64,000 nucleotides of DNA from Geodermatophilus obscurus (GTDB taxonomy: Bacteria; Actinomycetota; Actinomycetes; Mycobacteriales; Geodermatophilaceae), in the NCBI RefSeq assembly GCF_900115395.1, contig NZ_FOWE01000011.1, positions 124,001-188,000 on the forward strand, written 5' to 3'. This document shows positions 1 to 64,000 of this stretch, one piece after another. Each line of letters begins with the position of its first letter. The first letter of the stretch is position 1. A program made the translations under genes and the position numbers. The notes beneath the pieces are model-generated. The model ran no database searches. It was not told the DNA's origin and worked only from the letters and a program-made list of their open reading frames with translations.

Positions 1-388
1 CGTCGTCGAGGAACGTGCGCATGACCTTCACGCCCTCGACCACCCGCGACAGCGGCTTCGTCGTCCTCCAGTCCGTCTTGTACTGGGCCAGCAGGCCGAA
101 GTTGCCGCTGGAGAGCACGACCTCCGCCCGGCCCCCGGTGAGCTCGTCGAGGGTGGCCGCGGCCTGGGCGATCAGGGTGGGCTCGCGCAGGGTGACCGCC
201 GAGACGCTCGGGCCCATCCGCACCCGTGAGGTGCGCGCGGCCGCGGCCGCGAACAGCAGCCACAGGTCCTTGTGCCAGGTCTCGTCGGCGGCGTACACCG
301 CGTGGAAACCGAGCTGGTCGGCCAGCTCGATCGCCCGCAGCGACTCCTCGAGCGGGTAGTCGGGCAGCATCGCGTAGCTGAACTTCAT
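1..388 (-). CDS. LLM-class (F420/FMN-dependent) oxidoreductase, 3' end outside window
   Basis: The visible 129 residues start MKFSYAMLPDYPLEESL and run through an alpha/beta-barrel start (AIELADQLGFHAVYAADE) and RVRMGPSVSAVTLREPT, typical of luciferase-like monooxygenases and F420-dependent reductases. The cofactor (FMN or F420) cannot be decided. A GAGGAG Shine-Dalgarno lies just before the ATG, which overlaps the stop of the APC permease as ATGA, so it is the last gene of the GntR-Cache-permease operon and translationally coupled. The C-terminus lies beyond position 1. Role inferred: oxidation or reduction of the imported substrate. Confidence 0.8.
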   Translation of the reverse strand, partial: MKFSYAMLPDYPLEESLRAIELADQLGFHAVYAADETWHKDLWLLFAAAAARTSRVRMGPSVSAVTLREPTLIAQAAATLDELTGGRAEVVLSSGNFGLLAQYKTDWRTTKPLSRVVEGVKVMRTFLDD

Positions 389-1926
389 CGGATCTCCTCA
401 CTCACCGGGACGCCGGCGTCCCGCCGGATCTGCTGGAGCTGTGCGGCCACCTCGCGGGCGTCGCCCTCGGGGACGTGCGCGGAGTGCCGGTCGGGCCGGG
501 CGGCGACCAGGTACAGCAGCCCGGTGCCGGCGACGACCGCCAGGCCGATGGCGACGATCCACCGGTCGAGGAAGGTCCCGGTGCCCGGTGCCGGGCGCAG
601 CAGCAGCACGATGGCGAACACGCCGTAGGCCAGCGCCAGCACGTTGACCACCAGGCCGGCCGGGCCGAGGTTCCACACCCCCGCCGGGCGCCAGCCGCGC
701 AGCCGCTGCCGCAGCGCCGCGAGCACCACGGCCTGGAAGGCGACGTAGATGCCGAGGACGGCGAAGGCGGTGACGCGGGCGAGGGAGTCCGGACGCCAGA
801 AGACGAACAGGCAGATGAGCACGGGGACGGCGCAGACGACGAGCAGGGCGTTGGTCGGCACCGACTGGCGGATCGACACGTGCGACAGCCAGCCACTGGC
901 CGGGAGCATCCGGTCGCGGGCGAAGGCGTAGAGCAGCCGGCTGCCGGCGGCCTGCAGCGACAGGACGCAGGAGACGAAGGCGACGACGGTGACGACGAGG
1001 AAGACCTTCGAGCCGACGGTCCCGAGCGCGCTCTCGAGGATCGTGGGGATCGGGTCGACGTCCTCGCCGGCCATGATCGCCTGCAGCTGCGCGTCGGGGG
1101 CGGCGAGCACGTACCCGGCGTAGGACAGGAAGCCCGAGACCCCGCCGACGACGATCGTCAGCACCATCGCCCGCGGGATGCGGCGGGCCGGGTCGGCGAC
1201 CTCCTCGGCGACGTCACCGCAGGCCTCGAAGCCGTAGAAGAGGAACAGCCCGGACAGCGCCGCGGCGAGGAAGGTGCCGACGTAGCCCTCGCCGCCACCG
1301 GCGCCCAGGGTGTCGAAGAAGACCGAGAACGGCTGCTCCCGGCGGAACAGCAGCAGGTAGAGCCCCAGCGCGACGACGCCGACGAGCTCGGCGGCCAGGC
1401 CGATCTTCGCGATCCGGGCGAGCGTGCGGGTGCCGCTGTAGTTGACCAGGAAGGCGATCACCAGCAGCGCCACCGCCGTGGCGAGGAGGACGCCGGGGGT
1501 GGCCGCCATCCCGAACAGCGCGGCGACGAAGCCGCCGCCGAACTGGGCGACGGCCGTGACGGTCACGATGATCGCCCAGATGTAGACCCAGGAGACGATC
1601 CAGGCGTAGCGCCGGTTCCACAGCCGCCGGGTCCACGGGTAGATGCCGCCGGCCAGCGGGTACTGCGAGACGACCTCGCCGAAGACGAGCGCCACGAGCA
1701 GCTGGCCGACGCCCACGATGACGATCCACCAGATCGCCGGGGGCCCGCCGATGGAGAGGCTGTAGGCGAACAGCGAGTACACGCCGACCAGCGGCGACAG
1801 ATAGGTGAAGCCGAGGGCGGTGTTGGCCCACAGGCCCATGCTCCGGTCGAACTCCCGGGAGTACCCCAGGGCGGCGAGCTGGGCGTCGTCGTCGGTCCTG
1901 CCGACGGGTGCTCCTGGTGCGGTCAC
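385..1926 (-). CDS. APC-superfamily amino acid / amine permease
   Basis: 513 aa integral membrane protein with about 12 hydrophobic segments beginning at GFTYLSPLVGVYSLFAYSL, followed by the conserved GGIYPWTRRLWNRRYAWIVSW region and the FLFYGFEACGDVAEEV segment of APC transporters. Length fits the amino acid/polyamine/organocation family, in which GABA, amino acid and amine permeases cannot be separated by eye. It is preceded by its own candidate promoter (1997-2025) and coupled to the downstream LLM gene by a 4-bp overlap. The aldehyde dehydrogenase in the divergent operon makes an amine or amino acid substrate likely; this is inference. Confidence 0.88.
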   Translation of the reverse strand: MTAPGAPVGRTDDDAQLAALGYSREFDRSMGLWANTALGFTYLSPLVGVYSLFAYSLSIGGPPAIWWIVIVGVGQLLVALVFGEVVSQYPLAGGIYPWTRRLWNRRYAWIVSWVYIWAIIVTVTAVAQFGGGFVAALFGMAATPGVLLATAVALLVIAFLVNYSGTRTLARIAKIGLAAELVGVVALGLYLLLFRREQPFSVFFDTLGAGGGEGYVGTFLAAALSGLFLFYGFEACGDVAEEVADPARRIPRAMVLTIVVGGVSGFLSYAGYVLAAPDAQLQAIMAGEDVDPIPTILESALGTVGSKVFLVVTVVAFVSCVLSLQAAGSRLLYAFARDRMLPASGWLSHVSIRQSVPTNALLVVCAVPVLICLFVFWRPDSLARVTAFAVLGIYVAFQAVVLAALRQRLRGWRPAGVWNLGPAGLVVNVLALAYGVFAIVLLLRPAPGTGTFLDRWIVAIGLAVVAGTGLLYLVAARPDRHSAHVPEGDAREVAAQLQQIRRDAGVPVSEEIR

Positions 1927-1996
1927 CGGGCGGTCTCCTCGCAGGTGGGGGGCGCAACGGCGTGGGCCGCTGTGCCCCAGGCCACAGGGACGCGGG

Positions 1997-2025
1997 AAAC
2001 CTATAGAGCCAGAGGTCAGAGGACA
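1997..2025 (-). promoter_or_regulatory. candidate promoter for the permease / LLM genes
   Basis: Read on the minus strand, TTGTCC (2020-2025) is separated by exactly 17 bp from TAGGTT (1997-2002), about 70 bp upstream of the permease start. The -10 overlaps the 9-mer ATAGGTTTC (complement of 1995-2003), which also occurs in the centre of the GntR operator at 3621-3629. It lies in an AT-richer patch of the 141-bp gap. Prediction from sequence only. Confidence 0.4.
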
Positions 2026-2067
2026 AGGCTCGTCGTCCGCGTGAGGCTGCCGCGCACGGCGGCCCGC

Positions 2068-2784
2068 TCAGGCGGTGAGCGCACTCCGGTCGTCCACCGG
2101 CACCAACCGCCAGGGGACGCCCGGGACGTCGGCGGCCGGGCCGGCGGCCACCTCCGCCGGGGACACCAGCGCGCCGACCAGCTCCCGCGGCGAGGTGGAG
2201 AGGACCACCCGGTCCTCTCCGTTGAGGAGCAGGAACGGCGCGCTCCTGTCGACCCGGCGCAGCAGGTGCGACTCGAACCGGCGCACCGAGACGTCGGCAC
2301 CGGCCACGCCGACGAACTCCCCGTCGACGACGACCGGCTCGGTGAGCGTGAGGAGGTACCGCCCGGTGCCGTGGACGTCGACGTAGGGGCCGACGACGTG
2401 CCGCCGTCCGGTCCGCCGGGGGACGTCGAACCACTCGGCCGCCGTGTAGTCGTAGTAGCCGAGGCTGGTGGGCCGCAGGTCGGGCTCCAGGGTGCGCAGC
2501 CGGCCGCCGTCGGGGTCGACCTGCCACCACTCCAGGCGCAGCGGCAGGCCGCGCTCGGGACGCGGCGCCACGACCAGCCCGAGCCCGACGGCGAGCTGAC
2601 CGGGCCGGTGCAGCAGGTCGCGGACGTCGTCGCCGAGGACCGGCCGTCCGGCCCGCAGCCCGTCGCGCGCCGTGGGCGCCAGCGCCGCGTCGCGCACCTC
2701 GGCGACGGTGGCGAACACCCCCTCCACGACCTCGGCCACCGTCCCGGTCACGGCGGCGGGGGCCCCGGGACGACCGGAGGTCAC
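2068..2784 (-). CDS. free-standing Cache (PDC-like) sensor-domain protein
   Basis: 238 aa. The middle carries hallmarks of a dCache/PDC fold: YYDYTAAEWFDVP (residues about 106-118), VVGPYVDVHGTGRYLLTLTE and then DGEFVGVAGADVSV, including the Asp of the GVxGxD element that usually contacts a ligand amino group. There is no signal peptide, membrane segment or output domain, so the protein is probably cytosolic, which is unusual for Cache modules. Its ATG overlaps the stop of the upstream GntR gene by 4 bp. I infer that it serves as a ligand-sensing partner for that regulator or for the pathway enzymes. Confidence 0.75.
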   Translation of the reverse strand: MTSGRPGAPAAVTGTVAEVVEGVFATVAEVRDAALAPTARDGLRAGRPVLGDDVRDLLHRPGQLAVGLGLVVAPRPERGLPLRLEWWQVDPDGGRLRTLEPDLRPTSLGYYDYTAAEWFDVPRRTGRRHVVGPYVDVHGTGRYLLTLTEPVVVDGEFVGVAGADVSVRRFESHLLRRVDRSAPFLLLNGEDRVVLSTSPRELVGALVSPAEVAAGPAADVPGVPWRLVPVDDRSALTA

Positions 2785-3590
2785 GAGACCTCCCGGCGGG
2801 CGACGGCCTCCCCGCCCGCGCGCAGCCTCAGTTCGATCGACCAGACCGTACGGGCCTCGATGTGCTCCTCGGTGAGCGTCCGGGCCGCGGCCGGGTCCCG
2901 GACCTCGATCGCCTCCACCACCGCCCGGTGGGCGGCGACGATGCGCTCGAGCAGGGCGGGCGCGTGGGCCGGGGGCCAGGGCAGCTGCCCGAGCTCCAGG
3001 TGCAGGTCCATCTCCTGCATGGTCAGCCGCACCGACTGCGCGCAGGCGGCCAGCTCGACGTAGTAGCGGCCCTCCGCCCGGCGCTGGCCGGTCACCGAGT
3101 CGGCCCGCGCCAACCGGTCGACGATGTCGCGCAGCCGGGCGATCTCGACGCGGGACGCCCGCGAGGCGGCCAGCCGGGCCGCCGCCGAGGCGACCGCACC
3201 GTGGGCGTCGCCGAGCTCGCGCAGGTCGGTGGTGGCCAGCTCGGCCAGCCGGGCGTCGGCCAACTCGCCGAGGACGTCGTCGCGCGCCTGCACGAAGCTG
3301 CCGCCGCCGCGGCCACGGCGCGTCTCGACCAGCCCGAGCCCGCGCAGCTCGGCCAGCGCCTCCCGCAGCGTCATCGTCGAGACGTTGAGCATGGTGGCCA
3401 GCTCGGTCTCGGCCGGGAGCTGCTCGCCGTCACCGAGCAGGCCCAGCGCGATGGCACTGCCCACCCGGCGCACCACCGCCTCGCTGCGGAGGGCCCCGTC
3501 GTCGAGGGGGGCGAAGACCGCGCGCCGGGCGTCCCCGCTGAGCAGTTGCACGCTCGCCTCCTGGAACCGGTCGATGACCCAGTGTCGCAC
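2781..3590 (-). CDS. FadR-type GntR family transcriptional regulator
   Basis: 269 aa. After an unusually long N-terminal lead of about 35 residues comes the winged helix (residues about 38-100) with LPAETELATMLNVSTMTLRE and the wing LVETRRGRGGGSFVQ. The C-terminal half is an all-helical FCD domain, with the conserved arginine segment RLRDIVDRLA and late histidines in AAHRAVVEAIE and TEEHIEA that usually bind a metal. FCD domains commonly sense small carboxylates. It is divergent from the Fe-S/FAD operon and probably controls both arms through the palindrome at 3607-3637. Confidence 0.88.
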   Translation of the reverse strand: MRHWVIDRFQEASVQLLSGDARRAVFAPLDDGALRSEAVVRRVGSAIALGLLGDGEQLPAETELATMLNVSTMTLREALAELRGLGLVETRRGRGGGSFVQARDDVLGELADARLAELATTDLRELGDAHGAVASAAARLAASRASRVEIARLRDIVDRLARADSVTGQRRAEGRYYVELAACAQSVRLTMQEMDLHLELGQLPWPPAHAPALLERIVAAHRAVVEAIEVRDPAAARTLTEEHIEARTVWSIELRLRAGGEAVARREVS

Positions 3591-3606
3591 CGCAGGCGGC
3601 CGCGCT

Positions 3607-3637
3607 TAACCATTGATTCCATAGGTTTCAGTGGTTA
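3607..3637. promoter_or_regulatory. candidate GntR operator, imperfect palindrome
   Basis: Arms TAACCATTGA (3607-3616) and TCAGTGGTTA (3628-3637) are inverted repeats with one mismatch, separated by 11 bp. This is the most AT-rich stretch of the island and lies midway between the divergent starts at 3590 and 3680. It overlaps the candidate plus-strand promoter. Its central ATAGGTTTC recurs, inverted, at the permease promoter, suggesting a shared regulator. No binding data exist here; it is a sequence-based prediction. Confidence 0.6.
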
Positions 3638-3641
3638 GCGT
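3613..3641 (+). promoter_or_regulatory. candidate promoter for the Fe-S / FAD / ALDH operon
   Basis: TTGATT (3613-3618), a 17-bp spacer, and TAGCGT (3636-3641) form a plausible -35/-10 pair, ending 38 bp before the GTG start at 3680. It is almost wholly contained in the palindromic operator, so a bound repressor would occlude it. Confidence 0.4.
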
Positions 3642-3679
3642 GACCCGCACCTCAGCCGCCGTGGAACGAGGAGCACGCA

Positions 3680-5182
3680 GTGACCCAGGTCCAACCCGAA
3701 CGGACGCCGGGGGCCCCGCCCCTCGTCGATGCCCTCGCGGTGCCGTTCACCCCGGGCGCCCCGTCGAACCCACCGGAGCTCGCCGCCTACCCCGAGACGC
3801 TCGCCGGCCCGGTCCCCGCACCGCGCCAGGACCCGAGGACGGCGGCCTTCGTCGAGCAGTGGCGCAACGCCTCGTACAACTGCTACTCCTCGGGCCACAA
3901 GTTCTGCCGCGAGGTCTGCCCGGTCACCCAGGTCGAGCGCAACGAGTCCTGGACCCCCACGGCGTTCCACGCCAACGTCGTGGCGATGGAGCGCGGCGAG
4001 CTCGACGTCGAGGACGTCGCCGCCGACTACGTCAACTGCACCCAGTGCGGCGCGTGCGAGCTGCGCTGCCCCAACACGCTGTTCACCGGCGACTTCTACC
4101 GGTTCCGCACCCGCACGGTCGACGTCGTCAAGGCAGTGCGGTCGCTGGCCGTGGAGAGCGGCGTGCACCAGCCCAACTGGCAGGTGTGGAACGAGCGCAC
4201 CGACCTGCGCACCCACGAGCCGGTGCTCGGCGAGACCCCGGTGAGCCAGGAGCGGGTGCGGGACTGGGCCGAGGGCCTGGACATCCCGGTCGGCGGGGAG
4301 ACCGTCCTGTTCGTCGACTGCGAGGCCGCCTTCTACCGGACGTCGGTGCCGCGCGCGGTGGCGCAGGTGCTGCAGATGGCCGGCTACGAGTTCGGCCTCA
4401 TGGGCGAGCAGTGGTGCTGCGGCGGCCCGGCCGCCGAGATGGGCTACGCCGAGCAGGCGCAGCGCTTCGCGCGGCACAACCTCGACAACTGGCGGGCGAC
4501 GGGCACGAAGCGGCTGCTGGTCCTCGACCCGCACGACTACATCAGCTTCACCGAGGACTACCCGCGCTACTTCGGCGCGGAGTTCGACATCGAGGTCGTG
4601 CTCGTCATCGAGGTGTTCGCCCAGCTGCTGCGCGAGGGGCGGCTGACCCCGTCGGTGCCGGTCGACCGGGCGATCACCTACCACGACCCGTGCCGGCTCA
4701 ACAAGCGCAAGGGGATCTGGGCCGAGCCCCGGGACCTGCTGCGCGCCATCCCCGGGCTGCGGTTCGAGGACGTCGACCGGGTGACGCAGTGGTCCTACTG
4801 CTCCGGCGGTGGCGGCGGCCTGCCGATCGAGAAGCCCGAGCTGACCCGGAAGATCAGCGCGCTGCGGCTGGAGCGGGCCGCCGAGCTCGACGTCGACACC
4901 CTGGTCAGCGCCTGCCCCTGGTCGGAGCGCCCGCTGTCGGAGGCCGGCGACGCGGAGGACATCGACGTCGTCGACCTGCACGAGCTGTTCGCCCAGTCGC
5001 TCGGCATCACCGTCGGCGGCTCCCGCGGTGACGTCGGCGACCGCCGGCTGGCCCAGGAGCGCAGCGGCGTCCCCGGCCGGGCCCGGCGGGCGCACGGCAG
5101 CTCGCGCGGCGGCTGCGGCGGAGGCGGCTGTGGCGGCGGGTGCGGGAACGGTTCCGGCGGCTGCGGGTGCGGGGGGCACTGA
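3680..5182 (+). CDS. (Fe-S)-binding CCG-domain oxidoreductase subunit
   Basis: 500 aa. N-terminal cysteine clusters NCYSSGHKFCREVCP and NCTQCGACELRCP (residues about 70-130) should bind two [4Fe-4S] clusters. Two CCG-like modules of the GlcF/LutA/HdrB type follow: QWCCGGPAAEMGY near residue 250, and DPCRLNKRKG with a degenerate SYCSGGGGGLP near residue 375. The last 25 residues are an odd Gly/Cys tail. It likely passes electrons from the adjacent FAD oxidase to the quinone pool. The start is a GTG with GGAACGAGGAG upstream. Substrate unknown. Confidence 0.85.
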   Translation: MTQVQPERTPGAPPLVDALAVPFTPGAPSNPPELAAYPETLAGPVPAPRQDPRTAAFVEQWRNASYNCYSSGHKFCREVCPVTQVERNESWTPTAFHANVVAMERGELDVEDVAADYVNCTQCGACELRCPNTLFTGDFYRFRTRTVDVVKAVRSLAVESGVHQPNWQVWNERTDLRTHEPVLGETPVSQERVRDWAEGLDIPVGGETVLFVDCEAAFYRTSVPRAVAQVLQMAGYEFGLMGEQWCCGGPAAEMGYAEQAQRFARHNLDNWRATGTKRLLVLDPHDYISFTEDYPRYFGAEFDIEVVLVIEVFAQLLREGRLTPSVPVDRAITYHDPCRLNKRKGIWAEPRDLLRAIPGLRFEDVDRVTQWSYCSGGGGGLPIEKPELTRKISALRLERAAELDVDTLVSACPWSERPLSEAGDAEDIDVVDLHELFAQSLGITVGGSRGDVGDRRLAQERSGVPGRARRAHGSSRGGCGGGGCGGGCGNGSGGCGCGGH

Positions 5183-5184
5183 CC

Positions 5185-6738
5185 GTGACGATCACCGAAC
5201 CGGCACCGTTCACCACCGAACCGCTCAGCGACGACCGCCTGCACCAGCTGGTCGCCGCGCTGCGCCGCGTCCTGTCCGACGACCAGGTGCTGCTCGGCAA
5301 GGCCGACCGCTACAACCGGGCCCGTGTGCCCGCGCCCTTCCCGGTGCACCGCTGGTCGGAGCGGGTCCCCGACGTCGTGGTCATGCCCACCTCCACCGAG
5401 CAGGTGGCAGCGGTGGTGCGCATCGCCAACGAGCTGCGCATCCCCGTCGTCCCCCGCGACGGCGGTACCGGTCTCACCGACGGCGCCGTCCCGCACCGCC
5501 GCGGCATCGTCGTCGACGTCAAGAAGATGAACGAGATCCACGAGCTGGACCTGGAGAACCGGACCGTCACCGTCGGCACCGGGATCAACATGCTCAAGCT
5601 CAACGAGCGGCTGGCCCGGTACGGGCTGTTCTACCCCGACGACCCCGCGTCCTACCCGTGCTCGCTGGTCGGCGGCCGCATCGGCACCAGCGGCTGGTCG
5701 CTCATCGGCTCCCGGTACGGCCACACCCGCGACCTGGTGCTCAGCTTCGACCACGTCCTGCCCACCGGCGAGGTGCTGCACGTCGGCGACGGCATCGGCC
5801 AGAAGATCAGCAAGAGCTCCAGCGGCTACCAGCTCAAGCACCTGTTCATGGGTCACCAGGGCACGCTCGGCATCGCCACGAAGGCGACGCTCAAGCTGTT
5901 CCCCAAGCCCGAGGCCGAGCTCTCGCCGTTCTGGGCCTTCGACGACTACGACGCCGCGCACGCCTGCACCGGCGCGCTCGCCCGCGCCGGGGTGGCCACC
6001 TTCGCCGGCGCGGTGCTGTTCGACGAGCACAAGGTCGCCTACCTGCGGCGCGACGACGAGGCCTACATCCCCCAGCCGGCCGACGTCCGGGCGCTGGTCT
6101 GCGCGGTGATGTACGGCTACGACGACGAGGTCCGCGCCGGCGGGAAGAGGTTGTTCCGGATCGCCAGGGAGCACGGTGCGCGCTACCTCGGCGACGAGAT
6201 CTCCGAGGGCGACTGGGCCGCCCGGCACGACCGGTACGCCACCCCCCTGCACGGCCGCACCAAGGACGGCCAGGTCATCCCGATGTCCTGGCACTGCGAG
6301 GACGCCGCGGTGAACTTCACCGCCGTCCCCGCGGTCAGCCGGGCCTGGCACGAGATCCTGGCCGACCTGCGGCGGAGGACCGACGTCTTCGACGACTGGG
6401 GCATGTTCGCCTACACCTCGGGCAGCACCGGGGTCGACTACCTCACCGAGATCGACGTCGGCATCTGGGAGCAGCGCCTCGACGACGCCGCGTGGGCGGC
6501 GTGGGTGCAGGCCAAGCGCGACATCGCCGCCGTGGCCATCGCGCACGGCGGGTCGATGAGCGCCTGTCACGGGTCCTGCCGCGAGGGCGAGGTCGACCTG
6601 CTCCCGCTGGAGCTGGGGAAGGGCTTCGACGTGATGCTCGAGGTCAAGCGGGCGCTGGACCCCAACAACGTCATGAACCCGGGCAAGTACCTGCTCGACC
6701 GGGCCTACGGGAGGGACACGACCGATGAGAACCGGTGA
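5185..6738 (+). CDS. FAD-binding (PCMH/GlcD-like) oxidoreductase
   Basis: 517 aa from a GTG 2 bp after the Fe-S gene stop, preceded by GGGGGGC; an ATG at 5140 in the same frame would overlap the Fe-S gene. The PCMH FAD domain (residues about 35-220) shows PDVVVMPTSTEQVAAVVRIA, VPRDGGTGLTDGAV and the GRIGTSGWSLIGSRYGHTRD region. The C-terminal cap ends with LDPNNVMNPGKYLLD, as in glycolate/D-lactate oxidases. The usual SGEHGIG active-site loop reads SACHGSCREGE, so substrate chemistry may differ. It forms a two-subunit flavin/Fe-S dehydrogenase with its neighbour. Confidence 0.87.
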   Translation: MTITEPAPFTTEPLSDDRLHQLVAALRRVLSDDQVLLGKADRYNRARVPAPFPVHRWSERVPDVVVMPTSTEQVAAVVRIANELRIPVVPRDGGTGLTDGAVPHRRGIVVDVKKMNEIHELDLENRTVTVGTGINMLKLNERLARYGLFYPDDPASYPCSLVGGRIGTSGWSLIGSRYGHTRDLVLSFDHVLPTGEVLHVGDGIGQKISKSSSGYQLKHLFMGHQGTLGIATKATLKLFPKPEAELSPFWAFDDYDAAHACTGALARAGVATFAGAVLFDEHKVAYLRRDDEAYIPQPADVRALVCAVMYGYDDEVRAGGKRLFRIAREHGARYLGDEISEGDWAARHDRYATPLHGRTKDGQVIPMSWHCEDAAVNFTAVPAVSRAWHEILADLRRRTDVFDDWGMFAYTSGSTGVDYLTEIDVGIWEQRLDDAAWAAWVQAKRDIAAVAIAHGGSMSACHGSCREGEVDLLPLELGKGFDVMLEVKRALDPNNVMNPGKYLLDRAYGRDTTDENR

Positions 6739-7090
6739 CCAGCCCGCCGGCCCGGCCGCGACCGCGCCGTACCGCTTCGCCGAGCAGCACACCCCGCCGC
6801 CGGCCGTCCGGGCCAGCGAGGTGGCGCAGACGACCTTCGAGCACGTCTACGAGGTCGACCCGCGGCTGATGCAGGAGCACGTGCTGCAGCAGGTGTTCCC
6901 CAACTGGGACACGCTGCGGATCATGCGCAGCCGGCACGACCACCTCGCCTGGATGCACCGGCACTTCGCGCACACGGTCGTCACCGGCTCGGAGCTGCTC
7001 GCGGAGGTCGAGGCGGAGACGGCCGGACCGGGGAATCCGCAGGCACCGACCCCCGGCCCTGGACCGATCAGCGGTCCGGTAGCACCATGA
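6725..7090 (+). CDS. conserved-looking small protein of unknown function
   Basis: 121 aa, not recognised. It overlaps the FAD oxidase by 14 bp and precedes the aldehyde dehydrogenase by 40 bp, so it belongs to the operon. The centre (residues about 18-100) looks folded and helical, with VFPNWDTLRIMRSRHDHLAW and MHRHFAHTVV giving a cluster of Trp, His and Arg that could bind a cofactor or metal. The last 20 residues are Pro/Gly-rich and probably disordered. There is no signal peptide or membrane segment. It might be an assembly factor or small subunit of the flavin/Fe-S enzyme; that is only a guess from position. Confidence 0.65.
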   Translation: MRTGDQPAGPAATAPYRFAEQHTPPPAVRASEVAQTTFEHVYEVDPRLMQEHVLQQVFPNWDTLRIMRSRHDHLAWMHRHFAHTVVTGSELLAEVEAETAGPGNPQAPTPGPGPISGPVAP

Positions 7091-7130
7091 CGACCGGATC
7101 AGCACTTCCGTCGGACGAGAGGGACCTGGA

Positions 7131-8576
7131 GTGAGCGAGAAGCTCGAGCTGCGCAACGTCGTCGGTGGGGAGCACGTGGACACCGCCGACGGCCGCCGGA
7201 TGGACCTGGTCGACCCCTCCACCGGCGAGGTGTTCGGCTCCGCGCCCGTGTCGGGGCCGGAGGACGTCGACCGCGCCTACCGGGCCGCCGCCGACGCGTT
7301 CGAGACCTGGCGGGACACCACCCCCTCGGAGCGGCAGCAGGCGCTGCTGAAGCTCGCGGACGCCGTCGAGGAGCACGCCGAGGAGCTCGTGGCGCTGGAG
7401 AGCCGCAACACCGGCAAGCCGATCGGGCTGACCACCTCGGAGGAGATCCCCCCGATGGTCGACCAGATCCGGTTCTTCGCCGGCGCAGCCCGCACGCTGG
7501 AGGGCAAGGCCGCCACGGAGTACATGAAGGGGCACACCAGCTTCGTCCGCCGGGAACCCATCGGCGTCGTCGGCCAGGTGACCCCGTGGAACTACCCGAT
7601 GATGATGGCGGTCTGGAAGATCGCCCCGGCGCTGGCGGCGGGCAACACCGTCGTCCTCAAGCCGTCGGACACCACCCCGGTCACCACGCTGCGGCTGGCC
7701 GAACTCGCCGCGGAGATCCTGCCGCCGGGCGTCCTCAACGTCGTCTGCGGCGACCGAGACACCGGCCGGGCGCTGGTGGAGCACCGCACCCCGCAGCTCG
7801 TGGCGATCACCGGGTCGGTGCGCGCCGGCATGGAGGTGGCGGGCGCGGCGGCCCGGGACGTCAAGCGGGTCCACCTGGAGCTGGGCGGCAAGGCACCGGT
7901 CGTGGTCTTCGACGACGCCGACCTCGAGGCCGCGGCCGAGGCGATCGCCGTCGCCGGGTACTTCAACGCCGGGCAGGACTGCACCGCCGCCTCCCGCGTG
8001 CTGGCCGGCCCCGGCATCCACGACGACTTCGTCGCGGCGCTGACCGAGCAGGCCCGCAACACCGCCACGACCTACGCCAACGGCGCCGGTGACGAGGACG
8101 CCCTGGTGCCGCCGGTGAACAACGCGAACCAGCTGGCCCACGTCACCGGCTTCCTCGACCGCGCGCCCGACCACGCCGAGATCACCGCCGGCGGGCACCG
8201 GCAGGGCGACCGCGGCTTCTTCGTGGAGCCGACCGTGGTGGCGGGCCTGCGCCAGGGCGACGAGATGGTGCAGCGGGAGGTCTTCGGCCCGGTGATCACC
8301 GTGCAGCGGTTCACCGACGAGGACGAGGCGGTGCGCTGGGCGAACGGCGTCGACCTGGGCCTGGCCTCCAGCGTGTGGACGAGGGACTTCGGCCGGGCGA
8401 TGCGGATGAGCAGGCGGCTGGACTTCGGCTGCGTGTGGATCAACACCCACATCCCGCTGGTCGCCGAGATGCCGCACGGCGGGTTCAAGCACTCCGGCTA
8501 CGGCAAGGACCTCTCCCTCTACGGCCTGGAGGACTACACCCGCGTCAAGCACGTCATGGCCAACATCGAGTCCTGA
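7131..8576 (+). CDS. aldehyde dehydrogenase, gamma-aminobutyraldehyde dehydrogenase-like
   Basis: 481 aa, GTG start with GAGAGGGACCTGGA upstream. NAD-binding VVGQVTPWNYPMMM, the glutamate motif LELGGKAPVVVFDDAD and the catalytic cysteine in YFNAGQDCTAASRV (residue about 284) are all present, so the enzyme should be active. Overall sequence resembles PatD/Prr aminobutyraldehyde dehydrogenases, which turn 4-aminobutanal into GABA in putrescine breakdown, though substrate assignment inside this family is uncertain. It is the last gene of the island operon and is followed by a strong hairpin at 8597. Confidence 0.88.
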   Translation: MSEKLELRNVVGGEHVDTADGRRMDLVDPSTGEVFGSAPVSGPEDVDRAYRAAADAFETWRDTTPSERQQALLKLADAVEEHAEELVALESRNTGKPIGLTTSEEIPPMVDQIRFFAGAARTLEGKAATEYMKGHTSFVRREPIGVVGQVTPWNYPMMMAVWKIAPALAAGNTVVLKPSDTTPVTTLRLAELAAEILPPGVLNVVCGDRDTGRALVEHRTPQLVAITGSVRAGMEVAGAAARDVKRVHLELGGKAPVVVFDDADLEAAAEAIAVAGYFNAGQDCTAASRVLAGPGIHDDFVAALTEQARNTATTYANGAGDEDALVPPVNNANQLAHVTGFLDRAPDHAEITAGGHRQGDRGFFVEPTVVAGLRQGDEMVQREVFGPVITVQRFTDEDEAVRWANGVDLGLASSVWTRDFGRAMRMSRRLDFGCVWINTHIPLVAEMPHGGFKHSGYGKDLSLYGLEDYTRVKHVMANIES

Positions 8577-8596
8577 CCCACCGCTCCCAACCCACG

Positions 8597-8630
8597 GCGG
8601 GGCCCCGGTCCACCCGGACCGGGGCCCCGC
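8597..8630 (+). terminator. strong rho-independent-type hairpin after the aldehyde dehydrogenase
   Basis: A perfect 15-bp stem (8597-8611 with 8616-8630) around an ACCC loop starts 21 bp after the aldehyde dehydrogenase stop. There is no U-tract, as is normal for hairpin terminators in very GC-rich actinobacteria. It separates the catabolic operon from the nuclease-like gene. Confidence 0.8.
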
Positions 8631-8791
8631 TCGTGTCCGTCCCGAGTGAGCACCTGCGGTCGGCGACACGCGCGGACGCGCCGGTAGCACCGACCTCGAC
8701 CGCACAGTCGCGGGTGTCCACAGCTGCCGCGCCCGTCCACCGGTGCCCGCCGCCTCCGCCCACCGCACCCGGTCGCGGCGAGCGTCGGTGC

Positions 8792-9658
8792 ATGACCAGG
8801 TACCTGCTCCCGCCGACCTACACCCGCGCGGCCGCCGACGTCGCCGAGATGACCCGCACACAGCTCGCGAGGGACGGCGTCCGGGTCACCCGTGGTGCCT
8901 TCATCTCCCGGTCGGTACCGCTGACGACGGCGAGCGCCACCCGTGCCGCGCTCGCCGTCCTCCCGGAGGGCACGGTCGCCTCCCACGCGACCGCGGCCGT
9001 CCTGCTGGGGGCACCGCTCAGGGCCGCGTGGCCGCTCGAGTTCGCGGTGCGGCCGGGCGTGTACCGGGCGCGCCGGCAGCGCATCCGCGTCCACGTCCGC
9101 GGCCTGACCGCACGCGACGAGGTCCGGTGCCTGGGGCTCCCGGTCACCAGCGGTCCGCAGACCTGGCTGGACCTGGCCGCCCGGATGCCGGCCCAGGACC
9201 TGGTCGTCATCGGGGACGCCCTGTACCGGGCGGGACACCTGGACGCCGCGACGCTGGCCGAGCGGCTGGAGCGGGCGGACGGCGTCCGTGGAGTCGTCAG
9301 GGCGCGGGAGTGCGCTCCGCTGCTGACGCCGATGGCCGCGTCCCGGCCGGAGAGCCCGATCCGCTACTGGGTGGTCACCGGCGGGCTGCCCATCCCCGTC
9401 CCGCAGCTCCCCGTGGTCGACCGCCGGGGACGCACCGTGGCGCACGCGGACCTCGGCTACGAGGAGTGGAAGATCGCGCTGGAGTACGAGGGACGCCACC
9501 ACGCTGAGTGGCGCCAGTTCCGGCGGGACCTCGACCGCTACTCGCTCATGGCCGCGCACGGATGGCTGGTCCTGCGCTTCGGCGAGGACGACCTCGGCCG
9601 CCGTGTCCGGGTGCTGTCCCGGGTGGCCGGGGCCCTCGAGAGCCGGGGTGCCCGGTGA
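8792..9658 (+). CDS. PD-(D/E)XK (DUF559/Vsr-like) endonuclease-domain protein with AbiEi-like N-terminus
   Basis: 288 aa from the ATG at 8792; the frame is open further upstream but without a ribosome-binding site. The N-terminal two thirds (HATAAVLLGAPL, VTSGPQTWLDLAARM) resemble the AbiEi/toxin-antitoxin-like proteins common and multi-copy in actinobacteria. The C-terminal domain has HADLGYEEWKIALEYEGRHH and GWLVLRFGEDDL, fitting a Vsr/DUF559 nuclease core with D, E and K positions. It is a single gene with no methylase or toxin beside it. Function unknown; DNA-related by domain. Confidence 0.7.
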   Translation: MTRYLLPPTYTRAAADVAEMTRTQLARDGVRVTRGAFISRSVPLTTASATRAALAVLPEGTVASHATAAVLLGAPLRAAWPLEFAVRPGVYRARRQRIRVHVRGLTARDEVRCLGLPVTSGPQTWLDLAARMPAQDLVVIGDALYRAGHLDAATLAERLERADGVRGVVRARECAPLLTPMAASRPESPIRYWVVTGGLPIPVPQLPVVDRRGRTVAHADLGYEEWKIALEYEGRHHAEWRQFRRDLDRYSLMAAHGWLVLRFGEDDLGRRVRVLSRVAGALESRGAR

Positions 9659-9757
9659 TGACCGGCGGGTCGAGTGCGCAGTCGTGGTCGACGACACGGA
9701 AGGACACGCCGGGCGCCGCGACCACGGCTGCTCACTCGATCCGCGGACGTGAGCGTC

Positions 9758-10849
9758 TCAGCGGCCGAGCACCTCGCGCAGCGCCGCGAGCACGAGCGCC
9801 ACCTTGTCGGGGGCGGCGTTGGGGCCCATGAGCCCGATCCGCCACACGGTGGCGGCGTACGCGCCGACCCCGCCGCCGATCTCGAGGTCGTAGCGCTCGA
9901 GCAGCTCCTTGCGCACGGCCGCCGGGTCGACGCCGTCGGGCACGCGGACGGTGGTCAGCTCCGGCAGCCGGTGCCCCTCGGCGGCGAACAGTTCCAGGCC
10001 CAGTTCCTGCAGACCCTCGTGCAGCAGCCGGCCGGCCTCGGCGTGCCGGGCGTGCACCGCCTCCAGGCCCTCGTCGAGGACCCGGCCGAGCCCGGCGTGC
10101 AGCGACACGACCATCCCGGTCGGCGCCGTGTGGTGGTAGGTGCGGCCACCCGACCCCGCGGCCTCGCCGGCGTACCCGCCGAGCATGCCGAGGTCGAGGT
10201 ACCAGCTCTGCGGCCTCTCGATCCGCCGCTCCCACGCCCGGTCGGAGATGGTGAACGGCGCCAGGCCCGGCGCCACGCCCAGGCACTTCTGCGTGCCGGA
10301 GTAGGCCAGGTCCACGCCCCACTCGTCGAGCCGCACCGGGATGCCGCCCAGCGAGGTGACGCAGTCGGCCAGCAGCAGCGCGTCGCCCTTGCCGGCGGCC
10401 AGCGGCTCGAGGTCGGAGCGGACGCCGGTGGAGGTCTCGGCGTGCACGGCGGCGATCAGCTTCGGCGCGGGGTGTGCGGCGAGCACGCGTTCGGCGTCGA
10501 CCGGCTGCCCCCACTCGTGGTCGACCCGCACCACCTCGGCACCGCACCGGGAGGCGACGTCGACCATCCGCTCGCCGAACAGGCCGTTGACCGCCACGAC
10601 GACGACGTCGCCCGGGCCGACGGTGTTGACGAAGGAGGCCTCCATGCCCGCCGAGCCGGTGGCCGACAGCGGCAGCGTGCGCCGGTTCGCGGTGCCGAAC
10701 ACCGTGCGCAGCCGCTCGGAGGTCTCGTCGAGGACGCCGAGGAACACCGGGTCCAGGTGGCCGAGCAGCGGCTGCCCGAGGGCGACGGTCGCCTCCGGGT
10801 AGGGGTTGGAGGGGCCGGGACCGAGCAGGGTGCGGGCGCGCAGCGGCAT
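9758..10849 (-). CDS. class V PLP aminotransferase (alanine/serine-glyoxylate aminotransferase family)
   Basis: 363 aa. The start ATG at 10849 gives MPLRARTLLGPGPSNPYPEA, the standard N-terminus of this family; the open frame continues upstream but is not needed. ATGSAGMEASFVNTVGPGD, the aspartate in LLADCVTSLGG and the PLP lysine in YSGTQKCLGVAPGLAPF are all visible. It transfers an amino group from alanine or serine to glyoxylate. It stands alone on the minus strand, 11 bp downstream of the glycosyltransferase relic. Confidence 0.9.
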   Translation of the reverse strand: MPLRARTLLGPGPSNPYPEATVALGQPLLGHLDPVFLGVLDETSERLRTVFGTANRRTLPLSATGSAGMEASFVNTVGPGDVVVVAVNGLFGERMVDVASRCGAEVVRVDHEWGQPVDAERVLAAHPAPKLIAAVHAETSTGVRSDLEPLAAGKGDALLLADCVTSLGGIPVRLDEWGVDLAYSGTQKCLGVAPGLAPFTISDRAWERRIERPQSWYLDLGMLGGYAGEAAGSGGRTYHHTAPTGMVVSLHAGLGRVLDEGLEAVHARHAEAGRLLHEGLQELGLELFAAEGHRLPELTTVRVPDGVDPAAVRKELLERYDLEIGGGVGAYAATVWRIGLMGPNAAPDKVALVLAALREVLGR

Positions 10850-10859
10850 GCGCCGCACA

Positions 10860-11304
10860 CTAGGACCGGCCCTGCGCCACCGCTCCCCCGGCACCCCACG
10901 GGTCGGCGTCCGGCCGGTGCACCGGACCGCCGTCCCGGACGAGCCGCTCGAGCAGGTCTGCGGCGGCCGCGGCGCCGCCGTGCCGGGCCAGCGACGCGGC
11001 GACCGCAGCCGCGCGCTCCCGGTGGCCGGGGTCGGCGAGCACCCGGTCGACGGCGGCGGCCACCTGCCGCGGCGAGGGCCGGCCGGTCCGCAGGTCGACG
11101 CCGGCGCCGGAGCGGGCCACCCGGCGGGCGATCTCCGGCTTGTCGAGCGTGCCGCCGGCCACCACGAGCGGCACGCCGGCGCCCAGCGACGCGAGCACGC
11201 CGCCCCAGCCACCGTTGGTCACCACCACGGCCGTCCGCGGAGCAGCACGTCGTACGGGAGGATCTCCGCCTGCCACGCGTCTGGCCGCCGGAGATCACCG
11301 ACCC
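10860..11304 (-). pseudogene. 3' fragment of a UGT/MGT-type glycosyltransferase, frameshifted
   Basis: The frame ending at 10860 encodes RTAVVVTNGGWGGVLASLGA and GVPLVVAGGTLDKPEIARR, the nucleotide-sugar-binding C-terminal motif of GT1 macrolide-type glycosyltransferases. Immediately upstream the expected preceding residues (DAWQAEILPYDVLL) are in another frame. Adding one C near 11238 (CTCCGCGG to CTCCCGCGG) would join them as PYDVLLPRTAVVV. The N-terminal 250 or so residues of a normal enzyme are absent. I read it as a truncated, frameshifted relic. A GTG at 11276 could still give a 138-aa product. Confidence 0.7.
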
Positions 11305-11354
11305 GGCGTGATCGCCGGTCGACCGGGCCCGCCCGGACACCGGCGGCTGGGGAG

Positions 11355-11424
11355 CCTCCTGCGGTGCCGCTGGCACTCCTGCGGTGCCGCGGCACCGCGG
11401 GAGCGCCAGGGGCACCGCAGGAGC
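11355..11424. terminator. nested inverted repeats downstream of aspS
   Basis: An inner hairpin (11376-11403; GCGGTGCC/GGCACCGC core) sits inside an outer inverted pair (11355-11374 with 11405-11424, one mismatch). The element TCCTGCGGTGCC thus appears twice direct and twice inverted. It lies 14 bp beyond the aspS stop on the minus strand and probably terminates that transcript. Confidence 0.6.
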
Positions 11425-11437
11425 GGGCGTCCGGCCG

Positions 11438-13216
11438 TCAGCCCCTGGTCGGGTCGGACGGCCCCGGGGCGCCGGGCTGGCCGGGCAGCGCCGGCTCCTC
11501 CGGCCGGGCGTCGATGCCGGCCTCCTTGCGCTGGGCGTCGGTGATCGGCGTCGGCGCGCCGGTCAGCGGGTCGAACCCGGCACCGGTCTTGGGGAACGCG
11601 ATGACCTCGCGGATCGAGTCGACGCCGGCCAGCAGCGCGGTGAGCCGGTCCCAACCCAGCGCCGCGCCGGCGTGCGGCGGCGGGCCGTAGGCGAACGCCT
11701 CGAGGAAGAACCCGAACCGCTCCCGGGCCTCCTCGCGCGACATGCCCAGGGTCTCGAACACCCGCTCCTGCAGGGCGGCGTCGTGGATGCGGACCGAGCC
11801 GCTCATCACCTCGTTGCCGTTGATCACCATGTCGTAGGCGTCGGACAGCGCCGCGCCCTTGTCGTCGGCGAAGCCCTCCCGCCACTCCGGCGTGGGCGAG
11901 GTGAACGGGTGGTGCATGAACGTCCAGGAGCCGTCCTCGGTCTCCTCGAACATCGGGAAGTCGACGACGAAGAGGAACGACCAGCTGCCCGGCTCGATCA
12001 GGTCCAGCCGCTTGGCGATCTCGTTGCGCGCGGCGCCGAGCAGCTCCTGGGAGGTGCGGCGGGTGCCGGCGGCGAAGAACACGCAGTCACCCGGGGAGGC
12101 GCCCACGGCCTCGACCAGCCCCGCCCGCTCGGCCTCGGAGATGTTCTTGGCCACCGGGCCGCCGAGCGTGCCGTCCTCGGCGATCGTCACGTAGGCCAGG
12201 CCGCGGGAGCCGCGCGAGCGGGCCCAGTCCTGCCAGGCGTCGAAGGCGCGCCGCGGCTGCGAGCCGCCACCGGGCATGACCACCGCGCCGACGTAGGGGG
12301 CCTGGAAGACGCGGAACGGGGTGTCGGCGAAGAACGACGTCAGCTCGGTGAGCTCGATGCCGAAGCGCAGGTCGGGCTTGTCCGACCCGAACCGGTCCAT
12401 CGCCTCGCGGTAGGTCATCCGCGGGATCTCGGGCACCTCGTAGGAGGCGAGCTCACGCCACAGCGCGCGGACGACGTCCTCGGCGACGGCGAGCACGTCG
12501 TCGCGCTCGACGAAGCTCATCTCGAAGTCCAGCTGGGTGAACTCCGGCTGCCGGTCGGCGCGGAAGTCCTCGTCCCGGAAGCAGCGGGCGATCTGGTAGT
12601 AGCGCTCGAGCCCGCCGATCATCAGCAGCTGCTTGAACAACTGCGGCGACTGCGGCAGCGCGTACCACTTGCCGGGCTGCAGGCGCACCGGGACGACGAA
12701 GTCGCGGGCGCCCTCCGGGGTGGACCGGGTCAGGTTCGGCGTCTCCACCTCGGCGAACCCGTGCCCGGCCATGACGCCGCGGGCGATCCGGTTGATCTCG
12801 CTGCGCAGCCGCAGCGCGCGGGCCGGGCCCTGCCGGCGCAGGTCCAGGTAGCGGTACCGGTAGCGGACGTCGTCGGAGGCGGCGGCGTCGGTCTCGATCG
12901 GGAACGGCAGCGGCGCGGCCGACGACAGCACGGTGAGCGTCTCCGCGGCGACCTCGATCTCACCGGTCGGCAGCTCGGGGTTCTCGTTGCCGGCCGGGCG
13001 CTGTCGGACCTCCCCGGTCACCTGCACGCAGAACTCGTTGCGGAGGGCGTGCGCCTCCTCCTCGCGGACGACGACCTGGACGTAGCCCGACGCGTCGCGC
13101 AGGTCGACGAAGACGACGCCGCCGTGGTCGCGGCGGCGGGCGACCCAGCCGGCGAGGGTGACGGGGGAACCGGCGTCGGACGCGCGCAGCGTGCCGGCGT
13201 CGTGGGTGCGGAGCAC
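11438..13216 (-). CDS. aspS: aspartyl-tRNA synthetase
   Basis: 592 aa bacterial-type class IIb synthetase. It has an OB-fold anticodon-binding domain at residues 1-105 ([19 protein letters not shown]) and a catalytic core with motif 2 [20 protein letters not shown]. The GAD insertion spans about 290-410, and motif 3 is at [13 protein letters not shown]. It charges tRNA-Asp; whether it also misacylates tRNA-Asn for GatCAB cannot be read here. The C-terminus has a Pro/Gly-rich tail. It lies 24 bp downstream of the aldo/keto reductase gene, same strand. Confidence 0.97.
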
Positions 13217-13240
13217 AGGGGGTGCCTTTCGGGGAGTGGT

Positions 13241-14221
13241 CTACCAGCGGTCGTGGACGTGCGCGCGGATGCGCTCGTCGTAGAGCCGCTCGAGGTCGGC
13301 GAGCTCGGCGTCGGACAGCGGCGGCAGGTCGGCGGCCGCGGCGTTGGACCGGGCCTGCTCCACCGAGCGGGCGCCGGGGATGACGCAGGTGACCCCGGGC
13401 TGCTGGACCACCCAGCGCAGCGCCACCTGGGCGGGGCTGCGGTCGCCGCAGATCGCGGTGAACTCGCGGGCGGCGGCCACCCCGACGTCGTAGGGCACGC
13501 CGGAGAAGGTCTCGCCGACGTCGAAGGCCTCGCCGTTGCGGTTGAAGTTCCGGTGGTCGTCGGCGCCGAACGTCGTCGACTCGCTGTAGCGGCCCGAGAG
13601 CAGGCCGCTGGCCAGCGGCACCCGCGCCAGGATGCCGACGCCGCGCGCGGCGGCCGCGGGCAGCAGCTGCTCCAGCGGCTTGCGGCGGAAGACGTTGAGG
13701 ATCACCTGGATCGACTGCACGCCGGGGTGCTCCAGCGCGGTCAGCCCCTCGGCGACGGTCTCCACCGAGACGCCGTAGGCCGCCAGCGAGCCGTCGTCGA
13801 CCATCGCGTCGAGCGCGTCGTAGACCCGCTGGTCGGAGTAGACGGCCGGCGGCGGGCAGTGCAGCTGCACCAGGTCGAGGGTGTCGACGCCGAGGTTGCG
13901 CCGCGACCGGTCGATCCAGGCGCGCAGGTTCTCCGGCGTGTACTGCGCGGCCTCGAACGGGTCGGCGCGGCGGCCGGCCTTGGTGGCCACGAACGGCCGG
14001 TCCGGCCGCGCGGCCAGCGCCTTGCGGATGCGCTCCTCGCTGCGGCCGTCGCCGTAGACGTCGGCGGTGTCGAGCAGCGTGACGCCGGCGTCGAGGGCGG
14101 CGTCGAGGACCTCGCCGGCGGTGTCCTCGTCGACGTCGCCCCAGTCGCCGCCCAGCTGCCAGGTGCCCAGGCCGACCACGCCCACGTCCGCGCCGGTCCG
14201 TCCGAGAGGCCGTGTCTCCAT
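13241..14221 (-). CDS. aldo/keto reductase
   Basis: 326 aa TIM-barrel NADPH-dependent reductase. The tetrad is visible: Asp and Tyr in LLDTADVYGDG, Lys in VATKAGRR and His in LVQLHCPPP. The cofactor-binding end is VIPGARSVEQARSNAA. It is sandwiched between hisS (the last base of the hisS stop coincides with its ATG region) and aspS, so it is probably co-transcribed with the synthetases. It reduces aldehydes or ketones; the physiological substrate is unknown. Confidence 0.92.
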   Translation of the reverse strand: METRPLGRTGADVGVVGLGTWQLGGDWGDVDEDTAGEVLDAALDAGVTLLDTADVYGDGRSEERIRKALAARPDRPFVATKAGRRADPFEAAQYTPENLRAWIDRSRRNLGVDTLDLVQLHCPPPAVYSDQRVYDALDAMVDDGSLAAYGVSVETVAEGLTALEHPGVQSIQVILNVFRRKPLEQLLPAAAARGVGILARVPLASGLLSGRYSESTTFGADDHRNFNRNGEAFDVGETFSGVPYDVGVAAAREFTAICGDRSPAQVALRWVVQQPGVTCVIPGARSVEQARSNAAAADLPPLSDAELADLERLYDERIRAHVHDRW

Positions 14222-15483
14222 CAGTTCCCCACCGCCGTCCTCAGCGCCTCGAACAGGTCACCCACGGGGACGGCGCGCTGGTCCCCCGTGCGCAGGTCCT
14301 TGAGCTGGCCGACGCCGTCGGCCAGGTCCCGGTCCCCGACGACGACCGCGTGCGTGGCACCCGACCGGTCGGCCGCCTTCATCGCGCCCTTGAGTCCACG
14401 GTCGCCGTAGACGGTGTCGGCCGCCACCCCGGCCTCGCGCAGCTGCCCCACCAGCCGGACCGCCAGCCGCTTGGCCTCGGTCCCCAGCGGGACGACGAAG
14501 GCCTGCACCCCGGGCGACGCGGCGACGTCGAGACCCTCGGCCGCGACCGCCAGCAGGGTCCGGTCCACGCCGACGGCGTAGCCGATGCCCGACACGTCGG
14601 GGCCGCCGAGCGCCGCCGACAGCCCGTCGTAGCGGCCACCGCCGCCGATCGCCGACTGCGCGCCCAGGCCGTTGTGCACGAACTCGAACGTCGTCTTCGT
14701 GTAGTAGTCCAGGCCGCGGACGAGGCGCGGCGCCTCGGTCCAGGCCACGCCGAGGTCGGTCAGGTGCTGGCGGACGGCGTCGTAGTGCGCCCGCGTGGAG
14801 TCCGACAGGTGGTCGACCATCAAGGGGGCGTCGCCGAGCTGGGCCTGCACCTCGGGCCGCTTGTCGTCGAGCACCCGCAGGGGGTTGATCTCCGCGCGGC
14901 GCCGGGTCTCCTCGTCGAGGTCCAGCTTCTCGAGGTACGCGACGAGCAGCTCGCGGTACTGCGGCCGGCAGGTGGCGTCGCCCAGCGAGGTGAGCAGCAG
15001 CTCGAAGTCGGTGAGCCCGAGGTCGCGGAAGCCCTGCACCCCCAGCGCGACCACCTCGGCGTCCAGCGCGGGGTCGTCCACGCCGAGCGCCTCCATGTCG
15101 ACCTGCGTGAAGTGCCGGTAGCGGCCGGCCTGCGGGCGCTCGTAGCGGAACGCCGAGCCGACCGTCCACAGCTTCACCGGCAGCGGCCCGGTGTGCAGCC
15201 GGTGCTCGATGAAGGCCCGCATCAGCCCGGCGGTGAGCTCGGGGCGCAGCGTCAGGGAGCGGCCGCCGCGGTCGGCGAACGTGTACATCTCCTTCGTCAC
15301 GACGTCGGTGGACTCCCCCACCCCGCGGCTGAAGACGGCGGTCTCCTCGAACACCGGTGTCTCGACGTAGCCGTAGCCGGCCCGGCGCAGCGGCGCGGTG
15401 AGCGTGTCGCGGACGGCGAGGAAGCGGGCCGACTCCGGCGGCAGGACGTCGAAGGTGCCCTTGGGTGCGCTCAGGCCGCTCAC
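14221..15483 (-). CDS. hisS: histidyl-tRNA synthetase
   Basis: 420 aa from a GTG (15483) that overlaps the MBL hydrolase stop as GTGA. The N-terminus [19 protein letters not shown], motif 2 [20 protein letters not shown], histidine-binding [15 protein letters not shown] and a C-terminal anticodon-binding domain from about residue 325 are all standard. It charges tRNA-His. Order MBL hydrolase-hisS next to ppi and rel is shared with mycobacteria as I recall it. Confidence 0.97.
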
Positions 15484-16163
15484 AGGCCCCGTCCCGACGG
15501 CGCGGAGGCGGCCTCGGCCAGGTACGGGTTGGTGGCGCGCTCGCGGCCGATCGTCGTCGCCGGACCGTGGCCGGGCAGCACCACCGTCGCGTCGTCCAGC
15601 GGCAGGACGACGTCGCGCAGCGAGGCGAGCATCGACCCCCACGACCCGCCGGGCAGGTCCACCCGGCCGACCGACCCGGCGAACAGCACGTCGCCGGCGA
15701 GCAGCCCGGGGGCCTCCCCCAGGTCGAGGGAGAACACGACCGAGCCCTGCGTGTGCCCCGGGGCGTGGCGGACGGTGAGCTCGACGCCGGCCAGGGACAG
15801 CACGGCGCCGTCGTCGAGGGGCCGGACGTCGGAGGGGTCGGGTAGCCGCACGCCGGTGATCAGCGGGGCCAGCGCCGGGCCGTGCCAGCGGGCGGGGTCG
15901 GCGAGCATGCCGTTGTCGCCCGGGTGCAGGTAGGCCGGGATGTCGTAGCCGTCGCACACCGGCAGCACGGAGAACGTGTGGTCGAGGTGGCCGTGGGTCA
16001 GCACGACGGCGACCGGCTTGAGCCCGTCCTCGGCCAGCATCCGCGCGAGGGGCTCCACCGCGTCCATGCCGGGGTCGACGACGACGCACTCCGAGCGCGG
16101 CCCCGGGGCGACGGCGTAGCAGTTGGTCCCGAAGGCGCCGGCCGGGAACGAGCGGATGAGCAC
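15480..16163 (-). CDS. MBL-fold metallo-hydrolase (glyoxalase II-like)
   Basis: 227 aa with the metal-binding motif [12 protein letters not shown] (residues about 56-67), [12 protein letters not shown], the bridging Asp in [10 protein letters not shown] and the final His in [10 protein letters not shown]. The di-metal site is complete, so it is an active hydrolase. The family includes hydroxyacylglutathione/mycothiol hydrolases; the substrate is not resolved. It is the first gene of the run leading into hisS and is divergent from the cyclophilin gene across a 181-bp gap. Confidence 0.9.
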
Positions 16164-16344
16164 CCGTGCAGGTTACGCGGGTGATCGCAGGCACCTCGCG
16201 GTCCGGCGACCGGGCACGGTCAGGGACGCCACCTACACTCGCGGCCGAGCAGCGGGGAAACCGCGCGCGCGGCCGCGTCACGAGCACAGCCGCCGCGGGA
16301 GCCGGGCCCGCCGAGCAGCCGTCCGTCCGAGGAGTGTCCGACCC

Positions 16345-17193
16345 GTGCCGACCAACAAGCAGCGGCGGGTTGCCGCGCAGCGCCGTCTCCAGCGCCAGCT
16401 CGAGCGCCGCGCCGAGCTGGCCCGCAGGCGCCGCCGCAACGTCCTCGTCGTCGTCACCGTCATCGCCGTCCTGGTGGTCGCCGGTGCGGTGACGCTGTTC
16501 GCCGGCATCGGCGGCGACGACGACCCCGGTGACACCGCGGCCGCCAGCACCAGCCCGGCGCCCGAGGAGCCCGCGGCCACCGCGGCGCCGGCCGTGACCA
16601 ACGCCGACGGCACCGTCACGTGCACCTACGCGCCCGACGCCTCGGGCAACCCGAACCTCACCGACGTCGGCACGCCGCCGGACCCCGCGGCGACGCCGGC
16701 CAGCGGCACCGTGTCCCTGCTGATGAGCACCGACCAGGGCGACATCCCGCTGACCCTCGACCGGGCCAAGGCCCCCTGCGCGGCGGCGAGCTTCACCTAT
16801 CTCGCCTCGCAGCAGTTCTTCGACGGCAGCCCGTGCCACCGGCTGGTCAACCAGCCCGGCTTCGGCGTGCTGCAGTGCGGTGACCCGACCGGCACCGGCT
16901 CCGGCGGTCCGAGCTACAAGTACGCCGAGGAGGTCACGCCCGAGACGACCTACCCGCGCGGCACGATCGCCATGGCCAAGACGGCGCAGCCCGGCACCAC
17001 CGGCAGCCAGTTCTTCCTGTGCTTCGTCGACACCACCCTGCCGCCGGAGTACAGCGTCGTCGGCACGGTCGACGAGGCGGGCCTCGCGGTGCTCGAGACG
17101 GTGGCCGCCGGCGGCATCCAGGGGGTCGGCCCCGAGGGTGACGGCGCTCCCGCCATCCCGGTGACCATCCAGACGATGACCGTCGCCGGATGA
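16345..17193 (+). CDS. membrane-anchored cyclophilin-type peptidyl-prolyl isomerase
   Basis: 282 aa from GTG 16345 with GAGGAG ten bases upstream. A strongly basic cytoplasmic N-terminus (residues 1-33) precedes one membrane helix ([20 protein letters not shown]), a Thr/Pro/Ala linker and the cyclophilin domain (about 125-280). [18 protein letters not shown] keeps the catalytic Arg and the Phe/Gln pair, and [10 protein letters not shown] follows. It catalyses proline isomerisation of exported proteins at the outer membrane face. It corresponds by position to mycobacterial PpiB (recalled). Confidence 0.9.
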
Positions 17194-17915
17194 GCCCGGC
17201 GCCGCGCGCCGGGCTACTCGCCGGCGCGCTGACCGCGGTGGTCACGCTGGCCGCCTGCAGCGGCACGACGGCGGGCCCGGCCTCGCCGGCCGCGGAGGGC
17301 GACGGCGGCGGGGCCGGCGCGGAGCCGACCGGGGCGACGGCGACCTGCGAGTGGGTCGCCGCCCGGTCGGGCAACCCCTACGCCGTCGACGTCGACCCGC
17401 CGGACACCGAGGTCCCCGCCGAGGGCACCGCGGCGCTGCGCATGGCGACGTCGCTGGGCGACATCGTCCTCACCCTCGACCGGGCCGGGGCCCCGTGCGC
17501 GGCCGCGAGCATGCTGCACCTGGCCGGGCGGGGCTTCTTCGACGGATCGGCCTGCCACCGCGAGGTCGACTCCGAGGGCCTGCAGGTGCTGCAGTGCGGT
17601 GACCCCACGGGCACCGGCGCGGGCGGCCCCACCTACGCCTTCCCGACCGACGTCGACGGGGACGAGACCTATCCGCGCGGCACGGTCGCGATGGCCAACG
17701 GCGGACGGGGCCTCGACGGCAGCCAGTTCTTCCTCGTCTGGGGCGACAGCCGGCTGCCTCCCGACTACACCGTCGTCGGCACGATCGACGACGCAGGGCT
17801 GGCCGTCCTGGACACGGTCGCGGCCAACGGCAACGACGGGTCGCTCGACCCCTCGCCCGGCGGCGGCGCGCCGAACGTCCCGGTCACCGTCGAGTCGATG
17901 GCGTCCGCGGAGTGA
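17190..17915 (+). CDS. lipoprotein cyclophilin, paralogue of the preceding gene
   Basis: 241 aa; ATG overlaps the preceding stop (ATGA). The N-terminal hydrophobic stretch ends in a lipobox LAAC (Cys about 23), so it is exported and lipid-anchored. The cyclophilin domain is clearly homologous to the upstream one ([29 protein letters not shown]). The Phe of the substrate pocket is replaced by Leu (PGF to EGL), while Arg and Gln remain, so activity may be altered. Tandem duplication is the simplest origin. Confidence 0.87.
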
Positions 17916-17952
17916 CGGGACCCTGCGGGCGGCCGAGGGCACACTCGGAGCG

Positions 17953-18600
17953 GTGACCGCCCCCGCTGACCCCTACGCCGGCTTCCCGGCCGGGTTCTTC
18001 ACCCGCGCCGACGAGCGGCCCGACCCCGAGTTCTACGGGCCGCCCCGCCTGGTCACCCACATCGACGACGCCGCGATCGCCGCGGTCGGGGAGCTCTACG
18101 CCGAGCTCGGCATCGACGGATCGGCCGCGACGCCGGTCCGCGTGCTCGACCTCATGTCCTCGTGGGTGTCGCACTTCCGCACGCCGCCGGCCGAGCTGGT
18201 CGTGCTGGGGATGAACGCCGCCGAGCTGGCCGCGAACGACGCGGCCACCGAGCGGGTGGTGCGCGACCTCAACGCCGACCCGCGGCTGCCCCTGCCCGAC
18301 GGCGACGCCGACGCCGCCGTCTGCTGCGTGTCGATCGACTACCTGACCCGGCCGATCGAGGTGCTGGCCGAGGTGGCCCGGGTGCTGCGGCCCGGCGGGA
18401 CGCTGGCGGTCACGTACTCCAACCGCTGCTTCCCGACCAAGGCGGTGCGCGGCTGGCTGCTCACCTCCGACGAGCAGCACGGCGCGCTGGTGGCCGAGCT
18501 GGTCCGGCGGGCCGGCGGCTTCACCGAGCCGGAGGTGTCGCTGCGCACCGAGCCCGGCCGCGGCGACCCCCTCTACGCGGTGGTCGCCCGCCGGAGGTGA
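17953..18600 (+). CDS. SAM-dependent methyltransferase-like protein (class I)
   Basis: 215 aa from GTG 17953, with GGAGC upstream. It contains VRVLDLMSSWVSHF as a diverged SAM motif I, then ELVVLGMNAAELAAN, DADAAVCCVSIDYLTRP and the typical [18 protein letters not shown]. The glycine-rich SAM loop is weakened (LMSSW instead of GxGxG), so catalytic competence is uncertain. It sits 37 bp after the second cyclophilin gene on the same strand and converges on rel. Substrate unknown. Confidence 0.8.
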   Translation: MTAPADPYAGFPAGFFTRADERPDPEFYGPPRLVTHIDDAAIAAVGELYAELGIDGSAATPVRVLDLMSSWVSHFRTPPAELVVLGMNAAELAANDAATERVVRDLNADPRLPLPDGDADAAVCCVSIDYLTRPIEVLAEVARVLRPGGTLAVTYSNRCFPTKAVRGWLLTSDEQHGALVAELVRRAGGFTEPEVSLRTEPGRGDPLYAVVARRR

Positions 18601-18637
18601 CGTGCCGGCACCGGCCCCCTGAGGGGTGGTCCTCCGG

Positions 18638-21151
<2,514 letters not shown>

Positions 21152-21240
21152 GGGGACTCCTGCGGGACGAGGAGGGAGGACCCTGTCCATGCTAGCGGCG
21201 ACCGGTCACGGAACGGCCTCGGCGGGGCAGGAGGTCACCC

Positions 21241-21825
21241 TCACGTCGTCCACAGCGCGCGCACCTCGTGCGGGACCAGCCGCTCCCGGCCGCCCAGCGC
21301 GCTGAGCTCGACCACCACGCACACCGCGGTGACGACGGCGCCGAGCTCCTCGACCAGCGCCACCGCCGCCGCGAGCGTGCCCCCGGTGGCCAGCACGTCG
21401 TCGACGAGCAGCACTCGCTGGCCGGCGTGCAGGGAGTCGGTGTGCATCTCGATGCTGGCGGTGCCGTACTCGAGGGCGTAGTCGGCGGCGACGCGCTCCC
21501 GCGGCAGCTTGCCCGCCTTGCGCACCGGCACCACGCCCACGCCGGCGTGCAGTGCCACCGCGGCGGCGAGCAGGAAGCCGCGCGCCTCCACCCCCACGAC
21601 GACGTCGAAGCCGGGGTCGCCGGCCGCCCCGTCGTCGGTGTGTGTGACCGCCGCCCGGGGGTCCTCCCGCACCGGCGCGGCCAGGCCCTCGACCACCCGG
21701 CGGAAGGCCGGGCCGTCGGCGAAGACCGGCGTCAGGTCGCGGAAGAGCACCCCGGGCGTCGGGAAGTCGGGCACGTCGACGGTGAGCCCCGAGATCAGCT
21801 CGTCGAGCGGGACGGCGGCGGTCAC
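21241..21825 (-). CDS. apt: adenine phosphoribosyltransferase
   Basis: 194 aa from a GTG overlapping the secF stop by 4 bp. VDVPDFPTPGVLFRDLTPVF, the flexible-loop region and the PRPP-binding signature RVLLVDDVLATGGTL are intact. It converts adenine and PRPP to AMP in purine salvage. An acidic insertion (THTDDGAAGDPG, about residues 66-77) is longer than in most relatives. Translationally coupled to secF and followed by rel after 89 bp. Confidence 0.95.
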   Translation of the reverse strand: MTAAVPLDELISGLTVDVPDFPTPGVLFRDLTPVFADGPAFRRVVEGLAAPVREDPRAAVTHTDDGAAGDPGFDVVVGVEARGFLLAAAVALHAGVGVVPVRKAGKLPRERVAADYALEYGTASIEMHTDSLHAGQRVLLVDDVLATGGTLAAAVALVEELGAVVTAVCVVVELSALGGRERLVPHEVRALWTT

Positions 21826-23225
21826 CGTCGCTTCTTGGTCCCGCCGCGCTGGCCGGGCCGCTGCGGACGCTGGCCGGGACGCGGGGCCACCGTCGCGCCG
21901 CGCGGGCCGGGGCCGACCGACGCGGGCGACTCGACGACGACGTCGGCCGGCGCGGGGCCGAGCGCGTCGACGTCCCGCTCGGCCAGCGCCACTCCCCCGC
22001 CGCGGGCCGGACTGCGGGTACGGCGGGCACTGGCGACCGGGCCGGCGGCCACGCGGGCACCCTGGCGGGCGGCCGCCGAGCGGCGGGCGAGCACCCGCCG
22101 GCGCAGGGCGACCTGCTCGGGCTCGCGCTCCTTGAGGTCGGCGACGATCGGCGTGGCCAGGAAGATCGACGAGTAGGCACCGGCGGCCAGGCCGACGAAG
22201 AGCACCAGCGCGAGGTCCTTGAGCGTGCCGACGCCGAGCAGCCCGGCGCCGACGAAGAGCAGGCCGGCCACCGGCAGCAGCGCGATGACCGAGGTGTTGA
22301 TCGAGCGCATGAGGGTCTGGTTGACCGCCAGGTTGGCCGCCTCGCCCCAGGTCATGCGCGCGGTGCCCGACAGGCCCCGGGTGTTCTCGTCGACCTTGTC
22401 GAAGACGACGACGGTGTCGTACAGGGAGAACCCGAGGATGGTGAGCAGGCCGATGACCGTCGACGGCGTCACCTCGAACCCGATGAGGGAGTAGACCCCG
22501 GCGGTGACCACGAGGTCGTGCAGCAGCGCCACGATCGCCCCGACCGCCATCTTCGGCTGGAACCGGATCGCCAGGAACGCGATGACGGCGACGAGGAACA
22601 CCGCCAGCGCCAGCAGCGCCTGGTCGGTGATGTCCTGGCCCCACTCGGCGCTGACCGCCTGCGGACTCACCTGCTCCGGGGTGACGCCCGCGGCGCCGGC
22701 GACCGCGTCGACGACCGCGCGCTCGCCGTCGTTGTCGAGCGCGCCGGTGCGCAGCAGGATCGTGTCGCCGCCGACCACCTGCGCGGAGGCGACGTCCGCG
22801 CCGGCGTCGGTGGCGGCGGCGCGGACCTGCTCCAGCTGCGCGGTCTCGCCCGGCACCCGGAAGCTGTTGCCGCCGGCGAAGTCGATGCCGAAGTTGAAGC
22901 CGCGGAAGACCATCGAGGCGATGCAGACGAGCAGCACCACGGCGGTGACCTTGTAGATCAGCCGGCTGCGGCCGACGACGTCGAGGCCGGCCTCGCCGTT
23001 GTAGAGCCGGTGCGCCAGCGACCCGCGCTGGGACGACGGCCCGCTGCCACCGCGGCCCTCGGCGGGCAGGCCGGCGTCGGCGAGCGCGTCGTCGTCGGCG
23101 GCGGCCGCGGCGTCCTCGACGGCGTCGGCCCCGGCCGCGCGGGCCTCGTCGGCCTCGGTGCCCACCGGCACCTCGCGCTCCTGCACCGCCTCGCCGACGT
23201 CTCCGGTCTCGTCCTGGCGGCTCAT
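21822..23225 (-). CDS. secF: protein translocase subunit SecF
   Basis: 467 aa from ATG 23225 with AGGAG eight bases upstream. A long acidic Ala-rich N-terminal tail (about 80 residues) precedes the six-helix SecF core: FNFGIDFAGGNSFRV, a periplasmic P4-type domain, and then RFQPKMAVGAIVALLHD and GFSLYDTVVVFDKVDENTR. The C-terminal 90 residues are a basic Pro/Arg/Gly tail ending GGTKKRR. It works with SecD and SecYEG in proton-driven export. Overlaps secD (ATGA) and apt (GTGA). Confidence 0.96.
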   Translation of the reverse strand: MSRQDETGDVGEAVQEREVPVGTEADEARAAGADAVEDAAAAADDDALADAGLPAEGRGGSGPSSQRGSLAHRLYNGEAGLDVVGRSRLIYKVTAVVLLVCIASMVFRGFNFGIDFAGGNSFRVPGETAQLEQVRAAATDAGADVASAQVVGGDTILLRTGALDNDGERAVVDAVAGAAGVTPEQVSPQAVSAEWGQDITDQALLALAVFLVAVIAFLAIRFQPKMAVGAIVALLHDLVVTAGVYSLIGFEVTPSTVIGLLTILGFSLYDTVVVFDKVDENTRGLSGTARMTWGEAANLAVNQTLMRSINTSVIALLPVAGLLFVGAGLLGVGTLKDLALVLFVGLAAGAYSSIFLATPIVADLKEREPEQVALRRRVLARRSAAARQGARVAAGPVASARRTRSPARGGGVALAERDVDALGPAPADVVVESPASVGPGPRGATVAPRPGQRPQRPGQRGGTKKRR

Positions 23226-24865
23226 GCCTGACTCCTGTCCTGGGACGCGCGCGGACCCCGGCCGGCACCGCTGCCGGCGCCGACCAGCTGGCGGTCGGCG
23301 GCGACCACGGGGGCGGCGGACCGGCGCGTGCGGTCGACCTGGCCGAGACCGGAGAACCGGCTCTGACCGAAGGCGCGGAAGCGGGCCAGCACCGCCATCA
23401 GCGGGTGGGTGAAGAGGAAGACGACGACGAGGTCGAGCACCGTGGACAGGCCGAGGGTGAACGCGAAGCCCTTCACGTCGCCGATGGCGAGCCAGTAGAG
23501 GATCGCCGCGGCGAGGAAGCTCACCGCGTCGGCCGACAGGATGGTGCGCCGGGCGCGCACCCAGGCCCGCGGCACCGCCGACCGCAGGGTGCGGCCCTCG
23601 CGGATCTCGTCCTTGAGGCGCTCGAAGTAGACGACGAAGGAGTCGGCGGTGATGCCGATGGCCACGATGAACCCGGCGATGCCGGCGAGGCTCAGCGTGA
23701 ACCCGATCTCGCGGCCGAGCAGCACCAGGCTCGCGTAGACGACCACCGCCGACAGGATCAGGCTGGCGATCATCACCAGGCCGAGCAGCCGGTAGTAGAC
23801 CAGCGCGTAGACGAAGACCAGCGCGATGCCGATCGCGCCGGCGATGAGGCCCGCCCGGAGCTGCTCGGCGCCGAGCTCGGTGGAGATCGACTGCGCGGTG
23901 GCCTGCTCGAAGGTCAGCGGCAGCGCGCCGTAGCGCAGCTGGTTGGCCAGCTCCTCGGCGCTCTCCTGGTCGAAGTCGCCGGTGATGGTCGTCTGGCCGT
24001 TGATGGCGCCCTGGATGGTGGGCGCGGAGACGACGCGGCCGTCGAGGGTGAACGCGACGTTGTTGCCGACGTTGCTCGCGGTGTAGTCCGCCCAGGTGGC
24101 CCGGCCCTCGGACCGGAAGTCCAGCAGCACGACCCACGCGCCGGTGGTCTGATCGGTGCCGGCGCTGGCGTCGGCGATCTCGGTGCCCTCGATGATGGTC
24201 GGGCCGAGCAGGTACTTGGTCGTGCCGTCCTCGCTGCAGGCGGCCACGAAGTCCTCGGACCGGGCCACGTCGCCGTCGTTGTCCTCGGGGTCGCAGGTCA
24301 GCGTCGCGTACTGCGCCGCTGCCTCCTCCTGCGTCACCGCGGGCCGGTCGGGGTCGAGCGCGGGGTCGCTGACGGCGCCGTCGCTCGTCGTCGCGGAGGG
24401 GCTGGCGGCGTCGGTCGGGGTGGCGGCGTCGGTCGGGGTGGCGGCGTCGCCGGGAGCCGCGGACTCCGGCGACTCCTCGACGACGACCGCCGGCTCGGGG
24501 CCGGTGACGACGGGGCGGAAGCGCAGCTGCGCGGTCTGGCCCAGCTCGCGGGCCTGGTCGCCGTCGTCGCCGGGGACCGAGATGACGATGTTCGACTCGC
24601 CCTCGGTGACCACCTCGGCCTCGGCCACACCGATGCCGTTGACCCGCTGCTCGATGATCTGGCGGGCCAGCTCGAGGTCCTCCGGCGCCGGCGGCTGCCC
24701 GTCGGGGGTACGGGCGATCAGGGTCACCGTCGTGCCGCCGCGCAGGTCGAGGCCGAGCTGGGGGGTGCGGTCGGTGCCGGTGAGGAAGATCAAGCCGTAC
24801 ATGAGGGCCATGATCAGGGCCAGCGCGCCGAAGTAGCGGCTGGCGGGCAGGGCACGGTTGGCCAC
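23222..24865 (-). CDS. secD: protein translocase subunit SecD
   Basis: 547 aa from GTG 24865, chosen because ANRALPASRYFGALALIM is the expected first transmembrane segment. TPQLGLDLRGGTTVTL is diagnostic. The P1 domain carries an inserted Pro/Thr/Asp-Ala low-complexity stretch encoded partly by two exact 18-bp repeats (24405-24440). The C-terminal five-helix bundle has AGIAGFIVAIGITADSFVVY. It pairs with SecF. The downstream secF start overlaps its stop by 4 bp. Confidence 0.96.
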   Translation of the reverse strand: MANRALPASRYFGALALIMALMYGLIFLTGTDRTPQLGLDLRGGTTVTLIARTPDGQPPAPEDLELARQIIEQRVNGIGVAEAEVVTEGESNIVISVPGDDGDQARELGQTAQLRFRPVVTGPEPAVVVEESPESAAPGDAATPTDAATPTDAASPSATTSDGAVSDPALDPDRPAVTQEEAAAQYATLTCDPEDNDGDVARSEDFVAACSEDGTTKYLLGPTIIEGTEIADASAGTDQTTGAWVVLLDFRSEGRATWADYTASNVGNNVAFTLDGRVVSAPTIQGAINGQTTITGDFDQESAEELANQLRYGALPLTFEQATAQSISTELGAEQLRAGLIAGAIGIALVFVYALVYYRLLGLVMIASLILSAVVVYASLVLLGREIGFTLSLAGIAGFIVAIGITADSFVVYFERLKDEIREGRTLRSAVPRAWVRARRTILSADAVSFLAAAILYWLAIGDVKGFAFTLGLSTVLDLVVVFLFTHPLMAVLARFRAFGQSRFSGLGQVDRTRRSAAPVVAADRQLVGAGSGAGRGPRASQDRSQA

Positions 24866-24876
24866 GGGGCGTCCTG

Positions 24877-25242
24877 TCAGAGGGTCTTGCCGGAGGTGCC
24901 GTCCCCGGGGCGGTCGTCCCGGGCCGGCGTCTCGCCCGCCGCCGGGTCGACCACCGTCTCGCCGGGAACGACCGGACCGGGCACCTGCCCGGCCGGCTGG
25001 CGCACCTGGATGACCGCCTGCCGCGCGTAGGTGACGACGACGCCCGGGGCGATCTCGACCTGGATCGTGTCCGGGTCGTCGAGGCCGGCCACGGTCGCGT
25101 ACACGCCGCCGGCCATGGTGACCGGGACGCCGATCGCCAGCGCCGACTGGGTCTGGTTCTGCTGGCGCTTGCGGGCCCGGGCCGGCAGCACGATCAGGAC
25201 CACGAACACCAGCGCGAGCAGGAGCAGGGGGAACAGTTCCAC
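24877..25242 (-). CDS. yajC: preprotein translocase accessory subunit YajC
   Basis: 121 aa with a GTG start. One N-terminal membrane helix (LFPLLLLALVFVVLIVL) is followed by the basic RARKRQQNQTQ and the conserved core AIGVPVTMAGGVYATVAGLD, then an acidic C-tail. It begins the yajC-secD-secF-apt-rel run, 11 bp upstream of secD. Accessory membrane protein of the Sec translocon. Confidence 0.93.
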   Translation of the reverse strand: MELFPLLLLALVFVVLIVLPARARKRQQNQTQSALAIGVPVTMAGGVYATVAGLDDPDTIQVEIAPGVVVTYARQAVIQVRQPAGQVPGPVVPGETVVDPAAGETPARDDRPGDGTSGKTL

Positions 25243-25284
25243 GACGGGGGGACCTCTCTACCGCGCCACGTGCACGCGGTCGGT

Positions 25285-25304
25285 GCGGTCCGGGTCGGGA
25301 CCGC
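25285..25304. terminator. weak hairpin between ruvB and yajC
   Basis: GCGGTCC (25285-25291) pairs with GGACCGC (25298-25304) across a 6-nt loop in the 172-bp gap after ruvB. It could end the ruvCAB transcript or lie in the yajC leader. The stem is short, so support is limited. Nothing else is recognised in the gap. Confidence 0.35.
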
Positions 25305-25414
25305 TCGGGTACTCGGCCGTGGCGCGCGGGACCGGCCTCCAGCGACACGGGTCGCGGAGCCGGGGACCCGACCGGCCCGGCGAGGGACCGACTTGCGCGC
25401 CAGCGCCGATGAGT

Positions 25415-26535
<1,121 letters not shown>

Positions 26536-26539
<4 letters not shown>

Positions 26540-27180
26540 GACCGGCCGAGCAGCTGCAGCGCCTGGCGCAGCAGCGAGGCGACGTCGACCCGCCCGGTGG
26601 CGGTGAGCTGCTCGTCGGCGACCGGCGCGAGGGCGGCGATGGCGGTGTCGGCCTCGCGGCTGGACCAGCCGAGGCTGACCAGCGCCGCGGACAGCTGGTC
26701 GCGCCACGGCGCCACCGGGGTGAGCGGCCCGGCACCCGGGGCCGCGGCGGCCGGGCCGTCGAGCTGGGTGTCGGTGGTGGTCGAGCCGAGGCGGTCGCGC
26801 AGCTCGAGGATCAGCCGCTCGGCGCCCTTCTTGCCGATCCCGGGGACCTGCATGAGCGCCTTGACATCGGCGAGCGAGACCGCGCGCCGTACCTCGCGCG
26901 GCGGGTGGATGGCCAGCACCGCCTGCGCCAGCCGCGGCCCGACGCCGTTGGCGGTCTGCAGCAGCTCGAACAGCTGCCGCTCGTCGTCGTCGGCGAAGCC
27001 GTAGAGGGTGAGGGAGTCCTCGCGGACGACGAGGCTGGTGGCCAGCCGCGCGTCCCCCCCCACGGAGAGGCGGGCGATGGTGCCGGGCGTGCACTGCACG
27101 GCCAGGCCGATGCCGCCGACCTCCACCACCGCGCCGTCGGGCGAGACGGCGGCCACGCGGCCGCTGACCGAGGCGATCAC
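26536..27180 (-). CDS. ruvA: Holliday junction DNA-binding protein RuvA
   Basis: 214 aa from GTG 27180, overlapping the ruvC stop by 4 bp. The N-terminal OB fold begins [16 protein letters not shown]. The helix-hairpin-helix pairs are [18 protein letters not shown] and [19 protein letters not shown]. After an Ala/Pro linker comes the small C-terminal RuvB-contact domain with [15 protein letters not shown]. It binds four-way junctions as a tetramer. Confidence 0.96.
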
Positions 27181-27743
27181 CGCGACACCCCCTGCCAGCG
27201 CGGCAGCGTCCGCTGCACGACCGGCGCGCCGATGCCGCCGGCGATCGCCGCCGTCCGCAGCCGCTGCTGCGCCGGGCCGCGCCAGACGTGGCAGACGGCC
27301 AGCGCCAGCGCGTCGGCGGCGTCGGCCGGCTTGGGGGCGGCCGCGAGGCCGAGCACCCGGGTGACCATCAGGGTGACCTGCTCCTTGTCCGCGCGGCCGT
27401 TGCCGGAGATGGCCGCCTTGACCTCGCTCGGGGTGTGCCAGGCGACCGGCCGGTCGGCCTGCGCGGCGGCCAGCGCCGCCACGCCCGCGGCCTGCGCGGT
27501 GCCGGTGGCGGTGCCCTTGTTGTTCTGGGTGAACACCCGCTCGATCGCCACGACGTCGGGCCGGTGCTCGCGCAGCAGCGCCGTCACCTGGGTGTGCAGC
27601 TCCAGCAGCCGCAGCTCCAGGTCGAGATCGGCGGAGCTGCGGATCACGCCCACCCCGACGGCCGCCGGCCGGGCGCCCGGGCGGCCGTCGACCACGCCCC
27701 ACCCGCACCGGGTCAGGCCCGGGTCGATGCCGAGCACCCGCAT
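27177..27743 (-). CDS. ruvC: crossover junction endodeoxyribonuclease RuvC
   Basis: 188 aa. RNase H-fold acidic catalytic residues are visible in [16 protein letters not shown] (Asp7), [15 protein letters not shown] (Glu) and [15 protein letters not shown] (two Asp). ATG 27743 has a GGGGGGC Shine-Dalgarno-like run. First gene of ruvCAB, about 95 bp downstream of the YebC-family gene, as in other actinobacteria. Confidence 0.96.
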
Positions 27744-27838
27744 GGCTCTGCCCCCCAAGGACGTGCCTCCCGCTGACCGAACTGGTGTTCGACCGAGGCT
27801 AACCGCCCGGAGCGACGCTCCGGCGCGACACGCGGGCC

Positions 27839-28591
27839 CTAACCGACGTTGGCCAGGACCTCGTCCGGGACGTCGTAGTTCGCGTAGACGTTCTGCACGT
27901 CGTCGCAGTCCTCGAGGGCGTCGATGAGGCGGAACACCTTGCCCGCGCCCTCCTCGTCGAGCTCGACGGTGACGCTGGGCACGAACCCGGCCTCGGCCGA
28001 GTCGTAGTCGATGCCGGCGTCCTGCAGCGCGGTGCGCACCGCCACCAGGTCGGTGGGCTCGCACACCACCTCGAAGGTGTCCCCGAGGTCGCGGACCTCC
28101 TCGGCGCCGGCGTCGAGGACGGCCATGAGGACGGTGTCCTCGTCGACGCCGTCGGCCTGCGGCACCACGATGACGCCCTTGCGGGTGAACAGGTAGGACA
28201 CCGAGCCCGGGTCGGCCATGGAGCCGCCGTTGCGGGTCATGGCGGTGCGCACCTCGGAGGCCGACCGGTTCTTGTTGTCGGTCAGGCACTCGATGAGCAC
28301 GGCGACCCCGCCGGCCGCGTAGCCCTCGTAGGTGATCGTCAGGTACTCGACGCCGCCGGCCTCGGCACCGGAGCCGCGTTTGACCGCGCGGTCGATGTTG
28401 TCGTTGGGGACCGAGGACTTCTTCGCCTTCTGGATGGCGTCGTAGAGCGTGGGGTTGCCGGCCGGGTCACCGCCGCCGGTCCGCGCCGCGACCTCGACGT
28501 TCTTGATCAGCTTGGCGAACAGCTTGCCGCGCTTGGCGTCGATGGCGGCCTTCTTGTGCTTGGTCGTCGCCCACTTGGAATGGCCGCTCAC
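27839..28591 (-). CDS. YebC/PmpR (TACO1) family protein
   Basis: 250 aa from GTG with GGGAGGAC upstream. [20 protein letters not shown] is the invariant N-terminus, followed by [20 protein letters not shown] and the acidic middle and C-terminal domains ([16 protein letters not shown]). The family is annotated as a transcription regulator, but more recent work links members to translation through poly-proline stretches. Located directly upstream of ruvC. Confidence 0.94.
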
Positions 28592-28607
28592 GGCTGTCCT
28601 CCCTCGT

Positions 28608-28632
28608 CCGGGCGCCCGGCACTGGCGCCCGG
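28608..28632. terminator. hairpin upstream of the YebC gene
   Basis: CCGGGCGCC (28608-28616) pairs with GGCGCCCGG (28624-28632) across a 7-nt loop, 17 bp before the YebC start and 54 bp beyond the DUF418-like stop. It could terminate the upstream gene or lie in the YebC leader. Confidence 0.5.
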
Positions 28633-28685
28633 GCGCACCGGTCGATCCTACCGGCGGCGGGCCGGGGCCCGTCCCGGCCGCCGGA

Positions 28686-29804
28686 TCAGGGCCCGGCCGC
28701 CCGCCGCGAGCTCCAGGTCAGCAGCCGCTCCAGCGGGCCCCGGCCCAGCCGCAGCCGCCACACCGTGGCCAGCAGCACGGCCGTGACCGTGAAGCGCGCC
28801 CACAGACCCCAGTCCGCGCCGTACCCGGCGTCGACCACGTGGATGGCGACGATCTGGGCGGTGTAGACCGACAGCGCCAGGGCGCCCACCGCGGCCAGTG
28901 GGTACGTCAGGCGCGGCAGCAGGTCGGCGAGCACCAGGCACACCCCGGTGACGGCGACCGCGACGCCGCCGGAGCCGACCACCTCGAACGGCGTGCTGCT
29001 GTGCGGCTGCGCGCCGGCGAACCAGGCCGGGTCCCACCCGCCGGTCGCGTCGAAGGCGGTCTCGATCCCCTCGAGCCGCTGCCCCGGCGCCAGTCCCCGG
29101 GTGCTGAGCAGGCCGCCGAGGTGACCCAGCACCGCAGCCGCGGCCCCGCCGACGACCAGCCCCGCGCGCACCCGTGCGGCCCCGAGGTCCAGCCGGCCGA
29201 CCGCGAGCCCGACCAGCACGAACGCCACCCAGACCGCCGCCGGGTAGTACCCGGTGAACAGCAGGAAGGCGAAGGCGTTGTCCTCCTCGCCCCGCTCGGT
29301 GGCGTACCGCCCGACGGCGACGGTCAGCGGCGGCCCGGCCAGGACGACGACACCCGCGGCGAGCAGCAGCCGCGCCGGGGACCAGCGCAGGAACGGCACC
29401 GCGAGGACGAACAGCACCGCGTAGACGCCCAGGATGATCGCCACGAAGGTGTCCAGCAGCTCCAGCACCCCGCCGATGGCGAACACCCAGGCGGCACGGA
29501 CGAGCACGCGGGTGCGGGCCCGGGCGAGCTCACGCCCGTCGAGGCGGGTGCGGCCGCCCGACAGCAGGGCGATGGAGACACCGGCCAGGGTGGCGAACAG
29601 GATCGACGAGCGGCCGTCGACGAGCGCCCGCCAGGTGCTGGGGTCCCAGCCCAGCTCGCCGGTGTCGCCCAGGTGGGCGCCGAACATCCCGAGCACGGCG
29701 AGGCCGCGGGCGACGTCGAGGCCGCCGATCCGTCGTCCCCCGCCGGCCGCCGCGACCGGCGCGGGTGCGGCGGTGCCCGCGACGTCCTCGCGCTGCGCGG
29801 TCAC
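28686..29804 (-). CDS. multi-pass membrane protein, DUF418 / heparan-N-acetyltransferase-like
   Basis: 372 aa, about ten hydrophobic segments. The N-terminal [20 protein letters not shown] and [18 protein letters not shown] match DUF1624/DUF418 and YeiB-type acyltransferase-like membrane proteins. The C-terminal [14 protein letters not shown] is the matching DUF418 end. Such proteins may acylate envelope glycans, but no substrate is established. GTG start. It lies just downstream of the LemA-like gene on the same strand, with an 21-bp gap. Confidence 0.78.
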
Positions 29805-29825
29805 GCCGGCCTCCTCACCCGGCGC

Positions 29826-30374
29826 TCAGCCGCGGGCGGTCCCGGCGCCGGCGAGGACGACGTCCAGGCCGTCCTCGACGTCGAAGAACCGCGGCAGCGG
29901 GCGGTCGGCGTGCAGCCGCAGCAGCCGCGGCAGCCGGCCCTGGCGGAGCAGGCAGGTGTCGCGCACGGCGTCGTTGTAGAACCGCCGGGCCAGCGCGATC
30001 CGCTCGTCGGCCTCGCCCAGCGCGGCGAGCACTCCCGGCGGGACGCCGGGGACCTCGCCGGGCAGGGCCCGCAGCTCGCGGCCGAGGACGTTCTCGGCCA
30101 GCTCGCGGTCCCCGGTCAGGGGGTCGCGGGCGTCGTGCGCGGCGGTCTTGAGGCGGACGGCGCGGTCCTCGCCGAGCGCGGTGGCGTGGTCGGCGGCCAG
30201 GTCGGCGACGAGCGTGGCGCGCTGGTGCAGCCGGCCGTCGAGCACCGCCCAGGCGCGCGCCGCCCGGTCCTCCAGGCGGCGCAGCCGGGTGGCCGTCCAG
30301 GCCGCCCACGCCAGCAGGAGCAGGACCGCCCCGGCGACGAGGACCAACCAGACATCGGGCGTCACGGCACCCAC
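29826..30374 (-). CDS. LemA-like membrane protein
   Basis: 182 aa. One N-terminal membrane helix (WLVLVAGAVLLLLAWAAW) precedes an all-helical domain starting RLRRLEDRAARAWAVLDGRL and containing ERIALARRFYNDAVRDTC. This mirrors the RxxYN-type signature of LemA proteins. The function of the family is unresolved. GTG start two bases upstream of the pimA stop region, so it follows pimA in the operon. In mycobacteria another gene takes this slot (recalled). Confidence 0.65.
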   Translation of the reverse strand: MGAVTPDVWLVLVAGAVLLLLAWAAWTATRLRRLEDRAARAWAVLDGRLHQRATLVADLAADHATALGEDRAVRLKTAAHDARDPLTGDRELAENVLGRELRALPGEVPGVPPGVLAALGEADERIALARRFYNDAVRDTCLLRQGRLPRLLRLHADRPLPRFFDVEDGLDVVLAGAGTARG

Positions 30375-30375
30375 G

Positions 30376-31602
30376 CTAGCGGCGGACGCGCCTCAGCAGG
30401 GCCGGTAACACCCTGCCGTGGTCCTCGGCACCGGTGGCGCCCGCCACGTCCCCGTCGACGACGGTCACGTGGCCCGCGCCCGGCGCCACGACGGTCTCGT
30501 AGACGGCGAGCACCCGGCGGGCCACGACCTGCCAGTCGTAGGCGGCCGCCGCCTCCCGCCCGGCCGCCGACAGCGCCGCCCGGCGCGCGGGGTCGGCGAG
30601 CAGGTCCGACAGCGCACGGGCCAGCGCCCGGCTGTCCCCACGGCGGACCAGCACCCCCGCGTCGCCGTCCTCGAGCACCCGCGCGAAGGCGTCGAGGTCG
30701 CTGGCGACGATCGGTGCTCCGGCGGCCATGGCCTCGATGAGCACGACGCCGAAGCTCTCGCCGAGCAGGTTGGGTGCGCAGTAGACGTCGACCGAGCGCA
30801 GGAAGGCGCCCTTGTCGGACTCCGACAGCTCACCGAGCAGCGCCACCGACGACCGCAGGTCGTCGCCCACCGCCTCGCGCAGCGCGTCGGGGTCGCCGCG
30901 GCCGGCGACCAGCAGCCGCGCCCCCGGGTGGCGGCGGACGACGGTCCGCATCGCCTCCAGCAGCACCGGCAGCCCCTTGCGCGGCTCGTCGTAGCGGCCG
31001 AGGAAGCCGACGGTCGGGCCGTCGACACCCCGCGCGGCGCCCGGGAGGGTCGGGCCCTGGGCGAAGGCGGCCACGTGCACCCCGTTGGGGATGATCACCG
31101 CGTCCCCGCCCAGGTGCTCGACCTGCACCCGGCGCGCGAAGTCCGACACGGCGATCCGGCCGCTGATGCGCTCCAGCCACGGGCGGGCCACCGGCCCCAC
31201 GGCGGCGAGCCACTTCGACCGCGTGGTGGCCGCGTGGAAGGTCGCCACGATCGGGCCCTCCGCGATCATGCAGACCAGCAGGCCGATCGACGGCGAGGCC
31301 GGGTCGTGCACGTGGACGACGTCGAAGTGCCCGTCCCGCAGCCACCGGCGCACGCGCGACGCCGACACCGGCCCGAACTGCATGCTGGCCATCGAGCCGT
31401 TGTAGGGGACCGGGACGGTCCGGCCGGCGTAGGTGAGCCAGGGGTCGGTGAGCGACTCCTCGTGCTCGGCCGGGGTGAGCACCTCGACGTGGTGGCCGAG
31501 CCCGCGGAGCGTCTCGGCGAGGTCGCGCACGTGGTACTGGACACCGCCGGGGACGTCCCAGCGGTACGGGCAGACCAGGCCGATCCGCAGGTGCCCGCGC
31601 AT
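30376..31602 (-). CDS. pimA: phosphatidylinositol alpha-mannosyltransferase PimA
   Basis: 408 aa GT4/GT-B enzyme. CPYRWDVPGGVQYHVRDLA, FGPVSASRVRRWL and HVHDPASPSIGLLVC match the PimA N-lobe, and the C-lobe has VGFLGRYDEPRKGLPVLLEA and the glutamates in LLGESFGVVLIEAMA. It transfers mannose from GDP-mannose to phosphatidylinositol at the cytosolic membrane face, the first step to PIMs and lipoarabinomannan-like lipids. Its ATG shares one base with the acyltransferase stop. Its neighbours supply the lipid acceptor and the acyl step. Confidence 0.93.
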   Translation of the reverse strand: MRGHLRIGLVCPYRWDVPGGVQYHVRDLAETLRGLGHHVEVLTPAEHEESLTDPWLTYAGRTVPVPYNGSMASMQFGPVSASRVRRWLRDGHFDVVHVHDPASPSIGLLVCMIAEGPIVATFHAATTRSKWLAAVGPVARPWLERISGRIAVSDFARRVQVEHLGGDAVIIPNGVHVAAFAQGPTLPGAARGVDGPTVGFLGRYDEPRKGLPVLLEAMRTVVRRHPGARLLVAGRGDPDALREAVGDDLRSSVALLGELSESDKGAFLRSVDVYCAPNLLGESFGVVLIEAMAAGAPIVASDLDAFARVLEDGDAGVLVRRGDSRALARALSDLLADPARRAALSAAGREAAAAYDWQVVARRVLAVYETVVAPGAGHVTVVDGDVAGATGAEDHGRVLPALLRRVRR

Positions 31603-32555
31603 CAGTGGCGCTCCCCCGCCGGCGGGTCCGGCGGCACGTCGGCCCAGATGCGGCCGAGCACGTGCCAGTCCTCGGGGCGGACGGCGAGGTCGGCGGTGAA
31701 GGCGTCGGCGACGCCCTGCATGCCCGCGGCGACCCGGTCGCGCAGCCGTCCCGGCCCGTCGACCCGCACCTCCGGCCGCACGGCGAACTCCCACCCGCGG
31801 TCGGTGAAGCGGCACACCGCCGGGTGCAGCGCGGCCCCGGTCTGCGCGGCCAGCAGCGCGGGCCCGGCGGGCATGGTGGTCGGCCGGGAGAAGAAGTCGA
31901 CGGCGACCCCGCCGGGCCCGAGGTCACGGTCGACGAGCAGGCAGGTGAAGCCACCGGCCGACAGCTCCTCGCGCAGCACGGCCGAGGTGGGCCGCGCTCC
32001 CCCGGTCAGCGGGAGCACCCGGATGCCGAGGGACTCCCGGTACTCCAGGAACCGCCGGTAGAGCGACTCCGGCTGCAGCCGCTCGGCGACGGTCGTGAAC
32101 GGCCCGCCCAGCCAGTCGACCAGCCACACCCCGGCGGCGTCCCAGTTGCCGCTGTGCGGCAGGGCGATCACGACGCCGCGGCCGGCGTCCCGAGCCCGCT
32201 CCAGGTGCTCGAGGCCGGAGTGCACGGTGCCGCCCACGATGCGTGCGGCCGGCAGCCGCGGCAGGCGGAAGGCCTCCTGCCAGTAGCGGGCGTAGGAGCG
32301 CAGCGCCCGGGTGGTGAGGTCGCCGAGCTCGTCCTCGGGCAGCCGGCCACCGGTGGCGACCCGCAGGTTGGCCCGCAACTGGCGCACGCCGCGGCCCTCG
32401 CGGCCCGCGGCCAGCCGGCCCCCGGCGTCGAAGGCGCCGCGGGCGACCGGCTCGGGCAGCCGCTGCACGGCCTGCCAGCCGGCCGCGTAGCCCAGGTCGA
32501 CCAGGCGGGCGCGGGCGCCGGCCGGCGACGGGACCCGGGCGCGCAGGTCGGTCAC
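31602..32555 (-). CDS. phosphatidylinositol mannoside acyltransferase (PatA-like)
   Basis: 317 aa from a GTG overlapping the pgsA stop by 4 bp. LPLAT/HtrB-family protein with the catalytic H(x4)D motif in ALPHSGNWDAAG (residue about 135) and FTCLLVDRDLGPGG as the second block. It should acylate the 2-mannose of PIM. It lies between the PI-phosphate synthase gene and pimA, the order known from mycobacteria. Confidence 0.9.
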   Translation of the reverse strand: MTDLRARVPSPAGARARLVDLGYAAGWQAVQRLPEPVARGAFDAGGRLAAGREGRGVRQLRANLRVATGGRLPEDELGDLTTRALRSYARYWQEAFRLPRLPAARIVGGTVHSGLEHLERARDAGRGVVIALPHSGNWDAAGVWLVDWLGGPFTTVAERLQPESLYRRFLEYRESLGIRVLPLTGGARPTSAVLREELSAGGFTCLLVDRDLGPGGVAVDFFSRPTTMPAGPALLAAQTGAALHPAVCRFTDRGWEFAVRPEVRVDGPGRLRDRVAAGMQGVADAFTADLAVRPEDWHVLGRIWADVPPDPPAGERH

Positions 32556-33184
32556 GGCGCCGGGGCCGACGTCGACAGGGGCCTGCCCTGCGCGCCGCGG
32601 TGGACGGCGACCACGCGCTGCCCGACCGTGATCGCACCGCCGGCGACCAGCAGCCACAGCCCGACGTCGACGGCGTACGGGATGCCGAGCCCGGTGAGGC
32701 CGGTGCCGGTGAGCACCAGGATCAGCCGCTCGGTGCGCTCGACCAGCCCGACGTCGCACGGGATGCCGACGCCCTCGGCGCGGGCCTTGATGTAGCTGGT
32801 CAGCACGCCGAGGGTGAGCCCGACCAGGGCCAGCAGCGCGAGCAGCCGGTTCTCGCCGGCGCCGGTGTACCACCACACCAGCGCGCTGAACACGGCCGCG
32901 TCGACGGCCCGGTCGCAGGTGGAGTCGAGCACCGCGCCGAACGCCGACCCGCCGCCGCGGGCCCGGGCCAGCGCGCCGTCGAGCATGTCGAGCAGCACGA
33001 AGACCGTGACGGTGGCGGCGCCCCAGAACAGCTCGCCGCGGGCGATGAGCAGCACCGCGCCGGCCATGGCGCCGAGCGTGCCGGTGACGGTGACCATGTC
33101 GGCGGTCACCCCGGCGCGGGCCAGCCGGGTGACCACCGGTGCCCAGAACCGGCCGACGGCGGCGCGGGCGCCCGAGCCGAGCAC
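32552..33184 (-). CDS. pgsA: CDP-alcohol phosphatidyltransferase, phosphatidylinositol-phosphate synthase
   Basis: 210 aa with about six membrane helices. The complete CDP-alcohol signature, DMLDGALARARGGG followed by FGAVLDSTCDR, supplies all the metal-binding aspartates. In this operon context it is the actinobacterial enzyme joining CDP-diacylglycerol and inositol-1-phosphate. GTG start one base from the HIT gene stop. It feeds PimA and PatA. Confidence 0.92.
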   Translation of the reverse strand: MLGSGARAAVGRFWAPVVTRLARAGVTADMVTVTGTLGAMAGAVLLIARGELFWGAATVTVFVLLDMLDGALARARGGGSAFGAVLDSTCDRAVDAAVFSALVWWYTGAGENRLLALLALVGLTLGVLTSYIKARAEGVGIPCDVGLVERTERLILVLTGTGLTGLGIPYAVDVGLWLLVAGGAITVGQRVVAVHRGAQGRPLSTSAPAP

Positions 33185-33185
33185 G

Positions 33186-33764
33186 TCAGCCCCCCGGGAC
33201 CGGCGCCGCGGCGCCCGGCCAGTGCTGCGCGAGCAGCGCGCGGGTCTCGGCGAGCACCTGCGGCAGCACCCGGGTCAGGCCGATCACCGGCATGAAGTTG
33301 GTGTCGCCACCCCACCGCGGCACCGCGTGCTGGTGCAGGTGGTCGGCGATGCCGGCGCCGGCGACCGACCCCTGGTTCATGCCGATGTTGAACCCGTGCG
33401 CGCCGGTCACCTGCCGCACCACCCGCATCGCCGTCTGGGTGAACGCGCCCAGCTCGGCGACCTCGGCGTCGGTGAGGTCGGTGTAGTCGGGCACGTGGCG
33501 GTACGGGACCACCATCAGGTGCCCGGCGTTGTACGGGTAGAGGTTGAGGACGGCGAACACCGTCTCCCCGCGCGCGACGACCAGCCCCTCCTCGTCCGGC
33601 ATGGCCGGGATGAGGCAGAACGGGCAGTCGTGCTCGCCGGTGGGCTTGCCCGACCCGCGGATGTAGGCCATCCGGTAGGGCGTCCACAGGTGCTCGAAGA
33701 CGGTGGCCGGGCCGCCGTCGTCGCTGGAGACGGGGACGGAGAAGCCGTCCGGGCCGACGGTCAC
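33186..33764 (-). CDS. HIT-family hydrolase / Ap4A phosphorylase-like
   Basis: 192 aa from GTG 33764 overlapping the thrS stop. [15 protein letters not shown] and CPFCLIPAM (a CxxC) precede [20 protein letters not shown] and the histidine triad [12 protein letters not shown]. The mycobacterial homologue in the same slot has been described as a diadenosine tetraphosphate phosphorylase (recalled). It probably clears Ap4A made by the adjacent ThrRS and other synthetases. Confidence 0.9.
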
Positions 33765-35830
33765 GGCCTCTCCAGCGGCGTGTCGGCCGTCGGGTCGGCG
33801 TTGTGCCGCCCGGCCACCCACGCGGCGACGGCGTCGACGGCCTCCTGCACCGGCACGCCGTTGCGCTGGCTGCCGTCGCGGTAGCGGAAGGAGACCGCGC
33901 CGGCCTCGGCGTCGGTGGCGCCGGCGATGAGCACGAAGGGCACCTTCTGCTTGCTGGCGTTGCGGATCTTCTTCTGCATCCGGTCGTCGGAGTCGTCGAC
34001 CTCGACCCGGATGCCGCGGGCCCGCAGCCGCAGCGCGACGTCGTCGAGGTAGCCGACCTGGTCGTCGGTGACCGGGACGCCGACGACCTGCACCGGGGCG
34101 AGCCACGCGGGGAACGCGCCGGCGTAGTGCTCGGTGAGGACGGCGAAGAAGCGCTCCATCGAGCCGAACAGCGCGCGGTGGAGCATGACCGGCCGCTGGC
34201 GGCTGCCGTCGGCGGCGGTGTACTCCAGGCCGAAGCGCTCGGGCAGGTTGAAGTCGACCTGGATGGTCGACATCTGCCACGAGCGGCCGATCGCGTCGCG
34301 GGCCTGCACGGAGATCTTCGGGCCGTAGAACGCCGCGCCGCCCGGGTCGGGCACCAGCTCCAGGCCGGAGTCGAGCGCCGCCTGCCGCAGCGCCTCGGTG
34401 GCTGCCTCCCAGCCCTCGTCGGTGCCGACCGACTTCTCCGGGTTGCGGGTGGACAGCTCCAGGTAGAAGTCCGACAGGCCGTAGTCGGCGAGCAGGCCGA
34501 GCACGAAGTCGAGCAGGCCGCGCAGCTCGCCGGGCATCTGCTCGGGGGTGCAGTAGATGTGCGCGTCGTCCTGGGTGAAGCCGCGGGCGCGGGTCAGGCC
34601 GTGGATGACGCCGGACTTCTCGTAGCGGTAGACGGTGCCGAACTCGAACAGCCGCAGCGGCAGCTCGCGGTAGGAGCGGCCGCGGGCCCCGAAGACCAGG
34701 TTGTGCATCGGGCAGTTCATCGGCTTGAGGTAGTAGTCCTGCCCCTGCCGGCGCACCACGCCGTCGGCGTCGCGCTCCTCGTCGAGCTGCATGGGCGGGT
34801 ACATGCCCTCGGCGTACCAGTCGAGGTGGCCGGAGACCTCGAACAGCCGGGCCTTGGTGATGTGCGGGGTGTTGACGAAGGAGTACCCGCCCTCCTCGTG
34901 CCGCCGCCGGCTGTAGGCCTCCAGCTCCCGCCGGACGACGCCGCCCTTCGGGTGGAACACCGCCAGGCCGGAGCCGATCTCGTCCGGGAAGCTGAACAGG
35001 TCCAGCTCGGCGCCCAGGCGGCGGTGGTCGCGGCGCTCGGCCTCGGCCAGCTGCTCGAGGTACCCCTTGTGCGCCTCGCGGCTCTCCCACGCGGTGCCGT
35101 AGACCCGCTGCAGCTGCGGGTTCTTCTCGCTGCCGCGCCAGTAGGCCGCCGCGGAGCGGGTCAGGCTGAACGCGGGGATGCCCGAGGTGCGCGGCAGGTG
35201 CGGGCCGCGGCACAGGTCGGTCCACACGCGCTCGCCGGTGCGCGCGTCGAGGTTGTCGTACATGGTCAGCTGCGCGCCGCCGACCTCGACGTCGGCGCCC
35301 TCCGCGGCCCCGGCACCGCCGTCGGCGCCGCCCTTGAGGCCGATGAGCTCGAGCTTGTACGGCTCGTGCGCGAGCTCGGCGCGGGCGTCGTCGTCGCTGA
35401 TCTCCCGCCGGGAGAAGCGCTGCCCGGCCCGGACGATCTGCTGCATGCGCTTCTCCAGCGCCTGCAGGTCCTCGGGGGTGAAGGGCTTCTCGGGGTCGAA
35501 GTCGTAGTAGAAGCCGTTGTCGACCGGCGGACCGATGCCCAGGCGGGTGCCCGGGAAGAGGTCCTGCACGGCCTGGGCGAGCACGTGCGCGGTCGAGTGC
35601 CGGATCACGGCGCGGCCCTCGGGGCTGGCGGCGACCACCGGCTCCACGTCGGCGTCGGCGTCGGGGACCCAGGCCAGGTCGCGCAGCTCGCCGGTGGCGG
35701 TGTCGCGGACGACGACGGCGCCGTCAGGGCCCTTCAGCGCCACCCCGGCCTCCTTGAGCGCCTGCCCGGCCGTCGTCCCGGCCGGCACCCGGATCGGGGC
35801 GGTGTCGGCAGGGGGTGGCGCGGCGGACAC
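33761..35830 (-). CDS. thrS: threonyl-tRNA synthetase
   Basis: 689 aa from GTG 35830, preceded by CAGGAG at ideal spacing; an in-frame ATG at 35920 would add 30 residues without a site. It has a TGS-like domain (about 15-80), an editing domain with [17 protein letters not shown] and [13 protein letters not shown], and a class II core with motif 2 [21 protein letters not shown] and the zinc-site residues NCPMH. A C-terminal anticodon domain starts near residue 580. A small Ala/Gly insertion ([14 protein letters not shown]) is unusual. Confidence 0.97.
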
Positions 35831-35916
35831 GGGGGCTCCTGGGGGTCGCTGGACGGTTCCGGCGGCGCCCGCGGAGACGGGCGTCGCGCAGGCCAGCGTA
35901 TCGACCGCCGCGGGCC

Positions 35917-36501
35917 TCACCCGGTCGGCTCGGCCCCTCCGTCGAGGATCTGCACCGCATCGCCGACCCCGACCGTGCCCGGCTGCGCCACCTCGGCGTA
36001 CACGCCCAGGCAGTGCCTCGGCAGGCGGGTGACCTCCAGCACCACCGGCCCCAGCCGGAGCCGCCGGCCCACCCAGGCCCGCTCCAGGTCACCGGAGTCG
36101 TCGGCCGGGAGGTCGAGGACGAGGTTGGCGCGGGGGTCCTCGGTGCCGCACCCGGCCGGGACGACGCCCGACGCCGCCCGCTCCAGCGCCTGCCGCGACA
36201 CCAGGTGCACCGCGGCCGCGCCGTCGGGGCGGCCGGTGAGGGGCTCCAGCCGCACCGGCGTCCCCACCGCGGCGGTGACGGCGGCGGCGTCGAGGTCGGG
36301 GTGCCCGGTGGGCGTGACGCCGGCCAGCGCGGGGGTGTCCTTGCCACGCAGCACCCGGCCGGAGAGGTCGACGACGGCGTACGCGCGGTCTCCGACCAGC
36401 CCGCCGGCGCCGACGTCGGCCCGCTCCAGCGGCGTCCCGGCGCACCCCCGCACGGGGTAGACGGAGATGCCCACGACCGTGACCGGACCCACCCGGGTCA
36501 C
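35917..36501 (-). CDS. MOSC-domain protein
   Basis: 194 aa. The N-terminal beta-barrel ([36 protein letters not shown]) and the MOSC core ending [19 protein letters not shown] resemble YcbX/MOSC proteins that handle molybdenum cofactor-bound sulfur. The key cysteine in LPRHCLGVY fits the family. Substrate not identifiable. Ends about 87 bp upstream of the thrS start, same strand. Confidence 0.85.
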
Positions 36502-36511
36502 GCTAGACCGC

Positions 36512-36943
36512 TCAGGCGGCGGCCCGGCCGCGGCGGCGCAGCCGGCGCAGCTGGGCGTCGAGGTAGGGCCGGGCCCTGCGCTGCCCGCCGCGGACGGCGA
36601 TCGCGCCCTCGAGCTCGGCGAGCACGCGCGCCAGCCGGGCCTCGTCGGCCGGCCAGCCGCGGCGCAGGCACTCCTCCAGCCACTCGACCGGGGCGGTGTG
36701 CCCGCGCTCGCCGTTGCACCGCCCGCAGGCGGCCACCTCGTTCTCCAGCCACGACGGGCCGCCCTTGACCCGGGGCACCACGTGCTCGGTCGTCGGCGTG
36801 ACCTGCCCGGTCAGCACCCGCCCGCACCAGATGCAGGTGGGGCCGTCCCGCTCCACGGCCGCGTCCAGGCGGGCGGCCCTGTCCAGTGCCATCTCCCCCA
36901 TGGTGCGCCCGGGCGGCGGCGCGCGCCGTGAGGGATCGGACAC
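36512..36943 (-). CDS. HNH endonuclease
   Basis: 143 aa with a zinc-ribbon HNH motif: CIWCG (about 37-41), the H of TTEHVVPRVKGG, the N of WLENEVAACGRCN and the second CxxC. The C-terminal part is Arg-rich. Stand-alone HNH proteins of this size are common in actinobacteria; the role is not known and there is no terminase or restriction partner here. GTG start adjacent to the stop of the upstream hypothetical gene (36944). Confidence 0.82.
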   Translation of the reverse strand: MSDPSRRAPPPGRTMGEMALDRAARLDAAVERDGPTCIWCGRVLTGQVTPTTEHVVPRVKGGPSWLENEVAACGRCNGERGHTAPVEWLEECLRRGWPADEARLARVLAELEGAIAVRGGQRRARPYLDAQLRRLRRRGRAAA

Positions 36944-37420
36944 TCAGCCGCGACGACGGCGTCCGGCGACCCGCGGGCGGCGGGGGTGCACCGCGGCCAC
37001 GACCGCGCTCCTGCGGCGGCGGCGGACGGCGCGGCGGAACCGCTCGCGGCCGGGGCTGACGCCGGGCGGGTAGGCCGACCAGACGAACTCGGCCCCCGGC
37101 GGGTCCGGCGCCGCCTCGTCCTCGCGCATCCACTCGTGCAGCCGGGCGAGGACCCCCTCCGCGACGTGGTCGTGGTCGAGCACCCGACGCGGGTCGGTGA
37201 CCCCCTCGGCCTCCAGCGCCGCGCCGTAGGCGGCCTGCCAGCCGGTCCCGAAGGCCCGGTCGGCGAGGTCGGACACGACGGCGTGCGCCTCGTCGACCCG
37301 CACGTCCGTGTCGAGGGCGAGGTCGAGCTCGACGACCGCTCGCAGGGTGTGCAGGTCGGGGGCCGGCCAGGGCGGGGCCGGCAGCGGCGCCGGCAGGGGC
37401 CCGGGGTCGTCGTCGGTCAC
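36944..37420 (-). CDS. hypothetical protein, Arg-rich C-terminus
   Basis: 158 aa, not recognised. GTG start at 37420; the frame stays open upstream but without support. Residues 20-90 (LHTLRAVVELDLALDTDVRV, DEAHAVVSDLADRAFGTGW) look helical and acidic, with HDHVAEGVLARLHEWMRE after them. The last 40 residues are almost all Arg, Pro and Gly. It directly abuts the HNH gene downstream, so the two may be co-expressed. No function proposed. Confidence 0.6.
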   Translation of the reverse strand: MTDDDPGPLPAPLPAPPWPAPDLHTLRAVVELDLALDTDVRVDEAHAVVSDLADRAFGTGWQAAYGAALEAEGVTDPRRVLDHDHVAEGVLARLHEWMREDEAAPDPPGAEFVWSAYPPGVSPGRERFRRAVRRRRRSAVVAAVHPRRPRVAGRRRRG

Positions 37421-37543
37421 CGGTGGATCGTGGCAGGACGGCGCGTCCGGTACCGATGAGTTCCGCCGTGGGTGAGGGTCTCCCCGCACGACACCGACCC
37501 ACCCGGCTGCGACGACGGCCGGACACGCAGTGAGGAGCACGAC

Positions 37544-38086
37544 ATGGGCGTCATCCGGGTGCACGAGTTCACCACCGTCGACGGGGTCGTCGACGCGCCG
37601 ATGTGGACCGTCGACTACGGCTTCCCCGACGACCTCGCCGCCTCGATCGGCGGCATCACCGCCCCGGCCGGCGGCATCCTGCTCGGCCGCACCACCTTCG
37701 AGATGTTCGCCCCGGCCTGGTCCACCCGGACCGCCGAGGACGACGAGGGCGCGCCGTTCTTCAACGACACGACGAAGTACGTCGTCTCCTCCACGCTCAC
37801 CGACGCCGAGTCGGTGTGGCGCAACTCGACCACCGTCGGCGGCTACGACACCGAGCGGATCCGCGAGCTCAAGGCCGACCGTGACCTCTACGTCAGCGGC
37901 AGCGCCACGCTCGTGCGGGCGCTGGTCGCCGACGGCCTGGTCGACGAGCTGCACCTCTACGTCTACCCGCTCTCCGTCGGCGAGGGCATCCGCCTGTTCC
38001 CCGAGGGCACGGCGCAGAAGCTGTCCCTGCTCGGCGTCGAGGCGCTGAGCAACGGGGTGGCGCACCTGACCTACGGCCCCGCCTGA
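37544..38086 (+). CDS. dihydrofolate reductase-like (RibD C-terminal) protein
   Basis: 180 aa from ATG 37544 with GAGGAG nine bases upstream. VHEFTTVDGVVDAPM, GGILLGRTTFEMFAPAW, KYVVSSTL and LYVSGSATLVRALVADGLVD are the standard blocks of the RibD_C/DHFR-like fold, which binds NADPH. It stands apart from riboflavin genes, so it is one of the many stand-alone reductases of unknown substrate. A paralogue follows at 38259, and a hairpin separates them. Confidence 0.88.
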   Translation: MGVIRVHEFTTVDGVVDAPMWTVDYGFPDDLAASIGGITAPAGGILLGRTTFEMFAPAWSTRTAEDDEGAPFFNDTTKYVVSSTLTDAESVWRNSTTVGGYDTERIRELKADRDLYVSGSATLVRALVADGLVDELHLYVYPLSVGEGIRLFPEGTAQKLSLLGVEALSNGVAHLTYGPA

Positions 38087-38104
38087 GCCGGGGAAGGCGG
38101 GAGG

Positions 38105-38129
38105 GCCGGGCTCCCCGTCGGAGCCCGGC
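38105..38129 (+). terminator. hairpin between the two RibD-like genes
   Basis: GCCGGGCTCC (38105-38114) and GGAGCCCGGC (38120-38129) form a 10-bp perfect stem with a CCGTC loop, 18 bp after the first reductase stop. Confidence 0.7.
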
Positions 38130-38258
38130 CTCCCCGGGTGGGGCGGTGCCGGTCAGGACCGGTGCGCCCCGAGGGCCGGCCGATCAGTTCCCGGTGCCGC
38201 GCCGGTCACAGCTCCCGGGACCACCGGGGGACCGACGCGCTCGTACCGGAGGAGACGC

Positions 38259-38816
38259 ATGGCCAAGCTCGTCTACTCGATGATCACCTCGCTCGACGGC
38301 TACGCCGAGGCGGCCGAGGGCGACCTCGGCTCCGGCGCCGAGGACCCGGAGGTGCACACCTTCATCGGCGACACCTTCCGCCACCTCGGCACGTACCTCT
38401 ACGGCCGACGCATGTACGAGACGATGGTCTTCTGGGAGACCGCGCACGCCCTGCCCGACGCGCCGCCGCACATCGTGCAGTACGCGCGTGACTGGCAGGC
38501 CGCCGACAAGGTCGTCTACTCCACGACGCTGGAGTCGGTGTCGAGCGCGAGGACCCGGCTCGAGCGGACCTTCGACCCGGACGCCGTCCGCCGGCTCAAG
38601 GCCGAGTCCGACCACGATCTCAGCGTCGACGGCCCGACCCTCGCCGCCCAGGCGATCGCGGCCGGCCTGGTGGACGAGTACCACCTCTTCACCACGACGA
38701 GCGTGGTCGGCGGCGGCAAGCGGTTCTTCCCCGACGGCGTGCGCCTCGACCTCGAGCTGGTCGAGGAGCGCGCCTTCGGCAGCGGACTGCTCTACACGCG
38801 CTACCGGACCCGCTGA
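38259..38816 (+). CDS. dihydrofolate reductase-like (RibD C-terminal) protein, second copy
   Basis: 185 aa from ATG 38259 with GGAGGAGACGC upstream. Same fold as the previous gene: KLVYSMITSLDGYAEAAEG, YLYGRRMYETMVFWE, KVVYSTTLESV and LSVDGPTLAAQAIAAGLVD, ending LLYTRYRTR. Sequence divergence from the first copy is large, so this is an old paralogue pair or independent acquisition. NADPH-dependent reductase by family; substrate unknown. Confidence 0.88.
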   Translation: MAKLVYSMITSLDGYAEAAEGDLGSGAEDPEVHTFIGDTFRHLGTYLYGRRMYETMVFWETAHALPDAPPHIVQYARDWQAADKVVYSTTLESVSSARTRLERTFDPDAVRRLKAESDHDLSVDGPTLAAQAIAAGLVDEYHLFTTTSVVGGGKRFFPDGVRLDLELVEERAFGSGLLYTRYRTR

Positions 38817-38846
38817 GCCACACCGGCCGGTCGTCCCGGCGAGACG

Positions 38847-38892
38847 ACGAGGGGCCAGGCTTCCCCGTCCCCGGGTTCACCTGGCCCCTCGT
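38847..38892. terminator. bidirectional hairpin between RibD-like gene and tRNA-Val
   Basis: A 13-bp perfect stem (38847-38859 with 38880-38892) encloses a 20-nt loop. It lies between the convergent reductase gene and tRNA-Val and could end both transcripts. Confidence 0.7.
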
Positions 38893-38897
38893 GCCGG

Positions 38898-38969
38898 TGG
38901 GCGATACTGGGTTCGAACCAGTGACCTCTTCGGTGTGAACGAAGCGCTCTACCACTGAGCCAATCGCCC
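38898..38969 (-). tRNA. tRNA-Val (anticodon CAC)
   Basis: 72 nt on the minus strand. The acceptor stem GGGCGAT/ATCGCCC, D-arm GGCTCAGTGGTAGAGC, anticodon loop TTCACAC and T-arm CTGGTTCGAACCCAG all pair; the discriminator is A and CCA is not encoded. It is nearly identical to the tRNA-Val(GAC) at 41975 outside the anticodon arm. Confidence 0.95.
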
Positions 38970-38995
38970 GCTGCGCCGTCCATGATGCCAGACGG

Positions 38996-39469
38996 TCAGC
39001 GCCAGAGCGGCACCCACCCCGGCACCCAGTCGGGCACGCCCATCAGGTGCAGCACGACGACCACGACGCCGTAGACGAACGCGGCGGTGAGCGCTCCGAT
39101 GCCGAGCCGCACCCACACCGGCTGCCGGCCCAGCCAGTCGGTCCAGGCCTTGACGTTGCGCTTGGTGTAGTCCAGCAACTGCTCTGCCCACCGGAACTCC
39201 GTGGCGAGCACGACGAGGCCGGCGATGACGGTGAGCCAGCCCGGGCCCGGCAGCGGGATGGTCGCCAGCCCGACGGCGACGATCAGCCCGCCGACGATGC
39301 CGACGACGATCCGGTAGGCGTGGTCGAGGGGGCGGCGGGCGGCCAGCCGTCTGCGCCAGCGCGCCTCGGCGACCCGCTCGCGCAGGCTGCGGTGCCCCTC
39401 GCCCGGAGTGCGTTCCCGCCGCTCGCGCGCGGTCGGTGGTGCCGCCACCTCCTGCGGGAGGGGTGGCAC
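38996..39469 (-). CDS. TIGR02611-like membrane protein (PGPGW type)
   Basis: 157 aa. A basic N-terminal third precedes two close membrane helices (RIVVGIVGGLIVAVGLATI and WLTVIAGLVVLATEF) joined by the PLPGPGW motif that defines TIGR02611/PGPGW proteins. A third helix (LGIGALTAAFVYGVVVVVLH) follows an amphipathic stretch. Actinobacterial membrane proteins of unknown function. GTG start 14 bp downstream of the anti-sigma gene stop, so it may share that transcript. Confidence 0.85.
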   Translation of the reverse strand: MPPLPQEVAAPPTARERRERTPGEGHRSLRERVAEARWRRRLAARRPLDHAYRIVVGIVGGLIVAVGLATIPLPGPGWLTVIAGLVVLATEFRWAEQLLDYTKRNVKAWTDWLGRQPVWVRLGIGALTAAFVYGVVVVVLHLMGVPDWVPGWVPLWR

Positions 39470-39483
39470 CGTGTCCTGTTCGC

Positions 39484-40410
39484 TCAGCTCGTCACCTGCC
39501 CGTTCGCCACCACGTCCGACGGTTCCGCCGGAGCCTCACGACCGGGCTCGATGCTGACCGCGTAGGCGTCGTAGTCGTCGAGACCGGTCGCCGCGGAGCC
39601 TATGGTCCGGACGTCCGTCCGTGGGGAGACGACGACGTCGAACTCGCCGAGCGCCACCGGACCGTCCTCCGCCACCCCCCACACCACGTACGTGCTGTCG
39701 GACAGGTCGTTGACCCCCAGCCCGTGGGTGACGACGTCCAACCGGCCGTCGCGGGCGACCACCGTGGCCACCGACCGGCCGTCGTCCGACAGGGGCGCGA
39801 TGGTCGCCCGGCCCGGCTGCAGCAGCGAGTCGAGGACCTCGGCCTGCTCGGCCGCCACCGCCTGCGCCTCGTCCCGCGCCGACCCGAGGACGACGTTCCA
39901 CGTCCCCAGCGCCAGGATCGCCGCGACCGCGGCCGCCACGAGCGCGTTGGGCAGCACCCGCCGCCACACCGTCGGCCCGCCGGTGCCGGCCTCGACGGCC
40001 GGCGGGACGTAGCCCGGGAAGCCGGTGGCGCCACGGCCGGCCGCGGTCGACCCGGCGCCGGGGACGTCGCCGCGCCGGCGGCCGCCCGGAGGGCCGGCGA
40101 GCGGCGGGAGGGCCACGTCGTCGGGCCCACCGGGGTCGGGCCCGGTGACGGGCGCCGGGGGCGGCAGCTGCTCGGTGCGCTCGACGGCCTCGCGCAGCCG
40201 GTCGCGCAGCCCCTCGGAGGGCTCGGCCGGCGGCAGGTCACCGGCCAGCGCGGCCATGACCTCGGCGGTCTCGGCGACCGTGCGCGTGCACCGCGGGCAG
40301 GCGGCCAGGTGGGGGGCGAAGAGGGTCTCGTCCTCGGGCTCGAGCGCGTGCAGCGCCCAGCCGACGGCGAGCTCGTCGAAGGTCTCGTGGTCGTCGTGCC
40401 GCGAGGTCAC
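39484..40410 (-). CDS. anti-sigma factor (RskA-like)
   Basis: 308 aa from GTG 40410 overlapping the sigma stop by 4 bp. The N-terminal zinc anti-sigma domain has the HxxxCxxC motif in HLAACPRC (residues about 34-41). A Pro/Gly linker, one membrane helix (ALVAAAVAAILALGTWNVV, about 180-198) and an extracytoplasmic RskA domain (TYVVWGVAEDGPVALGEFDV) follow. It should hold the adjacent sigma factor inactive until an envelope signal triggers its cleavage. Confidence 0.9.
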   Translation of the reverse strand: MTSRHDDHETFDELAVGWALHALEPEDETLFAPHLAACPRCTRTVAETAEVMAALAGDLPPAEPSEGLRDRLREAVERTEQLPPPAPVTGPDPGGPDDVALPPLAGPPGGRRRGDVPGAGSTAAGRGATGFPGYVPPAVEAGTGGPTVWRRVLPNALVAAAVAAILALGTWNVVLGSARDEAQAVAAEQAEVLDSLLQPGRATIAPLSDDGRSVATVVARDGRLDVVTHGLGVNDLSDSTYVVWGVAEDGPVALGEFDVVVSPRTDVRTIGSAATGLDDYDAYAVSIEPGREAPAEPSDVVANGQVTS

Positions 40411-41063
40411 CGGGCACCCCCGTCGACCGCCGTGGAGTCGCTGAGCGCCCCGCCGGCCGAGGCGCCGGCGACCGCGCCCAGCTCCACCTTGAGCCGGCGC
40501 ATGCCGGCGAGCATGCGGGTCTTGACCGTGCCCAGCGGTGCACGCGTCAGCGCCGCGACCTCCCGCTGCGTGTAGCCGCCGTAGTAGGCCAGCGTGAGCG
40601 CCTCGCGCTGCGCGTGGGGCAGCGTCCCGAGGGCCAGCCGCACCCGGTCGGACACCACCCGGCTCCACACCTCGTCCTCGACGTCGCGGGCGTCCGTGGG
40701 GGCGCTGAGCACCAGGTCGTCCTCGGCGCGGGTCTGCCGGCGGCGGTGCGCCTCCTCGCGGCGGACGGCGTCGACGGCCTTGTGGTGCACCATCGCCATC
40801 AGCCAGGACGAGAAGCTGCCGCGGGCGCGGTCGTAGGCGTGCGGGTCGCGCCACACCGTGAGGAACACGTCCTGGACGACGTCCTCGGCGAGCGTGTCGT
40901 CGGCGAGGATGCGACGGGCCAAGGCGAACGCGGGCCTGCGGAACCGGTCGTAGAGGTCGTCGACAGCGCCCCTGTCCCCCGCACGCACGCGCAGCACGAG
41001 GTCGGCATCACCGGGATCGCCCTCCGGTCGGCGTGCCGGACGCGTCACGGCTCCCATCGTCAC
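40407..41063 (-). CDS. ECF sigma-70 factor (SigK/SigL-like)
   Basis: 218 aa. Region 2 spans about 22-95 (LYDRFRRPAFALARRILAD, AEDVVQDVFLTVWR, GSFSSWLMAMVHHKAVD). Region 4 spans about 135-190 with the helix-turn-helix YYGGYTQREVAALTRAPLGT. It directs RNA polymerase to stress promoters and is paired with the RskA-type anti-sigma by a translational overlap. GTG 41063, ATG 41057 and GTG 41048 are all possible starts. Confidence 0.92.
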   Translation of the reverse strand: MTMGAVTRPARRPEGDPGDADLVLRVRAGDRGAVDDLYDRFRRPAFALARRILADDTLAEDVVQDVFLTVWRDPHAYDRARGSFSSWLMAMVHHKAVDAVRREEAHRRRQTRAEDDLVLSAPTDARDVEDEVWSRVVSDRVRLALGTLPHAQREALTLAYYGGYTQREVAALTRAPLGTVKTRMLAGMRRLKVELGAVAGASAGGALSDSTAVDGGAR

Positions 41064-41222
41064 ACGTCACGTTCGCGCCAGACAGCCACCTCGGTTCAGC
41101 ACGCCGCACGGGTCCACCGCTCGTGTCACCGGTCCCTCACTCTTCCGGACGACACGCCCGGGGAGCGCTCGGCGCAACATCCCGCCTCGCCGGTCGTTCT
41201 ACCTGTCATGGATCGTGGCGAC

Positions 41223-41672
41223 ATGGCACACCGCTCCTCCCCCGGGTACTCCGTCCCGACGACGCTGTACCTGGTGGGCCCCGGCTCCTGGACCGAGGTG
41301 CCCGCGGTCCTGTCGTACGAGGCGAGCGACCCGTTCGCGGTCCGGATCGGGTTCGGGGAGCCCGGCGAGCCCGTCGACGACGGCATCACGTGGCTGCTGG
41401 CCCGCGAGCTGCTGGCGGCCGGGCTGGAGCGCCCCGCCGGCGAGGGTGACGTGCGGCTGTGGCCGGCGCGCACCAGCGGGGACGTCCTGTACCTGCACCT
41501 GCGCGCACCCTCGGGCGAGGCCCTCTTCGAACTGTCGCGCGCGACGGTGGCCGCCTTCCTGCAGCAGACGGAGGCCCTGGTACCCCCCGGGCAGGAGACC
41601 GCGGCGCTCGACGTCGACGAGGAGCTCGCCGTCCTGTTGTCCGGCGGCGGCACCGACCCCGGGACGAGCTGA
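41223..41672 (+). CDS. SsgA-like sporulation / cell division protein
   Basis: 149 aa from ATG 41223, or 154 aa from ATG 41208. VPAVLSYEASDPFAVRIGF, TWLLARELLAAGLERPAGEG, DVRLWPA and FLQQTEALVPPGQE match the SsgA/SsgB family, which steers FtsZ and septum placement in sporulating actinomycetes. The family is restricted to morphologically complex actinobacteria, which supports the taxonomic guess. Divergent from the sigma gene across about 160 bp with no clear regulatory motif. Confidence 0.88.
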   Translation: MAHRSSPGYSVPTTLYLVGPGSWTEVPAVLSYEASDPFAVRIGFGEPGEPVDDGITWLLARELLAAGLERPAGEGDVRLWPARTSGDVLYLHLRAPSGEALFELSRATVAAFLQQTEALVPPGQETAALDVDEELAVLLSGGGTDPGTS

Positions 41673-41737
41673 ACGTCGGGACCCCCCGTGAAACCCCCTC
41701 CGGGGGTCGGGTATGGTTCTCCGTGCAGGACAGCAAC

Positions 41738-41810
41738 GCGGACGTGGCTCAGTTGGTAGAGCATCACCTTGCCAAGGTGAGGGTCGCGGGTTCGAATCCC
41801 GTCGTCCGCT
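41738..41810 (+). tRNA. tRNA-Gly (anticodon GCC)
   Basis: 73 nt. Acceptor GCGGACG/CGTCCGC, D-arm GGCTCAGTTGGTAGAGC, anticodon loop TTGCCAA and T-arm GCGGGTTCGAATCCCGT. Discriminator T. First of a three-tRNA cluster on the plus strand. Confidence 0.96.
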
Positions 41811-41853
41811 CGGGACCTCGAGCGCTGGTCGCGAGACCGGCGCTCGTGTGTGC

Positions 41854-41924
41854 GGTGGAGTGGCCGAGAGGCGAGGCAACGGCCTGCAAAGCCGTCTACA
41901 CGGGTTCAAATCCCGTCTCCACCT
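41854..41924 (+). tRNA. tRNA-Cys (anticodon GCA)
   Basis: 71 nt. Acceptor GGTGGAG/CTCCACC, anticodon stem ACGGC/GCCGT around CTGCAAA, T-arm CGGGTTCAAATCCCG. The T discriminator agrees with cysteine identity. Confidence 0.95.
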
Positions 41925-41974
41925 CGCCTCCTCGCAGCAGCGCGGTGGAGCGGGCCGGTCACAGCACCGGACTC

Positions 41975-42049
41975 GGGCGATTGGCTCAGTGGTAGAGCGC
42001 TACCTTGACACGGTAGAGGTCACTGGTTCGAACCCAGTATCGCCCACCA
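41975..42049 (+). tRNA. tRNA-Val (anticodon GAC), CCA encoded
   Basis: 72-nt body (to 42046) plus an encoded CCA (42047-42049). Acceptor GGGCGAT/ATCGCCC and anticodon stem CTACC/GGTAG around TTGACAC. Body differs from the minus-strand tRNA-Val(CAC) only in and next to the anticodon arm. Confidence 0.95.
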
Positions 42050-42056
42050 GCACGCG

Positions 42057-42082
42057 GAGCCCCGGGCCACGGCCCGGGGCTC
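42057..42082. terminator. hairpin between tRNA-Val and coaE
   Basis: GAGCCCCGGG pairs with CCCGGGGCTC around a CCACGG loop, eight bases past the tRNA CCA and 26 bp beyond the coaE stop on the other strand. Likely terminator for both. Confidence 0.75.
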
Positions 42083-42107
42083 TCGTCGTCCCCGGGACGG
42101 CCGGCCC

Positions 42108-42713
42108 TCAGCCCCGCTCCCCCACCGCCGGCACCACCCGCTCGGCCCAGAGGCGCTCGACCTGGGCGGCCAGGGCGTCCGGGGTGCCGCTGTTGTCCAG
42201 GACGACGTCGGCGACCGCCCGCCGCTGCTCGTCGGTGGCCTGCGCGGCGATCCGCGCACGGGCGTCGTCCTCGGTGAGCCCGCGCAGCACCAGACGCGCC
42301 AGCCGGGTCTCCAGGTCGGCCTCGACCACCAGCACGAGGTCGTAGCGACCGGCCTGCCCGGTCTCCACCAGCAGCGGCACGTCCTGGACGACGACGGCGT
42401 CCGGCGGCGCCCCGGCGACGACCTCCTCCGCGCGCGCCCGCACCAGCGGGTGCACGATGCCGTCGAGCCGGGCCCGCGCCTCCTGGTCGGCGAAGACGAT
42501 CGAGGCCAGCGCGGCCCGGTCGAGCGCGCCGTCGGGTGTCAGCACCCCCGGCCCGAAGGCCCCGACGACGGCGGCCAGGCCCGGCGTGCCGGGTTCGACG
42601 ACCTCGCGCGCGATGCGGTCGGCGTCGACGACCACCGCCCCGCGCGCGGCCAGCAGCGCCGCCACGGTGCTCTTCCCCGACCCGATCCCGCCGGTCAACC
42701 CGATGCGCAGCAC
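42108..42713 (-). CDS. coaE: dephospho-CoA kinase
   Basis: 201 aa from GTG 42713. P-loop [20 protein letters not shown], then [18 protein letters not shown] and [19 protein letters not shown], all typical. It phosphorylates dephospho-CoA in the last step of CoA synthesis. Actinobacterial relatives often carry a C-terminal UPF0157 extension; this copy does not. Close to rpsA and polA, as in other actinobacteria. Confidence 0.94.
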
Positions 42714-42874
42714 GTTCGGACCGTAACGACCGACCCGATGGCGGTCACGGACGGGTAACACCCGCCCGCGGATCCCGGCGCGTCGCACCAGTCACACGCG
42801 TCACTCCTCATAACGTCCGCCCCGGCGGTCACCCACGGAGGGGGACGCAGCCGAGAGAGGCAGGCACCACCACG

Positions 42875-43147
42875 ATGTCGCAGACCCGCACCGCTGCCGC
42901 GATCGTCTCCGGCTCCCGCACCCCCGGTCGCCACCGGGTGGAGCGCGCCGGCGGCATCCGGGTCACCGACCTGCCGGCCGTGCGCGAGCGGCTCGCCGCC
43001 ACCGGGACGGCGACGCGGACCTCGCGTCGCGCCGCGTTCGTGCGCTGGCTGCTCGACGCCGCCCCGGCCGGCCGCCACACCTGGCAGGCGCTGGCCGCCG
43101 CCGGTGGGCGCCCGCGCTCGGCGTTCGCGATCATCCTGAGCCTCTGA
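42875..43147 (+). CDS. small basic hypothetical protein
   Basis: 90 aa, not recognised. ATG 42875 lies 16 bp after GAGAGAGG. The second half, RRAAFVRWLLDAAPAGRHTW followed by QALAAAGGRPRSAFAIILSL, looks like a short helical DNA-binding-type fold. The N-terminal third is Thr/Ala/Arg-rich. It stands alone, divergent from coaE and followed by a good hairpin at 43236, which supports a real transcription unit. Confidence 0.55.
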   Translation: MSQTRTAAAIVSGSRTPGRHRVERAGGIRVTDLPAVRERLAATGTATRTSRRAAFVRWLLDAAPAGRHTWQALAAAGGRPRSAFAIILSL

Positions 43148-43235
43148 CGGACTCCTGCCCCCACCGCTGACCCGTCCGCGGCGGGCTGCAGGAGGTCCAC
43201 GACCGGCTCCACCCGCTGGGTGGGGCCTCGGAACG

Positions 43236-43270
43236 GTCGTCCGCCCGGACGGGGATGCCGGGCGGGCGAC
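43236..43270 (+). terminator. hairpin after the 90-aa gene
   Basis: A 13-bp stem (43236-43248 with 43258-43270, one G-T wobble) around a 9-nt loop, 88 bp downstream of the small gene. Confidence 0.65.
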
Positions 43271-43327
43271 CCCCACCCCGGCCCTCCTGGTCCGCCCGAC
43301 CCTCCCGAGCGCAGCAGTCCGGGAAGG

Positions 43328-43368
43328 CGACGGAGGCCCAGGACCTCGCGGGTCCTGGGCCTCCGTCG
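43328..43368 (-). terminator. strong hairpin downstream of rpsA
   Basis: A perfect 18-bp stem (43328-43345 with 43351-43368) with a 5-nt TCGCG loop, 28 bp beyond the rpsA stop. A clear terminator for the highly expressed rpsA gene. Confidence 0.85.
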
Positions 43369-43396
43369 TCGATCAGACCGTCAGCCGGTCAGCGGC

Positions 43397-44875
43397 TCAC
43401 TCCCCGCCGGCGAGCTTGGCCCGCAGCGCGGCGAGCGCCTCGTCGCTGGCCAGCGTGCCGCCGCCACCGCCGACGACGGTGTCGCCCGCCGGGGCCACGT
43501 CACCGCCGGAGGAGTAGTTCCCCCCGGCAGCGGCCTCGGCGTCGGCCTCGCGGGCCGCGGCGATCTGCTTGCGGTGCGCCTCGAAGCGGGCCTGGGCCTC
43601 GGCGTACTGCCGCTCCCAGGTCTCGCGGGCCTCGTCGTAGCCCTCGAGCCACTCGCCGGTCTCCGGGTCGAAGCCCTCGGGATAGATGTAGTTGCCCTGC
43701 TCGTCGTACGAGGCGGCCATGCCGTAGGCGGCGGGGTCGAACTGCTCCTCGTCGCCGATGACGCCCTCGTTGGCCTGCTTGAGCGACAGCGAGATGCGGC
43801 GGCGGTCCAGGTCGATGTCGATGACCTTGACCAGGATCTCGTCGCCGACCTGCACGACCTGCTCCGGGATCTCCACGTGGCGCTCGGCCAGCTCGGAGAT
43901 GTGGACCAGGCCCTCGATGCCCTCGTCGACCCGGACGAACGCACCGAAGGGCACCAGCTTGGTGACCTTGCCGGGCACGACCTGCCCGATCTGGTGCGTG
44001 CGGGCGAACTGGCGCCACGGGTCCTCCTGCGTCGCCTTCAGCGACAGGGAGACCCGCTCGCGGTCGAGGTCGACGTCGAGGACCTCGACGGTGACCTCCT
44101 GGCCCACCTCGACGACCTCGGACGGGTGGTCGATGTGCTTCCAGGACAGCTCGGAGACGTGCACGAGGCCGTCCACGCCGCCGAGGTCGACGAACGCGCC
44201 GAAGTTGACGATCGAGGAGACGACGCCGGTGCGCACCTGGCCGCGGGCGAGCTTGTTGAGGAACTCGCTGCGGACCTCGGACTGCGTCTGCTCCAGCCAC
44301 TGCCGGCGGGACAGGACGACGTTGTTGCGGTTCTTGTCGAGCTCGATGATCTTCGCCTCGAGCTCACGGCCCACGTAGGGCTGCAGGTCGCGCACGCGGC
44401 GCATCTCGACCAGCGAGGCGGGGAGGAACCCGCGCAGGCCGATGTCGAGGATGAGACCACCCTTGACGACCTCGATGACGGTGCCGGTGACGACCTCGTC
44501 GGCTTCCTTCTTCGCCTCGATCGTGCCCCAGGCGCGCTCGTACTGGGCGCGCTTCTTGGACAGGATCAGGCGGCCCTCCTTGTCCTCCTTCTGGAGGACG
44601 AGGGCTTCCACCTCGTCGCCGACCTTGACGACCTCGTTGGGGTCGACGTCGTGCTTGATGGACAGCTCGCGCGAGGGGATGACGCCCTCGGTCTTGTAGC
44701 CGATGTCCAGCAGCACCTCGTCCCGGTCGACCTTGACGATGACGCCTTCGACGATGTCTCCGTCGTTGAAGTACTTGATCGTCTGGTCGATCGCCGCGAG
44801 GAAGTCCTCGGCCGAGCCGATGTCGTTGACGGCGACCTGGGGGGTGCTGGAAGGACGGACCTGGGTGGAGGTCAT
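43397..44875 (-). CDS. rpsA: 30S ribosomal protein S1
   Basis: 492 aa from ATG 44875; the open frame extends upstream but the [20 protein letters not shown] start is the family start. Four S1 RNA-binding repeats follow: [20 protein letters not shown] (about 38), [37 protein letters not shown] and [20 protein letters not shown]. An acidic and Gly-rich C-terminal tail of about 125 residues completes it. It recruits mRNA to the small subunit. Confidence 0.97.
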
Positions 44876-45091
44876 GTGGTTGGTTGCTCCGGACGGGGGA
44901 TGCGTAGGGACGGGGGTACCACGGCCGGGGTGACCGCGGGAGCGGGGAGAGCCGGCGCGCGCCGATCCCTTGCGGGCAACAGCACTGACAGACCTCTGGC
45001 GCAGTCCCATGGTACGGACGCGGGCGCGCACGGGTCCACCTGGGTGGGCGCCCTTCGACGGTCCCCCGCGGCGTGTCACGATCGGCGTGTC

Positions 45092-45931
45092 ATGCCCGCG
45101 CCCGTGCTCCCCCTCGGTCCCGACGGCTACCCGGCGGCCGGCGGCGTCGAGCGGCGGCCCGCGGGCGCCGCGGAGTCCGCCCGGGCCAACCGCGGCTGGT
45201 GGGACGCCGCCGCGCCGGCCTACCTCGCCGAGCACGGCGACGACCTCGGCGAGGTGGACTTCCTGTGGTGTCCCGAGGGCCTGCGGGAGGACGACGCGCA
45301 CCTGCTGGGCGACGTCGCCGGGCGGAGGGTGCTGGAGGTCGGCTGCGGATCGGCGCCGTGCGCGCGCTGGCTGCGGCGCGCCGGGGCCGAGGTCGTCGCG
45401 CTGGACCTGTCGGCCGGGATGCTCGCCCGTGCGGCGGAGGGCAACCGGGCGACGGGCCTCACCGTGCCGTTGCTGCAGGCCGACGCCGGCGCGCTGCCCC
45501 TGGCCGACGGCGCGTTCGACGTCGTCTGCTCGGCGTTCGGGGGGCTGCCGTTCGTGGCCGACGTCGAGGGCGCGCTGGCCGAGGTGGCGCGCGTGCTGCG
45601 GCCGGGCGGTCGGGTCGTGGCCTCGGTCAACCACCCGTTCCGCTGGCCGCTGCCGGACTCCCCCGACCCCGACGACCTGCGCGTCGTGTCCTCCTACTTC
45701 GACCGGCGGCCCTACGTGGAGACCGACGACGCGGGCCGGGCCGTGTACGTCGAGCACCACCGCACGGTCGGCGACTGGGTGCGCGCCGTCGTCGGGGTGG
45801 GCCTGGTCCTCGACGACCTGGTGGAGCCGGAGTGGGCGCCGGGGCGCACTCAGGTATGGGGCCAGTGGTCCCCGGCCCGGGGCGCGCTGGTGCCCGGCAC
45901 GCTGGTCCTGGTCGCCCACCGGCCCAGCTGA
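45092..45931 (+). CDS. class I SAM-dependent methyltransferase
   Basis: 279 aa from ATG 45092. The intact SAM motif [51 protein letters not shown] and [16 protein letters not shown] give a complete Methyltransf_11 core. N-terminal [20 protein letters not shown] is common in this actinobacterial group. Located between rpsA and polA, as in several actinobacteria. Substrate unknown; divergent from rpsA. Confidence 0.9.
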
Positions 45932-45991
45932 AGGACCCCGGTGCCCCCTCCTGCACCCAGGGCCGACCGACCGGAGACCTCAGGCTGCACC

Positions 45992-46573
45992 TCAGGTCGA
46001 GGGTGGGTTGCCCTGGGCGGTGAGCCAGCGGGCCGCTGCGCGGGCACCACACAGCCGGACGACGACGAGCCCGCGCCGGTCGGCCTCAGCGGAGAAGCGG
46101 GCGGCGTTGTCGTCCCGGAGAGCGCGGAACCGGGGTCCCGCCACCACCCACAGCGGGTGCGAGCCGCGCAGCCAGTTCCGGGCCCGTTCCCGGTTGCCGT
46201 TGTAGAGCTCGCGCCGTGTCAGCGCCCGGCCGAGCGTGCGGCGCAGCAACCGCCCGGCGACCAGGGGCCACGGGTGGTCCAGCCACACGACGGCGTCGGC
46301 GGTGGCCAGCAGCCGCGGCTGGACCGCCCGGTACTGGTACTCGGTCACCCACCGGCCCGTGGCGAGCAGCGCGTCGACGTCGGACTCGAACTCCGGGCGC
46401 GGGACCCAGCCGGGGCCGTGGAACAGCGCGTCCATCTCCGTGTACGGCAGGTCCAGCCGTGCTGCCAGTGCCTGGGCCAAGGTGGTCTTCCCGGCACCGG
46501 GGCTGCCGGCGACCAGGACCCGCCGCGCGCCGGCCGGCAGCTCCCTAGTGGGCGGCGGCATCCCAGCTGGCAC
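45992..46573 (-). CDS. adenylate kinase-like P-loop NTPase
   Basis: 193 aa, or 189 aa from the second ATG at 46561. The P-loop VLVAGSPGAGKTTLAQALA, MDALFHGPGWVPRPEFESDV and DAVVWLDHPWPLVAGRLLRR place it with FlaR/topology-modulation and adenylate kinase-like proteins. These are usually nucleotide or small-molecule kinases of unproven substrate. Its first 29 bp overlap the 3' end of polA, so it is translationally linked. Confidence 0.82.
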   Translation of the reverse strand: MPAGMPPPTRELPAGARRVLVAGSPGAGKTTLAQALAARLDLPYTEMDALFHGPGWVPRPEFESDVDALLATGRWVTEYQYRAVQPRLLATADAVVWLDHPWPLVAGRLLRRTLGRALTRRELYNGNRERARNWLRGSHPLWVVAGPRFRALRDDNAARFSAEADRRGLVVVRLCGARAAARWLTAQGNPPST

Positions 46574-49283
46574 CGAGGCCGACCGACACCTCGAGCGGCA
46601 CGGACAGCTGCGCCGCGCCCGCCATCTCGCGGCGGACGAGGGTCTCCAGCGCCTCCCGCTCCCCCGCCGCGACCTCGAGCACGAGTTCGTCGTGCACCTG
46701 CAGCAGCATCCGCGACCGCAGGCCCTCGGCCTCGATCGCCCGCTCGACGCCGAGCATCGCGACCTTCATGACGTCGGCCGCCGAGCCCTGGATCGGGGCG
46801 TTGAGCGCCATCCGCTCGGCCATCTGCCGCCGCTGCCCGTTGTCGCTGGTGAGGTCGGGCAGGTAGCGCCGCCGGCCGAGGGTGGTCTCGGTGTAACCGG
46901 TCTGGCGGGCGTCGTCGACGACGCCGTCGAGGTAGTCGCGGATCCCGCCGAAGCGCTCGAAGTAGGCGTGCATCTGCCCGCGCGCCTCCTCCGGCGTGAT
47001 CCGCAGCTGCTGCGCCAGCCCGTAGGCCGACAGCCCGTAGGCCAGGCCGTAGCTCATCGCCTTGATCCGGCGGCGCATCTCCGGGTCGACCTGCTCGATC
47101 GGGATGTCGTAGGCCCGCGAGGCCACGAACGAGTGCAGGTCCTCCCCCGAGGTGAACGCCTCGATGAGGCCGGCGTCCTCGGACAGGTGCGCCATGATCC
47201 GCATCTCGATCTGGCTGTAGTCGGCCGTCATCAGCGACTCGTAGCCCTGCCCGACGACGAACGCCTGCCGGATCCGCCGGCCCTCGGCGGTGCGGATGGG
47301 GATGTTCTGCAGGTTCGGGTCGATGGAGGACAGCCGGCCGGTGGCGGCGATCGTCTGCTGGAACGTGGTGTGGATGCGCCCGGCGTCGTCGACCATCGGG
47401 ATCAGGCCGTCGATGACCGTGCGCAGCCGGGTGACGTCGCGGTGGCGCAGCAGGTGCTCGAGGAAGGGGTGCCCGGTCTGCGCCAGCAGGTAGGTGAGCG
47501 CCTCGGCGTCGGTGGTGTAGCCGGACTTGATCTTCTTGGTCTTCGGCAGGCCGAGCTCGTCGAAGAGCACCGCCTGCAGCTGCTTGGGCGAGCCGAGGTT
47601 GATCTCGTGCCCGATGACGGCGTACGCCTCGGCGGCCGCGGCGGCCACGCCGTCGGCGAACTCCCGCTGCAGCTCGGTGAGCAGGTCGACGTCGACGGCG
47701 ATGCCGCGGCGCTCCATGCCGGCGAGCACCCGGGTGAGCGGCAGCTCGATCTCGCCGAGCAGGTGGTCCCCGCCCTTCTGGCCGAGCACCTGCTCGAGCG
47801 CGTCGGAGAGGTCGTTGACCGCGACGGCCTTGAGGACGTCGGCGTGCGCGGCCTCCGCGGCGAGGTCGGCCTCGCTGGGGCCCAGGCCCTCGAGGGTCAG
47901 CTGGGGCTCGGGCGCGGCGTCGTCCTTGAGCTCGCGCTTGAGGTAGCGCACCGAGAGGTCGGCGAGGTCGAAGGAGCGCTGCCCGGGGGTGGCCAGGTAG
48001 GCAGCCAGCGCGGTGTCGCTGACCACGCCCTGCAGCTCCCAGCCGCGTGCCCACACCGCCAGCAGCGGGCCCTTGACGTCGTGGGCGACCTTCTCGGTGG
48101 CCGGGTCGGCCAGCCACGCGGCGAGGGCCTGCTCGTCGGCGGCGCCGAGGTCGGGGCCGCAGTCGACGAAGACGGCGTGGTCGTCGGCGGCGGCCAGCGC
48201 GAGGCCGGCCAGCTCGCCGGTGCCGCGGCCCCACGTCCCGCGGAAGACCAGCCCGGTGCGGCCGGTACGGGCGTGCGCGTCGAGCCAGGCGCCGAGCTCC
48301 CCGGCCGCGACCTCGTCGGCGGTGACGTCGAAGCCGCCCTCGACCTCGGGCTCGGCGCTGCTGAGCGTGGCGAACAGCCGGTCGCGCAGCACGCGGAACT
48401 GCAGGTTGTCGAAGAGGGTGTGCACCTCGTTGCGGTCCCACGCGCGGACGGCGAGGTCCTGCGGGCCGACCTCGAGGGCGACGGAGCGGTCGAGCTCGGT
48501 GAGCCGCCGGTTCTGCAGCACCGACGACAGGTGCTCGCGCAGCTTCTCCCCGACCTTGCCCTTGACCGTGTCGACGCGGTCGACGAGCTCGTCGAGGGAG
48601 CCGTACTCGCGCACCCACTTGGCCGCCGTCTTCTCACCGACGCTCGGGATGCTCGGCAGGTTGTCGCTGGGGTCGCCCCGCAGCGCGGCGAAGTCGGGGT
48701 ACTGCTGCGGCGTCAGCCCGTACTTGGCCTCCACCTCCCCGGGCGTGAACCGGGTGAGGTCGGAGACGCCCTTGCGGGGGTAGAGCACCGTCACGTGCTC
48801 GTTCACCAGCTGCAGCGCGTCGCGGTCGCCGGTGCAGATGAGCACGTCCATGCCCTGCTCGACGGCCTGCACGGTGAGCGTGGCGATGACGTCGTCGGCC
48901 TCGAAGCCCGGCGCGGTGACCACCGGGATGTGCAACGCGCCGAGCACCTCCTGGATGAGGCTGACCTGCCCGCGGAAGTCGGTCGGGCTCTCGGTGCGGT
49001 TGGCCTTGTACTCCGCGTAGATCTCGCTGCGGAAGGTCTGCCGGCCGACGTCGAAGGCGACGGCGAGGTGCGTGGGCTGCTCGTCGCGCAGCACGTTGAT
49101 CAGCATCGACGTGAAGCCGTAGACGGCGTTGGTCGGCTGGCCGGTCGTGGTGGAGAAGTTCTCCACCGGCAGCGCGAAGAAGGCCCGGTAGGCCAGCGAG
49201 TGGCCGTCGAGCAGCAGCAGCCGCGGCCGCGTCCCGGGCGTCGACGGGACGGTGGGCGCTGGGGTGGTCACCGGAGCGGACAT
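46545..49283 (-). CDS. polA: DNA polymerase I
   Basis: 912 aa from ATG 49283. 5'-3' exonuclease/FEN domain at about 18-300 (LLLDGHSLAYRAFFALP, DVLICTGDRDALQLV). The 3'-5' exonuclease domain at about 330-520 lacks the catalytic DxE motif (FVDCGPDL), so there is no proofreading, as usual in actinobacteria. The polymerase domain has DPNLQNIPIRT, ADYSQIEMRIMAHLSED and VHDELVLEV. It performs Okazaki fragment processing and repair synthesis. Confidence 0.97.
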   Translation of the reverse strand: MSAPVTTPAPTVPSTPGTRPRLLLLDGHSLAYRAFFALPVENFSTTTGQPTNAVYGFTSMLINVLRDEQPTHLAVAFDVGRQTFRSEIYAEYKANRTESPTDFRGQVSLIQEVLGALHIPVVTAPGFEADDVIATLTVQAVEQGMDVLICTGDRDALQLVNEHVTVLYPRKGVSDLTRFTPGEVEAKYGLTPQQYPDFAALRGDPSDNLPSIPSVGEKTAAKWVREYGSLDELVDRVDTVKGKVGEKLREHLSSVLQNRRLTELDRSVALEVGPQDLAVRAWDRNEVHTLFDNLQFRVLRDRLFATLSSAEPEVEGGFDVTADEVAAGELGAWLDAHARTGRTGLVFRGTWGRGTGELAGLALAAADDHAVFVDCGPDLGAADEQALAAWLADPATEKVAHDVKGPLLAVWARGWELQGVVSDTALAAYLATPGQRSFDLADLSVRYLKRELKDDAAPEPQLTLEGLGPSEADLAAEAAHADVLKAVAVNDLSDALEQVLGQKGGDHLLGEIELPLTRVLAGMERRGIAVDVDLLTELQREFADGVAAAAAEAYAVIGHEINLGSPKQLQAVLFDELGLPKTKKIKSGYTTDAEALTYLLAQTGHPFLEHLLRHRDVTRLRTVIDGLIPMVDDAGRIHTTFQQTIAATGRLSSIDPNLQNIPIRTAEGRRIRQAFVVGQGYESLMTADYSQIEMRIMAHLSEDAGLIEAFTSGEDLHSFVASRAYDIPIEQVDPEMRRRIKAMSYGLAYGLSAYGLAQQLRITPEEARGQMHAYFERFGGIRDYLDGVVDDARQTGYTETTLGRRRYLPDLTSDNGQRRQMAERMALNAPIQGSAADVMKVAMLGVERAIEAEGLRSRMLLQVHDELVLEVAAGEREALETLVRREMAGAAQLSVPLEVSVGLGASWDAAAH

Positions 49284-49364
49284 CGCCGCCGATCCTAGGT
49301 CGGGAGGGCGACGGTCCCGGTCCCCGGCGATCCGTCCTGACGGCGGGTGGCTAGCGTGCGGGAG

Positions 49365-49769
49365 GTGAGCACCCCTCCCCCGGACTGGATGCCCGCGAGC
49401 GCGGTCAGCCCGCTCGACGACAAGCTCGGCATCGAGATCGTCGACTTCGCCCCCGAGCGGCTGGTCGCCACCATGCCGGTGGAGGGCAACCAGCAGCCCT
49501 TCGGCCTGCTCCACGGTGGGGCGACCTGCTCGCTGGTGGAGACGATCGGGTCCTGGGCGGCGATGATCAACGCCGGGCCGGGGAGGAAGGCCGTCGGCGT
49601 GGAGCTCAACGCCAGCTACCTGCGCGCCGCCACCTCCGGCACGGTGACCGCCGTCTGCACCCCCGCCCGGGTCGGGCGCACGCTGTCGACGTTCCTGGTC
49701 GAGGTCACCGACGAGCGCGGCCGCACGACCGCGACCGCCCGGCTCACCTGCGCGATCGTCCCGGCGTAG
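49365..49769 (+). CDS. hotdog-fold thioesterase (PaaI-like)
   Basis: 134 aa from GTG 49365; GTGs at 49356 and 49347 are also in frame. QQPFGLLHGGATCSLVETIG carries the HGG and catalytic Glu of the 4HBT/PaaI family, and GVELNASYLRAATSGTVTAV follows. It hydrolyses acyl-CoA thioesters, possibly aromatic or menaquinone-related. In other actinobacteria a similar gene sits beside polA and the ANTAR regulator (recalled). Divergent from polA. Confidence 0.9.
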   Translation: MSTPPPDWMPASAVSPLDDKLGIEIVDFAPERLVATMPVEGNQQPFGLLHGGATCSLVETIGSWAAMINAGPGRKAVGVELNASYLRAATSGTVTAVCTPARVGRTLSTFLVEVTDERGRTTATARLTCAIVPA

Positions 49770-49809
49770 ACGCAGGACCCCGCTGCCCCGGCCCTCCCTG
49801 CGGGCGGCG

Positions 49810-50454
49810 TCAGTTGTCGACGGCGACCGCGGTGACCACGGGCAGCGTCCGGGGCGGCAGCGGCCGCCGGCGCGGCAGCGGCCGGCGCAGCACCGGCAGG
49901 CCGCCGCGCTGCCAGCTGGCCAGCGCACGGGCCAGCGTCTCGCGCGGCACGATCCGGCGAGTGGTCAGCGGGGCGAACCCCATCCGCGCGAAGAACCGCT
50001 GCCGCTCGGCCTCGTGCCCGCCCACGGCGGCGACCACGTGCAGGGCCCCCAGCTCCGCGGCGTAGGCGGCCGCGGCCGCCAGCAGCGCGGTCCCGGCGCC
50101 GCGGCGGCGGTGGTCGCGGTGGACGACGAGGTTGTCCACGGTCACCTGCGGGACACCGAGCACGGTCGACAGCGCGTCGAGCCCGAGGACGGCCAGGCCG
50201 ACCGGGACCTCCCCCGCCGAGCCCGCCCCCGGCGCGTACGCACCCGGCAGGACGGCGAGGACCACCCGGTGACCGGGGTCGGCCAGCAGCCGGCGGAACC
50301 CGGCCGCTGCGGCGGCTCCCGGGGTCTGCCCGGTCAGCACCCCCTCGGCGTGCGCCTCGGCCCGGTGCTGGCGTACCAGCGCGAGCACCGCGGGCAGGTC
50401 GTCGGGACGCGCCGTGCGCGTCGTGACGCCGGAACGCCGGTCGGTTCCTGACAC
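49810..50454 (-). CDS. GNAT-family N-acetyltransferase
   Basis: 214 aa from GTG 50454 with GGGGAGGA upstream. TRTARPDDLPAVLALVRQHR opens a GNAT domain; the acetyl-CoA motif is VVHRDHRRRGAGTALLAAAA, then RFFARMGF. The last 45 residues are Arg/Pro-rich. Substrate unknown. It diverges from livH across a 260-bp gap. Confidence 0.85.
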   Translation of the reverse strand: MSGTDRRSGVTTRTARPDDLPAVLALVRQHRAEAHAEGVLTGQTPGAAAAAGFRRLLADPGHRVVLAVLPGAYAPGAGSAGEVPVGLAVLGLDALSTVLGVPQVTVDNLVVHRDHRRRGAGTALLAAAAAYAAELGALHVVAAVGGHEAERQRFFARMGFAPLTTRRIVPRETLARALASWQRGGLPVLRRPLPRRRPLPPRTLPVVTAVAVDN

Positions 50455-50646
50455 GGGAGTCCTCCCCCTGGACGGTGCGGCGAGACTGCACCCGGCGTGC
50501 CCGGTGGGGGACGACGACGCGCCGGAATGGGACAGGAGTGACGACAGCGCGGCCCCTCGCCGCGTCGCACCTAGGTCACAGCTCGGCGTCAGGCGAACGG
50601 CGATGCAACAGGCCTGGGTTACCGTCACGCCCCACTGCCCGCGTTC

Positions 50647-50660
50647 GTGTCGCGCGACAC
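50647..50660. promoter_or_regulatory. perfect 14-bp palindrome upstream of livH
   Basis: GTGTCGC/GCGACAC forms a perfect dyad 55 bp before the livH start, in the 260-bp gap between the GNAT gene and the liv operon. It may be an operator; no regulator can be assigned. I see no other clear element in this gap. Confidence 0.35.
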
Positions 50661-50714
50661 CATCGTGCCGATCGACACCACGCCCCACAGTTCTGCCACG
50701 ACCAGGGAGGTTGT

Positions 50715-52046
50715 GTGACCCACCCGTCAGCCACCGCCGGGCCACCCGGGCGGTCCCGGAGCGCGATCCGCCCGGGCCCCGGGACCGCCCACAGGGTGAT
50801 GCTGCGGCTCCTGCTGGTGCTCGTCGCCGCCACCGGCCTCGCCGTGCTGGTCCCCGGCATCGCGAGCGCCGAGGGCGAGCAGGTCATCGGCACGCTGCAG
50901 ACCAGCCGCTCGGGCCCCATCGAGGGCGTCGAGGTCACCGTCACGACAGCCGCCGGGGACGAGGTCGACAGCGTCGCGAGCGACGAGGACGGCCGCTGGG
51001 CCGTCGAGCTGCCGGGCCCCGGCGACTACGTCGTCACCATCGACGACGGCGACCTCCCCGAGGGGGTCGAGCTGGCGGGCGCGGACAACCGTGCGGTCAC
51101 CGTGGCCGAGGGGCGCCGTGAGCCGGTCATTATCGGCCTCGAGGACGGCAGCCGGGGCGGCGGCGGTGGCACGGTGCGCGCCGTCCAACTGCTCGTCGAC
51201 GGCATCCGCTTCGGCCTGCTCATCGCGATGGCCGCCGTCGGCCTGTCGCTGATCTTCGGCACCACCGGGCTGACCAACTTCGCCCACGGTGAGCTGGTCA
51301 CCATCGGCGCCATCGTCGCCTGGTACGTCAACGTCTCGGGCGGCGTCCCGCTGATCCCCGCGACGATCATCGCGATGATCGCAGGAGCGGGCATCGGCGC
51401 GCTCAACGAACTGGCGCTGTGGCGCCCGCTGCGCCGGCGCGGCACCGGGCTCATCGCGGCCCTGGTCGTCTCCATCGGCCTGTCGCTGCTGCTGCGCTAC
51501 CTCATCCAGATCGTGTACGGCGGCCGGTCCAGCCCGTACCAGGTGGCCACCGGCCGCGCCGTCGACTACGGCGCCTTCACCCTCACCAACCGGGCACTCG
51601 TCTCGATCGTCGTCTCGGTCGTCGTCCTCGTGCTCGTGGCCCTGATGCTGCAGCGCACCAAGATCGGCAAGGCCATGCGGGCCGTCTCCGACAACCGCGA
51701 CCTCGCGGCGTCGTCGGGGATCGACGTCAACCGCGTGATCCTCGTCGTCTGGATGATGGGCGGCGCCCTCGCCGCGCTGGGTGGGGTCCTGCTCGGGCTC
51801 TCCGACCAGGTCCAGTGGGACATGGGCTTCCGCCTGCTGCTGCTCATGTTCGCCGGCGTCACCCTCGGTGGCCTCGGCACCGCCTACGGCGCCCTGGTGG
51901 GCAGCCTCATCGTGGGCGTGTTCGTGCAGATGTCGACCCTCGTCATCCCGAATGACGTGAAGTACGTCGGAGGGCTGCTGCTCTTGATCGTCATCCTCGT
52001 CATCCGGCCCCAGGGCATCCTGGGCAGCCGCGCCCGGATCGGCTGA
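50715..52046 (+). CDS. livH: branched-chain amino acid ABC permease LivH with an extra secreted N-terminal domain
   Basis: 443 aa from GTG 50715 with GGGAGG six bases upstream. Residues 30-52 form a signal-like helix ending GIASA. Residues about 53-145 are a beta-rich domain (QVIGTLQTSRSGPIEGVEV, DEDGRWAVELPGPGDYVVTI) resembling CarboxypepD_reg/transthyretin-like folds. A Gly linker leads to the LivH core (GLSLIFGTTGLTNFAHGELV, then MRAVSDNRDLAASSGID, ending VIRPQGILGSR). The core is normal length; the extension is the oddity. First gene of livH-livM-livG-livF. Confidence 0.92.
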   Translation: MTHPSATAGPPGRSRSAIRPGPGTAHRVMLRLLLVLVAATGLAVLVPGIASAEGEQVIGTLQTSRSGPIEGVEVTVTTAAGDEVDSVASDEDGRWAVELPGPGDYVVTIDDGDLPEGVELAGADNRAVTVAEGRREPVIIGLEDGSRGGGGGTVRAVQLLVDGIRFGLLIAMAAVGLSLIFGTTGLTNFAHGELVTIGAIVAWYVNVSGGVPLIPATIIAMIAGAGIGALNELALWRPLRRRGTGLIAALVVSIGLSLLLRYLIQIVYGGRSSPYQVATGRAVDYGAFTLTNRALVSIVVSVVVLVLVALMLQRTKIGKAMRAVSDNRDLAASSGIDVNRVILVVWMMGGALAALGGVLLGLSDQVQWDMGFRLLLLMFAGVTLGGLGTAYGALVGSLIVGVFVQMSTLVIPNDVKYVGGLLLLIVILVIRPQGILGSRARIG

Positions 52047-52049
52047 GCC

Positions 52050-53048
52050 ATGGGTGACCTCCTCGACGCCGTCGCCGTCGCGCTGAAGGCCGGCCTGGGC
52101 TTCCAGGCGATCTTCTTCGCGCTGCTGGCCATCGGCATCAACGTGCAGTTCGGCTACGCCGGGCTGCTCAACTTCGGCCAGATCGCCTTCGCCCTGCTCG
52201 GCGGCTTCGGCATCGCCATCTCGGTGAGCCAGTGGGGCCTGCCGTTCTGGGTGGGCGTGATCGTCGGTCTCGTGGCCGCCGTCGTGCTCGCCCTCCTCCT
52301 GGGCCTGCCGACCCTGCGGCTGCGGGCCGACTACCTGGCCATCGCCACGATCGCCACCGCCGAGGGTCTGCGGCTGCTGTTCCGGTCGGTGTCGGCCACG
52401 CCGGTCACCAACGGCACCCGCGGCCTGTCCGCCTTCAACGGCGACTTCATCGCCCTCGCCCCGTGGGCGACCAACGCGCGTTACCGGCTCCTCGGCACCA
52501 GCTGGTCCGGCGGCGAGCTGTGGGTCGCCGTCGTCGGCTGGGTGGTCGTCGTCCTGGCCTGCCTGCTGGTCTTCGCCCTCATGCGCAGCCCGTGGGGCCG
52601 CGTGCTCAAGTCCATCCGCGAGGACGAGGACGCCGTCCGCTCGCTGGGCAAGAACGTCTACGTCTACAAGATGCAGGCGCTGGTGCTCGGCGGGATCCTC
52701 GGCGCGCTCGGCGGGATGGTCTACGCCGTCGGCACCGGCTCGGCGGTCCCGGACCAGTACCAGAACGCCAACACGTTCCTCGCCTACGCGGCCCTGATCC
52801 TCGGTGGCGCTGCCCGCGTGCTCGGGCCGGTCATCGGTTCGATCGTCCTGCTGTTCATCCTGCAGTTCGCCGACACCGGCCTGCGGCTCCTGATCGACAA
52901 CGGGATCATCCCCGAGGGGCTGCTGTCGGCCACCGACGTGGCACAGATCCGCTTCGTGCTCGTGGGTATCGGGCTCATGCTGTTGTTGGTCTTCCGGCCA
53001 CAGGGCATCTTCGGTGACCGACGAGAGGTGATGCTCGATGCGCGCTGA
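52050..53048 (+). CDS. livM: branched-chain amino acid ABC permease LivM
   Basis: 332 aa, about nine membrane segments. FGYAGLLNFGQIAFALLGGF and LPTLRLRADYLAIATIATAE are LivM signatures, SIREDEDAVRSLGKNVYVYK is the coupling loop, and VFRPQGIFGDRREV is the end. It pairs with LivH to form the translocation channel. Starts 3 bp after livH and overlaps livG by 11 bp. Confidence 0.94.
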   Translation: MGDLLDAVAVALKAGLGFQAIFFALLAIGINVQFGYAGLLNFGQIAFALLGGFGIAISVSQWGLPFWVGVIVGLVAAVVLALLLGLPTLRLRADYLAIATIATAEGLRLLFRSVSATPVTNGTRGLSAFNGDFIALAPWATNARYRLLGTSWSGGELWVAVVGWVVVVLACLLVFALMRSPWGRVLKSIREDEDAVRSLGKNVYVYKMQALVLGGILGALGGMVYAVGTGSAVPDQYQNANTFLAYAALILGGAARVLGPVIGSIVLLFILQFADTGLRLLIDNGIIPEGLLSATDVAQIRFVLVGIGLMLLLVFRPQGIFGDRREVMLDAR

Positions 53049-54135
53049 CCCCAACCCCCACGGCGCCTCGGCGTCGGGTGCGTCCGGCGCTTCCGGTGCC
53101 TCGGCGTCCGGTGCCTCGGCGTCCGGCGCCTCGGCGTCCGGCGCGTCCCTGGACAAGGGCGCGACCTGGCAGCGGGGCGACACCCCGCAGCGGCTGGCGC
53201 AGGCCGCGCTGCGCGACCTCCCCTGGGAGGTCGGCGTCGCCAAGCCCGACCCCGCGATCGTCGTCGACGGCGTGACCCGGACCTTCGGCGGGCTGACGGC
53301 GGTCGCCGTCGACCACCTCGAGGTCCAGCGCGGCGGCATCACCGGCCTCATCGGGCCCAACGGCGCCGGCAAGACGACGCTGTTCAACCTGCTGACCGGC
53401 TTCGACCAGCCCAACACCGGCACCTGGTCGTTCGACGGCCGGTCGCTGGGCAAGCTGGCCCCGCACCAGGTCGCCCGGCTCGGCGTCGTCCGGACCTTCC
53501 AGCTGACCAAGGCGCTGTCCCGCCTCACCGTGCTGCAGAACATGCTGCTCGGGGCCCAGGGGCAGCGCGGGGAGAGCTTCCTGCGGGCCCTGGTCCCCGG
53601 GACCTGGCGCGCCCAGGAGAAGGCGAACACCGAGAAGGCGATGGACCTGCTGCGGCGGTTCAAGCTCGACGCCAAGAAGGACGAGTTCGCCGGCACCCTC
53701 TCCGGTGGTCAGCGCAAGCTGCTGGAGATGGCGCGGGCGCTGATGAGCGACCCGAAGGTCGTCATGCTCGACGAGCCGATGGCCGGGGTGAACCCGGCGC
53801 TCACCCAGAGCCTGCTGGGGCACGTCAAGGACCTCCGCGAGGAGGGCATGACGGTCATCTTCGTCGAGCACGACATGGACGTCGTCCGCGACATCAGCGA
53901 CTGGGTCGTCGTCATGGCCGCCGGCAGGGTCATCGCCGAGGGGCCACCGGAGTCGATCAGCCAGAACCAGGCCGTCGTCGACGCCTACCTCGGCGCGCAC
54001 CACGACGCGCCCCTCACCGTCGAGGAGGAGGACCAGGTGCTCGCCGAGGCCGAGCAGGCCATCGCGCGCGAGGAGCACGGCGGCGGCGAGGTCCTCGGCT
54101 CCACCTCCACCACCACCGGGAAGGGCGAGCGATGA
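53038..54135 (+). CDS. livG: branched-chain amino acid ABC ATPase LivG, repeat-bearing N-terminus
   Basis: 365 aa, longer than the usual 250-290. Residues 9-37 are a Gly-Ala-Ser repeat encoded by 15-bp DNA units, then a linker to about residue 77. Next come the ATPase core with Walker A LIGPNGAGKTTLFNLLTGF, signature LSGGQRKLLEMARALM and Walker B VVMLDEPMAGVNP. The C-tail is acidic. It energises LivHM with LivF. The ATG at 53038 overlaps livM; GTG starts after the repeat are possible but have no obvious ribosome site. Confidence 0.92.
   Translation: MRADPNPHGASASGASGASGASASGASASGASASGASLDKGATWQRGDTPQRLAQAALRDLPWEVGVAKPDPAIVVDGVTRTFGGLTAVAVDHLEVQRGGITGLIGPNGAGKTTLFNLLTGFDQPNTGTWSFDGRSLGKLAPHQVARLGVVRTFQLTKALSRLTVLQNMLLGAQGQRGESFLRALVPGTWRAQEKANTEKAMDLLRRFKLDAKKDEFAGTLSGGQRKLLEMARALMSDPKVVMLDEPMAGVNPALTQSLLGHVKDLREEGMTVIFVEHDMDVVRDISDWVVVMAAGRVIAEGPPESISQNQAVVDAYLGAHHDAPLTVEEEDQVLAEAEQAIAREEHGGGEVLGSTSTTTGKGER
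53064..53147 (+). repeat. 15-bp-unit tandem repeat inside livG
   Basis: Units of the form GCCTCGGCGTCCGGT/C, with shorter 9-bp variants, recur through 53064-53147, all in frame and coding Gly-Ala-Ser(-Ala-Ser). This pattern can gain or lose units by slippage without a frameshift. Confidence 0.8.
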
Positions 54136-54986
54136 GCGAGCCACTGTTCGAGGTCGACGAGTCCGGCGAGGACCGCACCCGCGCCGACACGGTCGTCGAC
54201 ACGGCCACCCTCTCCCCCGCGGAGAAGGCGGCCACCCGCGAGGAGCACGTGCGCCTCGCCGAGGGCGCCCTGGTGCGCGCCGACGACCTCGTCGCCGGCT
54301 ACGTGCCGGGCGTCAACATCCTGCGCGGCTGCGACTTCTACCTGCAGGACGGCGAGCTCGTCGGGATCATCGGCCCCAACGGGGCCGGCAAGTCCACGCT
54401 GCTCAAGACGCTGTTCGGGCTCATCCCCGTGCGCTCGGGCACCGTGACGCTGCGCGGCGAGGAGATCACCTCCGCGCCGGCCCACCGCCTGGTGTCGATG
54501 GGCGTCGGCTACGTCCCGCAGAACAACAACGTGTTCCCCTCGCTCACCATCGAGGAGAACATGCAGATGGGCGTGTACCTGCGGCCGAAGACGTTCAAGG
54601 AGCGCTTCGACTACGTCATCGACCTGTTCCCCCTGCTCGGGGAGCGGCGCAAGGGCAAGGCCGGGTCGCTCTCCGGCGGTGAGCGGCAGATGGTGGCCAT
54701 GGGCCGCGCCCTGATGATGGACCCCTCGGTGCTGCTGCTCGACGAGCCGTCGGCGGGCCTCTCCCCCGCCTACCAGGACGAGGTGTTCATCCGCTGCCGG
54801 CGGATCAACGCCACGGGGGTCTCGATCATCATGGTCGAGCAGAACGCGCGGCGGTGCCTGCAGATCTGCGACCGGGGCTACGTGCTCGACCAGGGGCGCA
54901 ACGCCTACACCGACACCGGCCGGTCGCTCATGACCGACCCCAAGGTGATCGAGCTCTACCTGGGGACCCTCGCCAAGGCGCAGTGA
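54132..54986 (+). CDS. livF: branched-chain amino acid ABC ATPase LivF
   Basis: 284 aa; ATG overlaps livG stop (ATGA). An acidic lead of about 45 residues, longer than normal, precedes Walker A IGPNGAGKSTLLKTLFG, the Q-loop region YVPQNNNVFPSLTIEENM, signature SLSGGERQMVAMGRALM and Walker B LLLDEPSAGLSP. The switch-histidine position reads IMVEQNARR, as in LivF proteins. Last gene of the operon, followed by a strong hairpin. Confidence 0.95.
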   Translation: MSEPLFEVDESGEDRTRADTVVDTATLSPAEKAATREEHVRLAEGALVRADDLVAGYVPGVNILRGCDFYLQDGELVGIIGPNGAGKSTLLKTLFGLIPVRSGTVTLRGEEITSAPAHRLVSMGVGYVPQNNNVFPSLTIEENMQMGVYLRPKTFKERFDYVIDLFPLLGERRKGKAGSLSGGERQMVAMGRALMMDPSVLLLDEPSAGLSPAYQDEVFIRCRRINATGVSIIMVEQNARRCLQICDRGYVLDQGRNAYTDTGRSLMTDPKVIELYLGTLAKAQ

Positions 54987-55011
54987 CCGCGGAGGGTCCT
55001 CCCTCCCGATC

Positions 55012-55053
55012 CGGCAGAGGCCGGCGTCCCCCTGGGGACGCCGGCCTCTGCCG
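55012..55053 (+). terminator. strong hairpin after livF
   Basis: A perfect 19-bp stem (55012-55030 with 55035-55053) around a 4-nt loop, 25 bp past the livF stop. No U-tract. Confidence 0.85.
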
Positions 55054-55140
55054 TGGAGCGCATCCGCGCTACGGCGGCCCGACGGCGGCAGGGCGCTGTC
55101 ACCGGCACGGACAGCGCGGGGACCCTGCGCCGGGGCGATG

Positions 55141-55198
55141 GCCCGCGACGGCCCGCGAGGGCCCGCGACGGCCCGCGACGGCCCGCGACGGCCCGGTG
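55141..55198. repeat. 10-bp tandem repeat
   Basis: GCCCGCGACG is repeated five times in tandem from 55141 to 55190 (one unit has AGG for ACG), with a partial sixth unit. Non-coding, between the two convergent liv transcripts. Confidence 0.8.
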
Positions 55199-55235
55199 GC
55201 GCGGTCGTCAGACCGGCTCCTGCGGTCGTGGGCGA

Positions 55236-55286
55236 GCACGAGTGGGCGGGCCCCCGGGCCGGCACGAGTGGGCGGCACCCGGGCCG
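55236..55286. repeat. 25/26-bp direct duplication
   Basis: Two adjacent copies begin GCACGAGTGGGCGG and end CCCGGGCCG (55236-55261 and 55262-55286), differing by a short indel. Non-coding. Confidence 0.75.
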
Positions 55287-55413
55287 GCAGGGAGTCCCTC
55301 GCCGCCGTACGGACCCGCAGGTCCCTCGACAGGCCGCAGCCGCCGCCCAGGACGCGCCCCCGGATGACCGCCACGCGCCGGCCAGCGGCCCGGGACGGCC
55401 ACCGCGCACGACA

Positions 55414-55447
55414 GCGGCCCGGCACCCCCTGAGGGGTACCGGGCCGC
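55414..55447 (-). terminator. hairpin after the liv substrate-binding gene
   Basis: A 15-bp stem with one mismatch (55414-55428 with 55433-55447) and a 4-nt loop, about 50 bp beyond the stop of the minus-strand binding-protein gene. Confidence 0.75.
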
Positions 55448-55499
55448 GGCCGGTGTGTGGTGTGTCAGCGCCGCACGTTCACGACGCCGTCGGGGTCGC

Positions 55500-56837
55500 T
55501 CAGCGCTGCGGGCCGATGCCCTGGTCGTTGAGGCCCTGCAGGATCCGGGAGGACTCCTCGAAGCCGATCACGATGATCGCGTCGGGGTTGAAGTCCACCA
55601 TCCGCTGCACCTCGGCGTCGAAGTTCGCCGCCTGCGGGTCGTAGGTGATCGACTGGATGTCGTCCTCCGCCAGACCCGCGCTGACCAGGTTGTTCAGGGT
55701 GTTCTCCGCCAGCCCGGTGCCGTAGGGGTCGTTGAGCGCCAGGATCCCCACGGTGTTGTTGCCGTCGGCGATGATCAGGTCCGCGAGGGCGCGGGCCTGC
55801 AGCGTGTCCGGCGGGGCGGTGCGGAAGTACAGCCCGTTGTCGTTGTAGGTCGTGAACTGGTCGGACGTGTTCGCCGGCGAGAACTGCATGACACCGGCGC
55901 CGGTGATGGCGTCGATGACCGTCAGGCTCACGCCGGAGGACGCCGCACCGATGATCGCGTTCACGCCCGACTGCAGGAGCCGGTCGACGGTCTGGGTGGC
56001 GGTGTCGGTCGACGCGTCACCGGAGTCACCCTCGACCAGCTGCACCGGCGCACCGAGGACGCCACCGGCGGCGTTGATGTCGTTGAGCGCGAGCTTGGCG
56101 CCGGCGACCTCGGGCGGGCCGAGGAAGGCCAGGTTGCCGGTCAGCGGCAGCAGCGTGCCGATGATCAGCGGCCCGCCGGTGGCGCCGGCCGGTGCGTAGG
56201 CCGGGCCCTCGTCGGTGGAGGCGTTGGCCTCGTCACCGGCGATGACGAACTCGGTGGCGCCGTCGTCGAGGGCGTTGTCGTCACCGAACTGCAGCAGGCC
56301 GAAGCTCGCCGCGGCGGGCTCGCCGGCGTCGGTGAAGGCCAGCGGGCCGGAGATGCCGTCGTAGTCGACGTTCCCGCCGCTGTTGATGATCTCGAGGCAG
56401 GCGGCGAAGTCCTCGCACTTGTCGCCACCGGCGGTGATGCCGTTGACGTACGCCTTGAAGGTGTTGGCGTCGTTGGTACCCGCCGCCTGGGCGGCCAGCG
56501 CGGTGACGATCACCGCGTCGTAGGTCTCGCCCGCGTAGTTGTAGTCCTGCAGGTTCGGGTCGACCTCGAGCAGGCGGTCGGTGAAGTCCGAGCCCAGCTC
56601 GGTGAGCGGGGTGGTGCCCTTCATGCCGGCCAGGGCGCCCTGCTCGGAGAAGTCCTCACCGAGGGCGTTGCCCATGTTGCCGTCGGTGCCGTAGATGTTG
56701 ACCTGCTTCTCACCGCTAGCCGCGGCTTCGCCGCTCGAGCCGCCGCCGCCCTCGTCGTCGCTGCCACCGCAGGCGGTGAGGGCGACCAGGGCAGCGGACG
56801 TGACGGCGATGCTGCGGGCGTAAGTACGCGTGCGCAT
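55500..56837 (-). CDS. ABC substrate-binding lipoprotein, LivJ/LivK family, with circularly permuted domain order
   Basis: 445 aa. Signal peptide and lipobox LTAC (Cys23), then a Gly/Ser linker. Residues 44-190 (KQVNIYGTDGNMGNALGEDF, YAGETYDAVIVTALAAQAAG, GISGPLAFTDAGEPAA) match the C-terminal part of LivK. Residues 221-445 (GPLIIGTLLPLTGNLAFLGP, GAASSGVSLTVIDAITGAGV, DPYGTGLAENTLNNLV, DAIIVIGFEESSRILQGLND) match its N-terminal part. The order is thus swapped, joined by an acidic Ala/Gly linker (about 191-220), and it stops where the normal sequence would continue into KQV. All elements are present once. It likely delivers a branched-chain or other amino acid to LivHMGF. Confidence 0.9.
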   Translation of the reverse strand: MRTRTYARSIAVTSAALVALTACGGSDDEGGGGSSGEAAASGEKQVNIYGTDGNMGNALGEDFSEQGALAGMKGTTPLTELGSDFTDRLLEVDPNLQDYNYAGETYDAVIVTALAAQAAGTNDANTFKAYVNGITAGGDKCEDFAACLEIINSGGNVDYDGISGPLAFTDAGEPAAASFGLLQFGDDNALDDGATEFVIAGDEANASTDEGPAYAPAGATGGPLIIGTLLPLTGNLAFLGPPEVAGAKLALNDINAAGGVLGAPVQLVEGDSGDASTDTATQTVDRLLQSGVNAIIGAASSGVSLTVIDAITGAGVMQFSPANTSDQFTTYNDNGLYFRTAPPDTLQARALADLIIADGNNTVGILALNDPYGTGLAENTLNNLVSAGLAEDDIQSITYDPQAANFDAEVQRMVDFNPDAIIVIGFEESSRILQGLNDQGIGPQR

Positions 56838-56841
56838 CCAG

Positions 56842-56854
56842 CAACTCCCAGTTG
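56842..56854 (-). promoter_or_regulatory. ribosome-binding site of the binding-protein gene inside a small dyad
   Basis: Minus-strand CAACT-GGG-AGTTG places the Shine-Dalgarno GGGAG across the loop and arm of a 5-bp dyad, ending 4 bp before the ATG at 56837. It could modestly control initiation; the stem is short. Confidence 0.35.
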
Positions 56855-56997
56855 TCGTACGTCGGTCCGGCAGGCCGGGCGTGGACCCCCGGCCCCGTCA
56901 GTCCGCAGAAGGTAACCGCTGCTACAGGGCACGGACGGACGTCGGCCGAGACCGTGACGAGGTCGTGACCTGCCCGGTTCCGGCCCGTCGCCGGGTC

Positions 56998-57600
56998 TCA
57001 GGGGGTCGCGCCGCCCGGCGGTGTCGCCTCGGGGCGGAGGATGCGCTCGGCCAGCACCTTCATCGAGGTGCGCTCGTTCATGGCGTTCCGCTGGATCCAG
57101 CGGAACGCCTCGGCCTCCGTCATCCCCTGGTCGGCCATGAGCCGGCCCTTGGCCTGCTCGACGACCTTGCGGGTCTCCAGCCGCTCCTCGAGCGTGCGCA
57201 CCTCGCCGTCCAGGGCGGCGATCTCGGTGAACCGGGCCCGGGCGACCTCGATGGCCGGCACCAGGTCGTTCTTGGAGAACGGCTTGACCAGGTAGGCCAT
57301 GGCACCGGCGTCCCGGGCCCGCTCCACCAGCTCCCGCTGGCTGAAGGCGGTCAGCACGATGACCGGCGCGATCCGGGCCGAGGCGATCTGCTCGGCCGCG
57401 GCCAGCCCGTCGAGGACCGGCATCTGGATGTCGAGGATGACCAGGTCCGGCGTCAGCTCCCGCGCCCGGTCGACGGCGGTCTGGCCGTCACCGGCCTCGG
57501 CGACGACCACGTACCCCTCCTCCTCGAGCATCTCCTTGAGATCCAGGCGGATGAGGGCCTCGTCCTCGGCGATGAGGACCCGGGTCGGCTCGCTGCTCAC
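56998..57600 (-). CDS. ANTAR-domain response regulator (PdtaR-like)
   Basis: 200 aa from GTG 57600. Receiver domain at about 6-120 with acidic LIAEDEALIRLDL, phospho-Asp in LVILDIQMPVLDG and Lys in AYLVKPFSKND. A coiled linker and the RNA-binding ANTAR domain (RKVVEQAKGRLMADQGMTEA, then EAFRWIQRNAM) follow. When phosphorylated such proteins bind paired RNA hairpins and prevent termination. Its position beside pyk, tesB and a tRNA resembles other actinobacteria. I did not find a convincing ANTAR target hairpin nearby. Confidence 0.93.
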   Translation of the reverse strand: MSSEPTRVLIAEDEALIRLDLKEMLEEEGYVVVAEAGDGQTAVDRARELTPDLVILDIQMPVLDGLAAAEQIASARIAPVIVLTAFSQRELVERARDAGAMAYLVKPFSKNDLVPAIEVARARFTEIAALDGEVRTLEERLETRKVVEQAKGRLMADQGMTEAEAFRWIQRNAMNERTSMKVLAERILRPEATPPGGATP

Positions 57601-57680
57601 GGGCGCAGAGCCTAGCGAGAGCGGCTGACAGCGGCCGCCCGGTTAGGCTGGCCGCGCCGTGACCACGGTCGCGGCGGGCG

Positions 57681-57754
57681 GCCCCCGTACCCCAACCGGC
57701 AGAGGGAGCGGATTCAAAACCCGCGCAGTGTGCGTTCGAATCGCACCGGGGGCA
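57681..57754 (+). tRNA. tRNA with CAA anticodon (Leu by codon) but short variable arm
   Basis: 74 nt. Acceptor GCCCCCG/CGGGGGC, D-arm with CCC/GGG around AACCGGCAGA, anticodon loop TTCAAAA, a five-base variable region GCAGT, T-arm GTGCG-TTCGAAT-CGCAC, discriminator A. The anticodon stem GCGGA/CCCGC has an A-C mismatch next to the loop. The CAA anticodon reads UUG (Leu), yet leucine tRNAs normally have a long class II variable arm. It is therefore either an atypical tRNA-Leu or another acceptor type. Confidence 0.8.
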
Positions 57755-57776
57755 CGTGACACTGCGGTCCTCCGGA

Positions 57777-57930
57777 CCGCACCACGGCCAGGTGCCGTGC
57801 CCCGGACCGTGGAGTCCTGCGGCCGGGTCCTCCTCGGGGAACCCCCCGGCCCCCCGCACCCCGAACCGCACCACGGCCAGGTGCCCTGCCCGGGGACCGT
57901 GCAGCCCTGCGGCCGGGTCCTCCTCGGGGG
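57777..57930. repeat. two 64-bp direct repeats between the CAA tRNA and the decarboxylase gene
   Basis: Copy 1 (57777-57840) and copy 2 (57866-57929) share CCGCACCACGGCCAGGTGCC at one end and GCGGCCGGGTCCTCCTCGGG at the other, with a few substitutions between, separated by 25 bp. Each contains a small CACGG/CCGTG-type dyad. No ORF or known family is recognised. Confidence 0.8.
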
Positions 57931-57971
57931 ACCCTCGGTGGCCCGCTCGTCACGGGCAATACGGTGGGACG

Positions 57972-59570
57972 GTGAGCGAGCCCGTGCCCCACATGACCCC
58001 CGAGCAGTTCCGGCAGCACGGTCACGAGGTGGTCGACTGGATCGCCGACTACTGGACGCGGCTGGAGTCCTTCCCCGTCCGTTCCCGCGTCCTCCCGGGC
58101 GACGTCCGGTCGGCGCTGCCGTCGTCGGCGCCCGAGCGGGGCGAGCCGTTCTCGGCGGTCCTGGCCGACCTGGAGAGCGTCGTCCTGCCCGGCATCACGC
58201 ACTGGCAGCACCCGGGCTTCCTCGCCTACTTCCCCGCCAACACCTCCGGGCCCTCCGTCCTCGGCGACCTGCTCTCGGCGGGCCTCGGCGTGCAGGGCAT
58301 GTCCTGGGTGACCAGCCCGGCGGCCACCGAGCTCGAGCAGCACGTGATGGACTGGCTGGCCGAGCTGCTCGACCTGCCCGCGGCGTTCCGGTCGGACGGC
58401 ACCGGCGGCGGCGTCGTCCAGGACTCCAGCTCCGGTGCCAACCTCGTCGCGCTGCTGGCGGCACTGCACCGCGCCAGCGGCGGCGCCACGGTCCGCCAGG
58501 GCGTGCGGCCCGAGGAGTACACGGTCTACGTCTCCGCCGAGACGCACTCGTCGATGGAGAAGGCGGTGCGGATCGCCGGCCTGGGCAGCGACGCCATCCG
58601 GATCGTCGAGGTCGACGGCGACCTCGCCATGCGCCCGGCCGCGCTCGCCGCCCGGCTGGAGCGCGACACCGCCCGCGGGTACCGGCCGGTGCTGGTCTGC
58701 GCCACGGTCGGCACGACGTCGACGACCGCGGTCGACCCGCTCGCCGGGATCGGGCCGATCTGCCGGCGGTACGGCGCCTGGCTGCACGTCGACGCCGCGT
58801 ACGGCGGGGTGGCCGCCGTCGCCCCGGAGCTGCGGCACCTGCAGGCCGGCGTCGAGGAGGCCGACAGCTACACCACCGACGCGCACAAGTGGCTGCTCAC
58901 CGGCTTCGACGCGACCCTCTTCTGGGTCGCCGACCGGGCGGCGCTCACCGGCGCGCTGGCGATCCTCCCCGAGTACCTGCGCAACGCCGCTACCGAGGCC
59001 GGCGCGGTCGTCGACTACCGCGACTGGCAGATCGAGCTGGGCCGCCGGTTCCGCGCGCTGAAGCTGTGGACGGTGCTGCGCTGGTACGGCGCGGAGGGCC
59101 TGCGGGCACACGTGCGCTCCGGCGTCGCGCTGGCGCAGGAGCTCGCCGGCCGGGCCGACGCGGACGACCGCTTCGACGTCGTCACGCCGCACCCCCTGTC
59201 GCTGGTGTGCCTGCGCCCGCGCTGGCCGGCCGACGTCGACGCCGACGTCGCCACCATGACGCTGCTCGAGCGGCTCAACGACGGCGGTGAGGTGTTTCTG
59301 ACCCACACCACCGTCCGCGGCCAGGTGGTGCTGCGGGTGGCGATCGGCGCGCCGACGACGACGCGTGCGCACGTCGAGCGGGCGTGGGCGCTGCTCTGCG
59401 AGGGCCACGACTGGCTGGCCGCCGACTTCGCCGAGGCCGCCGCCGAGCGGGCCCGCGCCGACGCCGAGCGCAAGGAGGCCGGCCGCGTCGCCGAGGCCGA
59501 GCGCCGGGCACGCGAGGAGGCGCCCCGGCCGGCGGAGGACGAGCCCGTCACTCCCCCAGTGACCGGATGA
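57972..59570 (+). CDS. PLP-dependent aromatic-L-amino-acid decarboxylase family protein
   Basis: 532 aa from GTG 57972; ATG 57993 is an alternative. Group II decarboxylase: HEVVDWIADYWTRLESFPV, THWQHPGFLAYFPANTSGPS, the His/Asp in AWLHVDAAYGGVAAVAPELR and the PLP lysine in YTTDAHKWLLTGFD. It decarboxylates aromatic amino acids (DOPA, Trp, Tyr or Phe not resolved). After residue about 485 a charged Ala/Glu/Arg helix is added. Its last 23 bp overlap the convergent tesB gene. Confidence 0.92.
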   Translation: MSEPVPHMTPEQFRQHGHEVVDWIADYWTRLESFPVRSRVLPGDVRSALPSSAPERGEPFSAVLADLESVVLPGITHWQHPGFLAYFPANTSGPSVLGDLLSAGLGVQGMSWVTSPAATELEQHVMDWLAELLDLPAAFRSDGTGGGVVQDSSSGANLVALLAALHRASGGATVRQGVRPEEYTVYVSAETHSSMEKAVRIAGLGSDAIRIVEVDGDLAMRPAALAARLERDTARGYRPVLVCATVGTTSTTAVDPLAGIGPICRRYGAWLHVDAAYGGVAAVAPELRHLQAGVEEADSYTTDAHKWLLTGFDATLFWVADRAALTGALAILPEYLRNAATEAGAVVDYRDWQIELGRRFRALKLWTVLRWYGAEGLRAHVRSGVALAQELAGRADADDRFDVVTPHPLSLVCLRPRWPADVDADVATMTLLERLNDGGEVFLTHTTVRGQVVLRVAIGAPTTTRAHVERAWALLCEGHDWLAADFAEAAAERARADAERKEAGRVAEAERRAREEAPRPAEDEPVTPPVTG

Positions 59571-60423
59571 GCCCCTCCTGGGCCACCGTGGCGACGTGGG
59601 TGCCGTCGGCGGACCAGATGCTGCCGAAGCACAGCGCGCGGCCGGCCGTGGCGGCGGGGCTGTCGGTCTCGTAGAGGAACCACTGGTCGGCCTGCACCGG
59701 CGCGTGGAACCAGACGGCGTGGTCGAGGCTGGCCCCGACGTAGCGGCCGCCCCACCCGCCGCCGACCCGCGCCAGCCCGGCCGACAGCAGCGTCAGGTCG
59801 CTGACGAAGGTCAGCGCGGCCGCGTGCACGCCGGCGTCCTCGGGCAGCCGCCCGGCCACCCGGAACCAGGCGTGGGACTGGGTGTGCGGCGGCGTCTTCG
59901 CCTCGGGCGCGAACGGGTCGGCCATCGGCCGCTGCTCGACCGCCCGGCTGATCTCCAGCGCCGGGGCGGCCAGCGCGCCGTGGCCGGCCGCGTGGTCGGC
60001 CAGGGACAGCAGCCCGTCGGGGCCCGGAACCTCCGGCATGGGCCGGGAGTGGCCGACGACGGCGGCCTCGCCGGCGTGGAAGTCGGCGGTCAGCGCGAAG
60101 ACGGCGACGTCGTCGTCCCTGCGGCGCTGGCAGGCGATCACCCGCCGGGTGGAGAACGACCGGCCGTCGCGGATCCGCTCGACGGTGTACCGCAGCTCCT
60201 CGTGCGGGTCACCGGGCCGCAGGAAGTAGGAGTGCAGCGAGTGCACGCCGCGGCCGGGCGCCACCGTGTGCACCGCGGCCATGAGCGCCTGCGCGGCGAC
60301 CTGCCCACCGAAGATCCGCTGCAGCCGGGTGGTCGGGGTCTGCCCGACGAAGACGTCGGGTGACCGCTCCTCGAGGTCGAGGACGCTCATGAGGGCGGCG
60401 GCCTGGGTCCCGCCGCCGGTCAC
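59548..60423 (-). CDS. tesB: acyl-CoA thioesterase II
   Basis: 291 aa from GTG 60423, which overlaps the pyk stop (GTGA) and aligns better with TesB N-termini than the ATG at 60390. It is a double hotdog: RIFGGQVAAQALMAAVHTV, VHSLHSYFLRPGDPHE and RDGRSFSTRRVIA. Catalytic residues are the Asp in FVSDLTLLS, Ser in place of Thr in GASLDHAVWFHAP and Gln in VAQEGLIRSL. It cleaves medium and long acyl-CoAs. The pyk-tesB neighbourhood is conserved in actinobacteria. Confidence 0.93.
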   Translation of the reverse strand: MTGGGTQAAALMSVLDLEERSPDVFVGQTPTTRLQRIFGGQVAAQALMAAVHTVAPGRGVHSLHSYFLRPGDPHEELRYTVERIRDGRSFSTRRVIACQRRRDDDVAVFALTADFHAGEAAVVGHSRPMPEVPGPDGLLSLADHAAGHGALAAPALEISRAVEQRPMADPFAPEAKTPPHTQSHAWFRVAGRLPEDAGVHAAALTFVSDLTLLSAGLARVGGGWGGRYVGASLDHAVWFHAPVQADQWFLYETDSPAATAGRALCFGSIWSADGTHVATVAQEGLIRSLGE

Positions 60424-61835
60424 GAGTCGGTGCCGACTTCGTGGACGCGGATGAGGTTGGTCGAGCCCACGGTGTTGGGCGGGCTGCCGGCGACGACGAC
60501 CACCCGGTCGCCGACGCGCAGCCGCCCGATCGACAGCAGCGAGAAGTCGACCTGCTCGACCATGTCGTCGGTGTGCTCCACCGAGGGCACCAGGAAGGTC
60601 TCCACGCCCCAGGACAGCGCCAGCTGGCTGCGCACCCGGGCGTCGACGGTGAAGGCCAGCAGGGGCTGACGGGGGTGCAGGGCGGCCAGGCGGCGGGCGG
60701 TCTCGCCGGTCTGGGTGAAGGTGGCCAGCGCCTTGACGTCGAGCGCCTCGCCGATGTCGCGGGCCGCGCGCACGATGGCGCCCGACCGGGACCGGCTGCG
60801 GCGGGTCAGCTCGGCCACCCAGCGGTCGTCGTTCTCGACGGCGTCGATGATCCGCTCCATCGTGCGCACCGCGCCGACCGGGTGGCTCCCCACCGAGGTC
60901 TCGCCCGACAGCATGACCGCGTCGGCGCCGTCGAGGACGGCGTTGGCCACGTCGGAGGCCTCCGCCCGCGTGGGCCGGGAGTTGGTGATCATCGACTCGA
61001 GCATCTGGGTGGCCACGATGACCGGCTTGTTGCGCTCGCGGGCGGCCTGGACTGCGCGCTTCTGCACCAGCGGGACGGTCTCGAGCGGCAGCTCCACGCC
61101 GAGGTCGCCGCGGGCGACCATGATCCCGTCGAAGGCCTCGACGATGGCGTCGAGATTCTGCACCGCCTCGGGCTTCTCCAGCTTGGCGATGACCGGGACC
61201 TGCACGTCCTCCTGGCGCATGATGTCGCGCACCAGCTCGGCGTCGGCCGGTGAGCGGACGAACGACAGCGCGACGACGTCGACCGACAGGTGCAGGGCGA
61301 AGCGCAGGTCCTCCTCGTCCTTCTCCGACAGCGCCGGGACGCTGACCGCGACGCCGGGCAGCGACAGGCCCTTGTTGTTGCTGACCTGGCCCCCCTCGAC
61401 GACGACGCACCACACGTCCGGGCCGTCGACGCCGACCACCGACAGGGCGAGCTTGCCGTCGTCGACCAGCAGCCGGTCGCCCACGCGGGCGTCGTTCGCC
61501 AGGCCCTTGTAGGTGGTGGAGACCCGCTCGGCGGTGCCCTCGACGTCGTCCACGGTGATGCAGACCCGGCTGCCGGTCGCCCAGGTGACCGGGCCGTCCG
61601 CGAACGTGCCGAGGCGGATCTTGGGGCCCTGCAGGTCGGCGAGGACGGCGACGGCGCGGCCGGTCGAGTCCGAGGCCTCCCGGACCCTGCGGTAGGCGAC
61701 CTCGTGGTCGGCGTGCGACCCGTGGCTGAAGTTGAGGCGGGCGACGTCCATGCCGGCCTCGACCAGAGCGGTGATCTGCTCGAGGGAGGAGGTGGCGGGG
61801 CCCAGGGTGCAGACGATCTTCGCGCGTCGCGACAT
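60420..61835 (-). CDS. pyk: pyruvate kinase
   Basis: 471 aa from ATG 61835. RRAKIVCTLGPATSSLEQI, VARLNFSHGSHADHE, LADLQGPKIRLGTF, the active-site lysine in VIAKLEKPEAVQNLD and GIMVARGDLGVELPLE are complete, with a B-domain at about 75-170 and a C-terminal regulatory domain. It makes pyruvate and ATP from phosphoenolpyruvate. Coupled to tesB downstream; a very long hairpin lies upstream. Confidence 0.97.
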   Translation of the reverse strand: MSRRAKIVCTLGPATSSLEQITALVEAGMDVARLNFSHGSHADHEVAYRRVREASDSTGRAVAVLADLQGPKIRLGTFADGPVTWATGSRVCITVDDVEGTAERVSTTYKGLANDARVGDRLLVDDGKLALSVVGVDGPDVWCVVVEGGQVSNNKGLSLPGVAVSVPALSEKDEEDLRFALHLSVDVVALSFVRSPADAELVRDIMRQEDVQVPVIAKLEKPEAVQNLDAIVEAFDGIMVARGDLGVELPLETVPLVQKRAVQAARERNKPVIVATQMLESMITNSRPTRAEASDVANAVLDGADAVMLSGETSVGSHPVGAVRTMERIIDAVENDDRWVAELTRRSRSRSGAIVRAARDIGEALDVKALATFTQTGETARRLAALHPRQPLLAFTVDARVRSQLALSWGVETFLVPSVEHTDDMVEQVDFSLLSIGRLRVGDRVVVVAGSPPNTVGSTNLIRVHEVGTDS

Positions 61836-61866
61836 GGGTGGAACGCTAGTCGGCGGTCGTCCGGCC

Positions 61867-61916
61867 CCCCTGCAGGGTCCCGCCACGGGCCTGCCCGTGG
61901 CGGGACCCTGCAGGGG
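61867..61916 (-). terminator. exceptionally long perfect hairpin between gltD and pyk
   Basis: A 23-bp perfect stem (61867-61889 with 61894-61916) closed by a 4-nt CCTG loop, 8 bp past the gltD stop and 31 bp before the pyk ATG. It should end the gltBD transcript; being in the pyk leader region it could also separate or modulate pyk. Confidence 0.85.
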
Positions 61917-61924
61917 TCGCCTCG

Positions 61925-63427
61925 TCAGCGCAGCGCGACCGCCGTCGGGGTGACCGGCCGGGGCAGCATCGTGCTGCCGGTCAGCCACTGGTCGACCGCG
62001 CCGGCGGCGGCGCGGCCCTCGGCGATGGCCCACACGATGAGCGACTGGCCCCGGCCGGCGTCACCGGCGACGAAGACGCCGGGCACGCTGGCCATGAACT
62101 CGTCGTCGCGGGCGACGTTGCCGCGCCCGTCGACGTCGAGGCCGAGCGCCTCCACGAGCCCCTCGCGCTGCACGCCGGTGAAGCCCATGGCCAGCAGCAC
62201 CAGCTGGGCGGGCAGCTCCCTCTCGGTGCCCTCGACCTTCTGGAACCGGCCGTCGACCCGCTCCACCTCGTGGATCATCAGAGCGCGCACGCGGCCCTGG
62301 GTGGGGCCCTCGTCATGACCCAGGAAGCGCTCGGTGTTGACCGAGTACAGCCGCTCCCCGCCCTCCTCGTGCGCCGAGGAGACCCGCATGACCATCGGGT
62401 AGGTCGGCCACGGGTTGCTGCCGGGGTCCCGGCTGTCCGGGGGCGCCGGCATGATCTCGAGCTGGGTGACCGACCGCGCGCCCTGCCGGTGCGAGGTGCC
62501 CAGGCAGTCCGCGCCGGTGTCGCCGCCGCCGATGATGACGACGTCCTTGCCCCGCGCGGTGATCGGCGGGTCGTCGAGCTCGCCGAGGGCCTGCCGGTTG
62601 CCGAAGGGCAGGAACTCCATGGCGAGGTGGATGCCGTCGAGCTCGCGCCCCGGGACGGGCAGGTCGCGGCCGATCGTCGAGCCGGCGGCGAGCACGACGG
62701 CGTCGTGCTCCCCGCGCAGCTGCTCGGCCGAGAGGTCGCCCTCGCCGCTGCCGCCGACCTCGACGCCGGTGACGAAGCGGGTGCCCTCGGCGCGCATCTG
62801 GTCCAGCCGCCGGTCCAGGACGGACTTCTCCATCTTGAACTCGGGGATGCCGTACCGGAGCAGGCCGCCGACCCTGTCCGACCGCTCGTAGACGGTGACG
62901 TCGTGGCCGGCGCGGGTCAGCTGCTGGGCCGCGGCCAGCCCGGCCGGGCCGGACCCGACGACGGCGACCTTCTTGCCGGTGCGCTCGGCCGGGGCCTGCG
63001 GCACGACGTGGCCCCGCTCGAAGGCCTGGTCGATGATCTCCCACTCGATCTGCTTGATCGTGACCGGCGAGTCCTGCAGGTTCAGCACGCAGGCGCCCTC
63101 GCAGGGGGCCGGGCACAGCTTCCCGGTGAACTCCGGGAAGTTGTTGGTCGCGTGCAGCCGCTCGATCGCGTCGCGCCAGTCGTCGCGGCGGGCGAGGTCG
63201 TTCCACTCCGGGATCAGGTTGCCCAGCGGGCAGCCGTGGTGGCAGAACGGGATGCCGCAGTCCATGCACCGGGCGGCCTGCTGGCGCAGCGCCGCGACCG
63301 GGTAGACGCCGTCCTCCCCGCTGTCGCGGGTGAGGTAGACGTCCTTCCAGTCGAGGATGCGGACGTCGACCGGCCGCCGGGGCGGCAGGGCGCGCTCGTA
63401 CTTCAGGAACCCCGTGGAGTCAGCCAC
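61925..63427 (-). CDS. gltD: glutamate synthase (NADPH) small subunit
   Basis: 500 aa from GTG 63427. The N-terminal Fe-S region [18 protein letters not shown] and [12 protein letters not shown] is followed by FAD- and NADPH-binding Rossmann folds ([35 protein letters not shown]) and ends [20 protein letters not shown]. It supplies electrons from NADPH to GltB for glutamate synthesis from glutamine and 2-oxoglutarate. Overlaps the gltB stop by 8 bp. Confidence 0.97.
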
Positions 63428-64000
63428 GTGCGGCCTCCATCACTGCTCGATCCACATCGGTACCGGCGGCCTCGGCGGCGCGCCGGGCCTCCAGCGCGCG
63501 CCGGTAGTCGCGCGGCATGATCACGCTGAACTGCTCCGACCAGCGGCCCCAGTCGGCCAGGAGCGCGGCGGCGACCGGGGACCCGGTCTCGGCGGCGTAG
63601 CGCTCCAGGACCTCGCGCAGCCACTGCGAGGACTCCCCGTCGAGCGCCTCGACGTCGACCATCTCGGGGTTGACCCGGTGCCGGGCGAGGTCCAGGACGT
63701 AGCCGACACCGCCGGACATGCCGGCCGCGACGTTGCGCCCGGTCGGCCCGAGGATCACCGCGCGACCGCCGGTCATGTACTCCAGCGCGTGGTCGCCGAC
63801 GCCCTCGACGACGGCGAGCGCCCCGGAGTTGCGCACGCAGAACCGCTCGCCCACCCGGCCGCGGAGGAAGATCTCCCCGCTGGTGGCGCCGTAGCCGATG
63901 ACGTTGCCGGCGATGACGTTGTCCTCGGCGGCGAAGGTCGCCTCGCGCGCCGGGCGGACGACGATCCGCCCGCCGGACAGGCCCTTGCCGACGTAGTCGT
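63420..64000 (-). CDS. gltB: glutamate synthase large subunit, C-terminal part only
   Basis: The visible 193 residues begin [16 protein letters not shown] and continue [39 protein letters not shown] and [20 protein letters not shown]. This is the right-handed beta-helix (GXGXG) end of GltB, with [17 protein letters not shown] and a final Arg-rich helix. The glutaminase and synthase domains lie beyond the window edge. It forms the GOGAT enzyme with GltD, whose start it overlaps. Confidence 0.95.

Follow-up and report, generated by a model that had tools for sequence, protein, structure and literature searches.

One naturally permuted binding lipoprotein of type I has been described, the treponemal Tp0684/MglB-2 (TpMglB-2), for which the designation "Type Ic / Cluster Bc" has been proposed (PMC4990184). 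According to excerpts of that paper, TpMglB-2 belongs to the glucose/galactose family, and its chain is cut in the N-lobe, with the first three N-lobe strands shifted to the C-terminus and a fourth crossover; the moved part shares only 13% identity with the protein of E. coli, and membrane tethering was considered by the authors as a possible reason for the permutation (PMC4990184). Other natural permutations, those of saposin/swaposin and of DNA methyltransferases, are explained by duplication and trimming in the portion consulted of PMC3320104. Our literature searches, in which subscription journals were thinly covered, turned up no description of a Liv-type binding protein with permuted segments.

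Here we analyzed a stretch of 64,000 nucleotides of Geodermatophilus obscurus DNA (the window), which encodes a lipoprotein of 445 amino acids close to a set of liv transport genes. This protein is a Liv-type (Peripla_BP_6) binding protein that is circularly permuted, with its C-part placed before its N-part. In our main reading, to which we assign a probability of about 0.83 on the basis of sequence comparisons, it would be a tethered and working Liv-type binding protein that operates with LivHMGF, and its segment order would have arisen from a linear ancestor independently at least three times.

A Liv-type binding protein with swapped segments

The motif LTAC (residues 20 to 23), which we take to be a lipobox, is followed in the 445-residue protein by the C-part, a join and the N-part, each segment being present once (Table 1). 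Landmarks in the chain are KQVNIYG at residues 44 to 50, GGPLIIG at residues 221 to 227 and GIGPQR at residues 440 to 445. The original prediction, which was that a Liv-type receptor had become circularly permuted in this gene, was borne out by the gain in Pfam match upon swapping and by the reverse-order alignment to linear relatives described below, and the boundaries that it had drawn between the segments were correct within a few residues.

Table 1. Coordinates and strands of features in the window
Feature	Position	Strand	Remark
ORF of the livH permease, whose actual start is probably more internal; CarboxypepD_reg-like domain before membrane part	50475..52046	+	LivH by Pfam
livM permease	52050..53048	+	named by eye
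livG ATPase, N-terminus Gly-Ala-Ser-rich	53038..54135	+	named by eye
Short tandem repeats coding for the Gly-Ala-Ser-rich N-terminus of LivG	53061..53148		
livF ATPase, convergent with binding-protein gene	54132..54986	+	named by eye
Tandem-repeat arrays (10-, 25/26- and 29-base units) between the convergent livF and binding-protein genes	55135..55426		
Binding-protein ORF	55500..56837	-	445 aa
Ancestral N-part, now last (residues 222-445), terminating in GIGPQR	55503..56174	-	
Join, old C-tail to old N-terminus (~residues 197-221)	56175..56249	-	
Ancestral C-part, now first (~residues 44-196), beginning KQVNIYGTDGN	56250..56708	-	conserved Asp52
Tether linker, Gly/Ser/Asp-rich (residues 24-43)	56709..56768	-	
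Signal peptide and lipobox (residues 1-23, LTAC)	56769..56837	-	Cys23 probably lipidated
Response-regulator-like gene directly upstream of binding-protein gene	56998..57600	-	named by eye

In its native order, the protein matched the Pfam profile Peripla_BP_6 only with residues 226 to 443, which covered profile positions 4 to 217 of 343 at 121.7 bits, compared to a gathering score of 31.7. Swapping the segments back in silico extended the match to profile positions 4 to 310 and raised the score to 131.7 bits; the native chain is thus not co-linear with the whole domain. The ANF_receptor profile gave 83.7 bits in native order (positions 6 to 201, the better of two stretches) and 90.5 bits after swapping (6 to 350 of 353). 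As a control, the linear proteins L059 and L225 matched Peripla_BP_6 at profile positions 1 to 315 and 1 to 312, respectively. We conclude that the window protein is a permuted derivative of Peripla_BP_6 proteins and no ordinary member of that family. In all three permuted proteins run on Pfam (the window protein, L057 and L120), Peripla_BP_6 matched one part only, and such a permutation is therefore readily missed.

Swapping gained less in the PDB search than in Pfam, yielding longer matches with nearly flat scores. The top match in native order, 3ipc (protein residues 225 to 441 against chain residues 4 to 218, 67.2 bits), lengthened to chain residues 4 to 295 with no change in score; 4gnr rose from 65.2 to 68.7 bits, with the match reaching residue 301, and 4n0q dropped from 66 to 63.5 bits. 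The strongest support for the permutation came from 22 linear loci (L059 to L080), to which both segments align in the opposite order, with identities of 56 to 64% for the N-part and 41 to 48% for the C-part.

By alignment, the cut maps close to residue 220 of 3ipc, a position that would belong to the distal lobe by the lobe boundaries of LivJ. The alignment to solved relatives, taken together with these boundaries, suggests that the new chain ends lie in the distal lobe.

The neighborhood of the gene comprises livH, identified by Pfam, as well as livM, livG and livF, recognized by eye and from conserved neighbors. The CarboxypepD_reg-like domain in the livH ORF scored 32.9 bits at a cut-off of 32.3, and many of the linear and permuted binding proteins, though not every one, had a similar extension detected next to them. 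A scan for promoters and terminators around the binding-protein gene found none. The genome from which the window was taken contains a single gene of this kind plus two weak relatives.

Distribution, gene neighborhood and cut sites

Each species was represented by a single genome in a first scan, and of the best 80 of 121 loci, 58 had the permuted order of the window protein and 22 were linear. The permuted loci carried the names of Geodermatophilaceae in 56 cases, the other two being a locus with an unconfirmed Bacillus label (L003) and one from an actinomycete MAG (L057); the linear loci were from Williamsia, Planotetraspora, Microbispora, Actinoplanes, one Streptomyces and MAGs. Within the family of the window, a near full-length permuted match was present, by row count, in 92 of 112 genomes representing all 12 genus codes, and the remaining genomes contained fragments (3 genomes), distant relatives only (13) or no match (4). 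The search for the same order in other genomes, which the original prediction had put forward, thus found it in abundance; that prediction dealt with one gene, which is indeed permuted, and the order proved to be family-wide, with similar events apparent in other lineages. The species and family scans overlap (L001/L084 and L074/L240, for example, are apparently one record each) and so does the f3 sample introduced below, so that their counts are not independent.

We refer to the cut of the window protein as type A and to a shifted cut as type B, with f and g labels denoting family and genus codes. Among the matches listed, near full-length type A proteins were found in 11 of 394 class genomes, 16 of 245 genomes of family f29, about 120 of 200 genomes of f3 and 10 of 85 genomes of f37, the last with two further partial matches, of which one was located where a contig ends. 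Type B proteins, with L057 as the query, were found among the matches listed in 6 of 396 phylum genomes. First-pass scoring in these class, phylum, f29, f37 and f3 searches considered few candidates per genome. Linear f29 relatives that were listed reached up to ∼74% identity per segment. Six genomes of the window's family contained a second permuted copy with 64 to 69% identity to the window protein (e.g., L130 to L132); of these, L130 and L131 had no liv genes over 13 to 14 kb, and the L132 locus was short. A search of a plasmid collection returned two matching records.

The arrangement SBP+ livF- livG- livM- livH- was observed in 57/57 type A, 52/55 linear and 5/6 type B rows, counting rows with all four liv genes and two linear loci twice because of their two copies each, and it was present at 12/12 permuted f29 loci. 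Not included in these counts were 14 type A, 21 linear and 1 type B rows in which at least one of the four liv genes was missing, in many cases on a short locus; livG precedes livF in four of these linear rows, and livH precedes the binding protein in the type B row, L128. Other gene arrangements were seen in L129 (type B) and in L136 to L138 (linear). The latter represent three genomes of the window's family that additionally encode a distant linear relative, the gene order there being livH-livM-livG-livF-SBP with all genes on the same strand. The synteny shared by linear and permuted genes argues that, in most cases, the gene that changed was an orthologue occupying a constant position. No liv operon was found beside the permuted f3 genes at any of 15 loci (∼10 kb read each), with one livF-like gene in L243, and the linear f3 copies L236, L238, L241 and L247 face liv genes. 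The permuted f3 loci lie among L228 to L246, and their stem in the tree is long (0.57).

In the type B protein L057, the cut is located ∼22 to 24 residues further on, and the chain terminates in ...YGCDGNMGNALGTNFDAGK. Cuts of types A and B flank a conserved Asp-Gly loop, one on each side, and all cuts examined fall inside ∼22 residues. In each permuted lineage, the residues before and after the cut are those of its linear relatives. In f29 the flanks are YFVDGN-ADYS or near variants and mostly GDG-(L/F)-(V/I)G-LLP; in Geodermatophilaceae they are YG-DGN and PL-IG or PL-VG-TLLP without GDG, like in Williamsia; and in f27/f37, with the exception of L208, the flank is LYLVDGN. The internal join consists of the old C-tail, a stretch of roughly 10 to 20 unassigned residues, and the old domain start. 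A tail of the form EFV-AG or similar is common to Geodermatophilaceae and f3, which suggests one event for both. The linker between the lipobox and the first domain had a median length of 20 residues across 108 permuted rows, compared with 32 residues across 88 linear rows, a difference from which we draw no conclusion since the rows are related.

Function, route and number of origins

Residues S301, T324, Y372, D52 and A322 align with positions that contact the ligand in LIVBP. In a set of 101 type A, 7 type B and 90 linear rows, at least two row pairs of which are apparently one record twice, S301 and T324 were each conserved in 100, 7 and 90 rows, respectively, Y372 and D52 were kept in all rows, and A322 was kept in fewer (83, 7 and 84). 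The residues S301, T324, Y372 and D52 of the putative amino-acid ligand site are thus shared with the linear relatives. Comparison with three close species yielded dN/dS values of 0.20 to 0.27 overall, with 0.10 to 0.15 for the N-part, 0.23 to 0.36 for the C-part and 0.15 to 0.43 for the join. Near-invariant ligand residues and low dN/dS suggest that the protein should be a working receptor. The gene product would be a lipid-tethered binding protein for an amino-acid-like ligand, with the convergently encoded LivHMGF as its partner. Both of its parts would fold as one normal two-lobed protein in which the join bridges the old ends, and the new ends would be located in the distal lobe, adjoining the loop with the conserved Asp. 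With such ends, the lipid tether would hold the distal lobe and not the first lobe, and the closed form would presumably still dock on LivHM.

Whether the new tether position matters can be viewed in two ways. As a tentative and on balance doubtful proposal, the permutation may be both convergent and adaptive: selection in four or five actinobacterial lineages might have moved the tether to the same distal-lobe edge by the ligand acid, changing closure or docking, with tandem duplicates at the liv locus as raw material. It is somewhat easier to believe, at nearly even odds, that the cut site is only a tolerant loop and that the permutation is neutral, with no effect of the new tether position. 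Neutrality is consistent with the equal conservation of ligand residues in linear and permuted rows and with the occurrence of both forms in the same family and, for g46, g58 and g116, even under the same genus code, whereas the recurrence near one site and the abundance in two families give some indication that drift is not the whole explanation.

For the repeated permutation of a working receptor, the likely route would be that the gene was duplicated in tandem, that the copies fused in frame and that the outer halves were then lost. Duplication and trimming had been part of the original prediction and is plausible as the origin of the permuted gene: permutation by duplication is described in the consulted portion of PMC3320104, and tandem copies at the locus in relatives fit this description. 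Tandem linear copies are present at the liv locus in L146, L147, L209, L210 and L211, and in L208 a permuted gene (positions 1095 to 2486) is followed by a linear gene (2514 to 3992), both facing the liv operon. L208 originates from a draft genome that is 85% complete and 4% contaminated, its permuted copy has a long branch (1.2, tree 2), and a response-regulator-like gene precedes it, as in the window. The duplication route predicts partly duplicated intermediates, and their absence counts against it, since among 219 ORFs with both parts (a set in which some loci are represented twice) none was half-duplicated or fused or contained a repeated stretch of either part. This absence would fit fission with refusion in the other order, or cut-and-paste of a segment, routes that are both described in the same portion of PMC3320104; with tandem gene copies existing at this same locus, however, we consider either of them unlikely.

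Trees were built on proteins un-rotated to N-part plus C-part, using 88 of 156 rotated sequences (tree 1) or 92 of 198 (tree 2); near-identical rows, duplicate loci, L176 to L207 and all columns with an occupancy of ≤80% were excluded. Both trees were largely concordant, with the permuted proteins in distinct groups between which linear orthologues were placed. The 9 permuted f29 rows of tree 2 (100/93) were nested in linear f29 within a 16-row clade (100/100), with linear L225 (98/88) and then L226 (95/88) as their nearest relatives. Permuted f27/f37 proteins (97/92) fell inside a 50-row clade (100/100), the rest of which is linear except for f29. Geodermatophilaceae (100/98) and f3 (100/100) joined weakly (92/41), with linear f2/Williamsia as their sister (100/98). 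Type B proteins of f69/f110 (100/96) lay outside this Geodermatophilaceae/f3/f2 group, and those of f56 were separate. On tree 2 the label "linear" requires five changes, and the starred branches force four.

A single origin of all permuted forms was rejected by the AU test on tree 1, with groups chosen post hoc (P = 1.6e-32). The same held for all type A proteins as one clade (P = 5.3e-59, tree 1) and for the unions of f29 with f27/f37 (P = 5.6e-4), f29 with Geodermatophilaceae/f3 (P = 2e-175) and f27/f37 with Geodermatophilaceae/f3 (P = 7.2e-5). Because the groups were named only after the trees had been inspected, the weak values for type B carry little (P = 0.025 for all type B as one clade in tree 2; P = 0.027 for type B of f69/f110 with Geodermatophilaceae/f3).

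Single-part trees, built by a quick method on 218 columns of the N-part and 146 of the C-part, were less resolved than the joint tree. Both placed permuted f29 with linear f29 (99 and 77, respectively) and Geodermatophilaceae plus f3 with f2 (98 and 81), an agreement that speaks against chimeras; a chimeric origin of the two parts thus found no support in these trees, though at their lower resolution. Permuted Geodermatophilaceae/f3 rows did not form a single group in the N-part tree, nor did permuted f27/f37 in the C-part tree, and the starred branches force three changes for the N-part and two for the C-part. Given the strong separation in the joint tree and the weaker single-part trees, we hold three origins to be well supported and five to be possible. 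We infer at least three independent permutations, in Geodermatophilaceae plus f3, in f27/f37 and in f29, with four or five possible origins if the type B groups are counted; the linear order would be ancestral.

A single permutation that spread horizontally and was followed by gene conversion by resident linear copies, or by reversals to the linear order, appears improbable. The coexistence of permuted and linear copies, in L208 and in at least 10 f3 genomes, makes conversion possible, and the confinement of every examined cut to ∼22 residues as well as the fewer changes forced by the single-part trees would fit one event. Nevertheless, the N-part and C-part trees each place f29 and Geodermatophilaceae/f3 with their own linear relatives, the AU tests reject unions of type A groups, joins and end residues vary by lineage, and each reversal to the linear order would amount to another permutation. 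An artefact of assembly or annotation, or a decaying gene, can be dismissed, given the permuted order in 58/80 loci and 92/112 family genomes from dozens of assemblies, the intact reading frames in translated loci and the dN/dS of 0.20 to 0.27.

Comparison with known systems

Orthologues in a linear and two permuted orders, mostly at one conserved locus, represent a natural experiment on chain rewiring. The availability of close linear and permuted orthologues makes the route, polarity and effect of a natural permutation directly testable, which to our knowledge is seldom possible.

Linear Liv-type binding proteins (PF13458, Peripla_BP_6; PDB 1z15, 1usg, 3ipc and 4gnr) resemble the window protein in that both segments are homologous, the ligand residues are kept and a lipoprotein is encoded next to LivHMGF; the window protein differs in its swapped segments and in its ends and lipid tether, which would be placed on the distal lobe. 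Saposin/swaposin and the DNA methyltransferases, as covered by the consulted portion of PMC3320104, are permutations in other folds, whereas in the Liv-type case orthologues from mostly one locus exhibit three orders (linear, A and B). TpMglB-2 and the window protein are both naturally permuted type I lipoprotein binding proteins that differ in cut and in family. In place of the N-lobe cut with three moved strands that the excerpts describe for Type Ic, the window protein is cut near residue 220 of 3ipc, and its best Pfam match (Peripla_BP_6) and best PDB match (amino-acid type) point away from the MglB-type sugar family. The excerpts of PMC4990184 do not mention recurrence for TpMglB-2, in contrast to the Liv-type proteins, in which permutation appears to be recurrent and bears on the idea, raised in those excerpts, that permutation may serve the membrane tethering of a binding protein.
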